Positions 1 through 64,000 of a DNA stretch of 64,000 nt are shown here, one piece after another; the first letter of the stretch is position 1; each line of letters starts with the position of its first letter. Under the pieces are notes generated by a model. The model did no database searches, was not told where the DNA came from, and saw only the letters and a list, made by a program, of their open reading frames with translations. A program made the position numbers and the translations under genes. Source of the stretch: Thuidium tamariscinum (Eukaryota > Streptophyta > Bryopsida > Hypnales > Thuidiaceae); NCBI GenBank assembly GCA_947034885.2, contig OX344752.2, forward strand, positions 26,292,386-26,356,385. Direction: 5' to 3'.

Positions 1-469
1 GCATCTTAGCGTGATTTTTTGGACACTATATGAATTAATTAAAAAAATTCTAAGTGCTGATCATAGGTGTAACCAAAAGAAAATCTAGGCTCTCTCGTTC
101 AGATCATGTACATTTTAGAGCATCTTATTTTTGTATCTGTAAAACATGATCTTCTGAAAACCAGTAACACGTGAACCTTGGTCACTGCAATGATAATTTA
201 TCATTGCAGTTCACAGGCCATTGGATTTAGGATGTTTTTTCCCCTTCAGATATCTATCTAGTTTTTGAAAACCGAGTTCTTTTATTGGGATCAAAGGCTT
301 TTCGTTTCTTTATCTGAAAAGAACTTGCTAAACGAGGTTTGAGACGTCATTTCTTAGATACAAATACACCATTCGGTGGGAATGCCCTTTGCCGAGAACC
401 TACAAGCGGTTGCTTTGGGTAAGGGCCACAATTTGGTGTAGTTACCTTACTACTTGTAGTCCTTCGCAG

Positions 470-616
470 GTGCAACGACAAACCCCGAACCCAGTGGATG
501 AAACAAGACAGCTCTCGGATGCACAGATTTCAGTAGGAATATCTCAAAGACAAGGACATGGATCCTGTGTCTCCCAGCACCCTGGATCACTAGCTCGAAA
601 ACCTGTGCAAGCCTGA
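470..616 (+). CDS. Possible last exon of an upstream gene (partial)
   Basis: An open stretch of 48 codons follows a good splice acceptor (pyrimidine-rich tract, then CGCAG at 465-469) and ends with TGA at 614-616. The predicted tail starts VQRQTPNPVDE and ends ARKPVQA. It is polar, rich in Q, S and P, and has no domain I recognise. The surrounding 0.4-1.6 kb is richer in G+C than the intergenic DNA further on, as expected for exon plus 3' UTR. The rest of the gene would lie upstream of base 1, so neither frame nor product can be checked here. It could equally be non-coding transcript sequence. Confidence is low. Confidence 0.3.
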   Translation: MQRQTPNPVDETRQLSDAQISVGISQRQGHGSCVSQHPGSLARKPVQA

Positions 617-3260
617 ATGAGTGTCTTTTGGATGTTATTGGGAGAGGAAGAACAGGTTTGTACCGTATTTTCTGCCATTGATGGATTTGCTAGGAGAAAC
701 GATGCTATATTAAATGAGTAAATATATATTTGTGACTTGCTATTGTATACTGTACATGCTTGGATTGGTCTATTCAAGAATTAATTTTACTCTTGAACGT
801 CCGGGAATCCTCGTTCAAGTGGTTACCTGAAAGGCCAACTCCGACGTTCAAGGACTAAGAACTGGGAAGTGTTTTAAGGTTGGAAGTATGTTGCACACAT
901 CGTTTGATGCCAGATTGTTTCGCTCGTTCGTATGTTTTGAACTCGGAATTTGTTCGAAGAACCCAGTTGTTTCAGTAGGTGTGTCAATCTGCTGTACAGT
1001 ACAGTGACATTCTACCTTATAAGTGCACAAGTAGATTATGATGACCAGCAACACAGTGCTCCGTTCTCAACAACTGCTACAACAAGTGTCTTGCTATGTT
1101 CTTATATTCAATTCAACTAACGTTGAAAGGACTGGTGCATGTAGACCTGGTTGTTTCTTCGATTGAGTCGAAATTCAAAGAGCTGTAGGATTGGAAATGG
1201 TTACAAATCTCGTTTGTTGGACGGACAGTGGAGTGAGGCACTTAGAGAGGCTGAGAAATTGCAATCTTCATCACGTTTTCAATATAGAATCGTGATTGGT
1301 AAAGATTCTCTAATTGGGCAGGTCCGAAATTACTGTCCTACATGTGCACGGAGTATGACTCAGAAAGCTTGAGAACAGAGACTCGCTTTGTGCATGAAAG
1401 AGAACATCAAATCAAGCGGCATTTTGGTTGAAACAGGACCTCAAGATAGAATAAGCTAGAGTTTCAAACACTATCGTGCAGTTTGTTGCATTATTTAAAG
1501 TTTTGGTCACGTGAATGATTCTCGGGTTTGCTTTTCACGGAATTTGAAGAGCACCTCGAAAATGAAGAATCTCGTACATTCTATTCGGCATATTCGTTCG
1601 GAGTTCACAGTTCTCCACCTCTGATGAATTTCAGGTAGCTCTGTATTGGTCAGTATCCATATCTACTTCTCCTATCAAAATCTTGGATAAGAAATTGCTG
1701 TATCATATCCACCAAGCGTAGTGGATCATCCTAATTTTACTTGGGAGGATGTTTACAGGATTAACCCCCTTAGTGTGCAATCTATATTTTGGATTTTGCT
1801 TCAATCTGTCCACATCATTCCCAATGATAAATAAGTCCTTAAAAAGACAACCTTTTCTTATGACTGAGATGAAATCACATAAATATTATATTTGTACACA
1901 AAGATGAGAATAAATCTTTTTTTTCTAAAGAAAAAGATCCATGCCATTAAAGTGTAAAGTGGATTGTCTTCTTGTATCCTATTGTAGGTCAATTTGGGAC
2001 ATATAAGGTAGACCAACCTAATTTTGTCCACTACCCAATTTTGTCCGTTACTTTTTGTTCCAATTCCATCCATTCAAACATCCAAATTTGTCCAAATAAC
2101 ATCCAAATACATTCAAGATTCAAACAAAATCAATGCATGAATGTCAAGTTGGGATAACATGTCAATATTTGATTGGTGAATACTTAAGTGCTAATAGATG
2201 GATAAAAAGGTTATTATGAGTTGTTTATAGGACATTTATGACTCCACTCTAAAGGTGGCTTTGTAATTATAGAGTAGACTACTTTAGAATTTCACATAAA
2301 TTACAATTTTAATTGAATTATCATTTCACTTGAGAGTGGTCTATAAAACTAATTCCAAGAGTGCCCCTCTTGGAATTAGTCCCAAGATATTCAGATTCCA
2401 AATCAGGATGGTAATACGCTGTGTACCTTATTTGGTGTAAAAGCATCACCTTTGAATCAAATGAGACTTTGCGCTGAATGTGGATGTCGTATAAATCAAT
2501 ACTTCGGTGATGTGATGGAGTGACCTAGCATTTTTGATGTTCAGGCAATCATGATCAAAACCAACAAAGCTCAGCACATCAGCATTATCGACAAGAAGAA
2601 AACCAAATACCACTTTGAAGACCAAAGAGATGTTGGGTTTCCTTTTTGTGTCTCCCCGCTCCAATTCAAGCCAGATTTTGCTAATGCACTGGCATCCGAG
2701 GCCTTCTCATTCTCACGACGAAAGAATTGAACATCTTGTGGACTTCTGTGGAACCCAATCGAGACATATGTCAGCGGCCGGCGGATCTCCACGAGGATGA
2801 TTCAATAGAAGTAACTTGTGTTTGCAATAATGTTGCATCAGAGGCTGACCATCGTTCCATCACCAGGGGTCAATCTGCTCGCTCAAGTCGACCAGATTTC
2901 GATCAACATCAAATAGAATTCAATGGATTGTGATGAAACTATTTGGGTTTTCTACAGCACCGCTCACAACATCAATTCAAGTACTGTACGTACGAGGATG
3001 CCAAACCCCTAAACCCTTGCAATTTGGAACGTCAGCTGCAGACAGGAAAGAATGGTACACGATGGTGCTGCAGCTAAGCGAATTCTTGATGCCTACGGAT
3101 GCAGTTAGACGAAGGAATGGAAAGAAAGAGTCGAGGAGGATGTGTTTGGGAAATGGAAGATATGAGGCCGAAGGGAAACCCATGCAGAACCGCGGTATGA
3201 ACTGCGCGCCAAATTTGCAGCCAGGGTTTAGACTCCGAAGGGAATTGGATTAGTGACTTC
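617..3260. other. No confident gene: probable 3' UTR, then intergenic and upstream DNA
   Basis: 617-1650 keeps a moderately high G+C content and would suit a 3' UTR or an alternative terminal exon. 1650-2430 is A+T-rich. 2430-3250 is again less A+T-rich and has several short overlapping open frames on both strands (for example 2727-2933 + and 2571-2792 -), but none shows a recognisable domain or a consistent splice structure. A 14-bp perfect hairpin at 2348-2380 is listed separately. Confidence 0.4.
2348..2380. repeat. Perfect 14-bp inverted repeat with 5-nt loop
   Basis: ACTAATTCCAAGAG at 2348-2361 and its exact complement at 2367-2380 are separated by TGCCC. Function is unknown. It lies in A+T-rich DNA about 1.3 kb upstream of the FLX-like start codon. 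Confidence 0.6.
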
Positions 3261-3673
3261 GTGAGTCACGGTACCCGTTCGATGACAGTTACAAGACGAA
3301 GCATGGCTGCTGCTGCTGCTGTTGTTAGGGTTTGCTTCTCTATGGTCAATGATCAACCCTCTCTTGGAAGCTGCTCGACCTCTACGCCGCGCAGGTACCT
3401 CGGCAATTCTCTTCAACTGCTTTCCAATTTCAGCAACGGGAATTACTCTATCATCAGCATTGTCAGTTGCAGCTTGCTTCATCCAATTTCGAAAGCCACA
3501 GTTTCATGTGTCGTCAAATTTTGGAGGAGCTTATATTACTTCTTTGGTTGGCGCAATATTGCAGTCCCAAGAAGTTGTGCAGAAAAGGAGAATCGAGTTG
3601 AATTTCTTCGATCTTGGACAGTTGTGTGATTGCATTTGAGTTTGTTGCTGAGTGAGGTGCCTTAGAGCGGACC
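3261..3673 (+). promoter_or_regulatory. Probable 5' leader of the FLX-like gene, with upstream ORFs
   Basis: This G+C-richer stretch directly precedes the FLX-like start codon. It has upstream ATGs, for example at 3304 (followed by a run of alanine codons) and 3322. Their frames run 122 and 105 codons and end at 3629 and 3639, before the main ATG at 3674. None matches a family I know, so I read them as leader uORFs. The main ATG sits in a strong context, GCGGACCATGG. The exact transcription start cannot be seen. Confidence 0.4.
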
Positions 3674-6600
3674 ATGGGGAGTCGGAGCCGCATGATGGGG
3701 CTGAGTTCGCGATCGGGGGCTCAGAGTGGGAGGTTGAGTCCTTACAGAGGCTCCCCGATGGGTGGCGGTGGAGCGCAAAACATGGGTGGAGGAGGAGGGC
3801 CATTGCCCGCCGCCATTCTGGAGCAGAAGATTCAATCGCAGCACATGGAGATCCAGAATCTGCTCACGGAGAATCAGCGTCTCGGGGCTACGCAGGTAGC
3901 TCTTCGCCAGGAGCTTGCCGCGGGGCAGCAGGAAATGCAGCGCATGACTTCCATGGTGGCAGGTACCACGCAAACCTCTTGATTATATTATACATGACCT
4001 TCCCTGTAATAAAATTTGAGAAAATCCTGTACACTTCCCACATTATCATTCACTGTACCTCAGCACGCTCGCACATTCAAACTGTGTCAGTTGGGACCTC
4101 AAACGGTAAGATCAACAAGGATTTAACTAGTGTTACGCATCCAAACTAAGACTGCATTAAGGTGTAGAAATTGGCTAGATTTCAGATGGATCACCATGTT
4201 GAGCCATTCTTTTGCAACATCTCTGTATTTTACACTGCATTCATCTGGCGCTTTTCCTAATTTTTAACTTTGTTTTTGTTGGTAAATGTTTGAGAATTCC
4301 AATGCACTTACGAATGCTTTATTTCGATACCATATAAAATAGTTATAATGTTTCAAAATTCATTGGTTGATGTTGTAATATCGCCTCTCGATCATATGTA
4401 CGTGGAAGTGGTGCACATCCTTGAGGGTCCCATGCGACTTTGGGTGTACCTGACTTCCGTATTACACACTGTGTCCGTCAAACACCGTTCGTTAAATTGG
4501 CGATGTTCCACGAGTCAAAAATTGTGAGATATACCTTCACCAAGGGTCTAATTGAAGACCACAATCTAGGACAGGTATTGAATTTGATTTCTGGCTGCGC
4601 CAGAGTACTGAAATATCGACAATTTAACAAAATTGACGTTTAATCCAAATACGTTCAGTTCAAGACATCTTTTTTCAAACCCAAACCTCTCTAATTGCAC
4701 TGCCTTGAGGTACAAATGAGCTCGTGTTCCCAACTTGACATTTGAAAGTTGTCCAATCAGTTTTTGCCGACAGTCTGATAGATTTTGAAGATATAGTTAC
4801 AGAGAATCTGTAATTACAGAGTGTCATTAGAGACGTTTTTTGCGATAAATTGAGATTCTTTAGTAACTAAGGGACTTGAATTCTTCACGTTTAGGCATGC
4901 AATCAGAGAAAGACGCGCAGATAAGATCGCTGATCGAGAAGGCTGCGAAACTGGAGTCGGAGCTGCGATCTACTGAGACTGTTCGGCAGGAGCTTATTCA
5001 AGCCCGAACCGATTGTCAGAAACTGCATCTGCACTCTCAAGATCTGACGCAACAGGTGCGGACCACACAGCAGGAATTGCAGCGTGCCCGTGCCGATGTG
5101 CAACAAATCCCTCTGTTGCGAGCGGAGTTGGACACCCTTCGAACCGAAATGCAGCGAGCCAGGTACTCGAATCCAACAGTTTTGAGAAGGTCATTTGGGG
5201 ACTATCTTTGCACAAGTGTAATTTTGTTTAGGGTTTAGGGTGCAATTTCCTTTACTGACTCTAATGACAGATGTAAACTTGGGTCCCAGTTGAATTATAT
5301 TGTTCAAATTATAATCAATCATATCCACTCCCGTTTATTTTATTTTGAGATTTTCAGCCGTGACTGTGGAAGCGTTGGTTTGAGTTTCAAGTTTGTGGGC
5401 TCTCTTCATACAAAGTTTTCAGTAAAACTAATCTTGTTCGGAGAACTTTTAGATTACATCATTATGAATATTCTACATGATTCATTGGGAGGTCTCCCTG
5501 AGGTCAGAATGATATTATGGAAGCCCTTCGGCTATGTATCATGGGGAAGCTTCTATATGATGATTGTGACCGCCATAGGAGAGCTCCCATGAAGACGATT
5601 CTCTTTACCATGCAGCTGTTCTAGTCAATTGTACCAGTGTTCCTCAACTTATTGCCTGCATTAGTTTTAATATTTTCATTTTCTGGTTATATTGATGCTT
5701 TCCTTTTTTATCTGCTTCAGAACTGCTTTTGAAATTGAGAAGAAATCCACTGCTGAGCAGCAGGAGCAGAGACAGGTCATGGAACACAATCTGGTGGTTA
5801 TGGCCAGAGACTTGGAGAAGCTGCGAACAGAGGCGGCTAGTGCTGAGAAAAGATCTCGTATCAATGCAGGTGATTGGAGTTGTGAGGTTTTTGTTTTGAG
5901 GGACGTGTTTTTTGGCAAGAAGCAAAATTGTAGTTGACTCTACTTTCTGGGTGTTGTTTTCTGCAAGGAACAGGTGGCGCAGTGTTCAATGGTGTTTACA
6001 ACGGCACTGAGGCTGTTTATGCACAATATGGGAATTCTAAGAGTGTAAGTCTAATGCCCTTAATATCAATTCCTCATTCTCTTGCTGTAATGGAGTTTTT
6101 GTCGTGGTACTGTGTCTGTGCCTGGGTGTTATCTATTAAGGTAGAGGATACTACTTGTATCATTTTAACATTTGTAAGAGTGTTTCGGGGGAGATCAGTA
6201 TAGTCAGAGCTGTGGGGAGACTTTTGGGTTGAAGAGTCAAATCTGTTGAAATATAATTAATACCACCATTTCTTATGCAATTTTAAAGTGGGAGGGTGTA
6301 GACCACTATTGAATAATAGACAACCCAATTTCCATTTGAAGGTCAATGGCCATTGACCACTTGCTAATTGAAGGCCAAACATATTAATTGAAAGAGATGG
6401 CTTGTTGTTGTTAGCAGGGGTCAGCATAGGAGTCCGGATAAGGTAGACGGTTCGGTATCGTCTACCTTATCTAGTAAGAATGCAAAATCTTACAGTGGTC
6501 TTTGGCATTGTATACAATCTTGTTTACGACAAATGTTGTGCAGGAAGCAGCAAATGGTCTTCAACCTTCCTCCACAGTGGTGGAGAGTGATTATGGAAAA

Positions 6601-9600
6601 GCTCTAACAGAAGCTGCAAAGGCAACAGCATCGCAAGGTGTAAATAATGCTTATCATGGTTCGATGGGAACGCAGGATCTTTACAGGGCAGGTGGTGATG
6701 TAAGAGTGACAGAGGAGTGGGCCACACATGAGGCGCCCAACGGCAAACCATTTTATCACAACGTTATCACGGGCACAACGCAGTGGGAGAAACCACCTGC
6801 CTTAGAGGCTCAAAATCATGCTCAGGTTCTTCTCACAAACATGCTAGTTTTGTTTCTCAATATTACTAGAAAAAGTGAACTAAATTTTCAAGTTCTCAAC
6901 CATGTCGTCACTTCTGGAGCAATATATTTAGGCCAACAAATAACTTATTGAAATTATTCACAAAATGCCCAAACTGCCCAAGCTTAGTCAGTTAGATATA
7001 GTATTCTCTCCTGCTGACTTTCTTGCTAACTTTCTTGTAATGCAGTTTCATTCATTTTTTAAGTTAAGTATCCAAATTTAGACAAGTAAACTCATTGTGT
7101 CTATATCAATGGTTTGAAGTCTTGAATTTGCCCACACCTACCAATTTGCAATTGTTATAATATAACTTAAAAGCTTAATTTTGCATTTGTTAATTCCAAC
7201 CAATTAGCAGGATTGGCTAATTTGAAAGCCTAATTCTGCATTAGTCAATTCATCAAGGTAGGCATTCAGTAGGTTAGTTAACATCCAATAGACATCAACA
7301 ATAATTGGTGCTTGTATATTGGAAGAAAGCAACTCGCAATAATGAAAATGCTTGATGTAATTAACCTCACTCAATACTTCTTTAATCTTACCACTGGGGT
7401 CTCAACCTTTCACTATAACATACTTTAAATTTGTAAGAATTGTGTTACAATCAATGATAGTGTGGTAGGTGCACATGGTACTCTAAAATGCCATGTTAGA
7501 AAAGATCGTTCTAAAGAAGCTTGAGTGTACCAGAACTCTTGTGAAGTACATGATGTTCATCTTCATGTACTGTGACTCGCAGGCGCATATGCAACAGCAA
7601 GTCACAAATTCACAAGCCTTGCAGACAGCTGCTAACCAAATAATTGCAAGTCATGCTTTGACTACTCTCATGAACGGACAAGTTCAACAAAATTCCATAG
7701 TACCTCATCTTCCACAGCAGCAATCAACTGGGGCAACTCTAATTGCTCAACATGGGCAAGCTCTCACTCAAGTAGGCGCAAATGGAGCTCAAATCCCTTC
7801 AGGGGTTGCAGTTGGGCAATACACCACTGGTTACGTTGGGCAACAACAACCTGGAGTCTATTTGTCACAATCAGGTACACTTTTTCTTCCTTGTCCATCT
7901 CATATTAAGTAAATTGTAAGGCCCTCAAGGTGCCTGAGATATCATTGGAAAGCTCTCAAACGAGATGAGGTATATGGCTCCAAGTTTACTCCGTCTGCGG
8001 AACCTATCTTTTTCTTCTTCTTTATGTTGTTTTTTAATGCAATGGTGATTGTCTCTTTGAGGAAAAAAAGATGAGGTGCATGGCCTAGGTTTTGCACAAT
8101 GCGGACAATTTGACAAATAGTATCATTCATTTAAAAATTTGTCAAAATTTAACAAAATTCAGCAATGGTTGGGTGGTCACAATTGTGGCAACAACACAAT
8201 GTATACTAGTTTCAAATGATGCTTGATGACATGTAGAAAAAAAGAAGATTTTGTGCTTGCTAGATTTTTTGATTGTCAAGGGATCTGCACAGAGCTTAGA
8301 ACTTTTGCAGGGGCAATAACATATCCAAGTACCCAATTGCAAATTCAACAACAACCTGGTTCTTATGTTCAACATCCTGGGATGGTGCAAACACAAGTTG
8401 GAAAAATTCAACAAGCTGTAGTCCCTGCAAGTCTTCAAATGCAAACTCCAGTTGCTGTTCAAGGATCCCATCTTATAGCAGTCCCTGGACAAGCTCCACA
8501 GACACCAGCGCCTGCTCCAATGCCCCACCTTGTCCATGGCCATCTTAGTTACCCAAGTGCTAGATTGCTTCCACTACAAGGGCCTGCACATTTAGCTAAT
8601 GGTATCCAACATCCCACCGACTTAAGAGTCCCTATTGCCTCCTACCCCTACTGTAGCATAGCAATCAATCTTGCAATCGCCCCTAGATCAACTCATTTAA
8701 ATCAAATTTTCAAGCAGTTTGCAAATAAATTTGAAAATAATGTTTTCAAAACACCATTACATCAAATTCTACTAAAATCCTAAACTCAGTACATTCTAAT
8801 TGCAACTTTAGCAAATAATTTAACTTTGAATTATTATTTAGTATCTAACTTTAATTTTCAACTTAAGCATTTTTGAATCTTGCTCAGGTGGTTATACTGC
8901 TGCAAATGCCCAACAGCAGCAACAACTTCAACAACAACAACAACAATTGCAGCAACAACAGATTCAACTTCAGCAGCAGCAACAACAACAACAACGTCAA
9001 GAGACACAGGCTTCAACACAGCCTGGGCAGACTGCTACCCAAGCAACTGCTCAAACAGCTCCTGCTCCATCAGCTCAGACCCAGCCACAAGCTACAGGGA
9101 ATGGCACCCAAGCAGGACCACCTCCAAATGGTATAAAGCTACACTTAAAAAACCTTTATTATGACCAATCTATAATTCTACATTGAATTTCTTAGTCATC
9201 TTGCAGACATTCTTGCCACACTTGTAGCTCACTTGCAAAAAACCTCAAACCTCAAATCAATGTATAACACTCATTTGTCATACATTCAAACTATGTCATA
9301 TATAAATTAATGAAGAAATCGAGACCTTTAGTGCCATAACTATCAAGTTTCTTATTTGAGATATTTGCACTAGCTAAGTGTTGAGTGCATTTACAATGTT
9401 GTGCTTTGAACATGATTGTTAAATTTCATGTCATTGATGATTTTGTTTTATATTATGAAGTTTACTCTTGGTCCAGGTGCAAAGCTTTTTGTATTTGGCA
9501 TCCCTGAGGACATGGGGGACAAAAAGTTGGCTGACTTGTTCGCCCCATTCGGAACTGTAATATATTCAAAAGTTGGGGTGGAGAAGGAAACAGGGCGGAA

Positions 9601-12242
9601 TCGAACATATGGTATGTCCCTAGTCTTTTCCATGCCATACATTGCTTCTTAATTAGCATTACTTGATTATATTTTCAAATGCCCCTTGGAGGTTGCTTGT
9701 GGTATGAGGCATATGTCACTTATGGTGAAAATTGATGTTTGTGGGGTATGAAATCAAGCTTCAAGATTGAAATAAAAGACCTAAAAATTGAGATAATTAC
9801 AAGGTAGTTACAATTTAAAACACTAAGTACTTATACGACAAAATGGTTTCCCTTGATTTGGTTTCTAAAGTAGTAGTTTTTTCCTCTTTTTTTCTCCATA
9901 ATTTTTAACCTAACACAATGAAATACCAAGGGTTGGGTTCCTTTACAAATGTCAAGATTATACAATCCAAGACAGTGTGTGCCTTGTGAATAATGAAGAC
10001 TCCATTGACTACCATTACACCTTTTCATGCAATGATTGTGAGCCAAAGTAATTGCTTAAAGTATTTTTCTCCATTTAGCTACGAGCTTGGTGTTTATTTT
10101 AACATATTATTGGTAGATGTTTGATTTGGTCTATGATATATTAAAGATTTGTTACAAATATATAATTACATCAAGATATAGACCTTGATGTGAATCCCAA
10201 TGTGATTTATAGTAATTACATGGAAAATTGTAGATGATGAGTTAACACATCAATTGCATCAAGAACTCTACTAGATTTTTTAGAAATTAAAAACGAGATT
10301 CCATTACCATATTAAATCACCAAGTTTTCTTTATTGTGAGAGCAAGTTTTATTTCTTCATTATGAGCTTTGTATATTTCATTGTGATCTTAAAAGTAAGA
10401 AAAAACATTGAGGACCATATCATTCCTAACTAGCACAACATCTTAAGGTTAAATAAAAAGATTTGCTAATATCTAAAGTTTTTTACTCAATTCACTAGGG
10501 CAATTTATAACAATTTTATATCATTCAACAATCTTTAGTTTTCATATTCCTTGGAAAACTATGGAGATTAATAAATTCATCATTACAATGTTGAAGCTTT
10601 TAGAGTAATGTAAATAGTATCTTCTAGCATTGATCCTATTGCAATTCTATAAATATCAATTATATACTATATCATTCAATACTTTGAAAACTCCAAGTAG
10701 TAAGTAAGTTATTATGTGGATGAAAAATTGGGTGGAGGTGAAAATTGGATACATCACAAACTTATTATTATTAGCTATTTGCACATCTTAATTTTATCAC
10801 AAGAATGCATGCATCTATATTAAAATAAAACAAACATGCATATATAATTATATGTGATGATTATCAAAGTATAATATATTTATTTGTTTACATTTATTGT
10901 CATATATTTATTTGTATACTATCATTCTAAATCATGTCTAAATATTCAATAGGCATTATTAAGTAATAATCAATTGTATTAGTAATAATACAATGTTTTC
11001 TTTTGGTAGAGTCTATGAGATTTGTCATCTATAGAAATCTAGATAGTTTTATTATAGAATCTTACAACTTTTTGAAAGAATTTGAAGAATTTTTATATTA
11101 AAAAATAAATTAGACTCATTTTTAATAATTTTTTTTACATAAACCTACATCAAATTTGAAAGGAATACTGGTTTTGAATTGGAAAAAAAATTGCATTTCA
11201 ATAGATAGTGGAGAGTTTTTAATTTATTGTAAAATAAATAGAAATAATGTTTTATATTTTCTAATTTATAAAAAATAAAATGGAGAGGAAATTCATTTCT
11301 ATTGGAATGGAGTTGATTAAAAGACTATTTTTCAAGAACAATTATACTATCTTAAGAAATATCATGGAAGATTACATTTTACAAAAATTATCAAAATAAT
11401 ATTTTATAAATGATTTGCAACACAAAAATAACTTCATTTCATTTTTAAAAATATTGCAAGACTTCATAATGATTGATTATTTAATCTCAAAACTAGAAAT
11501 TTGATGACATTAATTAGTTATACCTGTAATTTATTTTTATAAAGTCAATTACATCTATTTTTTGTTGAATGCAATGAATCATGTGCAATATTGAGGATGG
11601 TTTTCAAATAAAAAGAAACTATTACAATATTTTTCAAATAACTTAAGAGGTTAAAAATAATGCAATTAATGAAGAGATGCTTCCATCCTTTGTCTTTGGG
11701 TCTCTTCATGACTACATACATGTATTTACTTGCTATGTGCTTATATTACTTTTTGAATAATTTGATTTACAACTTTTACCAATTTGGATGAAAAATTTAA
11801 GATGTTTTTTATGATTGATTAATTTAGTTAGGATCATTTTATTGCAAATCTTTTCAAAATTAACATTGAATATCATCAAAAAAAAATGAAATACATTAAA
11901 AAGCTTTGTTTTAGCTTTCATTGATATTCTATCTTAATAATCCAATTAGGTTTTAGTAGCTCATACAAATTGGATTACATGCATCGCTTATTTTTCTCCC
12001 AAGCAGGTTTTGTTTCTATGGATTCATCACAATCTGCTGAAGCAGCAATTAACCAAGTCAATGGTATGGTTATATCTGGCAAACGTATTAAAGTGGAGTT
12101 GAAGAAGGGTGAAACTGAAAATCAAAACCAACAACATCAACACCAACAAGTCTCTCACCAACATCAAGCTCCTTCTGGAGGACCTGGTCCTACTAGATGG
12201 AATCACACTCATAATGGAAATCCAGGCTACCGGCCTTATTAA
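3674..12242 (+). CDS. FLX/FLL-like coiled-coil protein fused to WW and RRM domains (10 exons, 751 aa)
   Basis: Coding exons: 3674-3962, 4895-5162, 5721-5869, 5974-6044, 6544-6825, 7583-7874, 8311-8601, 8888-9130, 9477-9611, 12007-12242. All introns are GT-AG, phases agree at every junction and the total is 2256 nt. Residues 1-30 are G/S/R-rich. About 35-235 is a long heptad-rich coiled coil with FLX-family hallmarks (AILEQKI, then LLTENQRL). A short G/Y-rich piece closes the FLX part. A WW domain follows with W318, W340 and the P of WEKPP. About 354-628 is Q-, P-, A- and G-rich, with near-pure glutamine runs in exon 8. About 629-707 is an RRM (RNP2 LFVFGI, RNP1 around 671-678) most like RRM3 of CELF/Bruno proteins. 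The tail is H/Q-rich and ends GYRPY. Inferred role: nuclear RNA-processing factor. Arabidopsis FLX and FLL proteins have only the coiled-coil part; FLX acts with FRIGIDA and FLL2 with FCA. Two separate genes are unlikely: no stop, start or promoter-like break separates exons 4 and 5. Confidence 0.88.
6437..6471. repeat. Perfect 13-bp hairpin in intron 4 of the FLX-like gene
   Basis: GATAAGGTAGACG at 6437-6449 is followed by a 9-nt loop and the exact complement at 6459-6471. The core AAGGTAGA resembles the termini of the TA-flanked element at 61699-62122, so it may be a collapsed element end. It lies about 70 bp upstream of the exon 5 acceptor. Confidence 0.6.
8918..8997 (+). repeat. CAA/CAG repeat encoding poly-glutamine
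   Basis: Almost uninterrupted CAA and CAG codons at the start of exon 8 of the FLX-like gene encode Q runs broken only by occasional L and I. Such imperfect tracts vary in length and are typical of prion-like, condensate-forming regions. Confidence 0.85.
9612..12006 (+). other. Long A+T-rich intron 9 of the FLX-like gene
   Basis: This 2.4-kb intron splits the RRM just before RNP1 (TY|G). Donor GTATGT at 9612 and acceptor AAGCAG at 12001-12006 are canonical. It is much longer and more A+T-rich than the other introns. I see no gene in it and no clear element ends. Confidence 0.75.
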
Positions 12243-15200
12243 ACATTTTTGTCCACAACTCTACATTACAACATGTTTAAAAATAATTTTCAAATATGTA
12301 TAATGATTTTATCTTACATGACTTCTTTAGTTCAGTGTATATTGGCTTTGTAGAAGTTTTGTTATATCATGTCTTTATATTAACCTGCAACTACCCATGC
12401 CATACACAAGATTTGAAAAATGCAAAGAGATTCAATAAATAACAACTTAGAAGAAAAATCTAGTTATATTCATATCAAAGTTTCATACTTCAACTTATAG
12501 GTTACATTTGTATAATTGCATTTGTTGTTATTGCATAAACCAATATTTGTAATAAAAGTTTGAAATAAAAATTAAATTCAAGAAGGTTGCTTCTACTATA
12601 GACTTGAAACCTATATAAGGATTAATACATCTATTAAATTAAACGACCTATAATAATTTATTAAGAAATGCTAATAGATGGATAATTTGGTATAGATGTT
12701 AGAAAAATAATAATAAGTTTTAAATTTTAGATTAAATCACTTCAATTAGATTTATAAATTCTATTATTATTTCTATAAATAGTATTTATATAAAAATATG
12801 AAGCATTCCTACAAAACTTTATAATAGTCTAGTCATTAATATTGTTAGACCAAATTTTATTGCAATGGTTTCTTATACAAAAATATTCAATAAAATGATT
12901 GATTTTAAATATGTTGATGGCTAAATATTTATATTTATTTTGAAGTGACAAAATTTGAATTAAAAGATGCATACTTCAAGCTTAGCAAATTTTCAACTTT
13001 TAATTATAAATTTTTAATGAATTTGTATTAAGTATATATAAGTCTCTTACAAAAATAAATAAGGATAATTTTGGATGACTATAATTAAAATCACCTTTCC
13101 ATATATTCATTATTGGAATTTTTCAAAAATTTTAAAATTGAATATTGAAGCATTTAAATATTAGAATTGTAAGTATGGTGAGTATTGTGTAAGAAGTAGT
13201 TTTTTACATTATTTGTTACTAAATAATTCTATTTTAAATTTTCCCTTGAAGTTTATATACAATATATTTGTTTTACCATAACAAAACCAATGGAATAATC
13301 ATTTAAATTAACTATATAATTTTACTTCAAATACCACTTTAATAACTTCATGTTAAGTTTTATGGTTCAAATTAAAAATTATAGTCTTCACCCATGTCAT
13401 TATTTTTTGTAATTAATTTCATTCATTGAAATCTTAATTTCTTTTATTCTTCATTCTACATTTTTGTACATTGTAAATTGTATATTCAATATATTTAAAC
13501 CAAAGTGATGTATGTTACATGATCATAAAGTTTCTTTTATTGTTTCAAAATATCTTTCTATGAATAATTTTCTACCATTTAAAATTAAATGTGCAATATT
13601 TATATTATGAACTTTTAGGATAAAAGTTAAGACAATTAAAAAATATTTTTATTCAAATATTATTTTTTTAATTAATTAATTTTTATTTACTTAGATATGC
13701 AATACATCATTTTTCTTATTTTCGTCTCAAAATCTTTTTTTCTTTAAACAAGTCAAATCCATTCAAAATCTTAATATAACTCTTAAATAATACACATATT
13801 TGAAAATATAATTATAGTTGCAAATCTTCTATACTAAAAATTAAAAAACCTAAATATATTAGATGAACAATTATTTTCTTAAAGATTTGATTTAAGAAAA
13901 AATAGTTTACATACAAGTAGTTTCAAACTTAAATGAGGTCTTTCAAGCATTTTGAGGTAGAAAAAATACAAAATATAGTTCAAATTAATTTACTAAATAA
14001 TTTAAGTTTTTTCTAATAATTTTGAGATGCATGATCTACTATACAAAGAAGGAAACAACTCTATTATGAAGTTAATAAAATTTACTAAAAAGGTGCTGAC
14101 AACAAAAGAAGAAGGTATGTTATTATCATTTTTCATTTTTCATCATTTACAAAAATTTATATGGATCAAAAGAGAAGGTTAGAATACTCCATAGTCAAAT
14201 AATAATACAAATAGAAAAAATTATTCACAATTTGTTATACAACAAAATTGTTTGGCACTTTGTCAATTTCTATCTAAAATTTGAGGTCTTAAATTTTGAA
14301 GCAAGTGATAATTATTGAATAGAGTTGTTAATTGTTTTTAATTGAATTTTTTTTTAAATTTCTACAATTTATATCCTTAAAAGTCTTTTGTTATGAAAAC
14401 AAATGATAACATTGAGCATTTAAATTTCTTGTTGTTGTGGTATTCAAATCAAAAATCAAAAAAATTTGATAGTATTAGCATTTTTTTCTTTTATATAGAT
14501 AGCAATGTTATTCTTTCATGTTGTATGTGTGTAATGTTTTTGGTGATATACAACAAATATATTATATTTTAGAGATTTGAATATATTAGAAATATTATAT
14601 TAGAAATTTTATTGTAATAATAAATTGATAGGATATTTAATAGGTTTTAAGAAAAAATTGATATGAAGTAGAATAATCTATAATGAATTTAACTAAAGGC
14701 AATGTATTAATTTTTGGGATATTTTATAATTTTTGGTCAAGCAAAAAAACATTAACATTTGAATATTTAAATAAGCATTTAAAAAATATCCAAATTTCTT
14801 TTAATGAATTGAAAAAGGTTTTGACAATTGTTATTTTTAAAATCAAAACACATGGAAGATATAATATATATTTAAAAAGAAATTGCAAAAGCTAAAATCA
14901 TAGTTTTCTATAGGTTTTTGTAAAGATGCTCTATAAATGACTTATAGTTTTACATTAGGAGTGCAAAAGTAATTTTTTGACTTATAGTTTGTATTTTAAA
15001 ATATATTTGCTAGGAATGAAATATTTCTATAAATTGTTCAATTTAATTTTGTACACTCTAATATAATGCCCTATGAATATTATACAATGAATTTTAACAT
15101 ATATCATGATGTGCTCTTCAAATAATATTGTAGAAATATGGAGTTTTATGATATTTCAAAGAAGGTGCAATTTATAAAAAAATCATTTCAATGTCTTGGA

Positions 15201-15597
15201 GTTATAGCTTATGAGCATATTCATAAATGCTCATTGATATCACGGTATGTTTACTTCTTCAATATTATAATTGATGTTCTTTGTATTAATAAAAGAACTA
15301 AAGTGACTTATTCCTATTTTTTTTTGTCATATATATATGATTATATTAATTTGAATCTTTTGAATTCTTAAAAAGAGAATGTATAATTTTATTTGTGAAT
15401 TTAATATAAGGTATTCAATATTTAATTTAAGAAAATTTAGAATTTCATTAAGTACAATGACATTATTCTTTAGTAAAAATTAGAAAAAATTAGAATTTTT
15501 TTTAAAATTTAATAATTTGATTTCATTTTGTTAAATATTTTAGAATATTGCTTCAAAAAATTACAATAATTTCAAATATTTTTATAAAGTCTTTACT
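12243..15597. other. Gene-free A+T-rich DNA
   Basis: Very A+T-rich sequence follows the FLX-like stop codon; its first few hundred bases must include that gene's 3' UTR. Open frames at 14683-14895 and 15138-15371 have composition expected of random A+T-rich DNA (many K, N, I, F, Y) and no motif. Nothing else can be supported. Confidence 0.6.
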
Positions 15598-15853
15598 TTA
15601 ACCGTTAAGCACTGTGACATCTAATTTTTGGACAATGTATAGATTGAAAACTAGATTTCTTTCTCATTACATCTTGGATGAAAGTCATCCTAATTTTTAA
15701 AGATACTCTATGAAGTTGTTTTCCTATCGTAGGATTGGATTTGGTATTACTAGAGTACATATTTTTCTAAAATTACAAGTGCAAAAGTATGTCAAGTGGC
15801 TGAATTGTGTTGACTCTAGTTCAAACTTGGAATTGCAAAAATGATCTCATTAA

Positions 15854-17705
15854 CCCCTAAAGGACCAAGGCCTTTTTTCTGTCAACAAACTCTCAAAACT
15901 GCCATTTTTGTTGCATTCATCCAAAAAAACCAAAAATATTTTTTTTAAGAATCTAACCATAGGATCTTGTACTTAACCCCTAAAAGACCAAACTGCGTTT
16001 TTTGGCAACATAGCGATTTTGGGCAGCTCACTACGGGTGGAGTTTTTATTTTTTTTCTTTGAAATTTTCACACAACATGTGTCCGAGGAGTATCTTGAAG
16101 GCCCAACAATTTTCATAACTTTTGACTACATGGTCAAAAAGTTATTGCATGATATGTAGTTTTCATTGGTCGGCGGGCAGCCCAAAAATTTCTTATAAAA
16201 CCTTTTTTTTCAAAATTAAAAATTTGAAATTGGTTTTCTAGATGTACATATATGCAAAAATCTTTGAATCACTCCATTTTGATTTATGAGATGAAAGTTA
16301 TAAAGAGATTTAGTTTGCGGGCAGTTATGGATTCTCTACTCTAAAATAAACTTTGGAAGCCTTTATTTTCCTCAATTTTAAATATTTTTGAAAAAAAATT
16401 AAAAATTTGGATGTTGATTGTTTGTCACAACATTACAACCATTGGGATTTTCATTTTTCATTTTTATAAAAAAATTGTTCACAATTTAGTATTTTCAAAC
16501 ATTTTCTACTTCTTTCTACTTACTATTTTTTTCCTATATGTTGTACAATTCCAAATGATTTGAAATTTTTTGACCATATAGCCAACTTGAATTGTAAACT
16601 GAATTCAAAGAGTAACCACCATTTTGGACATTTTTTCATAGAAATGTGACCTTGTGAAGTGCAGCTGCCTGCTTTTTTGCAGGGACAAAAAAAGGGTTTT
16701 TGTCAATTCAAATGCTAATATCTTGCAATCTATACGGTGGAAAATTCTGAAATTTTTTCCACATCTTCTTACACAAGTTTACTATAAGATCCTATGGTTA
16801 CATGTGTCTAAAAATGTTTTTTTTCAAAAGTTTGGTGCTTGAAGTAAACATGGCAGTTTTGGTGTGTTTTTGGTGAAGACATAGTCTCTGACCTTTAGGG
16901 GTTAACTTGATTGAAATCAAGTGGTAAAAATTTCATGAAGTTTGACCGTACAGATTGGAAGATATGAGCATTCAAAGTTGGAAATACAAATTTTTTTGAA
17001 CTGTGGTTTGCAATTTCAGATGACTTTGACTGGAATTTGTATTAAAAAATTGCACTATAGACTTTGAATTTATAATTTTTTGTGTTAAGAAATTGAGTTG
17101 AGAGTCTAGGAAAAAACTTTCACACAAAAAACACTTGATTTTCATTCTTTAAAAAATTGTTAAGTAGATGTAGGTCCAAGATTGAAAGAAAAACTAAATG
17201 GTTAATAACTCTAAGATGGGATTGAAATACAATAATCCCAATGGTGAGATTGTTCTAGAAAGTAAACATAACCTTGTCCAATGATTTTTTTTGAAAAATT
17301 GTGAAAATTGCATTCAAAAATGAATCCTATAAGTTATTTTTTCAAGAAATTGTTTAGATTGCCCGAAAAACAAGATTGTCCATAACTTTTTCATTATAAG
17401 TCCAAATAGAGTGAATCAAAGCTTCACATGTAGGCAAAAATATATTATTGTAGAAAAAAAATTAAAAAAAATTAAATTTTGACTTTTTGCAAAAAAAAAA
17501 TTCTGCCCCCCGAATGAAAATTTGGGCTTTTTGTGGTATAACTTTTGCTCCCGGTCACCAATTGAAATAAAAATTACATTCCCATGAAGCTAATCAGTTT
17601 TCCTATCTTATGAGAAAGTATCAAAAAGATTCATTAAAAATTGAGGTCTACGGAACCTGCCTGAACTCCAAATTGTCCCCCGAGGGGACAATGGTCCTTT
17701 AGGGG
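15854..17705 (-). mobile_element. TTAA-flanked piggyBac-like MITE, family A (copy A1), split by A2
   Basis: Termini are CCCCTAAAGGACC at 15854 and the complement GGTCCTTTAGGGG ending at 17705, with TTAA on both sides (15850-15853 and 17706-17709). The left arm (15854-15972) matches the left arm of A3 at 32453 onward. Without the nested A2 and its extra TTAA the copy is about 0.92 kb. It has no ORF of note. TTAA target duplication and CCC-starting termini are the hallmark of the piggyBac superfamily; assignment by ends alone is inference. Confidence 0.75.
15977..16901 (+). mobile_element. TTAA-flanked piggyBac-like MITE, family A (copy A2), nested in A1
   Basis: This 925-bp element starts CCCCTAAAAGACC, ends CTTTAGGGG and is flanked by TTAA at 15973-15976 and 16902-16905. 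It lies in opposite orientation to A1. Internal blocks, such as the GGGCAGCTCACTACGG stretch at about 16020, recur in reverse complement in A3, A5 and A6. Only short random-looking ORFs are present (for example 16654-16842), so it is non-autonomous. Confidence 0.8.
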
Positions 17706-18025
17706 TTAAATCAAAGAACACAAAAATTTCAAAGAATCCATGTCAAGAAAACCACATTTCAAACCCATTCCAACAAAATTTATTCAAAAAATAACAATGT
17801 TTTGCTTGTAATTCAATTTTAGAAGGAATTTTGAATTTTTCCTTTCGCAATTTATGAAAGAATATTGGTGATAGCATTGGTGCTTCTAATTATATGGATA
17901 GAATCTATAACTCAAATTCTACAACTTTTGTTTGCATCTCAATTCCAAAATATTCTTCCAAATAGTACTTTATGATGATTTTCCCAAAATTGTTGATTCT
18001 AGAAATGAATCTAGACGCTTAGATC

Positions 18026-20334
18026 TTTCATGAGATCTATTATTTATTTATTTATTTATTTTTCAAAATCCATTGCCTCCTATGGTAAACAAAGACTATC
18101 ATTTATTAATTCAATCATTCATTTAGAAATTTTAATTTTTTATTCTTCTCACTTCTAGGTACCATTTTGATATTGGCTAATTGTATTCCAATGCCATATG
18201 CATTTCTAGACTATTTTTACTTTAATTTTTTCACTAAATAACTTAAAATAAAATAACATTGGAAGATTTTATACTTTTATGTAATTAATAAGATATTTGA
18301 AGGTCATAAAGAAATTATATTGCCTTCATCAAGATTCATTGATGTATAATTAAATATCAAAATCTTTTAATTTGAAGAATATTTTCAAAAAATATCTTCT
18401 TATAATTTTTGGCAGATTTTAAAAGATTTAATTATATATGTGTATGTATGTGTGTGTTAGATTCTATTGCACTAGGTGATTTGAAGATATAATGCTACTT
18501 CCAAAGTTAGGTCAATTTATTGGGTAAGGATTTTGTAAATTGAATTATGAATCATTGTGGCAAGTCAAGAATAATAAAATAGTTGGTCTTGAAATGTGTC
18601 ACATATTTATGATTTTCTTGTAAAATGAAAAATAATGCACAAAATACTGAATGGAAGCACTTTAAGTGCTAGAAAAAGACTTGAAAAAAAAGCCTTGGTG
18701 TTATAAAGATTTGAAGATTCATAACATCAATTAAATAATATTTTGAAGGTGTGCTATTATTGAAAGTATAAAATATATCATTTTTTCCTAGTAGTGAATA
18801 GATGAATGAACTTATTAGCAATATATTATATGATATTATTATTTTATTTTATAAATTAATGAAATTTTTTCCTTAAAATTGAATATTTTGAAATATAACT
18901 CATAGCATAATGATTTTTTATTGCAAATTTTCATTATTTTAATATCTAATGTAGTTTTGTATATAATTTCTAAAATTATTTATAAAAAATATGGAGTTGT
19001 TGGTATTAAAAAATTAAACTAGAAGACATTTAGTGATTTTGAAATGGAGAAGTAAAATGTATAAAATAATTGATATCTACATCAATTGTATTATTCTTGA
19101 AGAAGAAAGAAGAAATTATGATTAAAATATCATCATTAATTAATATAGACTAGTTATTCTAGAAATATTATTTAATCAGAAACTACATTGGTATAAAGTT
19201 GGCTTAGGAAGGGCATTTAAAAAATTAGATGTAATTAGAAGAAATTGAAAGACTAACTAAATAAAATTATGTTTGTCTAAATTACAATATTACATCAAAT
19301 TTTTGGACATGAAGAATATTTTCTACATACATGTGTTATTTTTGCAAATGTAAAATTGTACAAATTTTTTAATTCTATAAATTTAAGATCTTATAATATT
19401 AAATTTTTATTTATTTGTCAAGCTATAATTATCAATATTTTAAATTTTGAATGAACCAAAAAAACTATTTGAAAACGTTAATCAAGTAGAAAGATAAGAA
19501 TTGACAATATTATTGATAACTTGAAAACTAGTATTCAAATTACATCAAGAAAGAGTTGCGTGGATATATATTCACTTAATCTTCTAATATCCAAATCTAC
19601 ATTTAACAATTTTTTATCACTCAAGATTGGAATTGTTCTAATTGCAACTACAATAACAAAATGATCATGTAAACTATTAATAGACAAAGTAATTGTATAG
19701 ATGCAATCAATATCTTGCTATTGTTATGAATACAAAATCACATTCAAAGATACATATATAAAAAATTTATTATATTTTTCATTATATCTAAACCCCCAAA
19801 TCCTTCTATATTAATTTCTTTTACTTATTTTTATTTTTTCTCATTTTTTCTCTAGCAAGTATCTTGTGTACTAGTAAAAGAGAACTATAGGTACATTAGA
19901 GATATCCTTTAATTCCAACTCAAGTATTCATGTTGCATTTAATTTTCTTTCACCTCTAATATGTATGTGTAATTAATAATCAGCAAAGTCCATTCTACCA
20001 TTCAATACTTATTGTACCCCTTTGGACTCAATTTTTTAGCCAATTAAATGTTAGAGGTATAAAATAAACACAATGTTAATCTTTGACTTGGACTTTAAGG
20101 TTTTTTCTAACAATCACACAAATTGCTTCAAAAATGAGAACAATTGAAGAAAATAAGGGCAAATAAACTTCAATTCTAAATAAAGTCAACTTAAATTTAA
20201 TGTATACAATTTCTAATGTGACACCAATAGCTTTTTTGCATAAACATACCTTATACAAAACCATTATATGTAGTACAAAAATATGAAAATTGAATTAAAT
20301 GAAGAATTTCAAACTTTTTTTGTACTGTAGAGAT
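18026..20334. other. Gene-free A+T-rich DNA
   Basis: Long A+T-rich stretch with a short TTTA repeat near 18043-18061 and a TG/TA-rich patch near 18432-18458. No domain, RNA gene or clear element end was found. Confidence 0.6.
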
Positions 20335-20682
20335 TTTGTTATTAGCCGCAAACTACCCCAAACTCAAAATCTTCATAACTTTTGACTCATTGATCGGAAT
20401 GGATTGATTCAAATCTTCCCATGCCTGTATAAACCTAACAAACCAATTTGAAATTTCACTTTTCAAAAACAAGTTTTTTTGAAGAAGTTTTTTCAGCTGC
20501 CCGGGCTGCCCGCCGAGTAAAGAAACTGTGAAGTCAAAAGTTATGAAAATTGTCAGGCCTTAAAGCTACTCCTTGGGCACACATTGTATCAGAATTTCAA
20601 AGAAAAAAATAAAAACTTCATCCGTAATGAGCTGCCCAAAAAATTTATAATCTCAAAAAACGTTGTTCAAGGCTTTTAGGGG
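20335..20682 (-). mobile_element. Truncated family A element (copy A6)
   Basis: The right end CTTTTAGGGG is followed by TTAA (20683-20686). The internal GAGCTGCCC block, the CTACTCCTTGGGCACAC block and the GCCCGGGCTGCCCGCC block match A2 in reverse complement. The left part is missing; the edge near 20335 is where similarity fades and is approximate. Confidence 0.7.
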
Positions 20683-20686
20683 TTAA

Positions 20687-22192
20687 ACCTAGAATGCAAC
20701 TTTGCCAAGCTATGATTCTTCTAGCTGTGATTGTTCTAGCTTAGAAAGATGACTAGACTTCCCTATTGCATAGCTTGTTCATCCTTTCATAAAATAGTGT
20801 AATGATTTGTATTTTGTGGAAGAAAGTGTCTATAATTTGCTTTAAAAAAAATCCAAAAATGAGAGTTAAGACAAAACTTAGAATCTACCAAAATTTCATC
20901 ACCATTCATCTATAAATATCTACAAAAATCTATTAAAAATTTACATCTTTATATGATAACAATTTTTTTAATTTAATTAATATTTGAATTTTTTTGAATT
21001 TTTATTACTAAACCTTTAAGAGAAAAAAGATTTTTTTTGGAATTAAGCAATTTGAAAGGAATTAGTGATTCTTGTGTTGTGCTTATCAATTTTGATTAAC
21101 AATTAGCATATCTACTTACCCTAGTTCCAATGGATTGAACTTTAAAAAAAGTATTTAAATTACAAATTGAAAGTTTATCAAATGTTTTTTGTCATTGTCG
21201 AGTCAATTAATAAAGTCATCACCTTCTCAATTTAATTGGATATACATTTATATCTACATACTCACAAAGTGAATTTAGATAATTTTGAAAATGGAGTAAA
21301 GTGTCCCTACTATTTGATGTTTAGTTGGATTTAGTCTACTTCGAGAAGAAACATTGCATTTAATGACAACCTATATTGATCTAAAATTATAATGAAGAGA
21401 GAAAGTTTTATATTGATCTAAAATTATAATGAAGAGATAAAGTTTTGCATTGATTCCTAAGTATTGAAGTATGAAGATCCAAGAGAACATAAAGATCTAC
21501 ACTTGAAATTTGAGCATGATAGTGAAAAAAAGTTATGACAAAATTGCAATTACAAGGTTAGTATGAAGACTTGTTGGATATTATGAAATTACAATGTGTG
21601 CTCATTGTATTCTTTTCAGCTTGTATTTGTTTCATTTATAAAAGATCCTACTATCAATTACTATTTCTTTCCCCATATAAACTTTGAAAGTGAGAATTTC
21701 CTCATTTTTCATCCAAAATTTCCTACTTTCATTGCATTGTATCTTTTCTTTTGATATATTAGAAACATAGGATATGTTGTCATTTTTTCATCCAAACTCT
21801 TGTGAGTTTGTATTTCATTGCGATAATTAATGTTAATAGGTGTGCATGCATACCTTACAACTAAAAATTAAGCCCTAATTAAATGACTTACACCACAAAA
21901 TCTCTAGTAGCCTTGTATATACACTTTGATAAAGACAAGACTTCTCAATGTCTCCTCTTGAGTTGAACTAGTTAAGCAAATGTTGTTCACTCACCTAAAC
22001 TAGAACTCCTAATTAGTGCAATTTGTAATTGCCTTACATACATTTTACAATATTCATCCAAGTCACCTCATTTCAAAGCATAGGTGTTTGTAAAATGCCC
22101 AAAAAATCAAATTTTTTTGAGCAAACAAAGTAAACTCGATAGCAATGCACTCACAAAACCACTACAAGGATTATGAAGTTCAACAACTTTTG
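20687..22192. other. Intergenic DNA downstream of the ABCA gene
   Basis: A+T-rich. Apart from the 37-bp tandem duplication nothing stands out. The 3' UTR of the ABCA gene (minus strand) must lie at the right-hand end. Confidence 0.5.
21374..21447. repeat. Tandem duplication, 37-bp unit, two copies
   Basis: The unit starting TATTGATCTAAAATTATAAT at 21374 repeats at 21411 with one base change late in the unit. It lies in gene-free DNA about 750 bp beyond the 3' end of the ABCA gene. Confidence 0.85.
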
Positions 22193-25100
22193 CTATGAAA
22201 GTGCAACACTACCACCAGCTTTTGAAACTTTGATAAATACATCTTCCAATGTGGTATCAGTAAGTCCCCATGCTTGAATGTGCAAACATTGCTTTGCTTG
22301 CTCCATTTTCAAGAATACATCTGCAATGCTAACTTCACTCTTTGGTAATTCAAACTTTTGTGTGCCAGCAAGACCATAGACTTTCTTGGCATTTTTAGAC
22401 AAGTCATTGGCCAACTCAATCACTTCTCCTTCTTTTCCTTGTGGTGTTGTAATTGTCAACACATATAGGCCTCCAAATCTAGCTCGAAGCTGTATTATAT
22501 ATCACAACAATCATAGTCATGAGATCGAAGGTGTTTAATCCATAACAAATTTATACAAATTTTCTTGTCTCTTTTTCCCTTGTGTGCATTAATATTATTA
22601 AAAGATGTAAGATAGATTACCTCTTTCGCATTACCAATGCATTGGAGCTCCCCATTTACAAAAATACCCACTCGATCACACAAGGCTTCAGCTTCCTCCA
22701 TAGAATGAGCTGGAATGGTATTCAATAAATAAGTACATAGACAAATACCTTCTCTATTGTTTAGTAATAGACAAATTCAAAATGCTCTAACTCTAAAGCT
22801 TTGAACATAAGTGAAGCAAAATCTAATCCAAAATGATATGGTATTTGAATGTGAGGTTCTAGCCTAAATTGGAGCAAATATGACAAATGCAACCATGTCT
22901 AATTATCTTATTTTAAACTACTACTTGTTTGTGTCTACAAATCTTCAAACCTTTAATCCATTGTCAAATATAAACTTCTAATCCATTTATGAAATAATGA
23001 TGGTCAATTTCACTCCAATTTCTTTTTTTAAAGATTTTTTTTAATATTCTCATTCAAAGCCTAAAAAACACATTGAAAAAATAAAGGACTATGGACTCTT
23101 TGGATTTCATTAGTGGTTGATATTACAATGTTACCTATTTTTCTACAAAATTTTGTACAAAAATGAAACCAATGCCATTGTCAAAAAATTAATGCAAAGG
23201 AGATCTATTATGAAAGAAAAATCTACATCACTAACTCTAATATAGCACTTCAATTTTAGAATGAGAATAATGCAAACAATTTTAACAATGCACTTTTTCT
23301 TTTAAAAACAACCTTCATGTGTTATTTTAGAAAAGAAGTGTTTTGATTGTTGATATAACAAAATTTCTCATATTTTTCACTTCCCTAATCAAAATAGAAC
23401 TAATCAAAGAATTTATTGTAGAAAAGACCTATTGCACAAGTGATTCTTTCTAATTTTTTTTTAGCTTTAAATTTTATTTTAGCTTTAAATCTTACCTCAT
23501 TTGATATTTAAAATAGCCAATTGGTCATTATTTTTTATTTATGAAATTTAGCTTTTCTTGAAAATATTTATAATTTTTACCCCCAAAAAAGTTTTAAAAT
23601 AAGACAAAGTCAGCACTAAAGAATCATAATCTCTATTGTTAAAAAGTCAAGATCCAACCCTTGGGGCTTTTGACTTAATTATTATAAGATTTTCTTGAAA
23701 AAAACTCATTGTTAGAAGACATAGCTTACTTGTGAGGATGATGGCACGGTCTAGCTTTGAGTTCTTTACTACATTCCAAAGATTATATCGAGATGCAGGA
23801 TCAAGACCCGTGCTTGGCTCGTCCATATACACCACCTGAAAATATTTTATAACGTATCTTATCTCTTTAGCAAAGAAATGTTTTTTCTATTATGAAAGAT
23901 TTTTGAATAACAGGCAATGAAGGTTGGAAAATAGGCAATGAAGGTTTTACTTGTGGATTCCCTATAAGGGAAATTGCAACACTAAGGCGTCGCTTCATAC
24001 CACCTGAGTACTTTCGACATTGTTTATCTCCCACTTTGTTGTCAAATAAATTAACATTTTTTAAGGAAATCTCCACCGCCTAAGTCAAATTAAAGATCAA
24101 ATCTAGTTTTACATATATGAAATAAATTATAATTTTCTTAATTTTACAGGAAGATTTGTGCATTATTAAGCTACATAGAATGATATTTCACCAACATATT
24201 GAATATTTCAATCCCAATTTACTTGCACTATAATGAAGGTATTCAAACTCACATCATGAAGTTTTTCTCTTGACAAATTTTTTAAACGGCCATAAAAGAG
24301 AAGATGTTCACGAGCAGTTAGTTGCCCCCATAACAAACTACAAACAATATGTACAAATAATGTCATAAGTTTCTTAGAATTGGTGAATGTGAAACATGCA
24401 ACTAATATGCTACAATATTGCCATTCAAAGTATTATTCTAAACAATTTGAAGATTGAAGTTCAAGGTTGAGATATATTCATACTCATGTTGGGGGCAAAC
24501 TCCCATACACGAATAAATGCGACTCATTTCTGTGAGAATATTCATCCCTTGAATGTATGCGGTGCCCATCGTTGGCTTCAAAAATCCTATCATCTACAAT
24601 AGCAAAAGACATGACATTAATTTCAGTTACCGAGGATCAAAAAACTCCTTGAGAAAATAACAAAGTATTATCATGGAGTAGAATTTAGGGTTTTAGGTTG
24701 AAAGATAGGAGCATGCCATGTTGATGCTACTAGTTTTGCCTGCCCCATTTGGACCCAAAATTCCAACGCATTCACCTCGAGCAACTGCAAGTGAAAATGT
24801 TCGAACAGCAAACTTGGGCGGGTTACCATCTTTTGCAGGATAAACTTTCTTTAGATTGTCGCAAATGATAGAATAAAGCTTATTTGGTCTTGAACGCAAT
24901 TCTTGCACCAACTTCTTCTGTATACAAATTTTATATGATGATACATCAACATTCACCAAAGTTGTATTGCTTTGCAATCAAAATTCACAATATCAATCAC
25001 AATATAGATCAGAAGATGGTTATGATATTTCACAATTCCTTCTTATAATGTCTTGAACTCAACATTTCATTTTTTCCTTCACCTCACAAATGCTTGCAAT

Positions 25101-26028
25101 ATTTTCTTGCTTCATTGAAGAATATGAGAGATCCCAGACATTTGCAAGCATTCTCTTATAATCATAGAAAGAACTCATATGCATTCCTATTTCTCACTTT
25201 TATGCTATGTGCACAACTTAAAAAAAAATCAAGACTAACCTCACGAGCAACATCAAGACGATCTGTGGGAAGTTGGTCATCTTGGGGATTAATGTGAGCA
25301 TTAGCCTTGGCTTCTTCACAAAAAAGAGCTTCTCCTTCCAACTTGCGTTTGAAGAAAAATTGCAAAAAGAAGAGGGGGTGTTTATTAATTCCACTTTCTG
25401 ATGTAGCCACAATATCCAAATAGATGGTCAAAATCATAAATATCATCCACTCTATGAACAAAATCACAAACACATCACTCAATCCGTTCTTTGTGTCTTT
25501 CAAATTGTTCCATCGCATGCCATTTGTATTCTGCTTCAACAATTTTGATTTGAGTTAAAGTAATCCTAAAACCTAAATCTAAATCCACTAATTGTATTCA
25601 TACCCAAATTCATCCAAGACTGTGGTATGACAATAAAGAAATGTAGAAGGACGAGGTATCTAAAAATTTTCACCATTACTTCACTTATTACTTACTTTGT
25701 ACACAGCTTGGAATGAATATTGTGAAAGTTCATACAAGCCTCGATATGTTGCAAATGCCGGTATGATCTCCAATCCCAAAACAAGACTCCCTGCTTAGTT
25801 TCAACTGTAAATTAGTCAAATTCAAAGACATGTCTAAAATTCTTTGATTTTAGAGATCATAAGCTATTATTCAAGAAGGAATTTGAACTAGTAGAAAATG
25901 GATATAGAAACGCATACTGCTTGTTTGAGGATCCACAACAAAATTCCCAAAAAAAAATCCACCAAGTAGACCAGATCCAAACACGTACAAATATCCTACA
26001 ACTATCACCCATATTCCACTTATACAAG

Positions 26029-26078
<50 letters not shown>

Positions 26079-29000
26079 CATTATAAATGGCAAAGAAGAT
26101 ATCAAAGAAGAAGAAGAAAAAAACATACATTGAAGATCAAAATGAACTTATAGACTAACCAGTGGCAGTTTTGACATCCCAAAAAAAATTTGATGCTAGA
26201 AAACCAAAAGCAATGATCATATTGATGTAGAGAAACGAGAAGACAAATTGGATGCTGTAATCATTTTTTAGGAAAAATTGCAAACCTACAAAGACACAAC
26301 CAAACTTAGAATTACAATTCTGTCAAATGATAGTTAGATTAAACTATTAAAAAATCCAATTTGTTCATAAATATAATTTGATAGAGCAAGTAGAAATTTT
26401 GCAACTTGAGTTTGGAATTTTGGACTTTGTTTCATTCTATTTCATATTCAAAGTAGAGAACTCCATAGTTTAAGTATGGAATTTCAAATTCTTCTCCATT
26501 TCATTCCATACCCAAGTTGTAAATATTATATAGTTGTGCTATAGAAATAGATCTATGAACTTTTGAATTCCTCTCATTTCATTGTACTTGAGAGTCTCTA
26601 TAATCATTTTCTAAAACACCTCCGAGTATAATATTTTTGGTTGTAAGTTAAATAGCATGAGTAGTTGAAACTTGAAAGGATGTGAAGACAATCACTTAAT
26701 TTTTTTCTCATATACTCCTAAAAATATAAACTAAAGATTATAAAAGAATAATTGGCCTAGGTCTATTAGTGAAGTTCCATATGGTGCTTGGAGGATTAAA
26801 AGCTCACCAACAATAGAGCCAAATAGAATGAAGCAAAACATATAGATCATGAAGAGTACTAGAAAATAGATATAGGTAATGGTCCAATAGGATAAATCGC
26901 CAAGACCGTGCATTTTCATCATCATTCGAAGGTGATATTGTTTCTCATATACTAAAGCTGTCAAAACCACCTAAAACAATCAATCCAAATCTTTTATTAA
27001 TTAGTATTGGTTTGATTATTTACTTGACTCTAAAACCATTGAAGATGCTTCTTTTTTATACATTGGTAATACAAAACTTCAATGATATACTCTACTATAA
27101 CAATGAAATGTATAATGTACCATGAAAAAGGATTTCATGGAGGAAATATTTAATGAAATTCAATTGTCTCTTGTTGTGTCTATAGCAAGTAGTAAACATA
27201 TCTAACAAACAAATTATCACAGTCATAAAACAAAGCTTATGATGAGATTGGTTCAAAACTTACAGGAAACAAAAATCCCAAAACCCACATGTAGAAATGA
27301 GGGCCAAGTAGTGATGAGAAATCAAGCCGAAGTTGCATGGAAGATTTGGGCATTTCTCTTTCAAAGAGCAATGGTAATTGAGCGCTTGGACCCACCAAAA
27401 AGCGCAAATAAGCTTGTGAAGCCTACAAATTTCAAAAGGCTTGAGCTCATGATATAATTATTCTAATTCAAAGAAATCAAGAAAACATCTACACATATTA
27501 ATCTTCAAAATTATACCCATTGCAAACAATCCTAATGAAAATATCTAATGTTGTCAATTGTACCTTTTACTTCAAGTTCTTAAAATCAATCTCAATCTTT
27601 ATGACGTTTGCAAATGAAAAGAGGTTAAAAATCTAACTTCAATTTGAATTGCTTCAAAACAACATTTTTGACTAGAAGAAGAAAAGACTCACCATATTTA
27701 GAGCTCGAGATACTCGAATGAGGTTAGGGGGTTCATGGGCACTTTGGTTACTAAATGTTGCATTAAACCAAACATTCACATCAAATGCAAATGAATTTGA
27801 ACTTCCAAAGTCATAAGCTGCAATACCTCAACCAAAAAAAGAGCATATTAAAAACATCTAAACTTACAAATATACTTGGGAATATACCTTGCTTAAGTTG
27901 CAATTTGTAAGAGATAGCAAACATCAAGACATTACGATCAACTTACCCACTGGAAATTCGTTAATTTGTTTAGCTGAATTGCCTTTTTGAAAACCTCTAT
28001 AAAGTTCATCATTGATAGTCATAGAACTACTTGACCACAATGTTGAGGTTGGTACACATTCAAATGCTGCATATGGTTACACAATCAATTTTTTAGTACA
28101 TGTCATAGAATCTTGAAAACCCTTTTGGAAGGATAATAAAATTTCTTGCAATTTAGAAAATATTATCATTGAAGAACATATCCTAATCTTCCATTAGATT
28201 AGAACCTTTATTTATTGGTGGACCTACTGCACTTGGAACTGATAACATAAAGGATGGAATGAAACAAGTATTTTGAAGTAGTTGAATTGGGGTCCATTTT
28301 ACAAATGCTGATTCAACTAAAAGGGTATCCCAGGGATGCGCATCTGTACCCTAAACATTCTTCAATTTCAAACAATGTTAATTTTCATGACCACAAACAT
28401 TAGATACACTTGATTAGTAGTAGGTTTCTAAAGACAACACTTTATAGACATGATTGCAACAAGATTATATTGTGACATTAAGCATGCAAAGGAATTAAAC
28501 CTTATAACATCAATATGAGACTTTTTATAATAATTTTCAAACATTTTATCAAGTGAAATTGTGCAATATAACTCACCGCTACCATTGATGCAAGTGAGAA
28601 TAGAGGATCATTGCTATTCATCGAACCACCAATCAACAAGTAATTTGCTAAGGCTGTGACAAAGAATATTTATATAAGATATAATTTTGATATATTTTAA
28701 ATGCTCAAATTCTAAAATTAGTTGATTTGAGTGAAGAGCTTTATGAAATCAATATTACCTAGAATGAAAAATCATCAAAATATAAATAAATTGAAGGACA
28801 TTTAGAGATTGTTGCAATCAAACCATCAATTATTAGCAAAGAGAGTATCTAGAGTGTTAATTAATTGACACAAATAAATTTCTTTCTTTATTAGAGACAA
28901 ATTTGGATCAAGTTCAAATTGATATGATTTCTAATGGCCAAAGACTTTAATTGGGAGTTAAATAGAAAAATATGCTTCAAAAAAATTAGTTATATATAAT

Positions 29001-31235
29001 GGCCTTCTAATCTATCAACACTTGAGTAAAAAATGTACGCAAGTTTTTGAATGGCAAGAAAATATTGTATTAAGTGCAATAGTAAAAACAATTTTTTCAT
29101 CACGTACTATTAGCCAAAGTTTTGTTAGATGATGTATAAAGGATGGTACATCCACAATCTCCATCATCTCGACACGATTCATCTTGTAATTCAGGTGAAC
29201 CAACATTTCTAATAGCACGATACTCTGGGCGAGGCACTTGTAAGATAGCAGGCCAATTTTGTGGATATGGTACCTCGCAAAACTCTACTTGATCTTGGTC
29301 TGAATAATCAACACCGCAAAGCTTAGTACACCTTGTTGAATTTATTATTGGCACACACTTACATCCACATTGGAATTCGCTACCAAGCAAATGGTTTACA
29401 ACTGCTTGGATAACAACAAGAAGTACGCAAAGGGTAATTGGAAAGCAAACCATACAACTATTAGTCTTCCAATTTCTTTTCTGTAGAATCAAGCCCAAAA
29501 CATAAGTTAGGCATTTGATATTTGGGATTCAAAGTTAGTTAATATTCAAATACATAGCTCAATTTTTTTATGATAATAATTTAAATCTCATCAATTCAAA
29601 TACATCTTTCAAAAACTTGTTGAAGCTAAAGAAAAAGATTGGTGTCTTTTGTACAATTGATAAAACAAATCAATTGTCTCAAGGTTCAACTTGCATTTAT
29701 CTAAATTATTCAAATCAAAACAAGACAAAGACTCATGAAGTGGAAAATGTTTGCAAATATGGGTCGTTGCAAGAAACACTTACCAGTTTTTGCTCAAAAT
29801 GGCTCAAAATCAGTGAGTCCTGTGAGTCCTGTGACCCTTTGAAATAATTTTTTTTTAAATTGAAAAAAATATGTATAATTTGAAGAGCAATGAGAATATT
29901 ATGTCTCTTGAAATTCAGACCTAAGAAAAATTTTCTGTAAATGTTATAGACAATGGAAAATACAATGAAAATAGCTTTTCTTCACTAATTTGGTAAAAAT
30001 AGTAAAAAAATTCAAAAAATAAAAATGAAAAATACATTTTTTTTCTCCAAGTAAAGTTCTTTCTTTTCCAACAAATTTCATTTTTGGAAAAAATAAATTT
30101 TATTCTCCACTCTTGCACAAAGTCAACCACTTTGACGACATGTAGAGGTTGAACAGTGTAGTATTTTCAAAAGAATTCTTTGTGGTCTTGTGTAACTTTA
30201 GGTGAGGTCCTTTCATGACAATTTTCAGCTAAAAATTTGCATTTTGGGGTCAAAAATAGGACGAAAACCCCCCAAAATGGCCAAAGTAGACACCCAATTG
30301 GGGGCAGTTTAAAAATAGTAAATTAATTTTGAAAAAATTGATAAAAATTACACAAAATGTAAAACTTTTGTAGGCACCTTCATTTCAAGTTTCAAGTCAA
30401 ATGAACAAAAGATGCAAAATTTATGAGCAAAAAACTACCTCCTAAAGCTTAAGGGGACGAAAAAAGGACAAGTGTTTCTTGCAATCACCCATATAAGCAA
30501 AAAAATCAATTTTAAAATAATTTTGCAACAATACATGAGGATTTTTGATTGCTTAATTGTAAAAAGGAAGATTAGTATCAAATCCAATATCAAATGTTGT
30601 AGATTAGAAAGTAATAGAGTATGCTTTAGAAAGGCATGAGCTAAAGAATCACATTATAATTAGCAATTGGGCTTCTCTACTTATAAAAAATGAAGCTTAT
30701 GAGGAGATTGAATTTAAAGAATACAATTCATATATTGTTGTAGTATTGAGGAATATAAATGATCTTCTAAGCAAATTGTGACAATATAAGAGTCACTTTG
30801 TTAAGCGCTCATCATCTACCTCTAGTATGTAGCTCATGTTTACACTTCCCTCTATTGATTCAATGCTTTTCTTGAAGTCTTGAGACCTCACTATATTTAC
30901 TTGTATTGTATTCAAAAATAAAATTGTTGAGATTAGGGTTGCGTATATGGTACCTGAAAGGTAAGATTCTTTCGAAAAAGAGCATCGGCTTGAGTTTGAT
31001 AAGAAGTATGATACAATGGATCAATACATACAACTTTAGATTCTAAGTCTATAGTTTGCCTATTTGACATGATGCTTGATTCGGGATCCAAAGTTTGATT
31101 ATTTGTCATGGGGTTTTTCCCTAGATTTGAGTTCAAACTGTGTTTTTTAGCTACAATGCTTGCTTTTGAACCTATATTTTGTTTTGTATTCATGGTTTTT
31201 GATTCAGGCTCTAAAATACATGCTATGGTCATCAT
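22193..31235 (-). CDS. Half-size ABC transporter, subfamily A (plant ABCA2-12 type), 19 exons, about 1018 aa
   Basis: Exons from the 5' end: 30954-31235, 29108-29480, 28577-28653, 28206-28350, 27947-28066, 27693-27817, 27264-27422, 26808-26970, 26160-26285, 25918-26001, 25696-25790, 25240-25530, 24717-24917, 24484-24593, 24253-24337, 23951-24079, 23730-23835, 22621-22709, 22193-22489. Phases agree throughout (3057 nt, no internal stop). The product has an N-terminal TM helix (about 103-123), a Cys-rich luminal or extracellular loop, a membrane block containing MMKMHGLGD, and one C-terminal ATPase domain: Walker A GPNGAGKT (735-742), signature YSGGM (836-840), Walker B YMDEPSTGLD (858-867) and switch H892. 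Plant members are about 900-1000 residues and are proposed to move lipids; the substrate is not readable here. The Met at 31235 is chosen over one 18 codons upstream because family N-termini are short; either is possible. All introns are GT-AG except the one after exon 13, which starts with GC. Confidence 0.9.
22710..23729 (-). other. Intron 17 of the ABCA gene (1 kb)
   Basis: This intron lies inside the H-loop codon context (ILT|THSMEE). It is A+T-rich; no mobile-element ends or other genes are visible. Donor GTAAGC and acceptor TTCCAG are canonical. Confidence 0.75.
24594..24716 (-). other. Probable GC-AG intron directly after the ABCA Walker A motif
   Basis: Exon 13 must end after ...SSINM to join MIGFLKPT of exon 14 in phase 0. 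At that point the minus strand reads ATG|GCATGC, so the intron starts with GC and ends with TTGTAG. No GT in the right phase occurs before the in-frame stop a few codons later. Confidence 0.65.
26033..26077. repeat. (TA)n microsatellite in ABCA intron 9
   Basis: About 22 TA units between exons 9 and 10 of the ABCA gene, close to the branch and acceptor region of the intron. Confidence 0.95.
29759..30492. mobile_element. Terminal-inverted-repeat element in ABCA intron 1
   Basis: The left end ATGGGTCGTTGCAAGAAACA and the right end, which reads ATGGGTGATTGCAAGAAACA on the other strand, form imperfect inverted repeats about 24 bp long around 734 bp. The interior has no coding capacity of note and carries a 9-bp tandem GAGTCCTGT near 29814. 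The target duplication is unclear (AT or longer), so the superfamily is unassigned. Confidence 0.65.
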
Positions 31236-31427
31236 ACCTCCTATTGAATATTTTTTGTTACGACAAAATGAATGTAATATAAAATTCACATTCTAGGGTT
31301 TTGCCACTCTTTTCTAATCTCTTGTTGTTCCTTGTCTTTGACAAACCATTTTCTTCTTTATAGGAGGTTCTATTGACATTGAAAGGAAAATTGAATCAAG
31401 TATTGTAATTGATACAAATTCAAATTT

Positions 31428-32161
31428 TCACTTCACACCCAAACCAGTTATGCAACACTTTTTCTCCAATACCATTGAATAAATATGCTCTACAATGTAC
31501 GATATCCAAAAATTTACTCTCCAAATTTGTTTGCCTTTGTGATAAATGTGTATTACTCCCAAATCAAGCAACTTCTCTAGTCTTGATCCATCTTTCATAT
31601 GAGTACCTTCTTTATGATCTTTACCAATCCACAAATGCAAGCAATGAATTGTAATGAACCATGCTTCTTGGTAATGATCTCTTGCTACTTGGCAAAATTC
31701 TTCATGATCTACATCTTGTTGATTTAGAAGATGGAATTGCAAAACCAAACTCCACATTCTTGCTTCAATCAAAGAAAGTCTCAACTTTCCTATATCTTCT
31801 TCCGCTACTCCTATATACATGCTTTCCATGATGAACTGTAAATTTGGATATGCCAACTTTGCCACCGACTATGAATGGGCACTATATAAATTGATTTGCA
31901 AAGGATCCTTCAATTTATAGCCATAGGAACCTCTCTCCAAGCTTTTATTGCAATTATTTCAGCTATCAAAAATACTTTGAATCCATTCATCAAAATCTTA
32001 AGTAGAAAAAATAACAATTCTAAATATGGATAGTTGACAAGAGTCTGAAGGCTATTAATAACTAAATGAAAAAATGTTCCTTCAAAGCCTCTATTTACAC
32101 TATATAGTATGGTAGCAACAAGCCCTAACCACCTAAGTTCTAGCTTCTTAGATAGATACAT
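31428..32161 (-). pseudogene. Broken remnant of a membrane-protein gene (family not recognised)
   Basis: Two long frames on the minus strand read as halves of one protein. The first (32161-31910) is hydrophobic (…TFFHLVINSLQ…, …KILMNGFKVFLIAEI…). The second (31865-31428) is more polar, with LRLSLIEARMWSLVLQFH and a W-rich HLWIG segment. The short stretch between them reads KDPLQINLYSAHS, then an in-frame TAG, then VAKLAYP in the second frame, so one frameshift and one nonsense change separate the halves. Both halves have protein-like composition, unlike random A+T-rich ORFs nearby. I do not know the family. It lies about 200 bp upstream of the ABCA start and on the same strand; a short intron hiding the break is a less likely alternative. 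Confidence 0.45.
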
Positions 32162-32452
32162 ACATCTTCATGCTTGGCAATGCTATGTATTAAATATGTA
32201 TAAGTCCATAGATAATGAGTTTTAGAATATGAACCTTGGACCTTATATAAGTCGCAAGAAGTTGAAGTCAAATGTCAAAAAGTCCCCATTGTTTCATTTT
32301 GTTGGTCCGAAACTCACAACAATTCATTGTTAACTAATATGTTTTCAAATGTAATTACTTTGTAACTCATTTTTTTTGGATAATAAAAATAAATAAATAT
32401 ATATATATACACTATTTAATCTATTTTGGCCAAATACTTGTGATTTTATTGA

Positions 32453-33388
32453 CCCCTAAAGGTTTTTGACTCTGTTTTCACCAAAAACGCTCCAAAACTG
32501 CCATTCCTAAAGCAAGTACAAAATCTCAAGAAAAAAAACCATCTTTGAACATTTGTAACTATAGGATCTTGTAATACACTAGTTCAAGAAGATGAAGAAT
32601 TTTTTTTAGAAATTTCCACCTTGTAGATTGCAAGATATTTGTGTTTGAATTGTCAAAGAACCATTTTTTGTGAAAATCTCGACAATTGCACTTCAGTAGC
32701 TCACACTTATATGAAAAAATGTACAAAATGTTTGTTATTCTTTAGATTAATTCTTCAATTCAAGTTGGAAACATGCTTGTAAATTTTCAAATAATTTGGA
32801 ATTGTACAAGATATAGGAAAAAATAAGTAAGTAGAAAGAAGTAGAAAATGATCCAAAATACTAAATTATTAACTATTTTTTATGGGATTGAAAAACGCCA
32901 ATCTCAATGGTTGTAATGTTTTAATAAACAATATACACCCAATGTTTTTTTTTCATTCAAAAATATTTAAAATTAAGTAAAATAAATGACTTCAAAGTTT
33001 ATTTTAGTGTAGAGATTCCATAACTATCCATAAACTACCTACAAACTAAAACTCCTATAATTTTTATCTCATTAATCAAGATGGAATGATTTGAAGCTTT
33101 CTAAGTAGATTATAAATAGATAAAAATCTAAAGAAAAAATTTCAAAAAAAGTGATTTTTGAAGAAGTTTTTTTTATTGCCTAGACTACCCACCAGTAGAG
33201 AAAACTACATATCATACAATAACTTTTTCACCATATAGTCAAAAGTTATGAAAATTGTTGTGCTTTGAAGCTACTCCTTGGACACATGTTCTGTGAAAAT
33301 TTTAAAGAAAAAAAATAAAAAATCCATTCATAGTAAGCTGCCCAAAATTTCTATGTTGCCAAGAAAATGCGATTTGGTCCCTTAGGGG
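32453..33388 (-). mobile_element. TTAA-flanked piggyBac-like MITE, family A (copy A3)
   Basis: 936 bp starting CCCCTAAAGGTTTTTGAC and ending TTAGGGG. The right flank is TTAA (33389-33392); the left flank is TTGA (32449-32452), one mutation away. It has the same orientation as A1 and A6, and the interior is non-coding. Confidence 0.8.
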
Positions 33389-33392
33389 TTAA

Positions 33393-34556
33393 AATATTTG
33401 AATTTATCTTTTTAAATTATATTAAAATATTAAAATATATTTAATAAGATTATGATTGCCTTCAAAGACAAGCATAGATCTATTATTTGAGTAAGAAAAA
33501 TTTAAGTTACAAAATCTCATGAAAACAAGATTGCTGATATTTCAATTTGTTAATAAAAATTTCAAAATTAGATTTTTTTTCAACAGTAACAACTTTATGA
33601 AGGCAACTATATATTAAAAAAAATATCTTAATATTTTTTTATACTTGAAAATGCATGATCCTAATGCATGATGAAGGAAACTTAATTTGATAACTTCTTA
33701 AGCAAATATAATATTCAAGTTTGTTATAAAATCTTTTAATCTCTAAAGTTCTATTGTCCACTTAGAAGACAAATTAGATTTTGTGTAGGTTCTTATAGTC
33801 TCAATTTTTTTCAAGATTTTTGAAACCTCTTTTTTTAACAATAGGAGAATAGTTTAGAACATGTCCTATCTATAAGGCAAAATCAATAAAGAGTTATTAT
33901 TTAAAATAAATTGAAGAATAATTTTTTTTTAAAGAATTGTTGAATTAAAGAAAAAAGAAAGAAAACTTACCATCTACCATCAAGAAAATTTTTGATGGCA
34001 AAATGAAGAAATTAGTTCACTAAAAGTTAATGAGGATGAAAGGTAGAGTGGTCATATTTATATCCATTCTCAGTCTATAGTGAGACAATAAAATATGGAA
34101 TAATTAGAGTATGGAAACTTGATTGTTGTACATGTTGATGTTGTTTTAGATATTTAGGTGTCATTTTAGACATTTGAATGTTGTTTTAGACATTTATATC
34201 ATATTCTTTCAAACATTTTACATTGAACATAGTTCTTGCTTAATATATCCCTTATGGATTGTTCTTCTTCCTACCACCCCATTTATATATATACCATATT
34301 TTTTCATCCATATAAAACATTCATCTATTTTATTTTGCAAAGCATATCATATGGTTTCTTTTTCCCTAAATTTTTTACATATGGTCAACATTTTACTATA
34401 AATTGTAGTAATATTTATTAATTTATCTATAATCAAAATTTATTTTTTGTTGACATGGCACTCTATATTTTTTAGGATGTTACAAAAAAACATGAATGTG
34501 TTTTTCAAAACATAATTAAAAACATGCTTGTCTACAATGACATCTACTTGTTCTTC

Positions 34557-34625
<69 letters not shown>

Positions 34626-37568
34626 CATCACATCAAATTTACATTCCAAGGGTCGTTCACACTCTAACACATCAACATCTCAAAAAATATGATACATTGT
34701 CGTGTTGTAAATGTAGACAATTTGTAAAAATATGTATATAATATTTTAGTGAATTTTGATTATTATAAAGTAGTAAGAGAAATGATATAATTTGAAGTGA
34801 CTTCACAATGATGCCCTTATTGCTATGACAAACAAACTATCAAGAAGGGGATTCATTCAAGAGCTTCATTGATTTTAGTGTTGTTTTCTTCGTTCTTCAC
34901 TCTAAATTATAGTATATTGAACGAGAGGTTTTTTTCTAAATCTCAAGATGAAGAATCTTAACCAGAGTGTGAATTTGAATTTTTGTTGTTACAATTGCCA
35001 AATCAATTGCTACTGTCATTGAATCTTTCATCACTACTTGAGAACCCAGAAGATGAAGTTGAGTCATTGTAGGTGGTTCTAGCTCCATCCTTAAGCTAGA
35101 ACCTTAGCATATGGGTTTTGAACGCAATTGATGAAATGAATGTTAGGGTGATTAAAATAAGTGCCTTTTAAGCATTGAACACTTAATTTATGCTAAACTT
35201 GTTAATTTAAATCAACTTTAAAACACAATTTCTAATTAAAGATGTTAATACTTGATTTTTTAAAAAGAAAATTTAAGTCTAATTTAAACTAAAATTGTAT
35301 CTAATTCAATATGTAGATTGCAATTTTTCCTTTCCAAAATGGTAAAGCAAGTTGAATTTTGACCTTCTTAGCAAAAGATGTCAACAAATGAAATTTGACC
35401 TTTAATTATTTAACCTAATTCAAGTTTTCTTTTCTAAAATTACTATTTTTAGGGTTTTATTTTATTTTTATATTAAAAAAAGAAATTACCTTTCCAACAA
35501 GGCAAGACACTTAAATTCTAACTTTTTAATGGAAAAGTTAATAATAGATGAAATTTGGTTTAAAATTTGGTGATTTAAATTTCATCCACCATTTACTTCT
35601 GTTTTGAATGAGAAATTAAACTTTTGGTTTGACTTAGAAATTCTAAATCCTATCTAGACTATTAGATTTTTTAAAATTCCTTTGGATGAAATTTTAACTT
35701 TTCATCCAAATTAATGTTGAAAATTTATTCGTTCATAATTTCTTTATCTTTTGGATTTTCTTTTTAGTGTAATATACTTTTAGAAACCTCTATGCTATTC
35801 TAAATTATAATCCTAATTCTAACACTATGGCCTAAAGTTTAAATTTTAATTGAAACTTTTCAATTTAAAACCAAACAAAGTTCATTTTAATGTACTTCTC
35901 CATCCAAAGAGTCAATTGTCTTGTCTTTGAGAAACTACCATGTGAATTCTTTTGTAGTAGCCTCTCCCTCCATTTTGCTAATTCATGCCAACATTCAAAA
36001 TCAATTCTTGTTTTGTTGAAATTCCTCCTAAGATTGACTTCTTACTAATTTGTGTAGAGATTTATTAGAAATTTGGGAATATTTTAGATAATTCCAAATA
36101 AATTTAGAATTATTTTAATATCCAAAACTTTTTAATATTCATAAATTAAATCTAATCTAATTTTGTTTAATTGTTTAATAATAACTAATGATTCCTTTAT
36201 TGTTTATCAATATTTTCATATTAATTTAATAGTTAATGGTTGGTTTTGTCTTTCCAATTTGTCTTATTAAGCCTAATAAAACAATGAATGCCAACTAGCC
36301 TAGCCTATTGATCCTAATGGCAACGAAATGGTGCTTCGACAACATGTTGGTAGCACAAATATAAAATGAAAGAAAACAAAAATGAAGGCCATTAGAAACT
36401 TTGGGGGAAGGCCTTATCGACTTGCACGAGGCCCCCTCCGCCTTGGTCAACCGGTGGAAAATTTTAATTAATCACCTACTTTAATCCTAAGATATTTTTA
36501 AAATAATCTTTATTTAATCAAGGAGTTTTCTAGAAAGAACCTTAATTAACCAAGAAAATCTCAACTAAATCAAATCTACAATCTTTTCACAAAGATATTT
36601 TGAAAATTATTCTAATTAATCTAGATCTTGACCACATCTAATGTTTGATTTTTAAAAAGGTATTTGTGAAATTAACTTTGAATTACCACCAATTATGATT
36701 AAAAAAAAGTCAAACTAAAAGTTGATTATCTCTATCTTTTGGAGAATAAATCAAAATTAAAAAACTATATGTGTTGTTGCATTCAAGAGACCCTAATATC
36801 TCTTCAAAACCCTTGACCCCTACTTTCAAGGCCATCCGTAAGTATAAAATCAACTTGTAACAATAACTCCAAACAAAAGTCAAAACTTTAACTTTTGGAA
36901 TTTTCTTTTTTTGAAGAATTTGTCAAACCAAGGTTATTTGAAATATTTGTAGAAGTAAGGAATGAGCCCTTATTTTTTCTAGTTAGACACCATGAGCTTC
37001 AGGTTTGGCAATCAATGTGCCTCTAAGTTGTAAATTTTCTTGAAATTTATTGTCGGCTTTGATTCTAGTACTTTAAAATGTTGAAATGTCTTCAAACCTA
37101 ACAAGGCTTTTTATTAGCACACAACACACTACCCTAATTTTTAGTAAGAATTCACTACAACACATATAGTTTCTAGGAATTGATGAATATATTTATAGGT
37201 GGTAGACTTTCCATAGAGTCAATATGGAAATTCCAAAAGATCTAGAAAAATTTAAGTAACCTCTAAGACACTTCATACTTGCTAAAATATAATAATTTTA
37301 GAATGATTTCTATCTGAAGGAAAAATTGATTCCAATATCAAAGGAATTTTGGTCTTACAGTTGGTTCCGATGTCAACCTCCTTGCATGAAATTATCCTTA
37401 AAGTACCTCTTTGTATACTTCAATCACCTTTTCTTCTATCTCCGTTGGAATTCTACTTTGAATTTCAAAGTTATTTGCAATATTTTGACAAACAAATTGA
37501 AATACTTTACAAATTGGATTTTCAACATATTTGACTCTTTAAACCTAAAATAAACTCTAATACTTAGC
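33393..37568. other. Gene-free A+T-rich DNA
   Basis: No coding signal was found. 34567-34622 is a long TA microsatellite. A less A+T-rich island at about 36290-36470 contains a GC-rich block (GAGGCCCCCTCCGCC near 36429) that I cannot assign. Confidence 0.6.
34567..34622. repeat. (TA)n microsatellite, about 56 bp
   Basis: About 28 TA units. The open reading frame over it (repeating I-Y) is an artefact of the repeat. Confidence 0.95.
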
Positions 37569-37572
37569 TTAA

Positions 37573-38495
37573 CCCCTAAAGGACTAGATTGAGTTTTTTG
37601 GCAATATAGAAATTTTGGGTAGGTATGTGTGAATAGAATTTTGCATATTTCAGGATGAAATTTTAATAAAATGTCTGGAGGAGGAATATCTTTCATGTGC
37701 CCAAATTTCATGACATTTGGAAATGTGAGTAAAAAATTATGGCCTTATATGTTACATTTTTTTGAAACTGCGCGGTTCAGATAGATTAAAAAATCACTTT
37801 TTTCAAAAATTAAAATTTGAAATTGATTTTCTGCATTTTTATATATGTGGAAAGCTTTGAATCATTCCATTTTGATCAATGAGTCAAAAGTTATGAGGAG
37901 TTTTAGCTTGCAGGCAGTTATGGAATTTGTACCTCAAAATAAACTTTGAAGTCCTTTATTGAATTTAATTTTTAGTATTTTTGGAAAAAAATAAAAGCAT
38001 AGGATGTAGACTGCTTATTACAACATTACAGCCATTGGGATTGGCATTTTTCAATTCCATAATTAAATTCTTAACAAGTTAGTGTTTTGAATCACTCTCT
38101 ACCTCTTTCTACTTATTATTTTTTTCCTATATGTTGTACAATTTCAAATGATTTGAAATTTTTTGAGCATGTAGCCAACTTAATATGAAGAATGAATCTA
38201 AAGAGTTACAATCATTTTAGACATTTATTCATACAAATGTGACCTTCTAAAGTGTAGCTTCCTAGTTTTTTGCAGGGCCAAAAAAAGGATTTTTGTCAAT
38301 TCAAATGTTAATATCTTTGAATGTACATGGTGAAAAATTTTGAATTTTTTTTTATAAATTTTTGAACCAGTCCAATACAAGATCCTACAATTACATGTGT
38401 CCAAAAATGTTTGAAGAAAAAATTTGGTACTTATCCGAAAAATGGCAATTTTAGAGCTTTTTTCATATAAACATATAGTCACGGTCTTTTAGGGG
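37573..38495 (+). mobile_element. TTAA-flanked piggyBac-like MITE, family A (copy A4)
   Basis: 923 bp starting CCCCTAAAGGACTAG and ending TTTTAGGGG, with intact TTAA on both sides (37569-37572 and 38496-38499). It has the same orientation as A2 and good internal similarity, for example the run after 38120 matching A2 near 16520. It is non-coding. Confidence 0.82.
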
Positions 38496-38499
38496 TTAA

Positions 38500-41400
38500 T
38501 ACTCAGCCAGATTGTCACATGCACTTTTACAGACTCAATTTCACATGGACACAATATTATGAATGACAAACTCTCACATCTTCTCTTCTCTTAAAATTAT
38601 TAATTACTCTCTTAAATTCACAGTTAAAATTTAAAATTAGAAAAAACATGATATTTTATGCATTCCATTCTTATAGGAAGTTTCTTCATTACTTTGGTAG
38701 GAACTTCTACCAAAATTCTCAAAAACACTCTCTTTATATCTTTATTTGTAAAATTTAATCCTAAAAACTATCAAAAATTCATGAAAAATAAATTTGTAGT
38801 TCCAAATGTTACTTGAGGGCTTACAACAATCTTAACCATCGAAGTAACCTTGTGAAGAATAATATTCACATGTGGATTTTCAGTCTGATGCTCAAGCACT
38901 AGTGATATTGTTACAGATTTGTTGAACCTAGAGCCATGAAGTCACATTTAAAAGATATTTTCAAGGTTTAAATGATGATAAATATTATTCTATAGTTAAA
39001 CTAATAAAAATGAGACGCAGTCATCAACAATGGTTGAAGAGGCTAGTCAATCCTTTAACAAAGGCGGATTGAGCAAATTATGTCACTGCTACCATCAAAT
39101 GCATCTTCTTGTAGATGGAATAATATTTGAATTGAAGGTTTATTTTTTACTTCTATTAGATATAAATTAGTTTTTAGTGATTTTTTTTTCATACTTGGAG
39201 TATTTATCTAGATTTTGTTTATAAGAAATTTTTAAATGGAAATATACAAATAGTTTTAGCTAAGAATATGAAATTAGTTTTATGGTGAAAATATGTGAAC
39301 AATGGATTATAGGATAGCCACATGGTTAAGATTTAGGTTGATGTTCATATGAATTGTGTGGTTAAGGTGGGGGGGGGGGGGGAAGACATTATTCATTGTC
39401 TCTCTTATTATTGTGGAGAAGGCTTGAATGTTTGAGAGACTATTCTATATTGAATTTTCAAAATTTGATAATGAAAATTTGAGAAGCTGTGTATCATGGT
39501 ATTTTACTTCTAAGAAGTTCTCACTTGATTAATTTGAAGTTGGCATTCAAAAATTGTGCTAGTTTAAGTGGAAGAAGGTTTGTTGACTATCATGAGAGAG
39601 GGTTAAGATTTTGACTAACTATAGAAAATGGAAATTTTTTTGTTGCTTTAGAAATTTGAGAGAGTGAGGAAAATATATTTAGCTTTCTACAAAGTTATAA
39701 TTTGTCCTATTTAGAGTTTGTACGAGTGTCAAAATGAAGAAGGGTCTACTACTTGTAATTTTAAGGGTTGAAACTTTAGGAGATCATTGACATTGAATAG
39801 AGTGTTAAAATAAATTGAGATTTCAAAAAAAGATAGAAGTTTGTATTAGCTTTTCAAAGAACTATTGTTCATCTTATTTCCCATCTTACTTGGACTATTG
39901 AAACAAGAGTGTATCAATTCAAAATTCAGCAAAGGAGTTGTTGATGGAATTGAAGTGAAGGAAGATTTGAAGACTTGTGTTTTGTGAATTGTGACTTTCA
40001 TTTCCGTGTAAATATTTTCAATACAAGTGACATGGATCATACCATTGTTTTGCCTCATTTTGTGTCATGATGACAAAATAGGATTAATGGCCCATATAGT
40101 CAAAATTTGTTTTATTCTTACAATGAAGTTGGATTGATCACCAATACATCACAAATTTAAAGTTCAGGAGCCAATCCTTTGAATGGTTTAGCTTATGGTC
40201 TAGTCATCCCATTTCACCCATTCGAAAGTTGTAGTCTTTAATCCCTACTTTAAATCATGAATCACCCTAGAACCCAGACAAAATAAGTCAACAGGGAGTA
40301 GTTTTGCATTAGTATAGAAGATTCAATGATTGAGACTGAAAACTTCTATATTACTACAAGTTTTTTTGTTTTTAAGCCATCTCTAGTTGTAGCCAAAATC
40401 CTCGCAATTTTTCAAAGCAAATCCCTATTACATGACAACGTTAATTAGGAAACAACACCCAAAACGCGGTTTTCTTATAGTGTATTGAACCTAAAGTATT
40501 GGCATTAAAAAGAGCATATTGAAAAGGTTTTGCATTATATTGTTATAAATTTTTTTAATAATGTGGTGTAAGAAATTCATGATCTTTGAATTTAATCTTG
40601 TTTAGTTGTGGGAAAAATGGCAACTAGAAGAGAAGTTGTAAAGGAGCAACAATTTTTACATTAGTAGTGGAAAAATATCCATCAAAGTTGAACAATATCA
40701 TATATATGTATTAGTATAAAAATCAATATGCAAGTATTTAAGTAGTTGATCTATATTGTGGTGAATTTTTAAGTCATTTGGAGTGAAATTTCATCTATTA
40801 TCTTAAAATCAAAGTTAGGTATAACAATTTATAGATTGTTGTAGGAAGATTAAAAAGAGAGTAGTAGAAAAATATCCACCAAAGTAGATCAATATATTAG
40901 ATTTGATTGAAATGTGAATATTTAAATAGTTGATCTATAATGTAGTAAAATTTCAAGTCATTTAAAGCAATTGTCCATTGTTTATGCTAGATCAAAGTTA
41001 GCTATGGCCAAAGCTGTGGTAGTTTCCAATTTATCATAAGACTTAGGGATGGAAATTTGGAAAAAGGAAACTTGGAAATAGGTATAGGATTTTTTAGGGG
41101 ATTTAATGATTTGAAGGATATAAAGAGTGAAGACTCCATGTTATTTTGGACCTATTTGCAACTTCTTATAACAACATTCTTGAAAGTTGTTGCATCAAAG
41201 AAGTTGGACTTGGAGCTTGAATTGGCTTTTAAAAAAATGGAAACCTAATTTGGGTTTTAAATCCCATTTTCTACTTTAAATATAAAATGAAGAGAAAACA
41301 CCATACAAAACAATTTCATGGGCTCAAACTTTGCCTAATTTTTATTCAATGCAAATTTGATGATAAAAAAATGTTTAAAAATAAAATTCTGAAATTTTTA

Positions 41401-42400
41401 TTCATTTTTAGGGCACAGAATTGCAGTATAATATTATACATAATATTAGTTTATTTGAGACTTTAGCTTTCATACTATAAAGTCAAATCTAAAGTTTAAC
41501 ATTTAATATTTTTTATTCACCTTCTACAATCCAAAGAAGTTCAGTTAATTTGACCTTGAACCAAGACTTTGTCAACTAAAGATTTGTAACACAATATACA
41601 ATAGCCGCCTATTCTTTAAAGGCTAGCTTCCATGAAGAATCCAAGCCAATATAGTCCACAATGAGTTGTTGAATGAGAGTTAAAAAAAATTGAATTCCCA
41701 TTCAATATAGAAGCCAACCCCCAAGTCCACATCAACCCTTTTTTTTAGGCACCATGTAGCCAAATGGCACCATTTCAAAACAAGAACGGTGTGACTATGA
41801 GGCTCTTCTCAGAAGAACAATAATATTAGTTTTATTGCTAGAAAATACTAAAATATTAAATAGAAGGAAAATTAAACAAAATTATTAAAATGAAATAATA
41901 GTGAGCTCAACAAAGTTTGCCTAGGAAACCTTACTTGGCCAAACAGGGGTCTACTTAGGTCCTAGGTGGCTTCCTCCCCTTGACCAAACAAGAATCCCTA
42001 CATGTAGCCTCTTCCACAAGAAAATATTTATTTATGTCTTTGTATTGCAATGTGAATAGGGTTATAGATAAGATTTGGAAATAGAGATCCCAAACCCACC
42101 ATAGTTGATGCCATGAACTTTGTCCAAAAGAATAGAGCCAATAAATCTCTATTGTTCACCAAATTAAAGTACTCTATTTTTGCTATAAATTTTCATTTCT
42201 ATTAAAAAGTTTAATGAAATCACCAAATTTGGATGGAAAAATGGTTGGATATCATTGGGAAATGTTTTTTGGGTCCAACAGATGGGTGCATGAAGAAATA
42301 CTGACAGTGCTCCTCTATATTTTTATGTGATTGCCATTGCAGCACTTCCTCAAAAAGTTAAAAAAAAAAAAAAAAGCCCTGCTTCACACAGACTTATGGT
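38500..42400. other. Gene-free DNA upstream of the DUF716 gene
   Basis: A+T-rich with a run of 14 G at 39369-39382 and a poly(A) run near 42360. Short ORFs such as 39846-40058 (-) and 41057-41248 (+) show no motif. No RNA gene or element end is supported. Confidence 0.55.
39369..39382 (+). repeat. Homopolymer of 14 G
   Basis: An uninterrupted G run that is unusual in otherwise A+T-rich DNA. It could also reflect a sequencing length error. Confidence 0.9.
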
Positions 42401-42956
42401 AGTTTAGGTCAGAGGGACTTACTGCAGCCGAATCTTGGACTTTGAATCTGAAATTCCACTTCAGCCGACGATTCAAGTACTCATGCGTCTAGTCAGGAAG
42501 ATTACTTTTGGGGTTTCCACTCAATCGCAGCCCCATCTGCAGATCTCTCCTGCCAAGAGTGTCTTGGAGTTCACCAGCTCTTCCTGTGCTTGTTGAGAGT
42601 TGAGTAATCTTTTAGGTTTAGGGTTGAAACGCAGCTACGGGTTGATCGAAAGGCATGACTGTACAGGGCTTTCTGTTTAATTTGACCGAGAAAGATTCGT
42701 TTGACAAGGCGTGGCCCCAGACATTTGTAGCTGAGTTCAGGTAACCCTAACTTTCCCATGGTCGTTGCAATCAGTTTGCTGAAGTTCTCCACGGATTGCG
42801 GAATCTAGTATTTGCTGGAGTGTTTGTGGTATGAATTTGCTACCAACGAGAGATTTGATACTCGTAAGAAGATGAAAATCTCCAGATCGCGAAGCAGGAT
42901 TGTTTTCGCTGACTAGCCAGAGATAGAATCAAATCAGGGTAGGAGCGAATTCGAAA
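42401..42956 (+). promoter_or_regulatory. Probable promoter and 5' leader of the DUF716 gene
   Basis: G+C content rises sharply from about 42400, as at the other gene starts in this window. The minus-strand ORF 42571-42792 has no recognisable motif and is taken as chance. The transcription start cannot be placed. Confidence 0.4.
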
Positions 42957-44282
42957 ATGGTGAGCCAGGGGGGCCACATCTTGCAAGGGATTATTTTCTT
43001 GTCTCTCGGAGTGTGGCATCTGGTGTGTTTCTTTGCAACCTACGTGAAATCGCCGCGAGAGTACACTGCGCGCGCATGGTATCCGGTGGGTTTGCTCCCC
43101 TCGAAATACAAGCATCTGGAGCTCTACGGTTTGCTGTTCATCCTCCCGTTGGCCATATTCTACGACCTCGGAATCTCGGCACACTTTCAACCGCAACGCG
43201 ATGGTGGCATGCCGACCAGCAGCATCATGGGATTCGAACATGTCACCATTCTCTTCATGTTCTGGTTGTTTGCGTTGACAGTGCTTGTAAGCGATGCAAC
43301 CGCTTTTCTCCCATTTCCAACGGAGGGTTCCTTCCTTTTCGCCAGTCTGGCATTTGGATTGCAGTGGCTGTCCATTACTCATAGTGCAAGCCAGAGGTCA
43401 GATTTTGAGCGGCAGTGTAGCAACTTGCTGGCATATACGGCGGCTGCATCCGCAGTTTCCTCAGGTACGAATTCAACCCCGAGTACGGTACTTGCGACAT
43501 TCCAATTTGACAAATTTGTAAATTTCCTTCATGCATATATTGTGTTTGCAATTGCTATGCGCCCAACCCTCTCTAATGACACGCACTTTAGTTGCACATT
43601 TTCTGTCTTCCCTGAGAATTTGTTTTGTCATTCCACATGTCAAGTTGTGAACACATGTCAGTATGCATTTAGAAGCCCATTTCTGCCTAGGCATTGTCAC
43701 TAGAGAGGGTCGAGTGTAACTGATTGCATGAGATACGCATATGCAGAATCTTAGTATGCTCGAGAATATGGCATTAACATCAAGAGTATTCGTTGCCCAG
43801 TTTTTCACAGCAAGGGTGCTGCATGAAGCCCTAGCTGAAGCTTTGTGTCTATCGTGGGTCTTGCAGGTTTGCTGGTGATTCGACCAAGGGCTTTCCTTGT
43901 CAATTTGGTGTTGTGCCTCTCTCTCATCTTACAAGGAACTTGGCAGTTCCAAATGGCGCTCTCGCTCTACTCCGAGAACTACATCCCGATGGGATGCGAG
44001 TATTCTCCTGCCATGGGTGGGCAGGGGGACTTCACATTTTTGAGCTCCACCCGCTGTGACACCAACCAGGCTGCTAACGTCCGGGCAGTGGCCCTCATGA
44101 ACTTCGCATTCAACTGCCATGTGATTGCGGTGGTCTTCTTCGCAGTCTTCACGTTCGGCATCATTGCCAGATTCAAAGGCCACCGTCGCAGCGCATCCTT
44201 GGACTCCATTGCTGCAGATTTTGAGATCGAATCTGAACTTGTGCAGCTGAATCAAGGCAAGTTGAGCTTCGAGAGGAGGTAG
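42957..44282 (+). CDS. DUF716/TMEM45-family multi-spanning membrane protein (2 exons, 307 aa)
   Basis: Exons 42957-43464 and 43867-44282 join in frame (S|G, GT-AG) and end with TAG. The start MVSQGGHILQG is typical: TMEM45/DUF716 proteins begin with a short tail, a GH motif and a first helix with G.WH, here LSLGVWHL. About seven hydrophobic segments follow, including around residues 7-29, 61-80, 104-122, 128-146 and 170-192. A conserved G-T-W-Q follows the fifth segment (LILQGTWQF), and a Cys-containing loop (MGCEYSP) sits before the last helices. The C-tail is polar and charged. Members are found in plants and animals; plant ones have been linked to stress or virus responses, but no biochemical function is established. 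Length matches the family. The upstream region is GC-richer, and the 44.3-49.3 kb stretch after the stop is gene-free. Confidence 0.88.
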
Positions 44283-47200
44283 CTCCACTGTTCCATTTGC
44301 TGCGTATTCATACTTAGTTAATACTCCATAACCTTCATTGAAACCCACGCACCAAAGCCATTTCTAAACCTTGCAGCTTACAAGCTCATCCTCGTTATTA
44401 ACCTCAATGCTCCAAGTCAAAGAGCTGCTGCTTTATTTTCCAAATCCAGTATCAAATAGTTTTGTGAGGGTTACTAGGGGAATAGTCCGCATCTTGTGTT
44501 ATGAGAATTCTCAGATTCATGTATGATATATTTTCACCATAAGCTGTATGGTCAGATGAGGGCAGATGGTTTCCAAAGAGAGGATTCAAATTTGTTTGCT
44601 CTTCATCATGGTCAAGGGACGAAAGTATTGGGATTGTAAAGTTTTCTCAAGTATCGGATGTGGAAATCCTGATAGGAGCGGATTGGTTGACAATTAGGAG
44701 TAGTATTCGAACTTACAACAAACTTTCAAACACGAATCAACTGGTGCATTTAAGTCCTCACTCTTAAAGTGAAGTCATCCATGTGATACTTTTGTCTTCA
44801 ATATCGTTCCAAGGTTAAGCCAAAACTGTACAAGCATGGTTGAAATCTTTTGTCATTATACAATTTTGTAATGTATCAATAGATCTTCAAGTTGATTCTA
44901 TTGTGCAACATTTCCCAAGATTGCATTATATTCCAATGGTGTTGTCTCAAGATTAAATCTTGTGGCCAAATGATAGCATGGGCAATTTTCTTGGTTGCTT
45001 CTATTTTGCTATCAGTATGAAAAGGTCCATTTACCCATGGAGTCAAATAAGGTGTCAAATATTGGCATTTTATTCCACAACAAGAAGTGATTTTCAATTG
45101 TTGTTTGAAATTTCTATGTCTAGAATGGCTAGCCTTTGTAATGAAAGTTTTGAGGTCAAAATTAAATTGGATCTAAAATAGAAAGAAATAAAGAAACCTT
45201 ATACTTGAGTCTAAAACTTTGACATTTCTTGTTAGGTAACAATTTTGACAATTTTAGGTGGCTATTGGCTATTATAATTATATGTTTCTTTCCAATTATT
45301 CAATTGTATATTTGAATCCAATTGTAAAGTAATACAAAAAATGGAAAATTTTAGGTAGGAATTCAAAATTGTTTTGTAGGGCAATTCCTTTGTTAAAGTT
45401 CATATGCAAAAATATGACAAAAATTCATAACAAAAAAGTAGAAAATTTAACCTCTAAATTAAATACCTCTAATTATTCTTCATATAAGCATTGCCCATGC
45501 TTAGTTTTGAAATTATTGCTCAATGTACTCTTTTAACAATGTAATCTTGTGTAGTTAATTATATGTTTTTTTAGTATTTCCATTGGAAAATTAAGGAATT
45601 ATGGTTTTAAATTGATCATCTATGAATAATATAATTGAGTGGCAACTAGATTTTGAACTATTAGAATCAATAATTGCTTTTATTGATGAAAAATTCAATC
45701 AAATTCAATCGAAAAATCTAGGTAGATTATTTCTAAATTGCTAAAGATAGTATGAAGTCCAATTTAGATCTTTTAGTCCAAGAGATGTAAAAAATAGTAC
45801 TAATGGCTATATTTTCAACAATTCCTACATTGGTATCTATAGCATGGGCCAAACCAATTTTTCTATACCTAACTAGACCTATTTATGAATTAATTGTTTG
45901 AATGGACCAACCCCTAGTGTATATTTTTGTCTATATTGTATATCTTCTATTGGTGCTAATTGAATGGTCTTCCTATAGCACCAAGATAATAGTGTTAAAG
46001 TTTGGTACTCCAAGACTATATAAATACTAGCTTGGTGTCAAACATATGGTTATGGAATTTAATACCAAGCTTCAACATTGCATTAGCTTAGTGCCTTTGA
46101 GACACCATTCTATTAGTATAGTGTTTTTGAGAATTTATTGTCACGGAATTTTATATACATTTATGTCGAATATTTTATTTATACTTATATCCACTTATAT
46201 CCACTTATGTCCTATGTAAGAATCTATGTCACCAATTTCATTCACATGATCTATTCAAAATTTGTGATTAAAAACTAAAAAACAGCTTAATCCAAAAATG
46301 TCAATGCATAGACAATCACTAATGAATGGTTAAGCATACTTTTATCTGACTTAAATACTAAATTATAGAAAGTTCTATAAACGATTACAAAAGAAGATAC
46401 TAAATCCACATATCACAAAAGATGCCTTCTAGTATACCATATGCGTAGGTGAGTTCCGTAAATAACTTGGGAAAATTTGGAAGATGTTGAAATTCATGAA
46501 ATTATTGACAACTATTTCTAAAAAATTGAAAAAATTGTTCTTGAGAAAAATTAGGAAAAGGAACACATTTATATATGAAATGAAAGAATCAATCCAAAAT
46601 TAGAAGTATCCTCATAAAGTGCCTAAAATAAAATGAGTTCGCCAAATTGTCAAATTGCAAAAAGTAAAATATTTCAACACAATATGCCAAAACTAACCTA
46701 CTCGTATGGTATTTGGCAATGCCTATTTCTTTTGTTCTTGATTCAAATTTTAGCCCTTAAAATGATCTTCTTGTCTCCCAATTATTGAAATAAAGCATAT
46801 TATGCCTATTTTCTACATCAATTAGAAATTTTGTAGAATTCCTATATTGTGTATTTTATAGCCATTTGAATTTTGGGCCTATTACTACATCTACTACATT
46901 CTAAATTATGGAATGACTTGGAAACTTGAGGGGGAGACTAGAGTTGTGGTAGCAAATGGTGTGAGATAAAAAGTAGGGTCAATTTAATTCATTGAAGGCA
47001 AAATTTATACTTTTTGTAGATCTACCATAGCATTGGTAATATGTACTTAGGGTGATTATTAAAAAAATAGGGTATAAGAAAAATCCTTCATTTTTTAATA
47101 TAGTAGGAAAAACATAGGTTGCCAAAGGTTGGATTCTCCTAAAAATGCTTACTTAGTAGGTTCAATTTTTTAATGACCTTAGGTGGAAATTCAAGACTTG

Positions 47201-49300
47201 GAGTTCTCTTGTAGTTGTAGTCAGGAATACATAGCAGGATTTAAAGTGGCGTTGAGTCCCCAACACTCTCCAAGACTCCAACAATTGCATCGAGTTGAAG
47301 AGCTCTAACATTCAAGGTTTTTTTATTCACCTGCAATGTGTGGGAGGATTTTCAAGCATCATCGTCTACAATTCTTAATTTCTTTGTGCTTGTTGTCAAG
47401 CATCTTTGGTGTTGGTAAAGTAATGTATCTAGATTATTTTTTCTTGCAAGGAAGGGGCTAATTTTCTTAGTGTTCGTCATTTGTGTGAGAGTTGCGCTTT
47501 CTTCATCAAAAAAACCTCAGTGAATCCGTAGGAGCTTGATTTCAAATCCTGCATCACATTTGTGGGTTCCGACAAGTGCATCTGCCATTGTTGTAACAAT
47601 ATTTTGTTTAATTAGGGTTGAGTGGTGGGTAAGGGTATTGTCTTTGATTTTCTTTCAAATTTTTTTAGAGTTCATGAGACAACACACCAAATTGTCCATT
47701 TTTCTTCGAAGGTTTGTGAGGTATCACATTCATAGCCTCATGGCCTCCACCCCAATCCTTTCTATGGATTTCTCCGCAGGATCGTACTATTTGGTGAATT
47801 TTTTGGGATGTAGTGCTCTGCTTAACCAACTTCTAATATTTTGAAGTATCTCAATGTTGCACTGTAGTAAAGTACTGTTGCCCTAAGCCTGAGTTGCTAG
47901 TTTTTTTTTAATGAATTTGATGCGTATGAGCATGTATTGATAGCAAGTTTAGTGCAAACTACTTGTGTTTGCAAACACAATTTTCACTATATAAGTTCTT
48001 TGAGTTAATATGTTCTATGTTTGAATGTGTGTTTTAATCTTTCAACTTCATATTGCAGTTGGTTTGGTTTGTCTGCAATGTATTCTAAATGCATTTGAAA
48101 GTATTGGATTGAATTGTTAAAAGCATATTTTCACTATATGAGGAAGGGGTGTTTTAAGTATAGTCCTAGAGATAAGATTTTAAGTAATGACCTTTTTAGG
48201 AGATTTTCAGTAAGAATTCACTAAAATTTTTACTAGAAAGACATGTATTTCTAGCAAATTCATAGTGAAAATCTCCTAAAAAGGTCATTACTTAAAATCT
48301 TATCTCTAGGATTATACTTAAACCACTCCTTTCTTCTGTAGTGTTTTCAATATTTTTGGAATTGTGAGCTTTGTTACATTGAAGATTTTTTGGGAGATAA
48401 TTGTGTTATCAACGTATGTATATTTTTCTTGATCATGGTCAAATTTGAATGGTATCTTCTTTGTTTTTGTAATGCATTGGAATAGTAGGAGCCTACGTGC
48501 TTGATCTTGGAGTATTCATGATCTTTTCAAAGTTCTATAATTGTAAAATGTAATAAAAAAATAAGGTGTGATAAATTGATCATTCAAAGAATTTACAAAA
48601 AAGAATAGGGTGTTGAAAAATACACATTGGTAGCTTTTTCTTTTCTACTTATAGGGAAGCAAAAAAAATATGGGAAGGAGATAAATACCCCCCATCCACA
48701 CACACACACAAGTGGTTTTAAAATCATATAAGGTGTGAACCTATTGAGCTTGGAAATTTGGTTTGCTACATGATGATCTTTACCATAATATTCACAAGTA
48801 AAAATGTTTTTGAACTTATTATCTAATTTATATGAATTTTCTTCATTTTTTTTTCACAAATTTAGAACAATTTCAAATTTCACTTAAATTCTTAACCCAT
48901 AAAAGACATCAAGGCAACTTTTCTAGCCAATGAAGGAGAGAGCATCTTTTGATGTACGATAGAAGTGCAACTATCCTTCCTCAAAATGAGGGGTGGATCT
49001 TTTATAGTAGTTTGACTTCCAATGTGTGTTTTTGAAAAAAAATTTAACCAATGATTTCAAGGTATTAAAATCAATGATTTCTACAATGACTAGCTTGTTG
49101 TGTATGGATTAGTGTGTATTGAAAACCTTTGAGCTCATCTCTAAAAAAAAATTTTTTTTTTAAATTCCATTCATTTTCAATGACAAAATGAAGCATGCTG
49201 GATAAAGGATTTTGATGTTTGATCACAGGGTCATAAGCTCCAACGTTTTAAGGTTATTAATAGAAACCATACTCAAATATTGATTATTATTCAGACAATT
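44283..49300. other. Gene-free DNA between the DUF716 and RING-CH genes
   Basis: The first few hundred bases should include the DUF716 3' UTR. The rest is A+T-rich with a short tandem CCACTTATAT near 46190 and the foldback element at 48141-48335. The ORF at 47536-47844 (+) lacks a recognisable domain and is not supported. Confidence 0.55.
48141..48335. mobile_element. Foldback MITE (near-perfect 195-bp hairpin)
   Basis: Two arms of about 70-75 bp are almost perfect complements (AGGGGTGTTTTAAGTATAG... against ...ATACTTAAACCACTCCT). They flank a spacer that holds a smaller palindrome (TAGAAAGACATGTATTTCTA, imperfect). No target duplication is clear. The shape is that of a recent foldback MITE, or of a locus that could give small RNAs. 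Confidence 0.8.
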
Positions 49301-50487
49301 TTCTCATAACAATGACCCAAAAGAACAGCGAAGAGCCATGATGGCAAAAGGGGACACCTTCGTCTCCCCGAGCGCCTCTCCGTCGTCAAGCGCTGCGTCC
49401 GTCGCTCTCCTCGCTCCCTTCGCCATCAATCGATAACTTATTTCATGCCGTCCCTTCACCACTTTCTTCACTACCCAAAACCTTACTCGTTCTTTCTCCC
49501 CACGCCTCTTCTGTGCGAGCTGCGAGTCCTTGTTTGCGGGACTATTGGTGATTGATGCATCTTGCTTCCTGTATATGTGGAGAATTGCGCCCATCAATGT
49601 TCACGCAGCTCTTGCGTCCGATGTCTGACGCTTCTCTCGTGAAATCTGTAAGTGCGTGAGTTCTTCATCTCTCCTTCAGGATTTCTTCCTTTGAAAATTA
49701 ATTGATCATTGCGAGAGCCGACTTAATTTGCTTTGGATGTCCCGCCATAGTTGTTCTTCTCCAGACACTCACACGCTACGTCTGATCGGGTTACTTTACA
49801 ATGATGCGATTCGTTTAATTGAAATGCCAAGAAAGTACTTAAGGAATATTGATCTGTTACGGTTTTCCATCAATGTACCCGGAATTCTTGCGTCTTCTGT
49901 ATCGCAGTTCTGTGGGTTGTGTCGGTGTGTTCTCAATCCATCTTCAGGATTTCTTGCTTTTTTTATTCACCACTGCTAAAACTGTCTTTGTTCTGTTGAG
50001 ATAATGTCTCGCTGTAGTGAATCTTCTCCTGGAACTGAATGCACATGCTAAGAGTTACATCGCAATTACGCGAAAAAGATTCATTGTTGCCGAGAAAGGA
50101 ATTAAGGTCACTCACGTTTAGGCGTGGCAACTTGTGAATTGCTTGCAGATTTTTAAACAGTCCTGAGGAAGCTCAATCAGGTCTTTATTTGGACCGTGAA
50201 CACATTTTAAATTCCCTTTACATGCGTGTTTGCCAAATTTCGATATCTTTCTTCCACGTTTACGTCTTTGATCGAGTCACGAAGCTGATTTTCGAAACAA
50301 GTCTCTCATATGCTTCTATATCACGCAGAGCGACAGCTTGAGGCGAAGCGAGAAGCAAATATCTTTAATGATGCGGTTCCCTTGTCTTGGAGGAGCCTTT
50401 GGCACCAAAATTATTTTCAAGGATTTATTGAGGCAATCGCGTTGTTGAAGAGAGGAACTGGCTCCGAGTACTCTCAACTTGAAGAAC
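49300..50487 (+). promoter_or_regulatory. Probable promoter and 5' leader of the RING-CH gene
   Basis: Sharp rise in G+C at about 49340, with a CpG-containing patch at 49360-49460. Short frames on both strands (for example 49304-49597 -, 49728-49979 +, 50310-50567 +) lack recognisable domains. The CDS ATG at 50488 is inside the last of these but in another frame. A leader intron is possible. Confidence 0.4.
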
Positions 50488-53400
50488 ATGACCGAAGCAC
50501 CACAATCGGGGCAACGAGAGGAGACATGTCGTATTTGTCTCGAGTCGTCTCCAATCGCTACCATTAATCCTGGAAGCGTGTCAAGGATTACTGATGTGGC
50601 AGATGAGGATCGTTTAATTTCACCTTGTGCCTGCAGCGGTACTTAATCATCAATCCGCAACTCCAAAGCATGCCACATTTGATGATTCGTATTTTTAGAT
50701 CTGTGCTTTGTTCCGGCAGATTTTTTGTTTCAGTAGTATTTTTGCTTTCACCTCTCATGTTTTTATATATTTTCTTTCTTTCTGACACCTATCATGTGAG
50801 TTTTTATCATCCCTTGCAGTGTAGTCTTTTCATTTTATTCACAGATTTTCATATCCTATGATTTTTCTGCACGGGGTACGTCACGAGTAAGCATGTTTCT
50901 TTCAATTTCAATAACCATTGTACGAAGGAGTATAGGGCAGAATATCCAGTACGATCCATGTGGCACTCTTACTTGTAGTAGGGTTTGTTACCAGCATCCT
51001 GCGTCAAGTTTGCACAGTCTTAGGTATTTTCATATCTAGGCATCATCAAATCATTGTTTCTAGTGATGCAGGAACTCAAGCGTACGTGCATTACAAATGC
51101 CTGCAGAGATGGCAACAGTCCGTGATAGCATCAAAAAGGACTGGCCCAGGATTACTAAGTCCGGCGCTAATGTAAGACATGAATTCTTGTCATTGCATGC
51201 TGAACTATCATGGAACCAAACTTTTTCACTTGTGTTTACATCATAAAAATTGGCTTATGTTATGCATGTCCTTCACAGATGTTCCGTGTGCACACACAAA
51301 TTTTCTGTAGCCCCACCACGACCGACAGTGAGCTTCCGGATGCGGAAAATTTGGACCAGTTATGCTTGTGAAGTCACAGGCATTATCATCATCTTGGTAA
51401 GCTGCGGATTCTTGAAATGCTCTCATCGTGTTATTATGAGTATGAGTCCAAGATTTTAGGCATCATTTTTGTTTATCTATAACAGTATCTTCTACGAATT
51501 CTTATCTGTATGGTCAGTTGATGAAGAGAGAGAGGAACTCGTATGGAACTTTATTTGCGACTATGAAATCTCCGGATACCAGCATATCGAACTTGTATTT
51601 GTTGTTGATGTCGTCGTGGTTTGGATCATGGTTTTACACACCGAGGCTTTCTTTTAAAGAAAGGATAGATTGTCAAGCTGCTCCTAGTTCAGACCCTTTT
51701 CATGTCCAACTGCTCTACCAATGTGTTTTTGGGCGCTGACTTCCTTTTTCTTCTAGCTTGCATGCTACGTGGCACTGGCTGGCCACAACTTACAAACCCT
51801 TATCGATAACTTTGAGAATGGTCTCTCACTGGCTATCGAGGTATTGCCATGCAGCCTTCAGATGAAGGTTTTGGAGGATGGTTGTAACTCCAGAACATGC
51901 AAGTAAGCCTGCCTTCATTTCATTCTCGATTGTAAATATCTCGGTTCGTGCGAGTTTAGAATCAATCCGCTGGGAATTTATTCTTCTCATTTCGTTGTAA
52001 TAGACTTTTGGACCGCAGATGATAATTCTTTAGAGTGATTGGTCATTGCGGGATTTTCATTTCTATGACAATTCTGATTTCTAAGTGTGGCATTTGACGG
52101 AGAGCTATTGTGCTATGTACAGTATACTCGCTATCATGTTGTAGATCCAACCGCTGAGCATCTGTTTCCTATCCTCAAAGTGAATTCACCGACCCTTAGG
52201 TTAACCATTTAAGTAACCGAAGGAAGCACTCTTAGAATTCTCTATGTTTAGGCGTATGTAGCATAGCGACGGGGTGACAGGAGTCGTTTGATTGGATGCA
52301 ACAGGAGAGGCGGAGAGAGCAGTGCTGCGATGGGAAGGGTTAGTTTGCCGAGGTAAAAAACTAACCCACGTAGCGAACCCTGCAGCACTTTCAAACTGGG
52401 GAGCAGGTGGTGGGATTCTTCAAGTTCTTTGCACCCTGGCACGCTCTTGGTGGCGACTCCAACAATGCTATCTCCTTACTACTTTGGCACTGTGGTGCGT
52501 CCTTCCACATTCTACGCTAAAAGCATTGATATTACAGCCGTTTATCGTGTCAACTCTTTAATGAACATAGCTTGCATAAACATCGCAATTTATACATGTA
52601 CTCTATGCAGTACAGGAAACACTGGCAATGAGAACACCCACATTGTGATATCCAATTAAGAAAAAGTGTAAACCCTGTTTTTTAGGTGCTGCTATATGAG
52701 CACGAAAGGTGCAGAGGTTCTCGAGGGATTATACTCAACAAGCAGTCAGAGGTGAGCTTGTGACGAAAATACATTGTTTCGTGTTGATTTTCAGCACGAT
52801 GGCTTTGGAATGATTTGTGCTTTGACTTGAACAGTTTTGATCTGACATTTGATGAGACCTGGCGTGATTTCTCTGCTGGAATGATTGGTTTGTTATTGTT
52901 CTCAGTGCATCTGTTGCTCATTGACGGCATAATGAATCTTCAGTGACAAAGCTTCTAGATAGTGAATTTTGTGTAGAGCTTTGTTTCTTTAGAGAGAGCT
53001 GGCGACGTTTTACCCAAGCGTGTCAGTGGCATTTGCCTTTGTCAGAAACCTTGGAAACAGGAGAGGACTCGATGTTTGATTGTAATCAACATGTTGAGTT
53101 GGACCATTGAACATCATGAATCTCGCATGCCGACCGACGTATTCCTCTTGAGAGACGGATTGGGATCATTCATGTCCGAATTGATGAGAAAAATTTGTTC
53201 CTTATATCAGGAAGGAGAGATTCTTAACTGGGAGCGCCAGCTTTTCTTGGGAGTCCAGAATAGTGCCGCTTTGAGACACGTTTCACACGGTAGAGGCGGA
53301 TCTCACAAGCCAGAGGACTGGTTCATATTGCAACGCTACTCCTCATTCCCTGTCAAGTGTAAACATTGCACCGCGGAGACAATGAGACCAAAAACGTGTA

Positions 53401-53729
53401 GCAAAGACTGGGGAAGGGAAGTCCTCCCTGGAATATTTTTGGGCAAGGACGTGGGGCCTGTATTACGCCATCTTAATGACTGTAAAAGAGTAAGTGTATT
53501 TAACCAGCAAAGTAGCGACAAGTTCGAAAGTATGAAGGAAGAGAAAGGAAGGAAAAGTGAAGAGTGTTATAATGTTGATCACCAGGTCATACATGGTCAT
53601 GCTGAGTGGTATGTTGGACAGTTGGCAAGTGCTGTGAGGCGTGGATTGTGGAAAGCGAGAGAAAATGCTTCAGCCATTCTCCTTTCCACGCCCCCTCACG
53701 AACTGTGGCATACTCTTGTCACGGAGTAG
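50488..53729 (+). CDS. RING-CH (RINGv) zinc finger joined to a UPF0301/AlgH-like domain (9 exons, about 411 aa)
   Basis: Proposed exons: 50488-50638, 51072-51171, 51279-51396, 51757-51840, 51862-51902, 52305-52352, 52386-52494, 52686-52751, 53211-53729; phases agree and the total is 1236 nt. Exons 5 and 6 and the acceptors of 7 and 9 are the least certain (alternatives at 52281, 52407 and a longer exon 9). The RING-CH ligands are C14, C17, C47, C49, H57, C60, C85 and C88, a full C4HC3 set, with CACSGTQAYVH in the middle. A hydrophobic segment (about 115-132) spans the exon 3/4 joint and predicts membrane attachment. UPF0301 features start at LLVATPTM (201-208), continue with VVLLYEH and GIILNK, then RHVSHGRGG, EVLPGIFLG and near the end GHAEWYVGQL. 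RING-CH proteins are usually E3 ubiquitin ligases, often in endomembranes; UPF0301 has no agreed function. One gene rather than two is inferred from unbroken phase and the absence of a start before the UPF0301 part. Confidence 0.75.
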
Positions 53730-54196
53730 CGTGTATTGTACAGGTTTTGAAAGTTAGCTGTATTGTAGGTAGAGTATTGTACAGGTTCACAATCCTCTGT
53801 GTCTCAATCCGGCCAAACTAGGCCACTCAATTCCTTTCCTATCACGCTCGATTCCTTCAATTCCCGTCTAAGATCACCTATCTTCGCTTGCTGAACATTC
53901 ATCGGGATCGCGATGAAGAACAGTTGAAGGATGAAGCTTTTTCGCTGGAGTTAGAGATTTTTTACTCAGGTGTTGTCGTTGAATGACCTTTACCGGAGAA
54001 ATTTGACCCATCACATTACAGGTATGAGTAGGAGAGGACCCATGAGTGGAGTTTGGAGTTGCTAAGTGGAGTCAAATGATTGCCCCTATTCTGTGCAAAT
54101 CTTTTGATTTGCATTACCTGCTGAGACTTTTAACGGGCTAAACCTCCTATGCTGTGCACCTGCATCACATGAATGCATGCCCAGTTTCGTCTTTGG
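53730..54196. other. Downstream region of the RING-CH gene
   Basis: Probable 3' UTR, still moderately G+C-rich to about 54200. No further gene is supported. Confidence 0.45.
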
Positions 54197-54382
54197 TTAC
54201 TTTAGACTGCACTGGTTGATGCAGCAAGCCCGAGATGATCCTACCCTCCGTGTCACACTTCCTTTGAGAAACAAAATTCTATGAAGTTGGAGAAGTTGGT
54301 GAGAAAAAAGAGTAGGCAATGGGAAGCCATTCCATGTGAAGGTATGACATCCCTTTTTGTAGTTTGGAGTAGGGAGAATCAA

Positions 54383-54773
54383 TTCTCAAAGAATGTGTTA
54401 CTTGCAAGGCTAGATAACTGAAATCAAAAATTCAAAAACATTTCTTCACCTTTGGAGGAAAAGAAATGGTACTCTAAATTCTCAAAGAATACCTACCATG
54501 AACAACCAATGAGGAAACGTCAAGTGTGTGTTCTTTGAGAATTGCAATTGAGGTGAAGTTGTAACTACCCCTATTGCTTAATCCTTCTCTGATCTTCCTT
54601 GGATGGAAGGTATATCCTTCCATCAATATATCTTCTACTTGAATTTCAAGCTCATTTGCAATGCTCAATAGGTTGCAACTTTCCATTCTACAAAAGTTGT
54701 TAAATACTCTTCCAATGAGGATGTTGGGATAGGCCTTGGATTTACAAGAGCAAGAAGGGGATCCATCCTCCAA
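54383..54773 (-). CDS. Possible gene fragment, product not recognised
   Basis: On the minus strand an open frame runs from about 54773 (MEDGSPSCSCKSK…) through …VEDILMEGYTFHPRKIREG… . It could splice at GTAGGT near 54498 to a short last exon after a TTTCAG acceptor near 54422. Composition is protein-like and unlike nearby random ORFs, but no domain is recognised and no upstream exons were found. It may be a decayed fragment captured by a mobile element. Confidence 0.25.
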
Positions 54774-54779
54774 TGTTGC

Positions 54780-56534
54780 TTAATAATATTATACTATGTT
54801 AATTGGTGAAAAAAATCAAATAGAACAAAATTATCTTTCACAATGTCCATGTAATATGGAAATACATGAAGAGGTAGTGCAATTAAAAGGAAAATAAAAA
54901 ATGTTTGAGATAGCAAATTCAATTTACTTTTTGAATTAGATTGGACACTTTATATCTTTAATGCAATCTTATTATTTGGTGTCATAAATGTCATTTGTTA
55001 TCTTTAATTGGTTCTCCCTTCTAGTTGCAAATTATTGTATTTGAGCTTTTTGCTTCGACTTGAAGAAAATAAAGAAGGCCTTATAGAATTAGGTCTTCAC
55101 AACCTAGGTGCATTAGTTTGCATCATGAGATGGTTTGGCCACATCCTTCACACTCTCTAACATAGAAGCACCTAATGTAATACTAGTTGTTCTTTAATAA
55201 CCAAAAAACAACCTAAATCCAAGTGCAAGTGAACCCAAAGTAGATAAGAGTGAGGGGGTTCAAGAAGTTTTCACTTGTTAAAGAAATAGCCCATCACCCA
55301 TGCGTGATCCAAGTTTATGTGTCATTTTTGGATGTTTCCATGCCTACTTTGGTGTTAGTCTAGCATTCATAGTAGGTGCATCTTCACAATTCTCTTTGAA
55401 AATTTGTATTATAGTCATACAAGCTTGGAAAAATACACAACCAATTTTGTTGGTTTCCTAAACCATTTCCTAACAAATGCTCATCATTTTTCTCTCTATG
55501 CTCCCTCAAGATTAAGAGATTTAGGATAAGTGTCACATTTAGATGCTTCTACCTTACATGATTCCAAAGCTTCAACGTGAAAAAGAACTTTCTTTGCAGA
55601 CAGAGCTTAGTTGCTTTTATATTTCACTTGACCATCAAACAGAATGAGAAGGGGTGGTTGTTGTGCTAAATTACAGGTTTACCGAAAACATAAAACAAAT
55701 TCTTAAGTTTCTAACTCACACAGTAGAACCTCTCTAACTCAATCAGTCCCGTCCTAGTTTGATATATTCAGTTACAAAGGTTTATTCACTTAGAGAGTAT
55801 CAATCTACTGACATCCTTTGTAATTTGGTTCACTCCGAGACCAGTCTCACACATTGAGTTACAAAGGTTTATCAGCCGAGAGAGAGTTTAATAAGAGAGT
55901 ATTTGACAATCGAATAAAAAAAACCCACCAATCGTGTACTTCCACCACTAGTTTTGGACAAAAAGTTATACTGAGTATATATGGTTTGAGTGATAGGTAA
56001 ACCCAGGCCAGCTCTTGGAGGCCATTTGCATCAAAGTGTCAAAAGTGCAAAAGCCAAGCTTGGTTGCAATCCACTCCAGCGACAGTTGTCATTCATGACA
56101 CAAGGAATTTCATGCTTGAAAAGCGTCGAAAGTGCAAAAGCCTGCAATCCATTCCAAGGGTTGTCTTCCATGACACTTGGCTCCAACTGATGAGTGGCAT
56201 GATGGGGGCCAACTAATCCAGGCAGAGACCTCCAGTCCGTAGAGAACCATCCCTTTTTGATCATCCAGATTCAAGGTTTTCTGCATGCCTGTACGCTCAA
56301 ACCATCAAACCGTGTCTGCATAGAAAAGTGAATGTGTACGGGTTGTTACGTTCAATGGATCAAAACTCAGAAAAGCTGGATTGTATTCTCATCATCATTA
56401 TCCAAGCATTTCCATGTTGCCATGGAGTGTAACTTAGCCTGAGGTCAGATTTAGACTAGGGTCCAGAATGGGATCTAGAAAACCACACAACCAACAGAAT
56501 TGCTCTCAACCAATAGGATTGCTCAATATTCATA
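54780..56534. other. No confident gene; possible pogo-type element end near 55722
   Basis: CAGTAGAACCTCTCTAA at 55722-55738 resembles termini of Emigrant/Lemi (pogo-type) elements. Nearby GTTACAAAGGTTTAT is repeated at 55773 and 55858. A matching opposite terminus was not found, so this is only a suggestion. The rest shows no gene. Confidence 0.3.
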
Positions 56535-56624
56535 CTCCCTCTGTCCCACTAAAAACTTCCCAAATTCTTCCTACAGAGACTGTAAATCAGCTTAATTAGG
56601 AAGCTTTTAGTGGGATGGACGGAG
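56535..56624. mobile_element. Stowaway MITE (Tc1/mariner), 90 bp
   Basis: Termini CTCCCTCTGTCCCACTAAAA and TTTTAGTGGGATGGACGGAG are near-perfect inverted repeats and fit the Stowaway consensus (CTCCCTCCGT). TA lies on both sides (56533-56534 and 56625-56626), the expected target duplication. Confidence 0.92.
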
Positions 56625-56626
56625 TA

Positions 56627-58376
56627 GTTTCTTGGTCCTCGGCCTAAAGTAAACCCAGCATAAAACTTGCAAAACTGCAAGTTTGCAACCATCCGTTTTG
56701 ATAAAATGCCATGAGTAGAAAGCAATGATAACTTTACAAGGCTTATGAATCATCCAACTGTCCCTATTGCCTGCATTAAAGCTTCAAATTTGGATCCTTT
56801 TTTGGACAAATATACCATTCATTATTTGAATCATGAGAATGTTGCATGCCATTGGTTGCTCCCATGTGGTTTTCAATTGGTCACAGGAGGATTGGTCATG
56901 CTTGGCTTTCGTTGAGCTTTGGAACATGAGCATTTGAATATATATTTGTTCATGATTATAGTACGAGTTCACCTTTGTGAAGTTGTGAATTTGTACACTT
57001 GCATAGTGTATTTACCAATCAGATAGGCCCCTTTTGCATCCGCCTTGAAAAGGGGATCGTACAATGAATGAAATTGTCTTATTGATGGCTAAACAATCAA
57101 GTGAACCCCAATTGTTGAATTAAGTGAAAAGTTGGCCTTCTACATTGAATAGGGATTTTTAAGGGATGAATACTAATTAATTGACATTCCGCACTATATA
57201 AATATCTTCATTGTAAATCAATAGATAGAAAAGTATTAGGGGTTGTACATCACATTTTAAACATTTGCAATTTTTCTTTAAAAAATTTAATCCCTTTAAA
57301 TCCCTATTCATTGTAGATATTTAGAAATGTATAATACTTCCTAACAAGGGGAGGACCATTGTTTGGTTATATAATATTATATTAACCTTGTTTCTAAAGT
57401 CCTCAAATATGTGTATGGCTCATGGGAGAAGCTACATAATCAATTGGAGTTCCTTTTTCATTATAAAAAATATTAATGACTTTTAAGTAGTTCCTATATC
57501 TCCTTATTTTCTTTTTACAATTGTATTTCATAAATAAACAAGTCCATTCATTCATCTTGTAAATTTCACAAGGCTTACAAGCACTATGTAGGATATTTGA
57601 ACTCTTATAAGTTGACACCATAGAAAGAACATGTTCTTCTAAATATTGCTCTAAATGAAAGATAAGCAAGAAATGGTAGATTCAAAATGCTTAACTTTAC
57701 CAAAGAGTAATAGACCTTGCAACATAGATTTTGACTATTTCATATGGTTTTATTAGCATATGGAATTAGATAATATAATATTTGTAACATTGTTTTGAAA
57801 TGTAAAATTTCTAATTTGTATACTTCTAATCAAAGTAATGATTTTAGAAAAAATATTTTTTGTAACCGCTTTAAAGACCAAAGATTTTTCAGATACCCCA
57901 AATCATGAAGATGTATTATAAAATATAACTTTTAAAGATATTTTAATAGCCACATAGAAACAAAAATTGTATAATGTGTTCCATAGATCATATTGACACA
58001 ATTATATTATTTATATCTAGTATTACACTCATCAATGTTCTTCAATAAAATTGAAAATTAAAAAATAAAAGAATCGTGGATTGAGTCTTTCTACTTTTTA
58101 TAAGAACATTTATTTATTGAATTTAATATTAAAGTCATCATTGAAGTTTTATTTTTTTACCTCAAAAAATAATTTCATGTGGTGAAACATATTTGCATCT
58201 CTTGAGCAATAGAAATTTGTAAAGAAGAGATTTCTAAATTTATATTGTATTAATTTAAAAGGAACTAGTAGGAAAAAAATATAAACATTGAGATGGATGG
58301 AAAAAAATAAGATTCTATATGTATGCAATTTTTTCAATTATTTTCATTTGTAGATCAAAATTTGATTGTTTATTCC
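56627..58376. other. Gene-free A+T-rich DNA
   Basis: Only short ORFs without motifs (for example 57403-57669 -). Nothing further is supported. Confidence 0.55.
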
Positions 58377-58380
58377 TTAA

Positions 58381-58947
58381 CCCCTAAGTATCTAGATTCA
58401 TTTCTAAATTTGATGATTTCAGAAAAACCATTATAAAAAGCTATTTGGAAGTACATTTTGGAATTGAGATGCAAATTAAAGTTGTAGAGTTTGAGTTTTA
58501 GATTTTATCCATATATTTAGATTTGTCAATGCTATCACCAATATTTTCTTTATATTTTGGAAGGGAAAATTCAAAATTCCTTCAAAATCCAATCACAAGA
58601 AAAAGATTGTCATATTTTGTGTAAATTTTTTTGGAAAGGATTTGAAATGAAATTCTCTTGACACAGTGATTTTTTGGAATTTTTATGTTCTTTGATTCTA
58701 TGACCTCATTTTTGCAATCCTAAGTTTGAACTACAGTTAATACAAATCAACCACTTGACATACTTCCACATTTGTAATTTTAGAAAATTATGTACTCTAG
58801 TAGTACCAAAACTAACCCTTGGATAGAAAAAAACTTCATAAAGAATTTCTAAAAATTAGTATGACTTCTATCCAAGCAATAACAAGACAAAAAAATAATT
58901 TCTAATTTGTTCATCGTCCAGAAATTGGACGTTGGCATGCTCTAGGG
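58381..58947 (+). mobile_element. TTAA-flanked element, family B (copy B2), complete
   Basis: 567 bp flanked by TTAA (58377-58380 and 58948-58951). It starts CCCCTAAGTATCTAG and ends GCTCTAGGG, so its outermost bases resemble family A termini although the interior differs. It matches B1 in reverse complement and lacks the A1 insertion, so it preserves the empty site (TCTA at 58697-58700). It is non-coding. Confidence 0.75.
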
Positions 58948-58951
58948 TTAA

Positions 58952-59764
58952 AGGACAATATAGTGATTGTAGAAATTGTACCTTTGATTATTGTGTGAAT
59001 TGTTGGCGTAAAAATTTGCAAAAACACTCATTGAAAGTCAAACTATTATAAAACATCTCCCCTTTTCACAACAAAACTTCAAGAATGAATAGTTGCATTT
59101 CTATCCTTCAAGAAAAATTCTTTGTTATCCATCAAACAAAAAACATCCTCATCAATGACATGTTTACCCCTACATGTCCTAAGCACCAAAATTTGGTGTT
59201 TGGAAAACTTTGAAGTTAAAATAAAACCTAACCAAGTTGCTATTTTTAATAGTTTGTATTTTTGAGAAATTCATTTTGAAGTTTAGTTTTAGCAACAATG
59301 CTAGTATGTGAGCATGAAGATGCAAGCATGTGAGACTTGAGCATGTATATATTAAATAAATATACAACAACCATTGACAATGATTATGACATAAACACCC
59401 ATAAATAAGGTATCTATGGTATAGTTGCACTATAAATATAAAAAGTTTCCATACTATAGAAGCCTATATTATAGGTATGTAGTCTTTTAGGCTCATGGGC
59501 TCATACTCTTAGGCTCACATAGTTGCAACGCTTCTAGTTTTAGCATCAAAAATTTGATCTTGAAAATGATTGATTATGATTTTTCAATTCAAGATTTTAT
59601 GCAAGGGTATCCATTGCAATCTTGTGACTTTTGGTATTGTTGAGGGCTCTTAGAAATGAGACTCAAATACACTAGATCTTGGTGAAAAAATCACATTAGA
59701 AATTCATTTGAAAAAATTGTAGAGTAGATTTTGAGAAGCCATAAATTGAGTGGGGTTATGCATG
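58952..59764. other. Gene-free DNA between elements B2 and A5
   Basis: A+T-rich. The ORF at 59179-59430 (-) has no recognisable motif. Confidence 0.5.
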
Positions 59765-59768
59765 TTAA

Positions 59769-60856
59769 TCCCTAAAATTCTTTGACTATGTTTTTTAAAA
59801 AAACAAACTCAAAATGGGTTGTTTTGATGGCGAAGGCCCCCAAAAAATGACAAATGAAATCTTGTTACATCTAATTGTAAGATTTAGTAGTAGGCTACTT
59901 CATTATATTGTAGTAAAAAAATAAAAGGTTTTGACCGCACAAATGAAGAGATTATAGCATTCGAAGTTGAATTTAATTTTTAATTTTTAATTTTTTTTTT
60001 TGGGGGGGGGCATCCAAATTTGGGTTTCTCTAATTTGGAGAAGCTTTTGTACAAGTTAATTTCAAAATTTATGGACAAACGTCAAAGAAAATATTCCCCC
60101 CCCCTCTTTGAATTTTGTCCATAACTTTTGATTGGAGTTTGAAAATCACTATTGGATTTTTGGAGATGAAAATTACTTGATTTAAAAACTATACTTAGCT
60201 CAAAGTTTTTAGAAAATAATTATTCTTTTATGCCAAAATGAGGTGTGAAACTATTCACAATTCCTAGTTTTTACTTCACTATGAGTGGTTGAGCTCAAAC
60301 TCATTCTAATTTACATATCCTACATGGGTTGTTTTACCTCCTACCACCTCTCTTATGTAAATAACTTCTCTTCTTATCCTCAAATTCAAAAAATATGTGG
60401 CTCTTGAAACTATGAGAAATAATAGCCATAGAAATTGTTGGCTTTGAATAATACATAGAATTTTCTAAATTTGATGGGATGGTTATTTGCTTCCAACACC
60501 TCCTTGTACATTGTAGGAAGTTTATGAGCCTAAAATTTTTGTTAGAGAAGTATCTTGTCCTGAACATGGGCTAGAAGCTTGCCCAATACCTTGTCCGATC
60601 TCTTTTAGGCATGGCTTGTAATTTTCCCTCTAGTGTAATTAACCTATCCATGCTATCCCTTGTCCATTGAATACAACATTTCTACCCATACCTTCTTATG
60701 GATAAATTCAAATGAATTTTTTTGGTAGAACAATAATAAGATACTCTTCATCCCGACCTCCAAAAAGAATTTCAAAAAAATAGTGAATTTTTCACTTTGT
60801 AGTGAGCTGCCAAAAATTGCTATGTTGCCAAAAAACACAACTTGGTCCTTTAGGGA
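59769..60856 (-). mobile_element. TTAA-flanked piggyBac-like MITE, family A (copy A5), long variant
   Basis: 1088 bp with termini TCCCTAAAATTC and TCCTTTAGGGA and intact TTAA flanks (59765-59768 and 60857-60860). The right part carries the GAGCTGCCAAAAATTGCTAT block seen in A3 and A6. Both ends show the same C-to-T (G-to-A) change at the outermost base, suggesting a subfamily. Runs of 9 G (60002-60010) and 9 C (60096-60104) lie inside. Confidence 0.72.
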
Positions 60857-60860
60857 TTAA

Positions 60861-61698
60861 GACCTTCAACCTCACATTTTTTTGGTGACTAATTTTTTAG
60901 ATTTGAAATTTGAAAAGAAGATGGACAAACTTCAACTCACTCTTGCAGTTTTAACATCTTCATGATCAAACTTTATAATCTTTCTATCCATAAATGATAT
61001 TGTTGTATTGTTTTTTTCTGAGTGATCTCTAATATATCTACTTTGATTTTGTATAATTACAATTAAAAGATAAATGATCCCAACCATGAAAATATTAATT
61101 ATAAGCTCAATTTAGAGCAAATTCCTAGAAGCCAAAAAAGGGCTTAGAGCATGACCACAACCTCACTATGAAACAACATTGTAAATGATGCACCATTGAT
61201 CTTCCTTTGACAAGGGAGATCGATGGTCCAAAACGTTTACAGTGTTGTTTCACATTGCAATTCTAGGTCTATTCTTAGGTATTTAGGAGTTAAGAGACTA
61301 GTTAACTTACAAGCTCCCAAGAACTGAAGGTCTATTTTGCCATGGCTAACTATTACCATTATAACTAGTGTGCCCTATACCGTTGCCACAATCAAATCCA
61401 AATCAAAAATATTTTTTTAATTTTTTAATCCATAATAATCCATTAAAACTTTAAAATTCAATAACTTTCTCGCCATAAGTCTGAATGCCACAAAACCAAA
61501 CCCATAGTTAACTATTACTATTATAATTTGCTCAGCAACTTACTATATTTGTACAGTATTATGTCTCCCGAGTCCTCCCTTTTTGACCTCCTGATCAAAC
61601 TGATCCTGTTTCATTTGTTTTAAAAAAACACCAAGGACTGCAGGCCATGTGATCAATTGCGTACTGATTGGCACTTCAGCTCTGTCTGTCTGTCATTA
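60861..61698. other. Gene-free A+T-rich DNA
   Basis: Contains an imperfect inverted repeat pair around 61146-61255 (ACCACAACC…TTTCACATTG). No gene seen. Confidence 0.45.
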
Positions 61699-62122
61699 AG
61701 GTAGAACCACCTATACTCGATCTCTTAATCAATTCTAGAAAAAAATCATGAAGAATATGAGGTTATGCAAATTTTTCCCATGTAGCAAGATAAGAAAGAT
61801 GGAGATTGTAAATTTTTCATAATTTTATTCTCAAAGCTCAAATTACTATGATTTTTGGAAGCCAAAAAGTGCTTTGAATTCATAGCCAATGTCTAGAGTC
61901 TTCTAATTTGGATCATAGCCAAGGCTACTTTTTCAATCAGTACTTCCCACACATTTTATGACACTTTTGGACATGTTTCATCATCTTATTAGTCCCAACC
62001 TTGAAAATGGGGGAAAAGTACATTCTAAGCTTTGATTATAAATCTCTTCTAGCCTTGGTTGGAAATAGCCACATCCTATAGGTTGGGTATGGATCCTTGA
62101 TAAAAAATAGGTGGTTCTACCT
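61699..62122. mobile_element. TA-flanked MITE with AGGTAGAACCACC termini
   Basis: AGGTAGAACCACCTA at 61699 and its complement TAGGTGGTTCTACCT ending at 62122 bound a 424-bp element. TA lies on both sides (61697-61698 and 62123-62124), which fits a Tc1/mariner-type target duplication, although TTA (Harbinger) is not excluded. A second copy starts at 63800. Confidence 0.8.
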
Positions 62123-62553
62123 TAGTACTAGTCTCCAAGAATTAATTGTTGAGAAGAGGTTACTGCAATCTCAGTCCAATTCTGTTGTGAGAGACAAGTA
62201 TACTCATAATAAAGGTCGGTACCCCCAAATTGCCACTTTTTGCAAACATGCCCAGTTATTATTACTAGATTGGTCCAATTTTCACACTTTTTTAGGCAAT
62301 TGGAAGAAGGTTCCAATGCACCAATGAACATGACATTTGTATAAGTTAGCATATGCAAAAATTATGAAGGGCCAATGCCTTTTCTTGGGTAGAAGGGACA
62401 AAGCTTCTTTTTGGGTAGAATGAGGTCAGTGTAAATTCAATTCTTCTAAAACTTTATAAATATTGATTTTAGAGATGTATACCAAGTGACGATGGCAATG
62501 GTAGGTAAGATGTGATTTAAAATTAATTAATTTTTTAACAAATGAACCGAATT

Positions 62554-62793
62554 TCATCGCAAAGGATAAATCACAAGTCCACCAGCCACAAGTGGCCTGG
62601 CAGGGGAAAAGCTCAACAAAACAAGACAAAGCAACAACTGAACTAAGAGTGAGACCACCCCAAGACGCAATCCAGTGCGAGACTGCAGGCCTCTTGCTCG
62701 CGGACGCGGAGCAGCGCCTTGCCACTCAGCCCTCCCATCGCGGCGGCTGGAACTCTGGAAGCCAGGTGCAATTTTGGATGCAAGCTTATCCAT
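62554..62793 (-). other. GC-rich patch with a 79-codon ORF, significance unclear
   Basis: A small GC-rich island in an A+T-rich setting carries a minus-strand frame starting MDKLASKIAPG, with an R-rich stretch and then a hydrophobic segment (VVSLLVQLLLCLVLLSF) that could be a signal anchor. Competing frames on both strands are also open, as usual in GC-rich DNA. It could be the first exon or promoter region of a gene, or a decayed remnant. Confidence 0.25.
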
Positions 62794-62796
62794 CTT

Positions 62797-62935
62797 GGGG
62801 GGGTCACATTATGGCCATCCAAGTCAAGAGGCCATGGTTTTCTCAAATCTGATTGGTGAAAATCATGGTTTCTCAAATCTGATTGGTAGAATCGACGGCC
62901 TCTTGACTTAGATGGCCATAGTGTGAAACATCCCC
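62797..62935. mobile_element. Tourist-like MITE, copy 1
   Basis: Left end GGGGGGGTCACATTATGGCC and right end GGCCATAGTGTGAAACATCC...C form inverted repeats of about 37 bp, including CCAAGTCAAGAGGCC against GGCCTCTTGACTTAG. The right flank is TAA; the left flank is decayed. Confidence 0.7.
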
Positions 62936-62975
62936 TAAAATGGATTGCAGATTTGTGCTGTAAGAATTGATGTAA

Positions 62976-63145
62976 GGGGTGTTTCATACTATGGCTGTCC
63001 AAGTTGAGAGGCCATCAATTCTACCAATCAGATTTGAAAAACCACGATTTCCACCAATCAGATCTGAGAAAACCATGATTTTCACCAATCAGATTTGGGA
63101 AAACCATGGCCTCTCGACTTGGACAGCCATAGTGTGAAACACCCG
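62976..63145. mobile_element. Tourist-like MITE, copy 2
   Basis: 170 bp with termini GGGGTGTTTCATACTATGGC and GCCATAGTGTGAAACACCCG. Flanking TAA (62973-62975 and 63146-63148) fits a PIF/Harbinger target duplication; a 5-bp GTAAG reading is also possible. The interior has three ACCAATCAGAT repeats. It lies 40 bp from copy 1. Confidence 0.75.
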
Positions 63146-63487
63146 TAAGTTAAGCTTATGTCTTCAGTAAGTTATTTTCTAATGTAAAGTGCTGCCGGGT
63201 CCATGCAGTCTGGTCCGTCCGCTCTGCTCTTCAATATCTTGTGCTGACAATTTGTATTTATTTTTTGAAACACATGGACAATTAGGATCTTGTGCCGCTG
63301 ACATTCAAATCAGCTGGGTCGGTCTTGCAGTCCAAAAGAGTGGCTGCCCACACAAGAGTCCAAGCTCATGCTCATCATAGCACTTGGAGGCAAACCTCCA
63401 CCGGTGCCTTGGCCACGGACGGACGGACGGCTGCAGCTGCAACAACAACGACGCACCCCCAGGTGCACTTTTCCTTCAGTTGGAGGG

Positions 63488-63733
63488 ATGGACACAAACC
63501 GCCCACAAGATGTGAACCAGCTTGTCGGCTGGGGATTGGATAGCGGTCACTACCGTACCGTAGTAGGTGACACGGCGAGCGTAATCCAACGGAAATGCCC
63601 TCAAGAAGAAGACCCATTGCGAGTCAAATTTGTCATGTGGGTTCTTGTCGGAGTCAATTTTTTAGTCTACGCCTACCACGTTTCTAATGGTGGATGGCGG
63701 GGAGGCCTTGGATTAGCGGGACTCAAAGTAGAT
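63488..63733 (+). CDS. First exon of a membrane-protein gene (partial, leaves the window)
   Basis: ATG at 63488 opens an 82-codon exon ending at a canonical donor (GAT|GTAAGT) in phase 0. The frame is also open upstream to 63368, so an earlier start is possible. The product begins MDTNRPQDVNQLVGWG, has a charged region (RKCPQEEDPLRVKF) and then a predicted membrane helix (FVMWVLVGVNFLVYAYHV). G+C content is high, as in the other exons here. The family is not recognised. Later exons would lie beyond 64000. Confidence 0.45.
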
Positions 63734-63799
63734 GTAAGTTAGTGACTTAGGATTTGCAAGGTAAGAGGTAATAACCTTATTCATCTCTAACGGCAAGTA

Positions 63800-64000
63800 A
63801 GGTAGAACCACCCATATCCAAGAACTTAAGCAATTTTGGAATAGATCATGAAGAGTATGAGGCTATGTAAATGTTTCCCATGTAGAAAGATAGGAAATAT
63901 GAAGATTGCAAATTTTTCATAATTTTATTCCCAAAACTGAAATTACTATGATTTTTGGAAGCCAAAAAATGTTGAGAATCTATAGCCAATGTCTAGACTT
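63800..64000. mobile_element. Second copy of the TA-flanked MITE (cut by window end)
   Basis: Starts AGGTAGAACCACCCATAT after TA (63798-63799) and stays similar to 61699-61900 through CATAGCCAATGTCTAGA at the window end. If the partial gene at 63488 is real, this copy sits in its first intron. Confidence 0.8.

Follow-up and report, generated by a model that had tools for sequence, protein, structure and literature searches.

The locus considered here raises the question whether a moss gene joins, in one polypeptide, an FLX/FLL-type coiled coil to the WW and RRM domains of an RNA-binding protein, and from which genes the two halves were drawn. The window, i.e. the whole stretch of DNA analysed, comprises 64,000 nucleotides of Thuidium tamariscinum (contig OX344752.2, positions 26,292,386 to 26,356,385).

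Gene model and predicted protein

The gene (3674..12242, + strand) was modelled as 10 exons in a single frame with one stop, giving a predicted protein of 753 aa; an exon-4 acceptor at 5974 instead of 5968 yields 751 aa, the length given in the preliminary description. All 9 introns are GT-AG with consistent phases, and the G+C content of every exon exceeds that of the adjoining introns. On the 5' side the nearest upstream in-frame stop lies at 3653, with no ATG between it and the start codon. Repeats in the AT-rich intron 9 are short ones only, at most 84% alike. The features are as follows.

3674..3962, + strand: exon 1; start codon, Gly-rich N-terminus and beginning of the FLL-type coiled coil (aa 1-96); the paralogue exon is also 289 nt
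4895..5162, + strand: exon 2; FLL-type coiled coil; 268 nt, as in the paralogue
5721..5869, + strand: exon 3; end of the coiled coil, 149 nt in both paralogues
5968 (or 5974)..6044, + strand: exon 4; FLL-type G/Y/N tail
6045..6543, + strand: intron 4; 499 bp, junction of the FLL part and the WW part
6544..6825, + strand: exon 5; linker and entire WW domain (WW aa 318-345)
7583..7874, + strand: exon 6; Q-rich, prion-like in composition
8311..8601, + strand: exon 7; Q-rich; the motif APAPMPHLVHGHLSYPS, which begins at aa 519, is unchanged in the paralogue
8888..9130, + strand: exon 8; poly-Q/Q-rich; exons 7 and 8 are a single exon in the paralogue
9477..9611, + strand: exon 9; first part of the RRM (CELF-RRM3 type)
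12007..12242, + strand: exon 10; remainder of the RRM, His/Gln tail, conserved end GPGPTRW...HN.N.GYRPY and stop TAA

Pfam searches located the WW domain at aa 318-345 (E 4e-9) and a single RRM_1 stretch at aa 634-704 (E 5.4e-16); the two N-terminal RRMs of the FCA family are absent from the protein, as are RRM1 and RRM2 of the CELF/BRN layout, of which it has an RRM3-type domain only. Residues 348-629 contain 25.9% Q. This Q-rich sequence lies C-terminal of the WW domain only, which is preceded by a linker; a WW domain adjoining Q-rich or prion-like sequence is a feature of the FCA family. FLX/FLL proteins are coiled coils without RNA-binding or WW domains, and here a WW and an RRM stand in the same frame as the coil. 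For the coil itself, Pfam gave no family above cut-off, the PDB no match at E <= 1, and NCBIfam only weak coiled-coil look-alikes far below their cut-offs; thus, none of the three provided an FLX/FLL match. A search of viral contigs for relatives of the first 232 residues gave none (15 stretches fitted a pattern, 0 confirmed).

A diverged paralogue and selection on its modules

A full-length diverged paralogue with the same domain order is located on another contig (G000:C1:19883385-19891929). Phases are equal at every shared intron, and exons 1, 2, 3 and 9 are equal in length. With the NG86 method, comparison of the two genes gave dN 0.19 / dS 2.58 for the coil, dN 0.05 / dS 1.50 for the WW domain, which is the most conserved module, and dN 0.08 / dS 1.27 for the RRM, whereas the Q-rich part (dN/dS 0.56/1.25) and the linker (0.53/1.50) are loosely kept. 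YN00 estimates of dS were lower than those of NG86 (1.00 vs 2.58 for the coil, 0.81 vs 1.50 for WW), and the Q-rich part has no YN00 value. Coil, WW and RRM are under strong purifying selection in the fusion pair. In view of the paralogue, the intron phases and this selection, we reject chance or mis-joined exons. With the GT-AG model and the full-length paralogue, the original claim of ten phase-consistent exons encoding coil, WW, Q-rich region and RRM in one frame is borne out, and we have little hesitation in predicting a single one-chain protein-coding gene.

The coiled coil and a coil-only gene

A separate coil-only FLL-type gene exists in the same genome. Its coil resembles that of the window gene exon by exon, and its last three intron phases (2,1,0) equal those of the fusion; no match to a WW or RRM was obtained downstream of it in the 13.6 kb read. 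The heptad contrast of the window coil is 10.18, reached by 0/500 shuffles, albeit by a narrow margin (best shuffle 10.12). Compared with what we take to be the Arabidopsis FLL2 sequence, the window protein scored 162 bits, and 200 heptad-block shuffles scored at most 63.5; the name "FLL" for this coil presumes that this sequence is right. Together, the likeness to the coil-only gene, the heptads and the FLL2 score support the FLL-type coil that had been proposed from the first reading.

Origin of the WW-RRM half

The genome also holds a separate FCA gene, modelled as 19 exons in one frame that encode RRM2, a Q-rich stretch, WW, a linker and RRM3, with RRM1-like pieces upstream of the modelled exons. 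Its C-terminal RRM3 is of the CELF type, as the RRM of the window protein appears to be, and this accounts for the unusual RRM found in the fusion. The preliminary description had held the gene to be "not simply FCA plus FLL", citing a CELF-like RRM and a domain order unlike that of FCA. That argument falls away in this genome: its FCA ends in WW, linker and RRM3, and since this RRM3, of those compared and after the paralogue, is nearest to the window RRM, the C-terminal half of the fusion matches the FCA domain order. Arabidopsis FCA is described with two RRMs and a WW domain between two prion-like domains (PMC11962161). The CELF-type RRM at the C-terminus of the present FCA is absent from that description and links FCA to CELF/Bruno.

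Sequence identity of the window RRM is 0.57 to FCA RRM3, 0.49 to RRM3 of this genome's BRN and 0.43 to CELF1. In RRM trees resting on 83 columns, the window RRM, its paralogue and FCA RRM3 group at 98/98 (21 rows) or 95/89 (19 rows, long rows dropped), and the window RRM falls within the CELF/Bruno RRM3 group with support of 80/82 and 88/91, respectively. Among the RRMs compared, FCA RRM3 is its closest relative after the paralogue, and the view of an RRM unrelated to FCA was rejected. The genome search had given 22 RRM matches; L044, L047, L048, L050, L052 and L053 are in no tree, and L036, which nearly duplicates L038, was omitted. For the WW domain, scores only were compared, using 13 of the 14 genome hits as read from the DNA and, for the remaining one, the spliced WW of FCA. 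FCA is the best match of the window and paralogue WW domains after each other (86 and 85; next 60 and 65), and in reverse the FCA WW best matches these two (86 and 85; next 75). Of the separate phylogenies initially suggested, that of the RRM groups it with FCA RRM3 (95-98), and that of the WW domain gave no resolved branching.

The main competing origin is a CELF/BRN-type gene that gained its WW domain independently. Here the intron structure is pertinent: the RRM intron of the window gene interrupts the RNP1 glycine codon in phase 1, like that of BRN RRM3 in this genome, whereas FCA has a phase 2 intron in the same codon, further RRM introns and one within the WW. The nearest solved single domains are CELF1 and CELF2 RRM3 (76.7 and 76 bits), in keeping with the original claim of a CELF/Bruno RRM3 affinity, although by whole-chain score the multi-RRM chains PABP, HuR and HuD rank higher. 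Moreover, a constraint placing window and paralogue with BRN/CELF RRM3 to the exclusion of FCA RRM3 was not rejected (p-AU 0.088 and 0.104). Against this stand the bootstrap values, the higher identity to FCA RRM3 and the reciprocal WW scores; among 14 WW matches, those of FCA and the two fusions were the only ones to have an RRM in the surrounding DNA that was read or a nearby hit of the RRM search, a weak point as this search missed the split RRM3 of FCA itself. A CELF/BRN origin is hence considered unlikely, and we regard the window gene as probably an FLL-type gene joined to an FCA-type C-terminal half that lacks RRM1-RRM2. On informal comparison, the window protein showed no resemblance to FCA beyond its WW and RRM3.

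Proposed role of the fusion

The whole reading, i.e. FLL exons 1-4 joined to an FCA-type WW, Q-rich stretch and RRM3 with the function outlined below, is given a probability of roughly 0.6. The joining would have preceded the duplication into the window gene and its paralogue. As coil-only FLL and FCA both persist as separate genes, the fusion adds to this pair and does not replace it. Arabidopsis FLL2 is reported as a coiled-coil protein required for FCA condensates and function (PMC11962161). By analogy, the coil may oligomerise with itself and probably also with coil-only FLL, the Q-rich stretch may condense, the RRM could hold nascent RNA, and the WW domain could bind proline-rich partners, among them FY of the cleavage/polyadenylation complex. 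A single polypeptide would then do in cis what Arabidopsis FLL2 and FCA do in trans, namely form condensates favouring proximal 3'-end processing. Partners and function in 3' processing are both extrapolated from Arabidopsis, and we put forward a single-chain condensate scaffold acting in RNA 3' processing only tentatively, at somewhat less than even odds.

A dominant-negative or storage form, which would occupy RNA sites of the FCA type or sequester FLL partners but fail to bring in the 3'-processing complex, would account for the missing RRM1-RRM2, as expected of a competitor, and has a precedent in the FCA homologue SSF, which opposes FCA in Arabidopsis according to PMC7673134. However, the WW domain, a likely recruiter, is the very module that is best conserved, and this role appears improbable.

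Most of what is known about FLL-FCA cooperation in 3'-processing condensates comes from a single flowering plant. An FLL coil and an FCA-type tail found joined, with two copies under selection, constitute independent evidence that they work together. The fusion suggests that FLL and FCA have long been partners in the formation of messenger RNA ends and that a single molecule can embody this partnership. It also predicts that coil, Q-rich stretch, WW and RRM3 need to lie near one another.

Intron 4 and the direction of change

Intron 4 of the paralogue contains an FLL-like last exon that includes a stop codon (G000:C1:19886263-19886352, local score 44), and its exon 4 matches exon 4 of the coil-only gene. 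A search of window intron 4 in 18 frames found no such exon (best local score 20). In the paralogue exon 40/60 bases are conserved, with 13/20, 12/20 and 15/20 identical at codon positions 1, 2 and 3; for exon 3 of the two genes in this test, the respective counts are 41/50, 44/49 and 26/49, a coding pattern. Conservation of the intron-4 exon is clear, but its codon-position counts do not establish a protein-like pattern. The exon may be a leftover, or it may serve to switch the gene between the fusion and a short FLL form. On a speculative and rather doubtful extension of the switch, use of the exon would yield an FLL protein with the coil alone, and its skipping an FLL-WW-RRM3 scaffold, whose 3'-processing activity could drive its own gene towards the short form, in a feedback similar to the one that has been reported for FCA itself; the window gene would have lost the exon and become fixed in the long form, and the pair would represent an old system in which poly(A) site choice sets FLL-FCA coupling.

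The same exon, next to a WW-RRM part, permits either direction of change, so that the fused gene might be ancestral and coil-only FLL derived by loss of the WW-RRM part. One genome cannot give the direction; still, coil-only FLL coexists with an FCA carrying its own WW and RRM3, and the WW-RRM half would need an older source in any case, which makes this order of events quite improbable.

Very improbable, finally, are two adjacent genes joined on paper, an FLL gene that stops in exon 4 or in the intron after it, and a WW-RRM gene that begins within that intron: separate FLL and FCA genes, the last exon with stop in the paralogue and a single in-frame ATG ahead of the window WW (codon 302) are compatible with it, but exon 5 fits exon 4 in phase in both genes, the domain order is kept in both, window intron 4 is just 499 bp and gave no FLL-type last exon, the 39 aligned codons before codon 302 are conserved (49% identity, dN 0.40, dS 0.97), and in paralogue exon 5 an in-frame ATG is missing both ahead of and inside the WW, as well as between this exon and the in-frame stop upstream (9837), so that its WW exon needs the upstream exons. 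Given the paralogue, separate transcripts for the FLL and WW-RRM parts are less likely.

Comparison with known systems

CELF and BRN proteins have the architecture RRM1-RRM2-linker-RRM3. The RRM of the window protein falls within the RRM3 group of CELF/Bruno/BRN, though nearer to FCA RRM3, and has a phase-1 intron equal to that of this genome's BRN RRM3; the protein lacks RRM1-RRM2 and carries a WW domain and an FLL coil. With the Arabidopsis FLL2/FLX family it has the coiled coil in common, to which it adds WW, Q-rich stretch and RRM; FLL2 is described as a coiled-coil protein (PMC11962161). SSF (At2g47310), the sister of FCA, contains RRM and WW domains as does the window protein. FCA and SSF are said to be the only Arabidopsis proteins with both (PMC7673134), and that source thus reports no FLL-WW-RRM protein for Arabidopsis. 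FCA shares the Q-rich/prion-like stretch and the WW with the window protein, and the FCA of this genome also the C-terminal CELF-type RRM3. Relative to FCA, the window protein has an FLL coil in place of RRM1-RRM2 and a longer Q-rich stretch after the WW, and its gene has other introns in WW and RRM.

Gene structure and evidence for one chain

The window gene comprises ten exons at 3674–12242 (+) with GT–AG introns, agreeing phases and a single stop, and Pfam places WW (residues 318–345) and RRM_1 (634–704) domains in its product, which confirms the one-frame gene for coiled coil, WW, Q-rich stretch and RRM put forward in the preliminary description. The product has 753 residues, or 751 if a second possible acceptor of exon 4 is used. 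The heptad contrast of its N-terminal stretch was reached by none of 500 shuffles, glutamine makes up 25.9% of residues 348–629, and G+C content is higher in every exon than in its flanking introns. Elsewhere in the window, open frames at 22196–22501 and 24696–24977 (minus) match an ABCA-type transporter (ABCA12_C, ABC_tran), one at 52977–53726 (+) has an AlgH-like DUF179 match (E 5e-7), and one at 42927–43700 (+) shows a weak DUF716 match under the cut-off.

The window lies at C4:26292386–26356385 of a genome of 363 Mb in 19 contigs. A WW search of this genome gave 14 matches, through which a close relative of the window gene was found on contig C1:

C1:19883385–19891929, second fusion gene (the paralogue)

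Within the 20 kb around this locus, the complete protein is encoded a second time (793 residues; FLL coil, WW, Q/P-rich stretch and RRM). Phases are equal at every shared intron, and exons 1, 2, 3 and 9 are identical in length; window exons 7 and 8 are represented by a single exon in the paralogue, which has one additional proline-rich exon, skippable in frame. Intron 9 of the window gene (9612–12006) spans 2395 bp at 25% G+C, and the paralogue intron at the same place 1361 bp at 38%. A broken fragment resembling paralogue exon 2, with several stops, lies at C1:33800262–33800501 (minus).

By NG86, dS between the two genes is 1.0–2.6 by module and 1.5 overall, and the duplication that produced them is old; YN00 gives lower dS for the coil (1.00) and WW (0.81), so that its age is uncertain. 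The corresponding dN values (NG86) are 0.19 for the coil, 0.05 for the WW and 0.08 for the RRM, and all three folded parts are under selection that keeps them. The Q-rich part and the linker are looser (dN/dS 0.56/1.25 and 0.53/1.50, NG86); within the otherwise loose Q-rich part the motif APAPMPHLVHGHLSYPS is identical in both genes.

The comparison also bears on whether a coil gene is followed by a separate WW–RRM gene. In the WW exon of the paralogue no in-frame ATG occurs up to the end of the WW, and following this frame upstream leads to a stop without passing any ATG; a separate WW–RRM gene there would require additional first exons, as yet unseen. The window gene offers a single in-frame ATG ahead of the WW, codon 302, and the 39 codons aligned before it are conserved (49% identity to the paralogue). 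As predicted from genomic DNA, the window gene very likely encodes one chain.

Origin of the RRM and WW domains

The WW search also reached the FCA gene of this genome:

C1:38082838–38089825 (minus), FCA gene, 19 exons modelled

Its modelled exons encode, in one frame, RRM2, a Q-rich part, WW, a short linker, a further RRM (RRM3) and a stop, with RRM1-like pieces upstream; Pfam finds two RRM_1 stretches and a WW in the modelled part. The FCA of this plant carries a C-terminal CELF-type RRM. RRM3 of CELF1/CELF2 is the best solved single-domain match of both the fusion RRMs and FCA RRM3, multi-RRM chains such as PABP ranking above it by summed score. In a tree of 21 RRMs, those of the window gene and the paralogue cluster with FCA RRM3 (support 98/98; 95/89 without two long rows; 96/98 in another tree), and this cluster falls together with CELF and the BRN RRM3 of this genome. 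Identity to the window RRM is 0.86 for the paralogue, 0.57 for FCA RRM3, 0.49 for BRN RRM3 and 0.43 for CELF1. In the WW comparison, the fusions and FCA are each other's best match (86/85; next 60/65 and 75), although the WW tree gives no resolved grouping. Contrary to the preliminary description, in which the RRM beside the FLL coil did not resemble the FCA RRMs, both domains point to FCA.

An arrangement in which the fusion RRMs group with BRN/CELF, FCA RRM3 standing apart, is not rejected over 83 columns (p-AU 0.088), and the fusion RRM shares a phase-1 intron with BRN RRM3, the FCA intron in this glycine codon being of phase 2; the branch supports of 98/98 and 95/89 speak against it. We read the fusion as an FLL coil joined to the C-terminal half of an FCA-type protein, a joining that possibly predates the present form of the FCA introns.

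Two BRN/CELF-type RRM3 copies with equal scores are inverted relative to each other and separated by about 14 kb (C1:11831066–11832325 and 11845894–11847153), looking like a recent inverted duplication. Nearly identical WW exons occur on different contigs (C2:17948781 and C7:5918440), where several other open frames are near-identical too.

The coiled coil and a coil-only gene

Searching the genome with the coil returned ten matching exons: the window gene, the paralogue and a third gene account for three each, and the tenth is the broken fragment at C1:33800262.

C1:26131383–26136349, coil-only gene, five exons, 312 residues, coil and G/Y tail only

Phases 2, 1 and 0 at its last three introns are common to the fusions, and intron 1 lies elsewhere. 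The 13.6 kb read past this gene yielded no WW or RRM match, and a genome search with its protein gave no additional full gene; a weak match to its coil (E 0.019, 31 residues) lies at C1:5204347–5204439. An Arabidopsis FLL2 sequence scored 162–181 bits against the three coils, and 200 heptad-block shuffles at most 63.5; for the coil, no FLX/FLL entry was matched in Pfam, NCBIfam or PDB. The scores agree with the FLL type proposed in the preliminary description, which is kept as a lead.

Intron 4 of the paralogue contains an FLL-like exon:

C1:19886263–19886352, FLL-like last exon, pyrimidine-rich acceptor followed by MPYALESAVGYGPRPAPTWGGPPHKMPRR and a stop

Aligned from its first residue to the final exon of the coil-only gene, it reaches a score of 44 across 20 columns, whereas 4110 background frames aligned likewise gave at most 18; free local alignment gave a background best of 35 (2480 and 3905 frames). 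Intron position and phase 0 are common to both exons. The 40 of 60 identical bases are no demonstration of protein constraint, since third positions are no less conserved than others. Only weak poly(A)-like signals occur near the stop, 160–170 bases on, and window intron 4 holds nothing comparable (best score 20). The exon may be left over from the FLL gene that received the FCA half. Alternatively, it may serve as a functional alternative last exon, through which the paralogue could yield either the fusion or a short FLL protein.

Proposed function and comparison with known systems

Among the titles and abstract starts listed from the open-licence literature, none concerns an FLX/FLL–WW–RRM fusion or a three-RRM FCA, and the portions consulted of PMC8612926, PMC3538716, PMC8350573 and PMC12448315 do not mention such a fusion; proteins of this domain order may nevertheless be present, uncommented, in protein databases such as UniProt. 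In the fusion, the coil would oligomerise and could also associate with coil-only FLL, condensation would be favoured by the Q-rich stretch and tail, the RRM would bring nascent RNA, and the WW would recruit the cleavage/polyadenylation machinery. The fusion may, alternatively, block FCA or FLL.

According to the parts consulted of the sources, Arabidopsis FLL2 is a coiled-coil protein on which FCA condensates and FCA function depend, and FCA has its WW between two prion-like domains, carries two RRMs and interacts with the polyadenylation factor FY (PMC11962161); FCA and SSF are the only Arabidopsis proteins with both RRM and WW, and Physcomitrella has two FCA-type genes, picked by having this combination (PMC7673134), among which fusions of the FLL–WW–RRM kind could be hidden. 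Arabidopsis FCA is described with two RRMs, whereas FCA here has a CELF-type RRM C-terminal of the WW. If the fusion acts in the coupling proposed here, a single chain would link in cis what the partners FLL2 and FCA do in Arabidopsis.
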